Virus record (IMG/VR): IMGVR_UViG_3300009488_000048
Span: 1-31,956 of that record
Origin: a virus
Direction: 5' to 3' (one strand)
Length of the DNA: 31,956 nucleotides
The notes under the pieces were generated by a model. It had not been told where the DNA came from. It was given only the letters and a program-made list of their open reading frames with translations, and did no database searches. Below are positions 1 through 31,956 of the stretch, piece by piece. Position 1 is the stretch's first letter. The number at the start of each line of letters is the position of its first letter. Both the position numbers and the translations under genes were made by a program.

Positions 1-41
1 CTATCTGTCGCAACCCTCGGCTTTTCGGACGTGCCAGATTT

Positions 42-69
42 TTTTAGCCGGCTAAAACAGGCTAAAACA
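42..69. repeat. 16-bp perfect palindrome overlapping a 10-bp tandem repeat
   Basis: Positions 42-57 read TTTTAGCC/GGCTAAAA, a perfect 16-bp palindrome. The motif GGCTAAAACA then occurs twice in tandem at 50-59 and 60-69. It lies just before the small terminase gene, where lambda-type phages keep terminase binding sites. A role in packaging or transcription control is inference from position only. The rest of 1-104 shows no convincing gene. Confidence 0.6.
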
Positions 70-98
70 TTGAATATCATCAACGATTATGGTATATA
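70..98 (+). promoter_or_regulatory. Candidate promoter for the terminase operon
   Basis: TTGAAT at 70-75 and TATATA at 93-98 are separated by exactly 17 bases, a sigma70-like layout with four of six and five of six consensus matches. The expected transcription start falls at about 105, on the ATG of the first gene, so the message may be leaderless. The region is AT-rich and a chance match is possible. Confidence 0.4.
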
Positions 99-104
99 TA
101 AATT

Positions 105-680
105 ATGGTGCTGGTCTCTAAGTCTGAATTCGCGCGTACTGTTGGCGTTGCGCCTTCATCAATAAATAAAGCAATTAAGAATGGGCGGCTACGAGTTGTT
201 GGCGAAGGACGAAAAGCAAAAATAAACCTTGAAGACGAACTGACCCGCGAATACCAAAAAGCAGACTCCGAACAACGGAGGACCTCGGGCACACAAAAAA
301 CTAAAAAAAAAACTATAAATACTAAAGCGCCACCGCCCCAGGAGAGAGAACGCCAGTATATAATCCCAGATTCGAACGTCAGTAAACACCAGGCAGATAC
401 GGACAGGATCAAAGCACAAACTGCGCTGACGCATATTAAGATCGCAGAGCAAATGAAAATTTTAATCCTGCGGGAAAAGGTAGATAAAAACTTTGGCAAC
501 ATGGCTTCGATTTTATTAAATCATTTCCACCCGCTCGGAACTCGACTGGCGCCAATACTGGCGGGGCTCTGCGGAGTGACGGATCAGGAAATAGTTTTAA
601 AAATTGAAAAGACAATTAATAAAGAAGTGTTCCGTGGCCTGGAAGAATTTAAACGGGTTACGCTGGAGGATATAAAATGA
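105..680 (+). CDS. Terminase small subunit-like DNA-binding protein
   Basis: A 191-residue protein whose first 45 residues look like a helix-turn-helix of the kind that starts phage small terminases (KSEFARTVGVAPSSINKAI, then a short basic wing). A charged, Lys/Arg/Gln-rich linker follows, then a helical C-terminal half. Small terminases bind the packaging site and recruit the large subunit. This gene lies first in the operon and only one gene separates it from the large terminase, which supports the call. It ends in an ATGA overlap with the methyltransferase gene. No Shine-Dalgarno sequence precedes the ATG, and the only upstream signal is a promoter-like pair at 70-98. The family assignment rests on the N-terminal domain and context; a transcriptional regulator is the alternative. 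Confidence 0.7.
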   Translation: MVLVSKSEFARTVGVAPSSINKAIKNGRLRVVGEGRKAKINLEDELTREYQKADSEQRRTSGTQKTKKKTINTKAPPPQERERQYIIPDSNVSKHQADTDRIKAQTALTHIKIAEQMKILILREKVDKNFGNMASILLNHFHPLGTRLAPILAGLCGVTDQEIVLKIEKTINKEVFRGLEEFKRVTLEDIK

Positions 681-1969
681 GCCTCGAAAATACAATTGAA
701 GAGTTAAAACTTAAACAATTAAAAATAATGTGCACCGGAGAAATTCTGGTCAATTGGAATAAACTCCAGGATCTCCAAATCACGGCGGATGGGAGATCGC
801 TTAAACGAACAGACGAAAATAAAATATTAATGCTTGCGGAATCCATGGCCAGATTTGGAATTGTTAATAATCTGCAGGTATGGGTTGACGATAAAGGGAT
901 CCCATACTGCTTTGACGCGCACCACCGGAAAAAGGCTTTCTCTGTTTTGAACGCACATGGAATAATAATCCCGGAATTGCCTGCGACACGATGCCTGGCG
1001 GAAAGCAAAGACGAAGCTAAAAAATTATTATTTATTAAGGAAAGCCGGAGCAGCTGGGTCGATATTGAGGTTGTGCCGGACTATATAAAGGAAATCGGGT
1101 TATCGGTTGAAATTGCATCAGCGACGGTAGATGTTCCGGAACTTATCTGGGACGATCTAAAAAAAGAAGAGGAACCGGAAACTAGTGGTGATGACGAATA
1201 CTCGAGTGCGACGCTCGAGAAACCAGTAACAAAACTTGGTGATCTGTGGGAACTTGGACCGCACCGGGTTTTATGTGGTGATAGTACAAAAGAAAAAGAT
1301 GTTGAAAAGTTAATGAATGGCGTCAAGGCCGACATGGTTTTTACAGATCCGCCGTATGGAGTGGATTATCAGAGTAATATGCGCACCAAATCGGAAAAGT
1401 TTGAAAAAATAAAAAACGATGATAAAAAGTTAGAATTTATGCCAATATTAGAAAAGTTTTCTGGTGGATGGGTTTTTATCTGGACAACATGGAAGGTGGT
1501 TAATCAATGGATTGAAAAAACAAAAATATTAGGTTTTCCGTCTAATATGATTATATGGTTTAAAGGTGGTAGAGGAATCGGAGATCTTAAAAAGACATTT
1601 TCTACAGATTATGAAATTGCGCTTGTTTTTAATAGAGGCGCAGAATTAAAAGGAAAAAGAATCGGAAGCGTATGGACAATCAGAAAAGATGGAGCGATTA
1701 ATTACGAACATCCCACACAAAAGCCTGTTTTTTTATCTGAAGAGGCAATTGACAAAACAACAGAAAGGCGATCTAAAATCCTTGATCTATTCCTCGGCTC
1801 CGGTGCAACACTAATAGCCTGCGAAAAAACAGACAGAATATGCTACGGAATGGAACTGGCTCCACAATACGTAGACGTAATCGTTAATAGATACGTTAAC
1901 TGGTGCCAGGAGAACGGACGACCATACGATGTCAAATTAAACGGCGAGCCACATGCCTGGAAAAATTAA
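677..1969 (+). CDS. ParB-domain/DNA methyltransferase fusion protein
   Basis: A 430-residue two-domain protein. Residues about 30-165 form a ParB/sulfiredoxin-like domain with the motif FDAHHRKKA, matching the ParB GxxRxxA region. Residues about 190-425 form an amino-methyltransferase: DPPY at 224-227 (motif IV, catalytic) comes before FLGSGAT at 372-378 (motif I, S-adenosylmethionine binding), the order of beta-class N6-adenine or N4-cytosine enzymes. No restriction enzyme is adjacent, so it is probably an orphan phage methylase that modifies phage DNA, perhaps against host restriction or to mark DNA for packaging. GGAGG seven bases before the ATG supports the start. It overlaps the upstream gene by 4 bases and the terminase gene by 17. 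Target base and site cannot be read from sequence. Confidence 0.9.
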   Translation: MSLENTIEELKLKQLKIMCTGEILVNWNKLQDLQITADGRSLKRTDENKILMLAESMARFGIVNNLQVWVDDKGIPYCFDAHHRKKAFSVLNAHGIIIPELPATRCLAESKDEAKKLLFIKESRSSWVDIEVVPDYIKEIGLSVEIASATVDVPELIWDDLKKEEEPETSGDDEYSSATLEKPVTKLGDLWELGPHRVLCGDSTKEKDVEKLMNGVKADMVFTDPPYGVDYQSNMRTKSEKFEKIKNDDKKLEFMPILEKFSGGWVFIWTTWKVVNQWIEKTKILGFPSNMIIWFKGGRGIGDLKKTFSTDYEIALVFNRGAELKGKRIGSVWTIRKDGAINYEHPTQKPVFLSEEAIDKTTERRSKILDLFLGSGATLIACEKTDRICYGMELAPQYVDVIVNRYVNWCQENGRPYDVKLNGEPHAWKN

Positions 1970-3929
1970 ACTAAATATCACAACGGAACAAATCGAGGAT
2001 ATGAATGAATATATCCGGGACAAAGCGAGATTTCTGCCGACAGTATTGCCGACGAAATCAATCGTTGAACACGCAGAATTTAAGAGAATCCTACCACCGG
2101 GAACACCAAGACCAGGACCACTGGATTTCTCATATACGCCATACCTAAATGAGCCACTTAACAACATGAGCCCAACGTCACCAATACAAAGAACGATTAT
2201 AATTAAAGGGGCGCAACTCGGATGGACGATGGCGGCGGAATGCATACTTTGCTACTATATGAGCTATTCACCCGCAGACCAGTTGTTTGTTTCGGCAACG
2301 GATGCGCTGCTTGAAAGGTGGGCAACTCGACGACTGGAACCAGCGATCGATTCATATGAGATCCGGAAATTTATTTATGCACAATATACGAATAAAGGCA
2401 GCCGGCGAACAGGCGACAAAATCTACTCAAAGGAATATTTTGGCTGCAGGCTGGATATGGCATCGGCACAATCCGCGGCGAGTCTAAGATCAACAGACAA
2501 ACGAATACTTATCCGGGACGAAATCGACGGTGCGCCGAAACTGCTTAAAACCGGCGAAGGATCCTGGCTGGACGTCTCATACGTAAGAACCAACGCTTGG
2601 GGAGACCGGAGGAAGGTTTTTGATTTTTCAACGCCTACGACATTTGACGAGAGTGTGGTTTTTCCGGCATATGAATTAGGCGACCAAAGAAAATTTTTTA
2701 TAAAATGCCCAATGTGTGGGAAATATCAATTTTTATTTTTTGAACGATTAAGACCAGAAAAAAAAGCCGGAATACTTATTGATGCCTATTATTTATGTGA
2801 TTTCTGTCACGATGCAATATTTAATCACCAAAAAACAGAATTGCTCAGATCAGGCGAATGGCGACCAACAGCAGAAATAAGAAACCCTCGAATCAGGTCT
2901 TATCATTCTCCATCGCTATTGTCACCGATAGGAATGTTGAGCTGGCGAGAATTCTGGGAAGCGTATGAAAAAGCCCAGGAAGAACCGGATGGAATGCGGT
3001 CGTTTACGAACTTATATAGAGGCTTGCCGTATAAGGAGACCGGTGCCAGGCCGGATCTTCAAAAAGTTATAGAATTACGCGGAGGGTACAAAATTAAAAC
3101 AGTGCCGGATGGAGTTTTATATTTGACGATGGGGGTCGATGTGCAGCAAGGATCCGAAAAAGACAAACAAAACCCTGCAAGAATCGAATTCGAAGTTATG
3201 GGAATGGGTGGAGGTTATCGGAGCTGGGGGATTACATATGAGCGGATTGAAGGGTCAATTGATAATGAATATTCCGGGGCTTGGGAAAAGCTATATGATT
3301 TTATCCACAAGACAAAGCTGAGATTTAAGCGGGCGGATGGTTACGAGTTTCCAGTTTCAATTGTTTTTATCGATTCTGGTGATGGAAACTTTACTGATAT
3401 TGTATATAGATTCTGCGCGCGTATCGGGGCGACATTTCCAAGTAAGGGTTTCGGGAATTTAAAAACCAGGAAAAAAGAAAAAGGCGATGAAGTGACAACG
3501 TCGAATTTCCGGCGGTACCGGTATGCGAAAGTTGGCGAAGATCAGATGATTTATGAAATAGCAACAAACTATTATAAAACCTTGATATATAATAATTTAA
3601 AAATTGCGCGCCAGCCGGTTGAGCCGCAAAAGCCGGGATTTTGTGATTTTCCGGTTGATTACGGCGAGAAATATTTCAAAATGCTTACTGCGGAAGAAAA
3701 ACACCGGGACGGATCATTCCATGATGGGGGGCGCCGAAATGAAGCGCTTGACTGTCGTGTATATTGTCAATGCGCGGCGGATGTTTGGATTGATAATCAG
3801 GTGATGATGGCTCGCGTCAAAGCCAAAAAGAATGGTGCACGGGATGACGATATTGCCAGGATTTCCAAAAGGACTATTATTCAGATATTGAAGGTAAAGA
3901 CTCAGCGTCGGGCGATAAAGGCTCCGTAG
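1953..3929 (+). CDS. terL: Terminase large subunit, lambda GpA family
   Basis: A 658-residue ATP-driven DNA packaging motor and nuclease that cuts concatemeric DNA and docks on the portal. The ATPase part carries the Walker A-like KGAQLGWT at residues 85-92 and a Walker B-like acidic pair DE at 189-190 after hydrophobic ILIR. Two CxxC pairs (Cys252/255 and Cys282/285) form a zinc-ribbon-like insertion seen in GpA-type proteins. The C-terminal nuclease part has Asp396 in GVDVQQ and Asp474 in FIDSGDG. Length is close to lambda gpA. It starts inside the methyltransferase gene (17-base overlap). Its last 53 bases overlap, antisense, the final codons of the leftward gene at 3877-4167, with no terminator between them. 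The portal lies about 7 kb away, behind the leftward block, instead of directly downstream. Confidence 0.95.
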   Translation: MPGKIKLNITTEQIEDMNEYIRDKARFLPTVLPTKSIVEHAEFKRILPPGTPRPGPLDFSYTPYLNEPLNNMSPTSPIQRTIIIKGAQLGWTMAAECILCYYMSYSPADQLFVSATDALLERWATRRLEPAIDSYEIRKFIYAQYTNKGSRRTGDKIYSKEYFGCRLDMASAQSAASLRSTDKRILIRDEIDGAPKLLKTGEGSWLDVSYVRTNAWGDRRKVFDFSTPTTFDESVVFPAYELGDQRKFFIKCPMCGKYQFLFFERLRPEKKAGILIDAYYLCDFCHDAIFNHQKTELLRSGEWRPTAEIRNPRIRSYHSPSLLSPIGMLSWREFWEAYEKAQEEPDGMRSFTNLYRGLPYKETGARPDLQKVIELRGGYKIKTVPDGVLYLTMGVDVQQGSEKDKQNPARIEFEVMGMGGGYRSWGITYERIEGSIDNEYSGAWEKLYDFIHKTKLRFKRADGYEFPVSIVFIDSGDGNFTDIVYRFCARIGATFPSKGFGNLKTRKKEKGDEVTTSNFRRYRYAKVGEDQMIYEIATNYYKTLIYNNLKIARQPVEPQKPGFCDFPVDYGEKYFKMLTAEEKHRDGSFHDGGRRNEALDCRVYCQCAADVWIDNQVMMARVKAKKNGARDDDIARISKRTIIQILKVKTQRRAIKAP

Positions 3930-4167
3930 GTCGTTCGTCAATAAATCCGTCTTCTATTTCTAACACTCCGAAACAAGTTTTTATGCCTGTGCCAATATCG
4001 TCATCCCCAACAGAAGAAACATATAATGGCTTTGGTTCTTCAAACAAAGGACAAAGATCTCCGCATAATGTTAATTTCGTATCTTGTTGTTTCACACAAA
4101 CCTGGGTTTTATAATCGGTTTTTCGGAAAACTTGTAATTTTCCATTAAAGCTTATTTTTACCTTCAA
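3877..4167 (-). CDS. Unknown protein, TTG start, tail-to-tail overlap with terL
   Basis: Ninety-six residues, not recognised. The N-terminal half looks beta-rich with four cysteines (VCVKQQ, LCGDLC, TCF), and the last 25 residues are acidic and Ser/Pro-rich. The start is TTG: GGAGG lies 5 bases before it, and TTGA overlaps the stop codon of the upstream gene, so translational coupling is likely. The 3' end runs 53 bases into the end of the terminase gene on the other strand. It is the last gene of the leftward operon. Confidence 0.7.
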   Translation of the reverse strand: MKVKISFNGKLQVFRKTDYKTQVCVKQQDTKLTLCGDLCPLFEEPKPLYVSSVGDDDIGTGIKTCFGVLEIEDGFIDERPTEPLSPDAESLPSISE

Positions 4168-4469
4168 AAAGCCTCCGTAACTGTATATTTTTTTAAAACA
4201 TGAAAAATAGATTTTTTTACTTCATCTTTGATGAAGACTTGACCTAATCCAAGATTTTCTGTAATTTCATCCGCGAGTTCATGGTTTAATTTTATTTTGC
4301 ATGTTCCGGTGATGGTCTCGACCACCGGTTGCGGCAAAGCTATATTTATTAACTTATCCGCCAATTCTGATGCGAAATTTACTATATCTAAGTTCTCGCA
4401 AACTTTTAATTTCATTTCGGTTAAGGCAATTACTGTATCAAAAACTTTGTCTATTAAATATTCATTCAT
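4164..4469 (-). CDS. Unknown small helical protein
   Basis: A 101-residue protein of unknown function, predicted largely helical with regular hydrophobic spacing and no membrane segment. AAGGAG about 10 bases before the ATG supports the start. It is followed by a 4-base TTGA overlap with the next leftward gene. The reading frame and ribosome site support a real gene; no domain is recognised. Confidence 0.7.
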   Translation of the reverse strand: MNEYLIDKVFDTVIALTEMKLKVCENLDIVNFASELADKLINIALPQPVVETITGTCKIKLNHELADEITENLGLGQVFIKDEVKKSIFHVLKKYTVTEAF

Positions 4470-4483
4470 TTTGTGGGATCTCC

Positions 4484-4873
4484 TTAAGTTTTAAATTTAC
4501 AATATTTTTTTTTCATGCAATATCTATTAGAATGGCCTGTTTGCTTGTTACAAATTAAAGGGTAACCTCCGCAAACAGGCGGCCTTGTACCTGGCTGAAA
4601 GATTTTTCCAGTTCCGTAATCTGTTCTGAGAGTTGGCCCCATTGTTTTTGATTTATAAATGTTTGTTTTAGTTCTTTTTTGTGCTAATGAAATCAATTCG
4701 TCTTGAGGCATTTCATCATTATACATTTTAAATACATGTTTTTTAGAGCGCAATTTATTTGGGTCTAATCTCTTCCATTTGCCGTTTATTTTTATACAAA
4801 AGTCATCCCCATACAATAACTTATCAAGCTGCATTTTCTTTATTTCAGATTCTGATATGTTAGTATTTTTCAT
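4484..4873 (-). CDS. Unknown basic protein with Cys-rich C-terminus
   Basis: A 129-residue lysine-rich protein. The C-terminal 30 residues hold four cysteines spaced C-x6-C-x10-C-x5-C, with a histidine between the second and third, and Lys runs around the last two. This could be a small zinc-binding module for nucleic acid, but the spacing is not a named finger class. The ATG overlaps the end of the upstream gene by 14 bases and lacks a strong ribosome site, so coupled translation is likely. Function unknown. Confidence 0.65.
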   Translation of the reverse strand: MKNTNISESEIKKMQLDKLLYGDDFCIKINGKWKRLDPNKLRSKKHVFKMYNDEMPQDELISLAQKRTKTNIYKSKTMGPTLRTDYGTGKIFQPGTRPPVCGGYPLICNKQTGHSNRYCMKKKYCKFKT

Positions 4874-5168
4874 CCGGTATATATGCTTCTTTCATGTTTT
4901 TATATTCAATCAATTTTACCATTTCATCATTTCCTGATTCACAGTTTATTGGATCCATCACAACATATAAGTTAACCTTTACACTGACTGGTATGTTGTG
5001 CCGGATCCACTCTTTTAATTGTTTTTCGTTTCGTCGAAATACATACAAATCTATAGTATTATATTCTGATGAAATAGGATTATTTTTATTTTTTTCTTGA
5101 TTGATAGCATCAAAAACCAGAGGAATGTTGTTACTATTAGCATTTTTTTCTAAATCTTTTAAAGTCAT
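4860..5168 (-). CDS. Unknown small protein
   Basis: A 102-residue protein with a central alternating hydrophobic stretch (VKVNLYVVMD) and charged flanks, suggesting a small mixed alpha/beta cytoplasmic protein. No family recognised. It begins 6 bases after the upstream stop and overlaps the next gene by 14 bases, as expected in a compact early operon. No clear Shine-Dalgarno sequence is present. Confidence 0.6.
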   Translation of the reverse strand: MTLKDLEKNANSNNIPLVFDAINQEKNKNNPISSEYNTIDLYVFRRNEKQLKEWIRHNIPVSVKVNLYVVMDPINCESGNDEMVKLIEYKNMKEAYIPDEKY

Positions 5169-5174
5169 ATGGTT

Positions 5175-5498
5175 TTATTTATATTCCCCCGCATCAAAAC
5201 TCACCATATAACAACTAACGCCTTCTTTTTTCCCAATTAAAAGAGTCTTCCGGTCATAATTTTCAAGTTCTTCATCCGCCCAATCAGCCCAATCAAAAAG
5301 CATATAGCCTCGTTTATGGAAGTCTCTGAATTGCTTCCAGTTTGCTAAAGTGTGAACTTGCATAATTCCAGATAAATTATTCATTATTTCCAGCAATGGA
5401 TTCATTTCTCTTTTAAAATTTAATTTTTCCGATGGGATCATCTCTTTGTAAGCCTTGGGTTTTGTAACAATTTGATTACCTTGTTTTGATTGATTCAT
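5175..5498 (-). CDS. Unknown small protein
   Basis: A 107-residue protein with a basic N-terminus and an aromatic/acidic central segment (LFDWADWADEELENYD). The residues around it, from HTLANWKQF to DWADEE, suggest an interaction surface, but no family is recognised. GGAGG six bases before the ATG firmly supports the start. It overlaps the end of the upstream coiled-coil gene by 23 bases. Confidence 0.7.
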   Translation of the reverse strand: MNQSKQGNQIVTKPKAYKEMIPSEKLNFKREMNPLLEIMNNLSGIMQVHTLANWKQFRDFHKRGYMLFDWADWADEELENYDRKTLLIGKKEGVSCYMVSFDAGEYK

Positions 5499-5808
5499 AC
5501 TTTGCCTCCAATAATTTAATTTTCAGCTCTCCGGCCCTTATGGCCGTCTCGAAGCCGAGAAGTTTTTTTTTTAGGTGTAAAATTTCCGGGAGTCCTTTTA
5601 TTTGGTCAATGGATTTTTCATAAGAAATATCAATCTGTTTTGCGAGTTCTTTCTGATAGGCGATCAAAGTGTCGGCGTAATGGTATCGATTTTGTACCAC
5701 TAATTCGAGGCTTAATTCCCATTTTTGAAGGAGATAGGCTGGATCTGTGATTTTAGATATTTTGGTTGATTCGCCGGTGTCATCGTTTTTTTGCAGGCTT
5801 TCTTGCAT
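5476..5808 (-). CDS. Unknown coiled-coil protein
   Basis: A 110-residue, highly helical protein with long runs of charged and Leu/Ile residues (from about residue 25 to the end), typical of a coiled coil. No catalytic motif. The frame stays open upstream to 5913, but the ATG at 5808 has a perfect-looking GGAGG 6-7 bases upstream, and the longer version would lie almost wholly inside the neighbouring gene, so 5808 is preferred. It overlaps that gene by 29 bases and the next one by 23. Function unknown. Confidence 0.7.
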   Translation of the reverse strand: MQESLQKNDDTGESTKISKITDPAYLLQKWELSLELVVQNRYHYADTLIAYQKELAKQIDISYEKSIDQIKGLPEILHLKKKLLGFETAIRAGELKIKLLEAKYESIKTR

Positions 5809-6028
5809 TTGAATCCTCCGCCATAAATTTTTCCGGCTTATTTTTTTGCCAAATTTTTTGAAGAGCATATTTCGATAGTTTGTCGAGTTCACAGGCCCGA
5901 GGTACAGATCCATTGTTATTTAAGAAAAATTTCTTTATTAAATAAATTAAATCGTTTTTGTTCTGCACGGATCGTCCCACAACATCGTCTGCGGTTATTT
6001 TTTCGCCAAAATTTTTAATTGTTTTCAT
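5780..6028 (-). CDS. Unknown small basic protein
   Basis: An 82-residue protein with a Lys/Arg-rich C-terminus (ARKPAKKR) and a helical middle that could hold a short DNA-binding helix pair (VPRACELDKLSKYALQKI). No family is certain. The start is an ATG 14 bases inside the preceding gene, with AAAGGA about 14 bases upstream, so coupling to the ribbon-helix-helix gene is likely. It overlaps the coiled-coil gene by 29 bases. Confidence 0.6.
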   Translation of the reverse strand: MKTIKNFGEKITADDVVGRSVQNKNDLIYLIKKFFLNNNGSVPRACELDKLSKYALQKIWQKNKPEKFMAEDSNARKPAKKR

Positions 6029-6164
6029 TATTTTGTTTTTCGTCCTTTATTAAAAAAGTTCTAATTAACGCCTCGGTCTCGCCGTGAATATTTTTTTTGT
6101 TAATCTGGCACCATTGGCGCCAATCTAACCATAATTTTTCATCAATATTTAATGTTGCTCGCAT
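6015..6164 (-). CDS. Ribbon-helix-helix (CopG/Arc-like) small regulator
   Basis: A 49-residue protein with the shape of a ribbon-helix-helix DNA-binding domain: beta strand RATLNID, helix A (EKLWLDWRQWCQINKK), turn, helix B (HGETEALIRTFL). Such proteins bind operators as dimers. The frame is open further upstream to 6227, but AAGGAGAG just before the ATG at 6164 fixes this start, and the longer form would translate through a GC-rich hairpin. The leader carries a strong hairpin and a long inverted repeat (6184-6261), possible operator or RNA control elements. Autoregulation is inference. Confidence 0.65.
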   Translation of the reverse strand: MRATLNIDEKLWLDWRQWCQINKKNIHGETEALIRTFLIKDEKQNNENN

Positions 6165-6183
6165 AAACTCTCCTTTTTTAATT

Positions 6184-6205
6184 GCCCCCGGGTTTCCCCG
6201 GGGGC
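6184..6205 (-). promoter_or_regulatory. 9-bp GC hairpin with GAAA tetraloop in leader of the RHH gene
   Basis: Arms at 6184-6192 and 6197-6205 pair perfectly over 9 bases, all G:C. Read on the - strand, the loop is GAAA, a stable GNRA tetraloop. The hairpin ends about 8 bases before the AAGGAGAG ribosome site of the 6015-6164 gene. No U-tract follows in either direction, so it does not look like an intrinsic terminator. RNA stability or translation control is inferred. Confidence 0.7.
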
Positions 6206-6217
6206 GCCTCACCACAA

Positions 6218-6261
6218 GGCAACTCATATTGTGGATATATAATATGAGTCCGTGAGTTGCC
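6218..6261. repeat. Inverted repeat with two alternative pairings
   Basis: GGCAACTCATATT at 6218-6230 faces AATATGAG at 6241-6248 and TGAGTTGCC at 6253-6261. The left arm can pair either as CTCATATT with AATATGAG (8 bp, 10-base loop, extendable by GGCAA/TTGCC over a bulge) or as GGCAACTCA with TGAGTTGCC (9 bp). It lies between two leftward genes, before the ribbon-helix-helix gene, so an operator or RNA switch is possible. Confidence 0.6.
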
Positions 6262-6275
6262 CTGTTATTTTGTCA

Positions 6276-6533
6276 TTATATATTTAAAATATGTTCGTCG
6301 TATTCTCCCATATCTAAATCCAGAGAATTGCTTCTGCCGTAAGGATGGAATTTTCCTTCGATCAATTCACAATATCCCGCACTGGTAGGTTTTCGCTTTC
6401 CAGCTTTAATTTGATCGTGTTCCATTCCCATTCCAAAAACAACAGGGACAATGTTATCAAAAATAATGTACTTTCTTGTTGATTTTTTCTTTGTTGATTT
6501 TACTGATTTTTTCTTTGTCTTTTTTTTAGCCAT
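6276..6533 (-). CDS. Unknown small protein with Lys-rich N-terminal tail
   Basis: An 85-residue protein. The first 22 residues are almost all Lys, Ser and Thr, a disordered nucleic-acid-binding type of tail. The remainder (IVPVVFGMGMEHDQI, SAGYCEL, YGRSNSLDL) resembles a small protein type common in phages with no known role; that resemblance is from memory of the motif pattern. AAGGAGAG seven bases before the ATG supports the start. The same 15-base leader (CACAAGGAGAGCAAA) precedes the gene at 8662-8913. Confidence 0.7.
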   Translation of the reverse strand: MAKKKTKKKSVKSTKKKSTRKYIIFDNIVPVVFGMGMEHDQIKAGKRKPTSAGYCELIEGKFHPYGRSNSLDLDMGEYDEHILNI

Positions 6534-6595
6534 TTTGCTCTCCTTGTGTTTTATATTAGTCTATCTCATCAGTGCCGGGCGACAAATCCTGACAG

Positions 6596-6611
6596 ACCGG
6601 GAAGACCCGGT
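6596..6611. repeat. Small GC hairpin in a leftward intergenic gap
   Basis: ACCGGG (6596-6601) and CCCGGT (6606-6611) form a 6-bp stem with a 4-base loop, 12 bases downstream of the stop codon of the ParB-like gene on the - strand. The short stem without a good U-tract makes it a weak terminator at most; it may act as a 3' end stabiliser or nothing. Confidence 0.35.
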
Positions 6612-6622
6612 TTCGAAATTAT

Positions 6623-7126
6623 TTATTCCCAAGCCTCCGAAAATTCTTCATTCTTAAATAATTCCGCTAAACCCGTAATTTGTTTAAGCCTCAAAACTTC
6701 GTCTTGATCCATGCCAAGTTCTTTCGCTATTTTTTTGTCATTCCAATTTTTTTTTGATAACTCAACAACTATATCAGACATGGCAGATATTTGATGTTTT
6801 CCTCTCGCACGATTATGCCTAATTGTGGAGGCAATACGATCATTTCTTTCTGTTGATTCTTTGTTAACAACTACTACAGGCAAATGTGACAGATTCATTT
6901 TTTTTCCAACGATATGCCTATGAAAACCATCTATTACTTCATAACCATATTCAACTTTCCAAACAACTATAGGCTGTGTGAATCCATCGGCTTCTATTGA
7001 TCTTTCAAGTAGTTTCATTTCAGGAGGAGCCACTTTATTAGGATTATAATCATTAGCAAAAATTAAATTTGAATCAATCCATATGACATTTGATACCGGA
7101 TGTTTTTTCGTCCATTCTAAAACCAT
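6623..7126 (-). CDS. ibrB: ParB-like protein, IbrB-type partner
   Basis: A 167-residue protein with a ParB/sulfiredoxin-like domain in its first 90 residues: NDYNPNK, a helix ending in FTQPIVVW, and VIDGFHRHIVG, equivalent to the ParB GxxRxxA box. A helical C-terminal part follows (KKIAKELGMDQDEVLRLKQ), like the ParB helix-turn-helix. It directly follows the PAPS-reductase-like gene and overlaps it by 10 bases, the layout of E. coli ibrA-ibrB, whose products together activate eib genes. The ATG at 7138 is also open, but GGGGAG five bases before the ATG at 7126 favours the latter. The family pair is well supported; the biochemical role is unknown even in known pairs. Confidence 0.8.
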   Translation of the reverse strand: MVLEWTKKHPVSNVIWIDSNLIFANDYNPNKVAPPEMKLLERSIEADGFTQPIVVWKVEYGYEVIDGFHRHIVGKKMNLSHLPVVVVNKESTERNDRIASTIRHNRARGKHQISAMSDIVVELSKKNWNDKKIAKELGMDQDEVLRLKQITGLAELFKNEEFSEAWE

Positions 7127-8352
7127 TTTTCTCCCCATATTTTTTTATTAGAAATCGTTTTTTGTTTTTCTATTTTTTTTCTCTCCATATATTTCTGATA
7201 AAAATAACCAGTTTTAGTTTGTGAAAAAGATAATGTTTTTCCCCAGTAATCATTACGCAACAACATTTTACAAATTCTTTTCCACGAAGGACTTTTTTTA
7301 TCTTCTATTCCTGTTTTATTTTCGTCTGGTATATCCCCAGGAAAACCTCTCTGGTCATACCATTTAAGAAAAGTGAAAATTTTATTTTCATAATGTTCTT
7401 TTGATTTTTTAGGCATACTTGATAATAATATATTTGCAAAATCTTTCCATTTTTTATCATCAGGTTTTGTTATTTTTATTTGTCCGCTAACTGACCCATT
7501 TATTTTTACAAATTCTTTTCCGCTATTAGCCCCCGAAACTCTAGCCACAACCTTGCACCATGTATCAGGTTCTATTATTTGAAACAACCATAGGCCTTTT
7601 CTTTGATCATCGCCGTAAGGTTGGCAAATTCTCTGTTGATGAATGCTAAGACCTGCCTGCTGCATTAAATCATATAATTTATTATATGATTTTTTAAATT
7701 TACCATTATATATCCAAATATCTTTTGTTCTCCAATCGTATATAGGATAAATATTATATACGAAACTATTTTTTATACGTGTTGTATATTTTTTTTGTTT
7801 ATACATTTCTTTTTTATCATTTTTGATTGCTCTATATCGATTTAAACTTTCATCCGATCTAATTCCTACAAAACATGCAGTTTTTTTTTCATTAGAAATC
7901 CATTTAGCATATTCAATTACAAATTCTTCAAACTCCATCCCTTGATTAAAAAAGCCAAAATATTTACAATCATTAATTGATTCCACAGGTAAATCTCTAA
8001 CCCATGCTGATCGTTTTTTTTTATCCCAACAAATCCACCGTGGATTATAAACAGAAACAGCATTACGTAATATTATTGGTAAACATATATGATGAAATTC
8101 GCAAATATCTGAATAGTGTTTTGTCATTTCAATAATGTGCTGAATTGTTAGTTTATATTGCGCTTCCATATCAATAAACAGAATCGTTATTTTTTTTCTT
8201 CTTTCTCGTGCTATTTCGCAAACAAGATGCATCATGACAGACGAATCTTTACCTCCGGAAAAAGATAAATAAATCTTCTCAAATTCATCAAAAACGAAAT
8301 TAATTCGTTCTATAGATGCATCATAAACATTTTTATTTATTTTAATTTTCAT
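7117..8352 (-). CDS. ibrA: PAPS-reductase-like PP-loop protein (DUF3440), IbrA-type
   Basis: A 411-residue protein with the PP-loop SGGKDSS at residues 32-38, which binds and activates ATP in the adenine nucleotide alpha-hydrolase fold. FIDMEAQY follows, where PAPS reductases read their substrate, and YPIYDWRTKDIW matches the conserved region late in the fold. The long C-terminal part (about residues 235-411) with QQRICQPYGDDQRKGLW is typical of the IbrA/DUF3440 subgroup rather than of cysteine biosynthesis enzymes. In E. coli IbrA acts with IbrB in gene regulation by an unknown mechanism. The gene is extremely AT-rich, rich in Lys/Ile codons, and overlaps both neighbours (11 and 10 bases). 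Phosphorothioation enzymes (DndC) share the loop, but no other dnd gene is present. Confidence 0.88.
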   Translation of the reverse strand: MKIKINKNVYDASIERINFVFDEFEKIYLSFSGGKDSSVMMHLVCEIARERRKKITILFIDMEAQYKLTIQHIIEMTKHYSDICEFHHICLPIILRNAVSVYNPRWICWDKKKRSAWVRDLPVESINDCKYFGFFNQGMEFEEFVIEYAKWISNEKKTACFVGIRSDESLNRYRAIKNDKKEMYKQKKYTTRIKNSFVYNIYPIYDWRTKDIWIYNGKFKKSYNKLYDLMQQAGLSIHQQRICQPYGDDQRKGLWLFQIIEPDTWCKVVARVSGANSGKEFVKINGSVSGQIKITKPDDKKWKDFANILLSSMPKKSKEHYENKIFTFLKWYDQRGFPGDIPDENKTGIEDKKSPSWKRICKMLLRNDYWGKTLSFSQTKTGYFYQKYMERKKIEKQKTISNKKIWGEKWF

Positions 8353-8659
8353 ATTTAAACCGGATATTTTTTATAGCATCTTCAAAAACATAACTTTGAG
8401 AGCCATTAAATTTATGATAAAATTTATCCTCTTTCGCATCATAATAAAAATCTTCTATAGAGCCTGCACAATTATTTTTCGCTTTTTTATTTGATATTTT
8501 TTCACCTTTATATTTCGCTTGAGAGATATTTCCTGAATTATAAGTTTCAATCTCATATCCTGCCATCATATTTATAAAACTATGGGGAAGATAAATTCTT
8601 TTATGGTTATATTTTTCCCATAATCTGCCATTTTTTAACAAAAAATCAAATAATATCAT
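8342..8659 (-). CDS. Unknown protein upstream of ibrA-like gene
   Basis: A 105-residue, Lys/Asn/Tyr-rich protein of unknown family. Its C-terminal half (EDFYYDAKEDKFYHKFNG) looks like a small beta sheet. It starts 2 bases after the preceding stop and overlaps the IbrA-like gene by 11 bases, so it is probably co-translated with that pair and may be a third component. The ribosome site is weak. No enzyme motif seen. Confidence 0.6.
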   Translation of the reverse strand: MILFDFLLKNGRLWEKYNHKRIYLPHSFINMMAGYEIETYNSGNISQAKYKGEKISNKKAKNNCAGSIEDFYYDAKEDKFYHKFNGSQSYVFEDAIKNIRFKYEN

Positions 8660-8661
8660 AT

Positions 8662-8913
8662 TTATAATCCTAATTGATATATCACTTCTATTGTTTTTTT
8701 AGAAATTTTACCCATATTTCCTAATGTTTCAGGAATTGTCATTTCTATATTTAAAATTTTTTCAATTTTATTAATATTTTTCTTTCCTACATGTTTTATT
8801 AAATATGATTTTCCAGTAAGTCCTGACAGCCAATTTTCAGCAAAAAACTTAACTTGTTCTTTTGTTAATTTGTAATTGTTTTTTTTAATTTCGTTAATTT
8901 TTAAATTTTCCAT
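8662..8913 (-). CDS. Unknown small Lys/Ile-rich protein, first gene of the leftward cargo operon
   Basis: An 83-residue protein, predicted mainly helical, with no recognised family. The segment ENWLSGLTGKSYLIKHVGKKNINKIEKIL could hold a short DNA-binding helix pair, but this is weak. AAGGAGAG eight bases before the ATG supports the start. It lies about 42 bases below a good promoter (8955-8983), so it is the first gene of the operon running to 3877. Confidence 0.65.
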   Translation of the reverse strand: MENLKINEIKKNNYKLTKEQVKFFAENWLSGLTGKSYLIKHVGKKNINKIEKILNIEMTIPETLGNMGKISKKTIEVIYQLGL

Positions 8914-8954
8914 TTTTGCTCTCCTTGTGGTGATTTAATTTGTCTTATAATGTA

Positions 8955-8983
8955 TATATACTCCATTTACAAACTTTTGTCAA
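8955..8983 (-). promoter_or_regulatory. Sigma70-type promoter of the leftward cargo operon
   Basis: On the - strand TTGACA (8983-8978) is a perfect -35 box, followed after exactly 17 bases by TATATA (8960-8955). The expected start is near 8948, leaving a short leader with AAGGAGAG before the ATG at 8913. The gap 8914-9066 holds this promoter and long A/T runs; no GC-rich terminator for the upstream lysis genes was seen, so readthrough from them is also possible. Confidence 0.8.
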
Positions 8984-9066
8984 GCTTTTTACAAAAAAAA
9001 AGCAAAAAAAATGCAATTTTTTTACAAAAATCTTGCAAAAACGCAGAAAAAGCACTATACAAATGT

Positions 9067-9453
9067 TTAAAATCGACAGGAGAGAGGCAAAATCATCGCA
9101 CGATGATTAATTGCCCAGTCTAATACTATATATATAGCAGCGCCGAGAACGATGGCGCCGGACACGCAGGACGTAATAAACCAGAAATCTGACCAAAATC
9201 GGGTTTGATTTAGCTGTTTTTGCAATTTGTTGATATGATTATCGAGAGTCATATCAATAAAATTTGCGGGCAATCTGGTGATAATGGACATATACTGGAG
9301 CGGGATAAAAAAACCCTTCTCGGGCACTAAAAAATTAAAACCTTTGTCCAAAAAAACAGTTAAATTTTCATCGTTTAGATTTTTTTCGTCGGCAAAAGCC
9401 GATACCGAAATAAAAACAAAAAATAATGCTATTATAAAAAATAATTTTTTCAT
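9067..9453 (-). CDS. Exported membrane protein of the lysis block (possible outer spanin analogue)
   Basis: A 128-residue protein with a classic signal peptide: MKK, a hydrophobic core and a cleavage motif SAFA-DE at about residue 21. A second hydrophobic segment lies near the C-terminus (about 93-115, ITSCVSGAIVLGAAIYIVLDW), with a predicted coil before it. It follows the single-membrane-span gene by an ATGA overlap, where Gram-negative phages often have spanins. There is no lipobox cysteine, so it is not a normal outer spanin; a unimolecular-spanin-like topology without lipid anchor is a possibility. CAGGAG before the ATG at 9453 supports this start over the open frame to 9492. Function inferred from context. 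Confidence 0.55.
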   Translation of the reverse strand: MKKLFFIIALFFVFISVSAFADEKNLNDENLTVFLDKGFNFLVPEKGFFIPLQYMSIITRLPANFIDMTLDNHINKLQKQLNQTRFWSDFWFITSCVSGAIVLGAAIYIVLDWAINHRAMILPLSCRF

Positions 9454-9695
9454 CGATTTCTCCTGATCGTGTCGTTTAAGTATTTTTGCCACTGTTTGGG
9501 CGTCATTTTATCCAGTTCTTTGCGTTTTTCCGAAAATTCTTTGAGTATTTCGGCTTTGGTCTGTCCAGTTTCGGTTTTTTGTCGAAAATTTAAATATTTC
9601 TTGCCGGTGCTATAAACTTTGAACAACAGTACCAATACCGCAATGGCAATCCCATATTTTATTATTTTTTCAATTATTTCAGGAATCTTTGTCAT
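9450..9695 (-). CDS. Single-span membrane protein, inner-spanin-like
   Basis: An 81-residue protein with one membrane segment at about residues 12-30 (YGIAIAVLVLLFKVY), followed by a charged helical tail ending TIRRNR. N-terminal anchor plus periplasmic helix is the layout of an Rz-type inner spanin, which links the inner membrane to an outer-membrane partner during lysis. ATGA overlaps on both sides show tight coupling to the holin-like gene before it and the exported protein after it. No sequence signature is unique to spanins, so this is a context-based call. Confidence 0.55.
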   Translation of the reverse strand: MTKIPEIIEKIIKYGIAIAVLVLLFKVYSTGKKYLNFRQKTETGQTKAEILKEFSEKRKELDKMTPKQWQKYLNDTIRRNR

Positions 9696-9922
9696 TTTTT
9701 TTTACCATTGAAAAATCCAAAAATTTTTGATGCGATAACAACGCCTGCTTTGCCACATACGGACATTGCAATAATACCAAGAACCAAATTTATAAATTTC
9801 GGCCTGTTGAGAAAAATAATAGCGCCTCCGAGTATGATTCCGTCGATAGCGAGCAGAAACGATATTAATCGGCCCATGGACCGGCCATTTTTGTCCTCAA
9901 AAAAGCCTTTTTTATTATCCAT
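9692..9922 (-). CDS. Holin-like membrane protein
   Basis: A 76-residue protein with two hydrophobic segments (about residues 17-33, SFLLAIDGIILGGAIIF, and 42-64, LVLGIIAMSVCGKAGVVIASKIF) and a basic C-terminus (NGKKK), the size and shape of a class II-type holin that times lysis by making membrane holes. It directly follows the amidase gene, overlapping its stop by 8 bases. The frame extends to a TTG at 9958, but the ATG at 9922 is preferred. No strong ribosome site is seen, suggesting coupling to amidase translation. Confidence 0.65.
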   Translation of the reverse strand: MDNKKGFFEDKNGRSMGRLISFLLAIDGIILGGAIIFLNRPKFINLVLGIIAMSVCGKAGVVIASKIFGFFNGKKK

Positions 9923-10520
9923 TATAATATTTTTTGTAAATCTCCAAGATTGCTTCAACGTGCAATTGCGCTATATTGTCGCGACCATCTTCTGATGTTA
10001 TATAATCAAAATCTTTTTTTGTATCCATAAAGAAACTTTCGGTCAAAACGGAAGGGCAAGTTGTATGTTTTAACATAAAAAAACCAGCTTCTTTGTCTTT
10101 ATCGCCGTCGGTTATATCTTTTCGAATGGGCCACCCCTCGAAGGATTTTTCCGCATTATTGTAGAAAATTTCGCAATACTTATCAGAACGTGTTTGACCG
10201 CGTGAAGTCCATCCCTCCCATCCTGTGCCCCCTCCAGCGTTTGCATGGATGGAAAGCACCCACGAATCTTTATTTTTTCGACAAAATTGGTTGGCGCGCC
10301 TTATGCGATCTTTCCAGTAGATATCTTTTATTTCTGGGACTAAAAGATGATAATCAATACCTGATGATGGGCACCCCATATTAAAGAAATCGATGAAATT
10401 GGTTATTCTTCGAACAATATCTCGATTAAATTCATACTCGAACAATTGCTCGCCATCAAAAACGGGCGAGCGCTTGCCGGCAGTGTCTTCGCCGTGACCA
10501 TTATCTAAGATTACTATCAT
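9915..10520 (-). CDS. N-acetylmuramoyl-L-alanine amidase (Amidase_3), endolysin
   Basis: A 201-residue zinc amidase that cuts the bond between muramic acid and L-alanine in peptidoglycan. DNGHGED at residues 6-12 gives the first zinc histidine (His9), Glu28 or Glu30 is the second ligand, SIHANAG gives His92, and LTESFF gives catalytic Glu161. It has no signal peptide and no binding domain, so it needs a holin or similar exit route; the holin-like gene follows. The start at 10520 is chosen because AGGAG lies about 10 bases upstream and TAATG joins it to the previous stop; a longer ATG at 10541 is possible. Cell-wall lysis at the end of infection is the expected role. Confidence 0.9.
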   Translation of the reverse strand: MIVILDNGHGEDTAGKRSPVFDGEQLFEYEFNRDIVRRITNFIDFFNMGCPSSGIDYHLLVPEIKDIYWKDRIRRANQFCRKNKDSWVLSIHANAGGGTGWEGWTSRGQTRSDKYCEIFYNNAEKSFEGWPIRKDITDGDKDKEAGFFMLKHTTCPSVLTESFFMDTKKDFDYITSEDGRDNIAQLHVEAILEIYKKYYNG

Positions 10521-10801
10521 TATATTTTTTCTCCTATCCATTTAATGAGTTCAAAAATATAGTTTTTAAAAAAACTCAAAATTACAGTAATTATTAAAAT
10601 ATACCATTTTATATCTTTTCGTCTTCGCTCCGGTTTTTTTTCCAGATCGTCAATCCGGGATACGTTATCGTTAACGGTACCAACCAATCCGCTTTTCTTT
10701 GGATCGTCAAGGGGACCCTTTAGGAGGGTTAATATTTCATTAAGTGTTGTTTTCATATCGGTTACAGTCTGAGTAGTTAATTCATTGTTTTTTTCCGGCA
10801 T
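10520..10801 (-). CDS. Tail-anchored membrane protein of the lysis block
   Basis: A 93-residue protein: a polar helical region of about 65 residues (with ETL-type heptads and RIDDLEKKPERRRK), then one membrane segment at about 68-85 (WYILIITVILSFF) and a short basic end. It is the first gene of the lysis block, and the layout is like the hemolysin XhlA-type holin accessory proteins, though no sequence identity is claimed. AAGGAAAA before the ATG supports the start. Its stop shares a base with the amidase ATG. Expression is probably from the leftward half of the overlapping promoters at 10818-10860. Confidence 0.6.
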   Translation of the reverse strand: MPEKNNELTTQTVTDMKTTLNEILTLLKGPLDDPKKSGLVGTVNDNVSRIDDLEKKPERRRKDIKWYILIITVILSFFKNYIFELIKWIGEKI

Positions 10802-10817
10802 TTTTTTTCCTTTTTTG

Positions 10818-10846
10818 TTGACTATAGAAAATATTATAATTATAAT
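10818..10846 (+). promoter_or_regulatory. Strong rightward promoter for head genes
   Basis: TTGACT (10818-10823) and TATAAT (10841-10846) are separated by exactly 17 bases, five of six and six of six matches to the sigma70 consensus. The start would be near 10853, giving a short leader with AGGAG before the ATG at 10877. This is the only strong promoter visible before the portal gene. Confidence 0.85.
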
Positions 10847-10860
10847 AATTTAAAGGTCAA
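10831..10860 (-). promoter_or_regulatory. Leftward promoter for the lysis block, overlapping the rightward one
   Basis: On the - strand TTGACC (10860-10855) is followed after 17 bases by ATAATA or after 18 bases by TAATAT (10836-10831). The element interleaves with the rightward promoter at 10818-10846, so the two cannot be occupied together. Expected start is near 10825, with a short leader to the ATG at 10801. Confidence 0.65.
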
Positions 10861-10876
10861 CTTTTCAGGAGTTATA

Positions 10877-11188
10877 ATGAGTTGTTTATCAGCGTCCAGA
10901 AAACAAAGATTAATTGACAGCATTAACAAGTATGAAGAAATAAAAACTGCGATCGAAGCTGCTTTATTAAGCGGAAGCCTTGAGATAGAGAGTTATACTT
11001 TTGATAGTGGTGAAGCTCGCCAAGTTACAAAATATAAAAGTTTTGAAGAAATGCAAAAAGCCGTTGAATGGTGCGATTCTCGCATTGAGTGGGCATATGG
11101 CAAATTAAACGGGACAAGTCTTATTAATTTGAATCTAAGGAGAAAAAAATATACTGGTTTTGGATATCCTCCGAATCGCCGGTGTTAA
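10877..11188 (+). CDS. Head-tail connector-like protein (gpW/DUF6148-type)
   Basis: A 103-residue protein with two helices around a short strand pair: an N-terminal helix (residues 8-31, RLIDSINKYEEIKTAIEAALL), then GSLEIESYTFDSGEARQVTKYKSF, then a second helix ending near residue 80. This helix-strand-helix pattern, and its position directly before the portal, match small phage connector proteins of the gpW/DUF6148 type. Such proteins sit between portal and tail or act in head completion. AGGAG before the ATG supports the start. The basic, aromatic C-terminus is not part of the usual family. Confidence 0.65.
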   Translation: MSCLSASRKQRLIDSINKYEEIKTAIEAALLSGSLEIESYTFDSGEARQVTKYKSFEEMQKAVEWCDSRIEWAYGKLNGTSLINLNLRRKKYTGFGYPPNRRC

Positions 11189-11194
11189 TTTTTT

Positions 11195-12910
11195 ATGAAA
11201 ATAACCAAAAAAATAAAAGAATTTGTTTCTCTTTTCTCATCAAAATTTAAAACAGAAAAAAAAACCGCCTATGCACCAGGATATGGTGGCTACGGGGGAT
11301 ATGGGGGCAGATCAGGAGGCGCAAAATATTCTTATGGACTTTCCGCATCCGGTAATACTCGCGTATTTGATCATTTCACACTGCGCCAAAACGCGAGGGA
11401 TGCATATCAAGACACTCCCCAAGCCAAAGCGCTCGTTGATAGATATGCTGATACTGTTGTCGATATTGGTTTAAAATTAGAATCAACTCCGGATTCAAAA
11501 ATATTAAAAAAAGGACCAAAAGAACTTGAAGAGTGGCGTGAAGAGGTTGACGCACGTTTTGATCTTTGGTGCAAAGCAAAAGAACAGCATCGACCTGAAT
11601 TAATGACATTTTATCAATATCAAAGATTATATTCCCAGGGACAACAACGCGACAATGATATGTTCACTCGCCTTTATTATTCAGCTAATCAAAGGCTTAT
11701 TAATCCGTTACAATTTTCTGGTATTGACGCAAATCAAATCCGGGGATATGCATTCACCTCTACTTATACGCAATATAGCCAAAGAGACGGAATTAATAGA
11801 GACGGTCGAGGTCGCGAAACATCATATAAAGTCTGGATGCAACAATACGGAGACAATCAAGATCCATATCGATTTGAAACTATACCGAGAATTGGTTCAA
11901 AATCTAAACGAATATTTATGCTACACGGGTTTATGCCGGATTACGTCGGGCAAGGGCGTGGCTATAGCAGATTAGCACACGCGCTGCAGGAATTCGAAAA
12001 TATAACTGATTTTTCTATTTCCCAGGTAAAAAAAGCAATAAATCAATCGGCGATCACGATGTATGTAAAGCCAAGCAAAGATAATCCGTCATCAAATCCA
12101 TTTGAAGGGGTTTTGACCGAGGCCGGAGCTTCGCCTGTGGTTGAACAATTTGGTTCTACTCCCGCACCAAGCCAAGAAGCCGCAAATGTTAATCCGGTTT
12201 CTTGCTATAGAATGCCGGAAGCAACAATCGACACTCCCGGCAGCACCGCAGTCTTTAATTTAGCGGAAGGTGAAGATCTGGCACCATTCAAGGCAACAGC
12301 ACCTTCTGAGAGTTATGATAGTTTTGTTAATTCGTTTTGTTCTTTTTTATCGGCGTCTTTGTCAATGCCGATCGAAGTAATGTTGATGAAATTCAATCAG
12401 AATTATTCTGCTTCCCGGGCGTCATTGATCTTATTTTGGCGTGTGGCTCAAATTTGGAGGGCAGAAATAGAAGCCGATTTGCTTAATCCTGTTTACGAAA
12501 TGTGGCTTGCGGAAGAAATCGCTGCTGCTCGTATATTGGCTCCCGGATGGCAGGACCCAGTATTGAGGAAAGCCTGGTTATCAACTCGTTGGCTTGGCTC
12601 TCCGATGCCGAATATTGATCCTATGCGGACTGCAAAGGCCGACAAAGAATATGTCGATATGGGAGCACAAACACTTGATCGCGTTGCCAGAAATTTGAAC
12701 GGTTCCAATGGAAAGGCAAACAGATCAAAATTAACGCGAGAATTTCAGGAATTACCCCTTGCACCATGGCAGAGCGGGTCCGGAGCAAACAATAATAATG
12801 AGGAAGAAAAAGAAGAAAAGAATCCTAAAAATAAAACAAAAAACAAAAACGCGTCAGCTCAAGAAATAGCGGAAGCCGTTGCCGATGAGCTTGAAATGAG
12901 GAAGGATTGA
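11195..12910 (+). CDS. Portal protein, lambda family
   Basis: A 571-residue portal that forms the dodecameric DNA channel at one head vertex, docks the terminase and nucleates assembly. The motif region around residues 50-120 (SYGLSASGNTRVFDHFTLRQNARDAYQDTP, ADTVVDIGLKLE) and HGFMPDYVGQGRGYSRL at about 243-262 are typical of lambda gpB-type portals (Phage_portal_2), as is the length. Residues 25-48 are an unusual Gly/Tyr-rich stretch. The last 50 residues are Asn/Lys/Glu-rich and probably disordered. The ribosome site is weak. The stop overlaps the next start by one base. Confidence 0.95.
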   Translation: MKITKKIKEFVSLFSSKFKTEKKTAYAPGYGGYGGYGGRSGGAKYSYGLSASGNTRVFDHFTLRQNARDAYQDTPQAKALVDRYADTVVDIGLKLESTPDSKILKKGPKELEEWREEVDARFDLWCKAKEQHRPELMTFYQYQRLYSQGQQRDNDMFTRLYYSANQRLINPLQFSGIDANQIRGYAFTSTYTQYSQRDGINRDGRGRETSYKVWMQQYGDNQDPYRFETIPRIGSKSKRIFMLHGFMPDYVGQGRGYSRLAHALQEFENITDFSISQVKKAINQSAITMYVKPSKDNPSSNPFEGVLTEAGASPVVEQFGSTPAPSQEAANVNPVSCYRMPEATIDTPGSTAVFNLAEGEDLAPFKATAPSESYDSFVNSFCSFLSASLSMPIEVMLMKFNQNYSASRASLILFWRVAQIWRAEIEADLLNPVYEMWLAEEIAAARILAPGWQDPVLRKAWLSTRWLGSPMPNIDPMRTAKADKEYVDMGAQTLDRVARNLNGSNGKANRSKLTREFQELPLAPWQSGSGANNNNEEEKEEKNPKNKTKNKNASAQEIAEAVADELEMRKD

Positions 12911-13230
12911 TGGCACCTACGCCCACGACCGTTATTGGTGACCAGTTCAAACCGGACGGAACTCCGTGTACAGATGTAATTTCTGCGATTTTGTGTCGTG
13001 GTACTGTGTCATATGATACGGATTATCAAATCTGCGGAGAAAGGATATATATTACGCCAGATACGGCCGGTCACTGGGAACAAGACCTTGTCGATACGGA
13101 AGGCATGGATGCTGATACATTTTACCGTTTTGATTTCCCGAATTCAAAAACTGAATATGTTCAGATTGATTCTGGACTAGGAACAGTTAATTATAATAGT
13201 TTGACAAAAATTAGCCCTATAGGGCAATAA
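12910..13230 (+). CDS. Unknown beta-rich virion-type protein
   Basis: A 106-residue protein with alternating strand-forming segments (RIYITPDTAGHWEQDL, TFYRFDFPN, EYVQID), like the small beta domains of phage fibre and attachment proteins (DUF-type adaptors). GAGGAAGG precedes the ATG, whose A is shared with the portal stop codon. It is the first of four unknown genes between portal and protease. A structural role is inferred from position and fold type only. Confidence 0.65.
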   Translation: MAPTPTTVIGDQFKPDGTPCTDVISAILCRGTVSYDTDYQICGERIYITPDTAGHWEQDLVDTEGMDADTFYRFDFPNSKTEYVQIDSGLGTVNYNSLTKISPIGQ

Positions 13231-13240
13231 GGAGTTTATT

Positions 13241-13510
13241 ATGGCAGATCCAGTTTTAATTCCGGTAGTTAAAGGTAGTTGGGTGCCTGTCGCAACAAAT
13301 GTTACAACAGGCCAGTTATGGAGAATTATAAAAACAGCATCATATTTAATGACGTATAGAATGGCCGGAAACCCGGTACCCACACTTGAGACCGAAGGCG
13401 TCCCTATATTTGTTAATGGTGAGATATCCGCACCTATTTCGGCTGTTGCGGCAATTGATGTTTATTTATGGGCACGCGGAGTTGATGGCAAGATTCGCGC
13501 TGATTTGTGA
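13241..13510 (+). CDS. Unknown small virion-type protein
   Basis: An 89-residue beta-rich protein: WVPVATNVTTGQLWRI, then VPTLETEGVPIFVNGE and a closing AAIDVYLWARGVDGKIRADL. This layout is common in small phage structural or fibre-adaptor proteins, but it has no named family that I can assign. AAGGAG before the ATG supports the start. It is followed at 8 bases by the first of two genes encoding MFIGNG. Confidence 0.65.
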   Translation: MADPVLIPVVKGSWVPVATNVTTGQLWRIIKTASYLMTYRMAGNPVPTLETEGVPIFVNGEISAPISAVAAIDVYLWARGVDGKIRADL

Positions 13511-13517
13511 GGCTAAT

Positions 13518-13979
13518 ATGTTTATCGGAAACGGAATCCCTGGCTGGAATACATTAACAGCCAACATGAAATTTACGATTAACGGAGGATTAGCTGTTTT
13601 GGTGATCAATAAAACAGGTGAAACTTCCGTTAAGGGAAAAATTGTTGAAGCCGGAATGACTATAGATAATTCAGTATCATTGATGCGTATTGATGTTCCT
13701 GACCCGCTTGGTATTATATTGGATGCAGGAATATCTGATGGGAATTTGATGTGGGCTGTTATTTCAGGAAAAGTTGCCGTGTTATACGGCACAGTTGTTT
13801 CTCGTGGTACTTTTGCGCGATCACCACAAACTGCTGACGGTGTAGCTGCGGGACTTGCTGTTGCGGAAGCGTCGCCAACTCCGCCATTTTCTACAGACAA
13901 ACATTTTATGGAAATTGGCCACCCGTTAGAAACAATTGGAGCACCTGGATTAGCATTAACAGCATTACACTTTAATTAA
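13518..13979 (+). CDS. Unknown capsid-decoration-like beta protein (MFIGNG start)
   Basis: A 153-residue, mainly beta protein: INGGLAVLVINKTGETSVKGKIVEAG, a central Gly/Asp-rich turn (ILDAGISDGNLMWAVISG), and a C-terminal EIGHPLE ... LTALHFN. Proteins of this pattern are common in phage structural clusters, and a decoration or head-fibre role is plausible; the family name is not certain. The ATG at 13518 has GTGAGG upstream; the frame is open to 13386, but that part overlaps the previous gene. The first six residues match the next protein. Confidence 0.65.
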   Translation: MFIGNGIPGWNTLTANMKFTINGGLAVLVINKTGETSVKGKIVEAGMTIDNSVSLMRIDVPDPLGIILDAGISDGNLMWAVISGKVAVLYGTVVSRGTFARSPQTADGVAAGLAVAEASPTPPFSTDKHFMEIGHPLETIGAPGLALTALHFN

Positions 13980-13990
13980 AGGAGTGTCTT

Positions 13991-14551
13991 ATGTTCATCG
14001 GAAACGGAAACGCAATTGCAAGTACTTTATCTTTTGATAAGAAAAAACTCGTTTGTATTCCAGATACAACAGAATTAATATTACGAGGAAAGCTCTTTAC
14101 TGTTCAACAAATATTTACTATTGGTGCATCAAGTAGTAGATATATAAATTGTGATCCAACCGTCTTGGTGCCCGATTTGCCAACATTTGAAGGCAAGGTT
14201 GTTGCATATCCTCTTTCGTTTTTGGCGAGGGGAGGGGAATCTGACGCGAAGATTTGGATCGGTGGTGATTATTCCGGCGGGACTGACGCAATCGTTAACA
14301 ACAGAAACGGATTAAGTTCAAACGTAAATCAAATGACGTGCAAAATTGACCCGACAGGATCAAACAAAGGGACAATGAAGTTTGAATATATAACTGGAAG
14401 CTCATCTCAGGCATTTATAACCGGAGGCGGAGAAAATAGAGAAGATTATCCTATTATCTTAAATAATACTGTTAAGTATTTGCTGGAATTAAACAATACA
14501 AATGGGGTGCCGATTGACATTGAAGTTAGGTTTAATTTTGCAGAATTTTAA
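13991..14551 (+). CDS. Unknown virion-type protein (second MFIGNG start)
   Basis: A 186-residue beta-rich protein with no recognised domain. The N-terminal MFIGNG is shared with the preceding gene, and the DNA of the first 19 bases differs by one base, but the rest is unrelated. Alternating hydrophobic strands and many Asn/Gly turns suggest an exposed jelly-roll-like or fibre-adaptor protein. AAAGGAG before the ATG fixes the start. Possible role as a head or tail surface protein is inference from its place between portal and protease. Confidence 0.6.
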   Translation: MFIGNGNAIASTLSFDKKKLVCIPDTTELILRGKLFTVQQIFTIGASSSRYINCDPTVLVPDLPTFEGKVVAYPLSFLARGGESDAKIWIGGDYSGGTDAIVNNRNGLSSNVNQMTCKIDPTGSNKGTMKFEYITGSSSQAFITGGGENREDYPIILNNTVKYLLELNNTNGVPIDIEVRFNFAEF

Positions 14552-14572
14552 TTTTAAAAAAACTAAAAAAAC

Positions 14573-14601
14573 TTGACAAGGAGATTTTTTTATTATAAAT
14601 T
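14573..14601 (+). promoter_or_regulatory. Internal promoter before the protease/capsid genes
   Basis: TTGACA (14573-14578) is a perfect -35 box. A -10 box lies after 17 bases as TAAATT (14596-14601) or after 15 bases as TATAAA (14594-14599). It sits in the only sizeable gap of the head cluster (61 bases), so it would boost capsid gene expression. The AAGGAG at 14578-14583 overlaps the -35 and is too far from the ATG at 14613 to serve as its ribosome site. Confidence 0.6.
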
Positions 14602-14612
14602 AATATTAATAG

Positions 14613-15956
14613 ATGCATAAAAAAATCTGGGCCGCTGAAAAGTCGTTTATAATCGACTATCAGTCCCGGACGGAAAACGCAACAGCTGACCAAGTCGCCG
14701 CGGCCGAGCAAGCGTTCGGAGCAAAGCCATTACCTGAGATCTTGAGCCTTGACGGCTCAACCGCTACAATCAAAATAGAAGGGGTACTGACCCGGAGTGG
14801 GCCCTCGTGGTTAGATAGATATTTTGGTTATGCTGGAACTGGGTATAATCAGATTTTAGAATCAATAAAAATTGTTAGCGAAATGGAAGAAATTGACATA
14901 GTTAAACTTGCTGTCGATTCTCCTGGCGGCGAGGTTACAGGCGTTGACGAAGTTTATCAAGCACTCCAATCCTTAAGCAAAAAAAAGAAAGTTATCGCCG
15001 AAAATCATGGTTTGATGGCTTCTGCGGCATATTGGATTTCATCTATAGCCCGCGAAATAAACGCAACTTCTGCCGTTTCTGAAACCGGAAGTATCGGTGT
15101 AATTATAACTGTAGTTGATTATTCGAAAGCTTATGAAGAATATGGCGTCAAGATTGTTAAAATCGTTTCAAAAAATGCGCCTAAAAAAGCTCCAAATGTA
15201 GCCAAAAAAGAAGGAAGAGATGTCTTGCAGGACCGTGTTGACGCAATTGAGCGTGTATTTATCAAACGCGTCGCTGAGGGTCGAAAAAAATCACCGCATG
15301 AAGTTATTAAAAATTTTGGTGAAGGTGGTCTGTTGATCGCGCAAGATCCAGACGAAAAAAAAGAGGATGCGATTAGTGTTGGTATGATTGATAGAGTTGT
15401 TAAATTTAATGTTGATAGTATTCCAGAATCAACAAACGACAAAGACGAAGATTTTTTTTCGCAAAACCAACTGGCTCATGGAGCTGTTGCTGCGATAGAA
15501 GATAGCTCCCCAAAAAAACAATCGGGAGAAAAAAATAAACTGGAGGGCAAAATTATGCCACTTAAAGAATTGTTAGAAAAAAACCCCGGTGCTGCTGTAG
15601 AAATACAAAAAGAATTATCCGATAAATTTGCAGAAGGGAAAGCAGAAGGTAAAAAAGAATCAAAAGAGCACATTGAAAAATGTTCTAAATATTTGGGAAA
15701 CGAAAATTACAAGTCAAAAAGCTTCCAAAATCTGGTATTAAAGGCACTGAAAGGCGAATCATCTATTGATGCTGTTGAAGGCGCTGCTGCAGTTCTGGAT
15801 GTTAATCTGGAAAATAATGCATCTAAAGATGCAAAAGACGAAACTGGCAAACAGGTCGAGACTCCTGGTCAGAATCAAAATCTCGCCAAAGGTGATGAAG
15901 CTGAATTTCAAGAAACCTTAAAGCACGACAAAAAAGTTCTCGGTATCGAGAAATAA
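14613..15956 (+). CDS. Head maturation protease, S49 (SppA/lambda gpC-like), with C-terminal scaffold
   Basis: A 447-residue protein. Residues about 50-270 form an S49 serine peptidase: the conserved VDSPGGEVTG loop at about 109-118 and Ser137 in GLMASAAYW (nucleophile), with Lys187 in VSKNAPKK a candidate general base. It processes head proteins during assembly. The last third, rich in Lys/Glu/Ala, is a scaffold region that can also start internally at 15555. This is the lambda C/Nu3 plan. No Shine-Dalgarno sequence lies near the ATG, and the promoter-like boxes end 11 bases before it, suggesting a leaderless start. No upstream ATG, GTG or TTG in frame offers an alternative. Confidence 0.92.
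   Translation: MHKKIWAAEKSFIIDYQSRTENATADQVAAAEQAFGAKPLPEILSLDGSTATIKIEGVLTRSGPSWLDRYFGYAGTGYNQILESIKIVSEMEEIDIVKLAVDSPGGEVTGVDEVYQALQSLSKKKKVIAENHGLMASAAYWISSIAREINATSAVSETGSIGVIITVVDYSKAYEEYGVKIVKIVSKNAPKKAPNVAKKEGRDVLQDRVDAIERVFIKRVAEGRKKSPHEVIKNFGEGGLLIAQDPDEKKEDAISVGMIDRVVKFNVDSIPESTNDKDEDFFSQNQLAHGAVAAIEDSSPKKQSGEKNKLEGKIMPLKELLEKNPGAAVEIQKELSDKFAEGKAEGKKESKEHIEKCSKYLGNENYKSKSFQNLVLKALKGESSIDAVEGAAAVLDVNLENNASKDAKDETGKQVETPGQNQNLAKGDEAEFQETLKHDKKVLGIEK
15555..15956 (+). CDS. Nested scaffold protein (Nu3-like), internal start in the protease gene
   Basis: An in-frame ATG at codon 315 of the protease gene has GGAGG at 15542-15546, eight bases upstream, the best ribosome site in this stretch. 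It would yield a 133-residue, highly charged helical protein (KFAEGKAEGKKESKEHIEK) sharing the C-terminal end of the protease. Lambda makes Nu3 scaffold from gene C in the same way. Scaffolds guide capsid assembly and are removed by the protease. The start is strongly suggested by sequence but not proven. Confidence 0.75.
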   Translation: MPLKELLEKNPGAAVEIQKELSDKFAEGKAEGKKESKEHIEKCSKYLGNENYKSKSFQNLVLKALKGESSIDAVEGAAAVLDVNLENNASKDAKDETGKQVETPGQNQNLAKGDEAEFQETLKHDKKVLGIEK

Positions 15957-15985
15957 AGACGAAAAAATAAAATCGGAGGAATTAG

Positions 15986-16438
15986 ATGAGCGTACAATCA
16001 AGAACTAATAATATAAACAAACCGTTTATTCTGTCGGGGGATTCTTTAATTCGGAATAATGAAACAATATTGCAGGATGCTGGCAGAACGGCTGTTTTGG
16101 CGCCGTTTACGGTAATGGCCAAAGTCGCCGCTTCTCAGAAATGGGTACCATTTACTGATGAAACAGCAGTTGATGGGGGCGCAATACCGCAAGGTATTTA
16201 TTTGGGTCCAGAAATTGCTGCCGCCGACTTAGTCGCTGGAGATGTTATTGCGCCGACAATTTTGATCGGAGATGGAATTATTGACGAGGCGCAACTTATA
16301 TTGGATGAAGGGGCGACGACTCTTGATACGGTTATAACGGTTGGAACAACCGATTTAAGGACAGTTAAGGATCATCTTGCGAATCGTGGAATTTTTGTTG
16401 AAGAAACTGTTGCGATAAGTTCGCCAGAAAACGCATAA
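15986..16438 (+). CDS. Head decoration protein, lambda gpD-like
   Basis: A 150-residue beta-rich protein with the pattern of the HDPD/gpD family: a flexible N-terminus, then TAVLAPFTVMAKVAAS, QGIYLGPEIAAADLVAGDVIAPTILIGDG and VEETVAI. Lambda gpD trimers cement and stabilise the expanded capsid. The gene lies between scaffold and major capsid, as in lambda D. It is longer than lambda gpD (110 residues). GGAGG six bases before the ATG supports the start. Confidence 0.88.
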   Translation: MSVQSRTNNINKPFILSGDSLIRNNETILQDAGRTAVLAPFTVMAKVAASQKWVPFTDETAVDGGAIPQGIYLGPEIAAADLVAGDVIAPTILIGDGIIDEAQLILDEGATTLDTVITVGTTDLRTVKDHLANRGIFVEETVAISSPENA

Positions 16439-16462
16439 AATAAAAAAAAGGATGGTAAAAAT

Positions 16463-17680
16463 ATGAATTTCTTAACACCAAATGCAGCGGATCCCTTTTC
16501 CCGATTCATGGCGGAAATGTATGATGAAAGGGATTTGATTTCTGTGTCAACAGGGTTTTTGAGTTTTTTTGGAAATCCAGCAAATGGAGGAAAGACGTTT
16601 TTTTCTCCGGATAAGAACATTGTCGATATCGACATTATTCGAGGCAATGAAAAAATCGCCGCTTTGATCCCGAGAGGCACTGTGTCTCGTTCACTAGGAA
16701 GTTTGCAAAAGAACGTTTCAGATCAAAATTATACGTCTTTTTCGAGAAAGTTTCCCCTTTCTGAGGAAGAGGGCGACTTATCTGCTGAACAATTAATTGA
16801 TAGAGTTGCCGGAGAGAATCCTTACCAACAAGCAACTCAGCAATCAAGATTGAGAATATTGGCACGAGATAAACACACAGAAAACATGCGGCGCACAATT
16901 CGCATGTTTGAAGTTCTCGCTGTTCAGTCCTTAATGACCGGGAAACAAGATGCTATTATTGGCACCTCTGATACTAATTTACAGTATAATTTTCAGCGAA
17001 GCGCTGGAAATACTATAACTGTAACAATTGGATGGAATCAAACTAGCGCAACAATTATGGCAGATATTGACACGGCTTGTGATCGTGCTCGTACTCAAGG
17101 CAAAGTGATGCCGGATTTTATGGGTATCGGTGGAAATGCGATGGATGCTTTTCTCGCAGATCCTGATGTGAAAGAAAAAGCCGACAATAGACGTTTTGAA
17201 TTGATTGAAATATCTGACAAGAATCCTGTTCCCGCAAAATTCGCCAAGCAGATTGCCGGTGGTTGGGTCCCTCGTGGACGATTGAGAACGCCCAAAGGCT
17301 ACGAATTGTGGATGTTTACGTATGTAGATGTTTATACAAATTCTTCTGGCAATCCGGTTAAATATATGCCGGAGACCAAAGCGGTTATAACTTCGGTTGC
17401 AATGGCTAGAATGGACAGATATTTTGGTCCTCGCGAAAGATTGCCGTTTACCCCTGCAGAAATTGCAGAGTATCAGAGCCTTTTTGGTTTAAATCTTGCT
17501 GCTTCACCGATGCCGCCTAAAGTTAGGGCTGCAGGCGACGTTATTCGTCCTGAAATGTTTTATACCGATGCGTACAGAACAGCAGACAAAAAGAAACTTT
17601 CAATTCGTACGCAATCGGCTCCAATTTTCGCAACTACTGTTACGGATGGCGTTGTTGTCCTCGACGGTTTGGTAACATAA
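16463..17680 (+). CDS. Major capsid protein, lambda gpE family
   Basis: A 405-residue HK97-fold capsid protein of the Phage_cap_E type. The N-terminus (FSRFMAEMYDERDLI), the FFSPDKNIVDIDIIRG strand and LIPRGTVSRSL, the NPYQQATQQSRLRILARDKHTENMRRTIRMFEVLAVQSL segment and the ending AVITSVAMARMDRYFG, ...PKVRAAGDVIRPEM... region match gpE proteins. It is longer than lambda gpE (341 residues). AAGGATGG precedes the ATG. A perfect 12-bp hairpin lies just after the stop codon. It is expected to be the most abundant virion protein. Confidence 0.93.
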   Translation: MNFLTPNAADPFSRFMAEMYDERDLISVSTGFLSFFGNPANGGKTFFSPDKNIVDIDIIRGNEKIAALIPRGTVSRSLGSLQKNVSDQNYTSFSRKFPLSEEEGDLSAEQLIDRVAGENPYQQATQQSRLRILARDKHTENMRRTIRMFEVLAVQSLMTGKQDAIIGTSDTNLQYNFQRSAGNTITVTIGWNQTSATIMADIDTACDRARTQGKVMPDFMGIGGNAMDAFLADPDVKEKADNRRFELIEISDKNPVPAKFAKQIAGGWVPRGRLRTPKGYELWMFTYVDVYTNSSGNPVKYMPETKAVITSVAMARMDRYFGPRERLPFTPAEIAEYQSLFGLNLAASPMPPKVRAAGDVIRPEMFYTDAYRTADKKKLSIRTQSAPIFATTVTDGVVVLDGLVT

Positions 17681-17697
17681 TTTAAAATAAAAAACAA

Positions 17698-17724
17698 TTA
17701 GAGGTATACGGTGTATACCTCTAA
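17698..17724. repeat. 12-bp perfect hairpin after the capsid gene
   Basis: TTAGAGGTATAC (17698-17709), a 3-base loop, and GTATACCTCTAA (17713-17724) pair without mismatch. Read on the + strand no T-run follows; read on the - strand TTGTTTTTTATT follows, so it looks like an intrinsic terminator for antisense transcription. On the + strand it may protect the 3' end of capsid mRNA. It is 14 bases before the start codon of the next gene and overlaps its leader. Confidence 0.7.
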
Positions 17725-17737
17725 AAGGAAGGTATTT

Positions 17738-18154
17738 ATGGCATGTTTTATTGGCGAAGGTGTTTTAAAATTAAAAAACGGTGAATTTCTTAATTATGGC
17801 GAACCAATCCCGAAAGATTTGCCAAAAGAAACAGTTGCATATTTGAAGAAAAATGGTGCAATTGGTGAGGTTCCGACTTTAGCTTCGGCTAAAGTAAATT
17901 CTGAAAATGAATCATTAAGAAAAAAAATAAACGAGCTTCAAGATCAGCTTAAAGATGTGATACTTGCAAAAGATAAAGCCGAAGCAAAAATTTCAGAGAA
18001 TAAGTCCGAAAAAAAGGTCAAGGAGCTTGAAAAAGAAAACGCAGTTCTTGCTCTTCGCGTTGAAGAGCTTAAAAAGTTGATTGATGAAATAGCGGCTGAT
18101 TCCGAGGGCGGCGCAAAACCAAAAAAAGGATTTTTCGGCGGAGTTGGCCGATAA
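17738..18154 (+). CDS. Unknown coiled-coil protein downstream of capsid
   Basis: A 138-residue protein. Residues 1-45 form a small compact domain (IGEGVLKLKNGEFLNYGEPIPKDL) and residues about 58-118 a strong coiled coil rich in Lys/Glu/Leu. The end is Gly/Lys-rich (KPKKGFFGGVGR). In lambda-like clusters this position holds the gpFI-type head accessory gene, but no sequence similarity is claimed. AAGGAAGG before the ATG at 17738 is preferred over a GTG at 17711, which lies inside the hairpin. Confidence 0.7.
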   Translation: MACFIGEGVLKLKNGEFLNYGEPIPKDLPKETVAYLKKNGAIGEVPTLASAKVNSENESLRKKINELQDQLKDVILAKDKAEAKISENKSEKKVKELEKENAVLALRVEELKKLIDEIAADSEGGAKPKKGFFGGVGR

Positions 18155-18178
18155 AAAATAATTAAAAGGGGATTTGTT

Positions 18179-18502
18179 ATGTCACAAGTAGTCTTACCGA
18201 GCAATGTTACTGTATATTCAGGTCGTGGTAAATATGCGAATAAAGTTCCGAGTCACTTAGCTCCTGATTCAAAAATCATTGATAACGCAAAGGAAAAATT
18301 AAAAATCAGTGAAAGAAACAATCAAAAAGCAAAGGAAGATGCAAAAAAACGATCTGCAGCGCGAGTTAAATTGCAAAACAAAAAAGAATCAGAAAAAATT
18401 GCGCTTCAAAACAGACCAGCGATTAAACCAGAAAAAAAACCGGCAACAACGCCGGATAATATTCCTGGTGGAAATGCAAACATCGGAGGAAACAAGAAAT
18501 AA
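18179..18502 (+). CDS. Unknown basic, disordered small protein
   Basis: A 107-residue, Lys/Asn-rich protein. The first 30 residues (VVLPSNVTVYSGRGKYANKVP) could be a short beta region; the middle is charged helix, and the end is Pro/Asn/Gly-rich and probably disordered. No family. AAAGGGG before the ATG supports the start, and it sits 3 bases before the next gene. A virion or head-tail accessory role is inferred only from position. Confidence 0.6.
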   Translation: MSQVVLPSNVTVYSGRGKYANKVPSHLAPDSKIIDNAKEKLKISERNNQKAKEDAKKRSAARVKLQNKKESEKIALQNRPAIKPEKKPATTPDNIPGGNANIGGNKK

Positions 18503-18505
18503 AAT

Positions 18506-18913
18506 ATGCCAACTAATCTGCGGAAACGTGTTGAGGCCAATTTAAGTAAAACGCTTGAAGGTGTGTGGGGGCTCCCTGTCATATTAATAGGACCAGATTC
18601 GGTCAAACAAGACAAGAAAAAAGGGACAACAGAAACACTTGTCGGCCAAGTCAATTACATTACCGTGGAAACAGTTCCAGACACAGGCGAAGATATTGTG
18701 GTGCAAACACCGAATGTTGTTCTTCGCCTGTCTAGTCTGGATAGGATTCCAGCTGAGGGTGAAAATTGGTTAGTTAAAATACCACCTCGTCCGGATCCTG
18801 ATATTGATGTTTCTGAATTTGAAGATTATGTGTTTACACCCGATAGAGGCCCAAATATAGACAGATCAATAGGGTTTATTACCCTATATTTACAGGCGGT
18901 AGAACAATCATGA
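18506..18913 (+). CDS. Head-tail joining-type protein
   Basis: A 135-residue beta-rich protein: LEGVWGLPVILIGPDSV, GQVNYITVE, QTPNVVLRLSSLDRIPAEGENWLVKIPPRPD. The 'nucleotide, strand, V-x-LR-SSLDRIPAEGENW' pattern, with short loops ending in a proline-rich segment, resembles lambda gpFII-type or Mu gp36-type head-tail joining proteins. Position between head and tail genes agrees. The stop overlaps the following ATG (ATGA). Confidence 0.6.
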   Translation: MPTNLRKRVEANLSKTLEGVWGLPVILIGPDSVKQDKKKGTTETLVGQVNYITVETVPDTGEDIVVQTPNVVLRLSSLDRIPAEGENWLVKIPPRPDPDIDVSEFEDYVFTPDRGPNIDRSIGFITLYLQAVEQS

Positions 18914-19539
18914 TGAATTTTAGATCTGGTAAAAAAGCAATTATACAAATATTAAACAATAATGCCGTCGGACGTTATACAACCATAGGTGCTCAAAAAC
19001 AAACTAAAGACGCAAAAGCGATTAAAAATGAAAATAGATATGTTCAGGTTTATTATTCTGTCGGTAATTTTCCCCTTGGAGTTGGTCGCCAGAGTGGTCC
19101 AACACAACATCATATAACTTATAGAATAGAATTGAGTATTTCAGAAGCAGCAAAGGTTGATTTGGCTATATTGAATAGTGATACTGCGACGGCAAGTGAA
19201 AAAATTGCAGCCTTGGCTGCGATTTCATTGGCTTCCGATCGAGTTGATGATTCAATGGATGAATTAATTGAAATAGTTTACCAGATATTAATGAATGGAG
19301 AGAATCTTGATCTTGCATTCCCTTCGAAAAATTTTAGTCAAAAATGGATTGATCAAATACAAAAAGGCGACCCCACGCCCAAGGGCGAATTGGTAGTCTT
19401 AACGGCAACAATGTTGTTGACCGCCAAGGCGGCAGAACAAGTTGGTGGTCTTGTCGGTACAGATGGAACAACAAACGATACAACAATGGAGTTAGTTGGC
19501 GACGATAACGCAAAACAAGGTGTAACACAAGTAAATTAA
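18910..19539 (+). CDS. Tail completion/terminator-type protein
   Basis: A 209-residue protein before the sheath gene. The first 110 residues (RYTTIGAQKQ, YYSVGNFPLGVGRQSGPTQHHITYRIELSIS) suggest a beta sheet followed by helix; later residues (DRVDDSMDELIEIVYQILM) fit the helix of tail terminators of the gpU/minor tail type, which cap the tail tube. The last 40 residues are Thr/Gly/Asp-rich and disordered. Two adjacent ATGs exist; the first overlaps the previous stop. The assignment is by position and fold pattern. Confidence 0.6.
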   Translation: MMNFRSGKKAIIQILNNNAVGRYTTIGAQKQTKDAKAIKNENRYVQVYYSVGNFPLGVGRQSGPTQHHITYRIELSISEAAKVDLAILNSDTATASEKIAALAAISLASDRVDDSMDELIEIVYQILMNGENLDLAFPSKNFSQKWIDQIQKGDPTPKGELVVLTATMLLTAKAAEQVGGLVGTDGTTNDTTMELVGDDNAKQGVTQVN

Positions 19540-19552
19540 GAGGAGGACTTAA

Positions 19553-21106
19553 ATGTCTATAAATGCAAATAGTATTGCTCCCGCAGTGGGTGCTGGGATT
19601 AGAAATACAAGTTTTCAGGTTTCTGCAAATGTTCTTGCGCAGAAAATAATAATTGTTGGTACTTTTGATCCATTGAAAACGGCAATTGTTGCTGATACAT
19701 TAATGCAGGTTTTTTCTCCGGAGCAAGTTGGTGATTTAACCGGCTTTGGTTTTCCTCTGCATAGAATGGCAGAACGTGTGTTTGAAGGAAGCGATGGTGA
19801 TGTTGAAGTGTGGATGATTCCGCAAGATGAGGCTGGGACTCCCGCTTCGGCTACCGGAACAATTACATACGTGGCAACAAGTGCTTCTGCCGGTACGATT
19901 AAGCTCTATATTGCTGGTCTTTCTGTTGATGTTGTTATCGCTTCTGGTGATGACGATGAAGCTTTGGCGACCAAAACGGCTGCGGCAATAAATGCAATTA
20001 AAGAATTACCTGTAACTGCTGTTGCAGCTCTTGCTGTCGTAACGATTACAGCTAAAGATCAATCAACTTTTGGAAACGAAACAACTATCAAGCTGAATAT
20101 TAAAGAAGACGACGCGTTGCCAACCGGAATAACTTCTGCAACAATTGTTGCAATGAGTGGCGGTCTGGGAACGCCAGATATACAAACGGCCTTGGATGCG
20201 CTCGGGACAGATGATGCGGCGAACGAAAAATTTTTCACTCGCATGGTCCATTCTTATTTGCAAGATTCGGGGACTTTTGACGCGATATCTGCATATGTTG
20301 GTGAAGGGAATGATTTTGTCGGACTTTACAAAAAAATAGTTGCAAGACCTTTTACGGCGTTAACTGGCGATATAGTGGCAGAAACTGCCGGTTTAACGGC
20401 ATTGATTGCAATAAGTGATGTTAGGCTTGAAGACCGAGCTAACGGAATTATCGCTGTTCCGGGATCCGCATCTCATCCGTCAGAAATTGCGGCTTTCGCT
20501 GTGGGTATTATGGCGAAGAAAAATAACATTTTGGCACAAGCCGGTTATAATGGCGAATCAATGGGCAGTATTGATCCTGGTGCTTTGGCCGATCGATGGA
20601 CAAACGCTTATACATTGGGCCGCGATTTGGCAGCCAAATCAGGAATAAGTCCGACAGATGTTGTTAATGGTGTTGTTAAGCTGCAGGTTATAGTGACTTT
20701 TTATCGTCCTGCCAGTGTGGCTGTTAACAGCAATGCTTACAGATCAATGAGAAATATATCTATATTGCAAAACATCATGAATGCAGTCAAGGCAAATTTT
20801 TCTCGCGATACTTGGAAAGATTTCTCGATTGTCGCAGATGTTAGCAAAGTTACAGACGTAAATAGTCGTCTTGAAGCCAAAGACATCGAAACGGTTAAAG
20901 ATGACTTAGTTTCCCTTGCAACTCTTTTTGAATCGAAAGCCTGGATCTTTTCGGCAGCCTTCACTATTGAAAAGCTAAAACAGTCTGATTCAGTAGTTAT
21001 CAGAGGTGCGGGGAATGGTTTTGATAGTATTTTACGGACTCAATTGTCCGGTGAAGGTGTTATCTTGGACACTGTGACAGAAGTTGACACTGCGATTTCT
21101 GTATAA
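19553..21106 (+). CDS. Contractile tail sheath protein, Mu gpL-like
   Basis: A 517-residue sheath subunit. The N-terminal AVGAGIRNTSFQ...KIIIVGTFDP region, DVEVWMIPQDE, an inserted beta domain at about 90-190 (GTIKLYIAGLSVDVVIASG), and the C-terminal FRPASVAVNSNAYRSMRNISILQNIMNAV to SRLEAKDIETVKDDLVSLATLFESKAW are typical of Mu-type sheath proteins. The sheath surrounds the tube and contracts at infection, showing the phage is a myovirus. Length is close to Mu gpL (495). AGAGGAGG before the ATG gives strong translation, as expected for an abundant protein. Confidence 0.93.
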   Translation: MSINANSIAPAVGAGIRNTSFQVSANVLAQKIIIVGTFDPLKTAIVADTLMQVFSPEQVGDLTGFGFPLHRMAERVFEGSDGDVEVWMIPQDEAGTPASATGTITYVATSASAGTIKLYIAGLSVDVVIASGDDDEALATKTAAAINAIKELPVTAVAALAVVTITAKDQSTFGNETTIKLNIKEDDALPTGITSATIVAMSGGLGTPDIQTALDALGTDDAANEKFFTRMVHSYLQDSGTFDAISAYVGEGNDFVGLYKKIVARPFTALTGDIVAETAGLTALIAISDVRLEDRANGIIAVPGSASHPSEIAAFAVGIMAKKNNILAQAGYNGESMGSIDPGALADRWTNAYTLGRDLAAKSGISPTDVVNGVVKLQVIVTFYRPASVAVNSNAYRSMRNISILQNIMNAVKANFSRDTWKDFSIVADVSKVTDVNSRLEAKDIETVKDDLVSLATLFESKAWIFSAAFTIEKLKQSDSVVIRGAGNGFDSILRTQLSGEGVILDTVTEVDTAISV

Positions 21107-21136
21107 TATTTTTAATTAAAAAAAAGGAGCTCAACT

Positions 21137-21514
21137 ATGGGAGACGTAGCAGGCACAATAAGAAACGTAAAATTAAATGGTACTTCGTTTGATGCGATGG
21201 CGGATGCTAATATTACCGCCAATGACAACAAAGAAAAAGAAGGAATTCCAACTTCCACAAGAAATATGATAAAAATCACGAAAAAAGTACCAACTCGTGA
21301 AGGTGTTGATTTGGCTGCTAATCCGGCAGAAGTTACGGTTCTTAAGGGGTATTCTTCTTTAACTACTGCTTTTCCTATGTCGGTTACTTACGCTGATGGT
21401 TCTATTTATCGTGCTGACGGCCATATCAATTTTGAAGGCCATGAAAGTGAAAGCAATAAAGCAACTATCATAATGATTCCGATCGGAGATTGGGTGGAAT
21501 TTGTAGCACCATAA
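21137..21514 (+). CDS. Tail tube protein
   Basis: A 125-residue beta protein following the sheath gene: GTIRNVKLNGTSFDAMADANITANDN at the start, KKVPTREGVDLAANPAEV in the middle and FPMSVTYADGSIYRADGHINFEGHESE near the end, the pattern of Mu gpM-type tail tube proteins. The tube is the inner channel through which DNA passes. GGAGCTC-type AAAGGAG before the ATG supports the start. Length agrees with Mu gpM (118). Confidence 0.88.
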   Translation: MGDVAGTIRNVKLNGTSFDAMADANITANDNKEKEGIPTSTRNMIKITKKVPTREGVDLAANPAEVTVLKGYSSLTTAFPMSVTYADGSIYRADGHINFEGHESESNKATIIMIPIGDWVEFVAP

Positions 21515-21546
21515 CAATATAACATATAAATTCGGAGGGCAAAAGA

Positions 21547-21993
21547 GTGAGTTTATTTAACAAAGAAGGGAAAGTTGATCCTATTTCGTTTGAAGTAGCA
21601 AAAAATCAATTAAACATCCTTTTGGATTATTACGAGATTAATCCGGAAGAGGAAACAAAAGAAGAAACTAAAGAAAGTCTTGAACAGGCAATTGCGCAAG
21701 TCGAAAAAGCAATAAGAAAAGGACGTGTAACAATTAGAGAAACCGAGGAAGGCTTGGAAGTCTCGCAAAAATTAAAAAAACCTCTTGGCGAAGCTGACAC
21801 AATCAAATATAAAGAATTGTGTGGAGCTGCAAAGGTTGAAATGGAAAAAAACTGTAAAATCAACCATAACTATAAGAAAATATATGCTTTATGTGCGGCC
21901 ATGTCGAGTCTACCAGAAACATTTTTCCATAAAATACGTGGTGTCGATATGTCTACGGCTGAAAGCTTGGGGCTGATTTTTTTATTAGTGTAA
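21547..21993 (+). CDS. Tail assembly chaperone, short form (lambda gpG-like)
   Basis: A 148-residue, charged helical protein between tube and tape measure, where tail assembly chaperones lie. The start is GTG with GGAGGG about 7 bases upstream; no ATG fits. The last codons carry the slippery site T TTT TTA at 21978-21984, and the stop TAA is 7 bases after it. The short form would be the major product, binding the tape measure protein during tail assembly and not entering the virion. Confidence 0.85.
   Translation: MSLFNKEGKVDPISFEVAKNQLNILLDYYEINPEEETKEETKESLEQAIAQVEKAIRKGRVTIRETEEGLEVSQKLKKPLGEADTIKYKELCGAAKVEMEKNCKINHNYKKIYALCAAMSSLPETFFHKIRGVDMSTAESLGLIFLLV
21978..21984 (+). promoter_or_regulatory. 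-1 ribosomal frameshift site, T TTT TTA
   Basis: The heptamer T-TTT-TTA lies in the zero frame exactly as X-XXY-YYZ, the type used in several -1 frameshift genes. A -1 slip enters the frame that continues to 22166. A stem 10 bases downstream pairs TCTCGAAAA (21994-22002) with TTTTC...GAGA (22024-22034), with a 2-base bulge, and may act as stimulator. Confidence 0.9.
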
Positions 21994-22166
21994 TCTCGAA
22001 AATTGATCAAATGATGGGAAACCTTTTCGGGAGAGGAGTCCAACCTTTAGATTTGGAAAAAATGAAGTTTTATCGCCTAACTTACTGGAATAGTTGGCAT
22101 CTAGAAATGAAAAAAGCCGAAGATAAACAGGCAAATGAAATAGAAAAAAAAACAGGAAAAAAATAA
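21984..22166 (+). CDS. Frameshift extension of the tail chaperone (lambda gpT-like part of gpGT)
   Basis: After the -1 slip at 21984, 60 codons are open without a stop: the segment begins ISVISKIDQMMGN, contains the aromatic block YRLTYWNSWHLEM, and ends with a charged Lys-rich tail (KKTGKK). Joined to the first 146 residues of the upstream frame it gives a 206-residue gpGT-type fusion. The stop TAA shares its final A with the tape-measure ATG (TAATG). No good start codon with a ribosome site exists for it as an independent gene. In lambda the long form recruits tail tube proteins to the tape measure. Confidence 0.85.
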   Translation: MSVISKIDQMMGNLFGRGVQPLDLEKMKFYRLTYWNSWHLEMKKAEDKQANEIEKKTGKK

Positions 22167-24385
22167 TGCCCAATTTTGCAGTTGGAACAACATTTACTGG
22201 AAAAGACAAACTAACAAGGAAAATCTTGGGCTTTGGGAAGGCTATGGATAAGTTCGGTGGAAAATCTACACGAGCTTTCCGGGCTGCAAGTAGAGCTGGC
22301 GGCAATTTTGGATCTGTTGTTAAAGGCATTCTAACTGCTGGATTAATTCAAAGAGGCCTTTCTTTAATTTCTATGGGTGTTCGCACCGCTGCGACCGATT
22401 TTATTGAATTTGATGATTCAATTGTCGCGGCCACGGCTCGATTTAAGGATTTACCTGTTGGTTCGGCGAAAGCTGCGGCCGCAATGGAGCAGCTACGGAA
22501 AAAAGCTCGTGCCGTGGGGGCGACTACACAATTCACAGCTGCAGAAATGGCGAAAGGTCTTGATTTCTTTGCGCGTGCTGGGTTTAAATCTGGCGAGGCG
22601 ATGGGGGTGTTGAAGAATCAAGCCGATCTTGCTACTGTTTCCGGTTTGGAATTTGCGCGAGTTGCAGATATATCATCGGATTTACTTGGATCATTTGGCA
22701 ATGCTTCTTTAACATCTGCCAAAAAAATAGCGGCACTCAAAACTATGAACAATCAACTTGCAATAGCAACAAACCGTGCTAACGTCACCCTGGAAGATAT
22801 GTTTGAGACGTTAAAAGAAGTGGCCCCAATAGCGACTAAAGTACGTATTAGCCAAAAAGAATTAATTGCCTCCACTGCGGCACTTGGGGGGGCAGGGATA
22901 AAGGGTACTAAAGCAGGGACGGCTTTTAAGAATATACTTACTAGGTTAGCTGCGCCTACATCAGAAGTTAATGATGCTTTAGGGCAGCTATCATTAACAA
23001 CAAAAGATTTTGTTAATAAGAAAGGAGACATGAAATCTATAACCGATATCTTCACTTTAATCGGTAAAAAAGCTAAAGGTATTTCGTCAGTAAAACAAGC
23101 TGGAATTTTCAAAGGAATTTTTGGATTACGTGCTATTGCGGGATCACTTAATGTTGTTGAAAATTTAGGGAAAGTAAAAGACATTATGCAGGCAATGAAA
23201 GACGAAAAGGCAATGGAAAAAATTGCTACAGTTATGAGAACTTCTCTAGGTGCTCAAATTAAAATTATAAAATCTGGTTTGACCGAATTAGCGTTTAAAT
23301 TTTTTAGTGCATTTCAAAAAGATGGATCTGCCGCCTTGAAAAATTTTTCTAATATTTTAAGAAACATAGATCCTACCGCTTTTATTAATGACATGAAGAA
23401 AGCATTTAAAATATTAAAGCCGGCACTGATAGGCTTTGCAAATGCTTTTGCGGATTTTGCCGGAAATATATTCCCGGATACAAATAAAGAGGCTAGCAAG
23501 CTTGGTGGCGTTTTGCTTGGAATGGCTAAAGCGCTTGAATTAGCTTTAAAGTTTTCGACAGTTTTATTGAAGATTTTAACGCCATTTGCGCCTTTGTTGC
23601 CTATAATTGTCGGAGGGTTTATCGCTTATAACCTGGCACTCAAGGCTATAGCTATTGGTACAGTTATTAAATCGTTTATTGCTTTGATTGCCACATTAAT
23701 AACTGTTGCCAGCACGCAAGGAATCGCGACAGTAGCCCAATGGGCATTAAATGCGGCAATGACGGCGAATCCTGTTGGAGCGGTTGTTGCAGGTCTTGCG
23801 GTTTTGGTGGGAGTAACCGTTGTGGTTATCAAAAATTGGAAAGCAATTTCTGCAATTTTAAAAATAGGATGGGTTCAATTTAATAATTTTCGCGAGTTAT
23901 TAATGCTTTTGATCGGACCATTCATGTTTTGGGGCGTTTTAATTTCTGAAATCATAAGAAATTGGAGATTATTAATAACAACATTTCAGGAAAAAGGATT
24001 TCTTGCGGGTATTATTCAGATTGGCCGAGTTATTGGGTCGGCGATATTAAGGCCGATTGAACAATTATTGTTTTTACTTGCAAAAATTCCCGGTGTTGGA
24101 AACAAAATAAAAGGACTTGCTGAAGGGTTAAGAAGATTTAGACAGAAAACAGTTCTTGGAATTGAACCTAAAGCACTTCCTGGAAGCGAAGAGAAAAGAG
24201 AGACGCCAGGTAAAGGCCGAACGGCGCCCAATCAATCACAATTAGATTCCCAAAAATCGCTTATTGATTTTTCCGGTGCATTGAATGTTACAGGTGCGCC
24301 TTCCGGATCCACGTTGACAGGAAAAACTCAGGGTGCAAAACCTATCGAACTTAATTTATTAGGAAATAATGAGCTGGCGCGATAG
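22166..24385 (+). CDS. Tape measure protein, TP901 family
   Basis: A 739-residue tail tape measure. Residues about 70-330 match the TP901 core: FDDSIVAATARFKDLP, GATTQFTAAEMAKGLDFFARAGF, ITDIFTLIGKKAKGIS..FKGIFGLRAIAG. Two or three hydrophobic segments at about 460-560 (LLPIIVGGFIAYNLALKAIAIG, VVAGLAVLVGVTVVVI) fit the membrane-interacting part that helps DNA enter. From about 0.15 nm per residue the tail would be near 110 nm long; this is an estimate. It starts in a TAATG overlap with the chaperone extension, after AGGAAAAAA. It overlaps the following gene by 17 bases. Confidence 0.93.
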   Translation: MPNFAVGTTFTGKDKLTRKILGFGKAMDKFGGKSTRAFRAASRAGGNFGSVVKGILTAGLIQRGLSLISMGVRTAATDFIEFDDSIVAATARFKDLPVGSAKAAAAMEQLRKKARAVGATTQFTAAEMAKGLDFFARAGFKSGEAMGVLKNQADLATVSGLEFARVADISSDLLGSFGNASLTSAKKIAALKTMNNQLAIATNRANVTLEDMFETLKEVAPIATKVRISQKELIASTAALGGAGIKGTKAGTAFKNILTRLAAPTSEVNDALGQLSLTTKDFVNKKGDMKSITDIFTLIGKKAKGISSVKQAGIFKGIFGLRAIAGSLNVVENLGKVKDIMQAMKDEKAMEKIATVMRTSLGAQIKIIKSGLTELAFKFFSAFQKDGSAALKNFSNILRNIDPTAFINDMKKAFKILKPALIGFANAFADFAGNIFPDTNKEASKLGGVLLGMAKALELALKFSTVLLKILTPFAPLLPIIVGGFIAYNLALKAIAIGTVIKSFIALIATLITVASTQGIATVAQWALNAAMTANPVGAVVAGLAVLVGVTVVVIKNWKAISAILKIGWVQFNNFRELLMLLIGPFMFWGVLISEIIRNWRLLITTFQEKGFLAGIIQIGRVIGSAILRPIEQLLFLLAKIPGVGNKIKGLAEGLRRFRQKTVLGIEPKALPGSEEKRETPGKGRTAPNQSQLDSQKSLIDFSGALNVTGAPSGSTLTGKTQGAKPIELNLLGNNELAR

Positions 24386-25703
24386 AATTAACGGAAATCT
24401 CGTCCTTATTTCACCTGACGGGAATGTTTTTGAGGCGTTATGGCAAAAAAACAATTTATCTATTGCAAAAAAAATAGGTATATTTGAATATCCTAAAATT
24501 AATAAAACAATAACGCAGGATTTAGGAGTTATTGGCGTTAGAAGTCCTTTGACCTTCTTTTTTGAGGGTGAAAATCACGATTTAGAAATGTTAAGATTTA
24601 AAAAGTCCATTCCAGAAGTTGGAAAGTGGACTATTCTGCATCCTGTTCTCGGCGAAGTTACATGGCAGCCAACTGATTTTACAATTATAATTGATCCGAT
24701 CGGAAACGGAAACATAACTCAAATTGACAGCAATTGGATCGAACCTGCAGACGATTCTGTTATTATTTCTGCACCTCAATTAGCATCAATTATTGATAGT
24801 TCTGTTGCGACAACTAATGCTACTGCTGCAGATCAATTTGCCGAAAACATACAAAGAGGATCCTCGGATCCATTACAGATTGTCGATGGAATTAGTCAGT
24901 TAACTTTTAAAGAAAAATTGGCGGTTGAATCAACTACGCAACAAGTTATTATTGCCTTTGATGAAGATTTAGGTCCCATATATCTGGGAACAACCATCGA
25001 AAAAGATATTTTGCAAATCAAAAGATCAATAAACGCCACACTCGAAGAAACTGTTCTAAACCCGATAATGCTGATTGGTCAATTGCAATCGTTAATTCAG
25101 TTGCCAGCTTTAGTAATTACTGATGCTAAGGGCCGATTTGATGCATATATTAATTTTATGAGAAAGATTTTCGGGTTATCACCGACAGAAATAGATCAAT
25201 CCGGGAAAAATGTTGTAACAGTCCAAGAAGGAGCTTTAAACGCAGCTTTGGTTGCACTTGCTCAAATATCAACCACAAGTGTCTCTGCTGGAGAATTAGA
25301 CACGCAAGGATTATTTATTAACACCAGGACCGAGGCTTTTAATTTTGCAGATTTATTGTCACTGATTCTGATTGAAGTTACCGAAAATTTAGATGATACG
25401 CAAGAAAATTTTAAAAACTTGCCGGTAGATGTTCAATATTTTTCTCAATCAGAAAGTTATCCAGATATTGCAACAATTATTGTCAATGCGATTAGGTATT
25501 TAATAAGTTCTGCGTTCAGTTTACTTACAGAGCGTAGATTTACATTAAAAGAGGATAAGGCGGCAATTCGCGTCTGTATAGAAGAATATCAATCGTTAGG
25601 CGATAATGACGAAATATTTGATTTTTTCATACAAACAAATTCATTGAAAAAAAACGAAATAAGATTAATTCGACAAGGCCGGGAGATCGTCGCCTATGGC
25701 TAA
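24369..25703 (+). CDS. Mu gpN-like tail/DNA circularisation protein
   Basis: A 444-residue protein whose first 100 residues (SWRDRI...SPDGNVFEALWQKNN, KKIGIFEYPKINKTITQDLGV, TFFFEGENHDLEM, GKWTILHPVLGEVTWQPTDF) match the DNA_circ_N domain of Mu gpN, a tail protein first described for DNA circularisation. The rest is helical. In Mu gpN lies in the same place, between tape measure and gpP. It begins 17 bases inside the tape measure gene with AGGAAATA upstream, and overlaps the next gene by 8 bases. Confidence 0.88.
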   Translation: MSWRDRINGNLVLISPDGNVFEALWQKNNLSIAKKIGIFEYPKINKTITQDLGVIGVRSPLTFFFEGENHDLEMLRFKKSIPEVGKWTILHPVLGEVTWQPTDFTIIIDPIGNGNITQIDSNWIEPADDSVIISAPQLASIIDSSVATTNATAADQFAENIQRGSSDPLQIVDGISQLTFKEKLAVESTTQQVIIAFDEDLGPIYLGTTIEKDILQIKRSINATLEETVLNPIMLIGQLQSLIQLPALVITDAKGRFDAYINFMRKIFGLSPTEIDQSGKNVVTVQEGALNAALVALAQISTTSVSAGELDTQGLFINTRTEAFNFADLLSLILIEVTENLDDTQENFKNLPVDVQYFSQSESYPDIATIIVNAIRYLISSAFSLLTERRFTLKEDKAAIRVCIEEYQSLGDNDEIFDFFIQTNSLKKNEIRLIRQGREIVAYG

Positions 25704-27018
25704 TCCACAACCTGGCAAACCTTATACTATCATTAAAGGCGATACTCTTTATGATATTTCGAATCGAACATATGGACGTCCTGACTTTTGGCCGCGTATT
25801 TGGCGAGCGAATCAAAAGGTTTTAAAATCTGGTGACCCGAATTTAATTTTTCCAGGTGAAGTTATATATCCTCCAAATATAGCCGAAAGGAAATTGACGA
25901 TCGGCAAAAACATTAAAAATCCGGAAAAACTTCGTACAACTCTCGCATCTATTAATTTGGGACCGAAAGATAAAGATTCGGCAACTTTATTGCTTGAAAA
26001 CAGAGAAATTCCGTTAGAAAGTATGCGCGTTACACGTGCTCTTGATACCGGTGCTGATGGTTGGAGCACCTCCATCGCGTGGGTTCCTGGATTAGATACC
26101 GAATTAGATAAATTGGTTGTGCAATATTCATATGCCAAGGCTTCTGTTTATTTGGGATCTCAATTAGTCGTTAATGGATCGTTGTACCAATCTAATCCGG
26201 AAATAACAAAAGACGGAATAAAAAGAATCTTAACCGGATATAGCTTCACTATTGATGCCGTTGATTCTAGCGTTAGAACACCCTACGAAGTTAATGGAAG
26301 AACTTTAGAACAAAGAGCAAGTGAGATGGTCGCCCCACTCGGAATAAGTGCGGTTTTTTTGAATGATTCCGGAGGACCATTTAAACGTATGACCGCAAAC
26401 AAAACTGACACTATTTTTTCTCATTTGGTAAAATATGCAAAACAAAGAGCACTACTTGTAACGTCTTCCCCCCAGGGAAATCTGTTATTCACACAAGCGA
26501 ACTTAAGGGGACGGCCGGTTACAACTATAGAATTTAACGAATCGACACCAAACGCAGAAGAATTAAAAGCAAACTTCGACGGTCGCAAGCGTTTTAATGC
26601 GTATAAAGCGATCGGAAGAGCTCCGGGAAGAAAAAACAAAGGAAAAACCGAAAGTTATAAGTTTGCAATCTCAAAAGACGATTCTGTTCCTCGCGCTCGA
26701 TTTAAAACTTTTCAGGCGGATGATACTACCGGAGGAAATATTCAAAAGGCTGCTGATTGGGAAAAAAACAAACAACTTGCCAAGGCTTTTGAGTTATCCA
26801 TTCCTGTCGATAGTTGGTATTCAACAGAAGAAAACTTATGGACGCCAAATACGCTCGTAACGCTCAAATCTGAGGTTTTGGGCGTTCCAGATGGTTTTGA
26901 TTTATTAATTAAACAGGTCGAATATATTTTCGAGAAAGACGGCACTCGTGCGGTGTTAGGTTTAATTCCACCGCAAACTTATACAACAGAACCCATTGCC
27001 GAACCATGGAAAAAGTGA
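25696..27018 (+). CDS. Mu gpP-like baseplate hub protein with N-terminal LysM
   Basis: A 440-residue protein. Residues about 8-60 form a LysM domain (YTIIKGDTLYDISNRTYG, FWPRIWRANQ, IFPGEVIYPP), a peptidoglycan-binding or baseplate module. The rest follows the gpP/gpD hub plan: beta-rich LLENREIPLESMRVTR, GWSTSIAWVPGLDTE and a C-terminal RAVLGLIPPQTYTT. The hub forms the centre of the baseplate and the tail tube end. Mu gpP itself has no N-terminal LysM, so this one is an addition similar to LysM-bearing tail proteins in other phages. GGGAGA precedes the ATG. Confidence 0.88.
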   Translation: MANPQPGKPYTIIKGDTLYDISNRTYGRPDFWPRIWRANQKVLKSGDPNLIFPGEVIYPPNIAERKLTIGKNIKNPEKLRTTLASINLGPKDKDSATLLLENREIPLESMRVTRALDTGADGWSTSIAWVPGLDTELDKLVVQYSYAKASVYLGSQLVVNGSLYQSNPEITKDGIKRILTGYSFTIDAVDSSVRTPYEVNGRTLEQRASEMVAPLGISAVFLNDSGGPFKRMTANKTDTIFSHLVKYAKQRALLVTSSPQGNLLFTQANLRGRPVTTIEFNESTPNAEELKANFDGRKRFNAYKAIGRAPGRKNKGKTESYKFAISKDDSVPRARFKTFQADDTTGGNIQKAADWEKNKQLAKAFELSIPVDSWYSTEENLWTPNTLVTLKSEVLGVPDGFDLLIKQVEYIFEKDGTRAVLGLIPPQTYTTEPIAEPWKK

Positions 27019-27024
27019 TATAAT
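27019..27024 (+). promoter_or_regulatory. Possible promoter -10 box before the spike gene
   Basis: TATAAT (27019-27024) is a perfect -10 box, with TTGCCG (26996-27001) 17 bases upstream (four of six matches to -35). The start would be near 27031, overlapping the ATG at 27030, so if used the transcript would be leaderless. The match could be chance in AT-rich DNA. Confidence 0.3.
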
Positions 27025-27029
27025 AAGTT

Positions 27030-27536
27030 ATGGCAGAAATAGGAACCCTTGTAGGGCAAGAAATAAAAGAAAACCGTGATAGCGATCGGAAGACACGGAT
27101 TTTAAAAATCCAAATAACTGATCCGGAGGATATACAATCTGTCGAACAGATGTCTTCCCCTGGTGATGACTATAAGGCCCCGGATGATTCTCAGGTATTG
27201 ATTTTGACGCTTGGTGAAGCGTGGAGACTTGCTATTGCTATGAATGATGGAATTGAACCTGCTGCAGATTTGGAAAGTGGCGAACGTGAACTATATAGTT
27301 CTGATGCCGGCGTGAGAAAAGCTTTAATCCGGTTATTAAAGGACGGAAAAGTTAAAATAAACGGCGGAGGCAAGCAGGTTGCGCGGAAAGACGATCCAAC
27401 GCTTATCGATGGTTCTACAGATCCGGTATTTATTGCTTGGATGGCTGCCGTTGCAATAGCGACAGGGGTGTCACCTCCCCCAACAACTGTGACCGGAAAA
27501 ATAAACGCTGGTAGTGCCGATGTGGAGGTTTCTTGA
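27030..27536 (+). CDS. Baseplate spike/assembly protein V, Mu gp45-like
   Basis: A 168-residue protein. The N-terminal GTLVGQEIKENRDSDRKTRILKIQITDPEDIQSVEQMSSPGDDYKAP is like the OB-fold of Mu gp45/gpV spikes. Later GKVKINGGGKQVARKDDPTLIDGS is a repetitive beta region as in spike proteins, and the end (TTVTGKINAGSADVEVS) is typical. The spike punctures the outer membrane. No Shine-Dalgarno sequence is seen before the ATG. It overlaps the next gene by one base (TGATG). Confidence 0.85.
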   Translation: MAEIGTLVGQEIKENRDSDRKTRILKIQITDPEDIQSVEQMSSPGDDYKAPDDSQVLILTLGEAWRLAIAMNDGIEPAADLESGERELYSSDAGVRKALIRLLKDGKVKINGGGKQVARKDDPTLIDGSTDPVFIAWMAAVAIATGVSPPPTTVTGKINAGSADVEVS

Positions 27537-27973
27537 TGTTTGATAGATTTCAAGGAGATCCTCGTCTTATATTGACCGAAGAAGGTGCAGAAATTAAATG
27601 GATTGGCGGTCAGCCAGTTATGGACCAAGGAATCGAAAACGAGATATTGATTCCATTATTTACCGAGGAAGGGTGGGTTGGCAATATACTTTTTACTGAT
27701 CCTAATCAAAGGATTGGAAGTAATTTTATTGCAACATCGAATAAATCGATAACAATAAATCAACAAAACAAATTACGGCAAGCAGCTCTTGATGCGTTAG
27801 ATGCGCCTATTCTCGGCGAAGTTGATGTTGAGATTAATAATCCTTCTGGATATAGACAAAATGTTGCAATACTTGCAAAGCCGCCATTTCGAGAAGAAAA
27901 ACAGTTGTTATTAGTTAAAAATGGTCAAAACTGGATTAATCAGAAAATAAATCCAGCTAACGAGAGGATATAA
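27536..27973 (+). CDS. Baseplate wedge protein, Mu gp46-like
   Basis: A 145-residue protein: MFDRFQGDPRLIL, then NEILIPLFTEEGWVGNILFTD, IGSNFIAT and LRQAALDALDAPILGEVDVEI, matching the gp46 family of Mu baseplates (T4 gp25-like wedge). GGAGG precedes the start, with the ATG sharing a base with the previous stop; a TTG three bases upstream is less likely. The stop overlaps the next start (TAATG). Confidence 0.85.
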   Translation: MFDRFQGDPRLILTEEGAEIKWIGGQPVMDQGIENEILIPLFTEEGWVGNILFTDPNQRIGSNFIATSNKSITINQQNKLRQAALDALDAPILGEVDVEINNPSGYRQNVAILAKPPFREEKQLLLVKNGQNWINQKINPANERI

Positions 27974-29145
27974 TGCCACAAATACCGACAACTCAAGAAA
28001 TAACAGAAAGAAATGTAACTAATATAGAGAGTAGTATTAATCAATCATCACCGTTGAATGATAAGGCTTTTATTCGCGTTTTGTCCGCAATGGAAGCGAT
28101 GAATTACACAGAGCTTTACAAATTCGCTGTTGAACGTGCGTTGCAAAATTTAGCTATAACAGCTACAGGCGATGACCTTGACCTTATTGGTAAAAATTAT
28201 GATTTTCCACGTAAAGCCGCCGAAGCGGCACAATATACGATAGAATTGCCTGCGCTTGATGGGACACTTATTTCTCAAATTAGAACATTCACCGGCAATG
28301 ATAATGGGGCGTTATATACAATTGACGCTGATGCAACCGCTGCCGGTGGAGTTGCAACAATAAATGTAACAGCGGAAGATACCGGAGTTGCTGGCAACCT
28401 CGAAATTGCTGATGAAATGACAATTGATACACCTGTCCCCGGGGCCGAGGATGTTGCTGCAATAACTATAATATTAAATACCGGAGCAGAGGAAGAAACT
28501 GACGATGCATATCGTGTCAGAATTCTTGATATTATCAGGACTTCCGGTGGTGGAAGTAATACGGCGGATTATCGGAGATGGGCACAAGAAGTCGCCGGTG
28601 TGGCGAGAGCTTATCCATATAGCGGAAGGCCTGTTGATGATCCAAGTGCACCACCGCCAGCCCGGACGGTTTATATTGAGGCCGATACTACTATAGATCC
28701 CGACGGTCTCGCTCCAACATCATTGTTGGACGAAGTTCGAGACACAATAAATATTGATCCGGAAACTGGCATTTCAAGACCAGCATTGGGCACTACAGAC
28801 GACACCCTGTTTGTTCAATCAATTATCAGGACTGGTTTTTATGTGGAAGTTAGAAACTTAACTGTTTCGGCTTCGATTGAAGCTCAAGTTAAAGCCGACA
28901 TTTCAAGCGCTTTGACAACATTTTTTCTATTACTCGATCCGTTTGTTGACGGTTTGGATCCCGTTTCGGAAAGAAATGACAACATTAATGATTTAAAAGT
29001 TTCAAGTGTTGTAAATGATGTTATTACTGCTGCAGGCGGTTCGGCAACTGGCGTTGGTTTTGGTGTAGTTTTGGCCGTTTTTTTATCAGAATATAATCTT
29101 GATCCGGGAGAAAAAGCGAAATTAATATCGGTATCATATGTCTAA
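27973..29145 (+). CDS. Baseplate J family protein, Mu gp47-like
   Basis: A 390-residue baseplate wedge protein. The N-terminal SSPLNDKAFIRVLSAMEAMNYTELYKFAVERALQNLAITATGDDLDLIGKNYD, TIELPALDGTLI and GGVATINVTAEDTGVAGN, and RIRQTSGG-type IRTSGGGSNTADYRRWAQEVAGVARAYPY match Baseplate_J. It forms the wedge that joins fibres to the hub. GAGAGGA before the ATG; the stop codon overlaps the next gene by 8 bases. Confidence 0.92.
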   Translation: MPQIPTTQEITERNVTNIESSINQSSPLNDKAFIRVLSAMEAMNYTELYKFAVERALQNLAITATGDDLDLIGKNYDFPRKAAEAAQYTIELPALDGTLISQIRTFTGNDNGALYTIDADATAAGGVATINVTAEDTGVAGNLEIADEMTIDTPVPGAEDVAAITIILNTGAEEETDDAYRVRILDIIRTSGGGSNTADYRRWAQEVAGVARAYPYSGRPVDDPSAPPPARTVYIEADTTIDPDGLAPTSLLDEVRDTINIDPETGISRPALGTTDDTLFVQSIIRTGFYVEVRNLTVSASIEAQVKADISSALTTFFLLLDPFVDGLDPVSERNDNINDLKVSSVVNDVITAAGGSATGVGFGVVLAVFLSEYNLDPGEKAKLISVSYV

Positions 29146-29932
29146 TATAAGCAAAAAAACATTTCTTTCTTTATTGCCTCCTGGTCCTATTTGGGAAGTC
29201 AAACCAAATGGTGGTTTAGATCAATTATTGAATGGAATCGCTCAAAATTCGGAAGATGTCGCGGATTTTCTTGGATTTTTGAGTTGTATTCGAGATCCTT
29301 TTACGACGCCCTTTCTGACTGATTTAGAGAGGGAGTATGGAGTTATAACTGATATTAACATAACGGAAGATGTGCGCCGACAAAGATTAGCTGCGGAGAA
29401 AGCTTATCCTGCAAAAAGAACCGGTTCTGATGACGACCTGGAAATTGCTTTACAAAAAGCAGGATTTGATGTCCAAGTACATGTTAATAGTCCCGCGATT
29501 GATCCTGCAACAATATTATTCGGAGATTTTCAAATGGTTGCTGGTGGGGGCGCCGCGTTTGCCGGCAATCAGGATGCATTTGCAGGTATAGGTGGCGGTG
29601 AATTGTTAGTTAATGGAGAAATATTTACACAATCACCGGCTTACGAGATGCAGGCCGCAGGTTCCATCGCATTTGCCGGAAATTCAAAAGCGATAGCTGG
29701 GTATTTCAATTCCTTTAATAAAGATGTTGTTGAATATCCTGTTCCTACCGACCCCGATGCATGGCCTTTTATTTTTTTTGTGGGAGGCGACGCAACAAGG
29801 AATGTTTCTGGCGAACTTACAGAGGTTAAAGCAGCAGATGTTCCAACCGAAAGAGAGGCAGAATTTAAAAGATTAATATTATCAATCAAAGGTATGCATT
29901 CTTGGGCAGCATTGATTATAAATTATACATAA
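29138..29932 (+). CDS. Mu gp48-like (YmfQ/DUF2313) baseplate protein
   Basis: A 264-residue protein following the J gene. SLLPPGPIWEVKPNGGLDQLLNGIAQNSEDV, then DPFTTPFLTDLEREYGV, match the gp48/DUF2313 baseplate family, and VRRQRLAAEKAYPAKRTGSDDDLEIALQKAGFDVQVHV is its central part. The middle carries an unusual Gly/Ala-rich insertion (about 130-190) with the motif AFAGN twice (GAAFAGNQ and IAFAGNS). The start overlaps the J gene by 8 bases and lacks a strong ribosome site, suggesting coupling. Confidence 0.82.
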   Translation: MSNISKKTFLSLLPPGPIWEVKPNGGLDQLLNGIAQNSEDVADFLGFLSCIRDPFTTPFLTDLEREYGVITDINITEDVRRQRLAAEKAYPAKRTGSDDDLEIALQKAGFDVQVHVNSPAIDPATILFGDFQMVAGGGAAFAGNQDAFAGIGGGELLVNGEIFTQSPAYEMQAAGSIAFAGNSKAIAGYFNSFNKDVVEYPVPTDPDAWPFIFFVGGDATRNVSGELTEVKAADVPTEREAEFKRLILSIKGMHSWAALIINYT

Positions 29933-29944
29933 GCGAGGTTTAAG

Positions 29945-30748
29945 ATGATAAATTATTTATCTAGTTTCACAAATACAAACGGAGTGGCATTTCCTGATAC
30001 TTTGGGGATAAACGCTTCTGGTCCATCAGCAACAGATGGTACAGAGTTTGTTAAATTATTTATTGACGACTTGTGGGGTGCGCGTCAAGCATTAATGGAT
30101 TATGCCGGTTTGACGCCTGATACCGTAACAGAGGCTCCCGGAACAGCTCAGACGATAGAAGCCATACAAAAAGGCTTTGCGGTTGGTCCAGGAATGGGCA
30201 ATATTTATTGGAAAGATGGGGATCCGGCAGCTAATGGCGACAGGGTGTTATTACTTAACGGCCAGGGTGTTTTGCGTGCAACTTATCCAGAATTAGATGC
30301 GGCTGTCTATGTTGGCGATGGCAATAATCCGACAGCTAGTAGATTTTATCATGCTGACGATGCAGCCGGAACAATCAGGAACATAGCTGGTGTATATCTA
30401 ATATTGCCAGAAACAAGAGGATATGTCCTTCGTGGTTTAGATACAGCCGCGAGTGTGGATCCAGATGGTGCAAGTCGCGACATGGGATCAATACAATTGG
30501 ATGCACTTCAAGGGCATTTATTTTATAATGGCGTTGGGAGGCCAACTGATGTCTTTCCTTTTGTGTATGGAGGAACTACTAATGAAATTCCTGGTTTGTC
30601 CACCAATCATATGACGACTGGCGCAACTGCGATAGGTTTTCAAGGATTAACATCGCTGCCGAAAACAGACGGTGTTAATGGGACACCACGCATAAGTTCG
30701 GAAAGTCGCGGCGTTAATGTCGCAACACGCTATGGAATAACATATTAA
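29945..30748 (+). CDS. Short tail fibre with collar domain
   Basis: A 267-residue protein. The N-terminal 80 residues are a likely baseplate-binding region, residues about 85-130 (GPGMGNIYWKDGDPAANGDRVLLLNGQ...YPELDAAVYVGDG) a phage collar-type region and 145-185 the collar-type LPETRGYVLRGLD...VDPDGASRDMGSIQLDALQGH motif seen before the tip of short tail fibres of Mu- and T4-like phages. The rest is a Gly/Thr-rich tip that would meet the host surface. It is short for a fibre, so a longer fibre may lie elsewhere or none is used. GAGG before the ATG supports the start. Confidence 0.85.
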   Translation: MINYLSSFTNTNGVAFPDTLGINASGPSATDGTEFVKLFIDDLWGARQALMDYAGLTPDTVTEAPGTAQTIEAIQKGFAVGPGMGNIYWKDGDPAANGDRVLLLNGQGVLRATYPELDAAVYVGDGNNPTASRFYHADDAAGTIRNIAGVYLILPETRGYVLRGLDTAASVDPDGASRDMGSIQLDALQGHLFYNGVGRPTDVFPFVYGGTTNEIPGLSTNHMTTGATAIGFQGLTSLPKTDGVNGTPRISSESRGVNVATRYGITY

Positions 30749-30758
30749 GGAGAAAATT

Positions 30759-31580
30759 ATGAAAAAAACAGTAGTATTTAAGGAAATAAAAGGCAAAAAG
30801 ATGTTAATCGGTTTTTCGGATCCATGTATTGATCCAGTCGCGACCCAAGTTGTACTTAAATCTGAAATAAAAAAGACAGATGCTTATAAAAACGGCAAAG
30901 CTTTGTTTAAAGAAATTGATGAAAAACTCAAAAGTGCCGCTGACAGCTTTAGATTTTCTAAGGAAGCCAAAACAGAATCAGAACAAAAAAAGCACTGGAA
31001 AGATCATGAATACAGGCTCATTCAGGTTGAAGAACTAAGAGAAAAACTTCGTCCCATTTTATCAGAAATGAAAGACGCTGAAAAAAAAATTATTGAAGAA
31101 AAAGCGATATATTTCGAGCCAAATCCAAAAAAGGAAAAAATAATATCAGACGAGGAATTTAAAGACATTCTCGTGAAATTGAAAACAGCTCTCGAAAATG
31201 GAAAAATTATAGATATTGACGGAAATGAATATGCAAACAACGTCGGTGTTGAGTTTTATCATAAAGTATCTAAAAAATGGGTTTATGTGAAAATAAATGA
31301 TTATGGTGTAGAAATACCTTCTAGCGCAATTCTAATAAAAAATTTAACCTCTGAACAAAAAACAGAAATTGCAGAACAAACAAATATTGAAAGAATTTCT
31401 GCATTATCTGCTACAGATAAAGCAAGCGAAAAAGACGCAGCTATTGAAGGACTTGGCCACCAAGCCGCGACAATGCGATCTTCTCTCGAAATACAGGGGA
31501 TTTCAGCGGCTAAAGCGCTTACCCAATCACAAGATTGGTATAACACAGAATTGCAAAAAATTGAAGTTAAATACGCTTAA
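30759..31580 (+). CDS. Unknown helical protein downstream of tail fibre
   Basis: A 273-residue charged, largely helical protein (Lys/Glu-rich coiled coil at about 35-120) with a beta-like segment at about 150-190 (IIDIDGNEYANNVGVEFYHKVSKKWVYV). It lies where tail fibre assembly proteins are often found, and no enzyme motif is seen. No family could be assigned, so a fibre chaperone or second fibre part is an inference from position. AAGGAG before the ATG supports the start. It is the last gene before the terminator. Confidence 0.7.
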   Translation: MKKTVVFKEIKGKKMLIGFSDPCIDPVATQVVLKSEIKKTDAYKNGKALFKEIDEKLKSAADSFRFSKEAKTESEQKKHWKDHEYRLIQVEELREKLRPILSEMKDAEKKIIEEKAIYFEPNPKKEKIISDEEFKDILVKLKTALENGKIIDIDGNEYANNVGVEFYHKVSKKWVYVKINDYGVEIPSSAILIKNLTSEQKTEIAEQTNIERISALSATDKASEKDAAIEGLGHQAATMRSSLEIQGISAAKALTQSQDWYNTELQKIEVKYA

Positions 31581-31600
31581 AAAGCGTTAACTCTTTTGTC

Positions 31601-31643
31601 AGGTGCGGCAATGTGAAAAGACTGCATTGCCGCACCTTTTTTT
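31601..31643 (+). terminator. Strong intrinsic terminator at the end of the tail operon
   Basis: AGGTGCGGCAATG (31601-31613) pairs perfectly over 13 bases with CATTGCCGCACCT (31625-31637) around an 11-base loop, and seven T follow to 31643. It ends the structural operon 21 bases after the last stop codon. Confidence 0.95.
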
Positions 31644-31646
31644 ATT

Positions 31647-31956
31647 ATGAATGAACAACAAAAAATAAAAGAAATTCTTCTTAATCTGAAACCGAATCAG
31701 CGTCGTTTTCGGATAAATTGTGGGACCGGATGGGTTGGAAGTGTTGTAAGGCATACCGGAAAAATGTTGGTTTTACAAAATCCAAGGCCATTGAAGGCTG
31801 CACCTAAAGGTTGGCATGATCTGGTCGGCTTTGATTCCATAGAAATAACTCCCGATATGGTAGGCAAACGAATTGCTGTTTTTGCTACCGAAGAGATCAA
31901 AATGACCGGTAAATTATCAGCAGAACAGAAATCGTTCGGAAAAATGGTTTCAAATA
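31647..31956 (+). CDS. VRR-NUC-like nuclease, partial (cut by window edge)
   Basis: An open frame starts at ATG 31647 and runs to the window end, 103 codons without a stop. The translation contains PKGWHDLVGFDSI, then VGKRIAVFATEEIKMTGKLSAEQKSFGKMV, the G-x-x-D...E-x-K...Q pattern of VRR-NUC domain nucleases (Holliday-junction resolvase-like fold) found in phages. The conserved Asp, Glu and Lys are present. It begins only 4 bases after the T-run of the terminator, has no Shine-Dalgarno sequence, and so needs readthrough or its own promoter. The alternative start at 31762 would remove the N-terminal part. Recombination or replication role is inferred. Confidence 0.72.
   Translation, partial: MNEQQKIKEILLNLKPNQRRFRINCGTGWVGSVVRHTGKMLVLQNPRPLKAAPKGWHDLVGFDSIEITPDMVGKRIAVFATEEIKMTGKLSAEQKSFGKMVSN

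Follow-up and report, generated by a model that had tools for sequence, protein, structure and literature searches.

The window analysed here is the whole stretch of 31,956 nucleotides (the 32 kb virus record IMGVR_UViG_3300009488_000048). Its lambda gpA-type terminase, Baseplate_J and tail sheath genes mark its source as a contractile-tailed phage. The original prediction placed an IbrA/IbrB-like pair, a PP-loop protein followed by a ParB-like protein, at 6623-8352 without naming a strand. Both open reading frames were found there on the minus strand, the IbrA-like gene running from 8352 to 7117 and the IbrB-like gene from 7138 to 6623, and the predicted 411-residue PP-loop protein indeed carried the SGGKDSS sequence. 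The following features are referred to below.

677-1969, plus strand: N6/N4 DNA methyltransferase (PF01555, 4.9e-20); its N-terminal part is ParB-like according to PHROG, and it has a DAHHR motif
6623-7138, minus strand: IbrB-type ParB-like protein, 171 aa, with a ParB/Srx NTP-binding domain and an HTH
6671-6832, minus strand: HTH region, IbrB residues 103-156, as a predicted model on the KorB operator-binding domain 1r71
6917-6931, minus strand: DGFHR motif, IbrB residues 70-74, at the place of the ParB 'GERR'
7117-8352, minus strand: IbrA-type PP-loop protein, 411 aa, with PF01507 and PF11922
8239-8259, minus strand: PP-loop SGGKDSS, IbrA residues 32-38, read in the translation
8342-8659, minus strand: 105-aa ORF directly upstream of IbrA, overlapping the IbrA start by 11 bp
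8662-8913, minus strand: 83-aa ORF that opens the presumed operon
8955-8983, minus strand: putative promoter-like site TTGACA-17-TATATA, read from the sequence, preceding the 83-aa ORF

The IbrA and IbrB genes overlap by 22 bp. They belong to a minus-strand block (3877-10801), which also contains an endolysin gene and separates the gpA-type terminase gene from the portal genes, both on the opposite strand. GC content was 32.6% in the block and 28% in the IbrA gene versus 40% in the rest of the window, and because of this difference the block with IbrA/IbrB was likely acquired as cargo. The proposed setting of the pair, a cargo operon with small unknown neighbours, is thus supported. No relatives were detectable for the 83-aa ORF, nor for the 105-aa ORF with Pfam, PHROGs or the third-gene family profiles described below. 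A site of the TTGACA-17-TATATA type arose in 0.29% of shuffles of the intergenic stretch before the 83-aa ORF; a general scan for promoters and terminators gave counts no higher than in shuffles.

The methyltransferase gene at 677-1969 sits between the small and large terminase genes of the window, and Pfam ParB_N had no match in it. This ParB-like methyltransferase beside the terminase was absent from the original prediction, as were the close K-12 copy of the pair and the usual third gene in its relatives.

Assignment to the IbrA/IbrB family

The window IbrA matched DUF3440 (PF11922, 6.1e-27, 95 bits versus a gathering score of 25) and PAPS_reduct (PF01507, 2.5e-19, 70 bits versus 22.5), contained the SGGKDS PP-loop and matched phrog_2302 (4.5e-80) in PHROGs. 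The window IbrB, beside it, matched ParB_N (PF02195, 9.4e-9) above the gathering score and phrog_2159 (3.7e-65), and contained the NPN, DG[FY]HR and TIRHNRARGxH motifs. IbrA was 43% identical to E. coli K-12 YbdN over 399 aa and IbrB was 59% identical to YbdM over 167 aa; the annotated IbrA and IbrB of Escherichia phage PhiR5_2 were 44% and 55.5% identical to the window pair. The likeness to E. coli IbrA/IbrB rests on these annotated copies (PhiR5_2) and on K-12 YbdN/YbdM rather than on the ECOR-9 sequences. These results bear out the predicted assignment, and the window pair is a further member of the known, widely annotated IbrA/IbrB pair.

The PhiR5_2 and K-12 pairs share domains, size, gene order and overlap with the window pair, and their identity to it is near full-length. 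The window pair differs from them in lying in a phage late-region cargo block with an unrelated ORF upstream, in having Gly instead of Cys at IbrA residue 371 and in having an IbrB of 171 rather than ~210 aa. Pairs from Streptococcus, Flavobacterium, Mycobacterium, Fusobacterium and other phages are likewise adjacent and have the same conserved motifs. They often come with a second ParB, a methyltransferase, a helicase, a GNAT or one of the proteins called IbrC and Y below, none of which is adjacent to the window pair.

Membership of the DndC or cysteine-biosynthesis groups, which would have spoken against the original prediction, was tested with NCBIfam models. The window IbrA scored far under the cut-offs for DndC (TIGR03183, 33.1 bits versus 290.4), for CysH/PAPS reductase (TIGR00434, 27.7 versus 165.1; TIGR02057, 31.5 versus 254.2) and for CysD/ATP sulfurylase (TIGR02039, 31.5 versus 396.6). 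The window IbrB was rejected as a partition ParB (TIGR00180, parB_part, 34.8 bits versus 58.45), and no DndB or DGQHR model was among the NCBIfam matches at E<=0.1, although the DGxHR motif is shared. DndC/DndB and DpdA/DpdB each combine an enzyme with a ParB/Srx-fold protein, as IbrA/IbrB does, and DndB has a DGxHR-type motif, but by profile these systems belong to different families.

Pairing, distribution and neighbouring genes

The co-conservation on which the original prediction depended was nearly complete. Among loci with enough flanking sequence, IbrB was present within 2.5 kb on the same strand in 75/75 viral and 73/75 bacterial loci found via IbrA, and IbrA was present in 66/67 viral loci found via IbrB. 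When 99 genomes of one bacterial order were examined, the same two, one of which was the chosen centre of that genome set, carried IbrA and IbrB, adjacent to each other, and the other 97 carried neither. The two genes are closely linked, and the pair occurs rarely and sporadically. Distances between IbrA proteins were correlated with those between IbrB proteins (r = 0.82), which shows only that the two are inherited as a unit. Among 50,697 phage records, relatives of IbrA occurred in 215 and relatives of IbrB in 222. Many phages are annotated with IbrA/IbrB, and Heimdallarchaeal viruses also have the pair (PMC8813620). Viral contigs gave no match when the window IbrA served as a single query; an alignment-based scan did find loci.

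Analysis of the neighbours in 213 non-redundant loci revealed a gene that recurs close to the pair and in many cases lies at the start of IbrA or overlaps it. A recognised third gene of one of four kinds was found in about four fifths of these loci. IbrC, a label coined here, is a protein of ~130 aa present in 105/213 loci and sometimes fused to the IbrB C-terminus; it had no Pfam or PHROG match. Family Y (~130 aa, 25/213 loci) is related to the uncharacterised family phrog_26647. The remaining kinds are a GNAT acetyltransferase (PF00583, 42/213 loci) and an SNF2 helicase (PF00176, 18/213 loci). The distance to IbrA was 60 bp or less for 83/105 IbrC, 16/25 family Y, 30/42 GNAT and 11/18 SNF2 genes, and some loci had two partner genes. 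None of the four partners was recognised in 42/213 loci or in the window, and the same was true for 28/75 bacterial loci, indicating that the pair can stand alone. On the IbrA tree, the third gene would have changed between IbrC, GNAT and Y five or more times, a rough figure given the long branches of the tree. No description of these partners was found in the literature searched, which left out J Bacteriol 2002 and NAR 2013. Near-absolute pairing and partner genes are traits of the IbrA/IbrB family rather than of the window.

Examples of IbrC are found at L003:4567-4992, L004:4622-5020 and L057:171-1298 (locus number and positions) and in about 100 more loci. Family Y has the motif 'WVAEI...KDYSxANSKGSRGI' and overlaps the IbrA start (L106:3741-4145, L099:4410-4838, L168:5618-6001 and others). 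A deltaproteobacterial genome bin contains the run SNF2 helicase, IbrA, GNAT and IbrB (L200:4565-8171). A relationship of the GNAT partner to phage Mu Mom was rejected, since Mom gave 1.5 bits against the GNAT profile. In the window, the 105-aa ORF occupies the position held by the third gene in other loci; it was rejected as a divergent member of a third-gene family, the profiles giving at most 1.2 bits compared with 8-12 bits for the best of 2000 shuffles.

Other genes were also seen around the pair. In several phages, as in the window, it is near terminase and DNA methyltransferase genes. In phages of Mycobacterium, Bacillus, Rhizobium, Arthrobacter and Faecalibacterium (L012 to L016), IbrA is shorter and has an additional, different ParB-like gene on its upstream side, directly adjacent to it in 3/5; methyltransferase or terminase genes come next in some of these phages. 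In Fusobacterium phage phiFN37, a second ParB-like gene lies ~3 kb from the pair and beside a queuine tRNA-ribosyltransferase-like gene (L007:9745-11030), an arrangement that recalls DpdB/DpdA. Phages of Pseudoalteromonas and Mycobacterium have an ectoine-synthase/cupin domain that adjoins IbrB or is fused with it (L009:6305-6697, L010:6299-7198), and small proteins resembling the C-terminal part of IbrA were seen downstream of the pair (L010:7847-8137, L009:7520-7828, L233:8478-8792).

Active sites and predicted folds

Residues S32, G34, K35, D36 and S37 of IbrA were invariant in 92 aligned proteins. Conservation across 200 non-redundant loci was at least 98% for the IbrA PP-loop, D61, E63, GIRxxESxxR box and PxxDWxxxD, and likewise for NxYNPN, DGxHR and TxRHNRARGxH of IbrB. 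The loci had been collected by motif patterns, and conservation was rechecked in whichever gene was not the bait. The PP-loop was present in 43/43 IbrA proteins from loci found via IbrB, so its conservation is not an effect of the search pattern, and DG[FY]HR was present in 142/143 IbrB proteins from loci found via IbrA.

The predicted IbrA model (pLDDT 92) was about equally close to the FAD synthase PAPS domain, CysD, FMN adenylyltransferase and PAPS reductases (Z 13-15), and its fold also resembles the thiolases TtuA/NcsA. The model suggests that IbrA is an active-looking PP-loop enzyme, equally near to PAPS reductase and to adenylyltransferases such as FAD synthase and CysD. It shares the PAPS-reductase-like PP-loop fold with the FAD synthase PAPS domain, CysD and CysH, and differs from them in its additional DUF3440 C-terminal region.

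This class membership and the fit to TtuA/NcsA are compatible with a sulfur-based modification like that of DndC/SspD or of the tRNA thiolases, in which IbrA would transfer sulfur via cysteines or an Fe-S cluster and IbrB would do the targeting. Cysteines C243, C361 and C371 of IbrA are frequent, and all three were present in 125/200 loci. However, none is invariant: all were missing in 4/200 loci, and residue 371 (around 7240), a Cys in 176/200 relatives, is Gly in the window IbrA, which keeps C243 and C361. A sulfur mechanism is possible for many IbrA relatives, but judging from the aligned sequences it is not favoured as the general chemistry because no cysteine is invariant. The low DndC score also argues against it, and neither a cysteine desulfurase nor another Dnd/Ssp gene was recognised among the scanned window genes, nor DndD/E/A or DpdA in the window. 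We consider the sulfur-type modification that the original prediction had suggested very unlikely.

The AlphaFold2 model of IbrB (pLDDT 83) shows a ParB/Srx NTP-binding fold followed by an HTH, as in ParB, KorB and Noc. Its best matches were KorB (Z 15.4, 137 residues), Noc and ParB with bound CTP/CDP, and its predicted HTH region superposed on 1r71 with 1.2 A over 54 residues. Weaker matches were sulfiredoxin, SerK and SbnI, the last two at Z about 8. In contrast to KorB/Noc/ParB, IbrB has DGFHR rather than GERR and a fixed PP-loop partner rather than ParA, and no C-terminal dimerisation domain was visible in the window protein. A 2025 survey of the ParB fold, whose main text mentions neither IbrB nor PAPS, notes that sequence does not reveal nucleotide specificity (PMC12704722). 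No palindrome that could serve as an IbrB site recurred in the window.

The main rival of a DNA-modification function is a transcription switch, in which IbrB would be a VirB/KorB/Noc-like clamp that, once loaded on DNA, relieves silencing or activates promoters, and IbrA would make, consume or sense an adenylated small molecule that gates IbrB, leaving the DNA unmarked. IbrA/IbrB reportedly activate transcription of prophage eib genes in E. coli (a J Bacteriol 2002 study), and such a transcriptional effect fits a switch, as does the nearness of the HTH-bearing IbrB model to KorB, Noc and ParB. With an IbrB model that resembles KorB and Noc, the regulatory role in the original prediction is possible. 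There is also a precedent in the ParB-like VirB, which activates transcription via a CTP-dependent switch (PMC10770331), and K-12 ybdNM is itself under the LysR-type repressor CitR/YbdO (PMC9068703). A pure switch, however, leaves the near-invariable PP-loop enzyme beside IbrB unexplained, and likewise the GNAT, SNF2 and other partners; the DGFHR in place of the GERR of CTP-binding ParBs and the lack of a recurrent palindromic site in the window also weigh against it. On balance, we regard this explanation as rather unlikely.

The match of the IbrB model to the free serine kinases SerK and SbnI, together with the similarity of DGFHR to the DGxHR of that fold, brings up an auxiliary metabolic role, the supply of sulfur or cysteine, in which IbrA would act on sulfate or PAPS and IbrB would act like these kinases. 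The PAPS_reduct domain of IbrA fits this, and a citR mutant in which ybdN is over-expressed also shows raised expression of cys genes (PMC9068703). Nevertheless, KorB and Noc are far better matches than SerK, IbrB has an HTH, IbrA fails the CysH and CysD cut-offs by a wide margin and no further sulfur-assimilation gene was recognised among the scanned window genes. This is the most improbable of the explanations considered.

The target of the pair could instead be tRNA or some different RNA, or else a protein of the host, rather than DNA; such an enzyme might, for instance, serve anti-defence or host takeover. The PP-loop relatives TilS and TtuA/NcsA act on RNA, proteins or small molecules are frequent acylation targets of GNAT partners, and the spread of the pair in mobile elements is sporadic. 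The HTH in the IbrB model is of DNA type, however, and no RNA-binding domain was recognised, making a non-DNA target unlikely.

A possible DNA-modification system

The explanation that we prefer, at somewhat less than an even chance, is that IbrA, loaded onto DNA by IbrB, carries out a modification there that depends on ATP. The two proteins would act on DNA as one unit, in a physical complex. IbrB would be a small ParB/KorB-like switch whose ParB/sulfiredoxin-fold domain binds a nucleotide and whose HTH binds DNA; it would load on DNA in a nucleotide-dependent manner and bring IbrA there. As a PP-loop enzyme, IbrA would split ATP into AMP and pyrophosphate and thereby activate its substrate, adenylating or otherwise activating a group on the DNA so that this group can be modified. 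In many phages, the third gene (IbrC, family Y, GNAT or SNF2 helicase) may complete the chemistry or aid access to the DNA. The resulting mark would protect phage DNA or alter transcription, and the latter would also cover eib activation.

Several observations from sequences and models are consistent with this explanation: the near-absolute pairing, the conserved active-site residues, the KorB/Noc-like fold of IbrB and the adenylyltransferase-like fold of IbrA, the third gene in most relatives, and the closeness to terminase and DNA methyltransferase genes in several phages and in the window. The ParB-fold proteins DndB and DpdB, which are partners of DNA-modifying enzymes, provide precedents (PMC12839542; PMC12704722). 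On the other side, no modified nucleoside for any carrier was found in the literature, and IbrB is most like KorB and Noc, which are DNA-binding switches and not modification partners. The window has no recognisable third gene, and more than a third of the bacterial loci (the 28/75 above) have none of the four partners. Small phage ParB-like proteins are, moreover, frequent in many contexts, and to our knowledge the sole phenotype of the pair is transcriptional, namely eib activation.

A stronger proposal is that IbrA/IbrB lies at the heart of a phage DNA-modification system which is as yet undescribed, makes a new DNA mark and consists of a nucleotide-gated ParB-like loader, a PP-loop adenylating enzyme and an exchangeable third subunit (IbrC, Y, GNAT or SNF2 helicase). 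We put this forward as a tentative possibility.

The phage-wide annotation of IbrA/IbrB as a 'co-activator of prophage gene expression' stems from one E. coli study. The close K-12 copy (ybdNM), the named residues and the recurrent third genes make the function of the pair testable, and the third genes indicate where further components may be sought. Were the pair to modify DNA, this would be a new and widespread phage modification system, and the effect of the pair on transcription would be explained.
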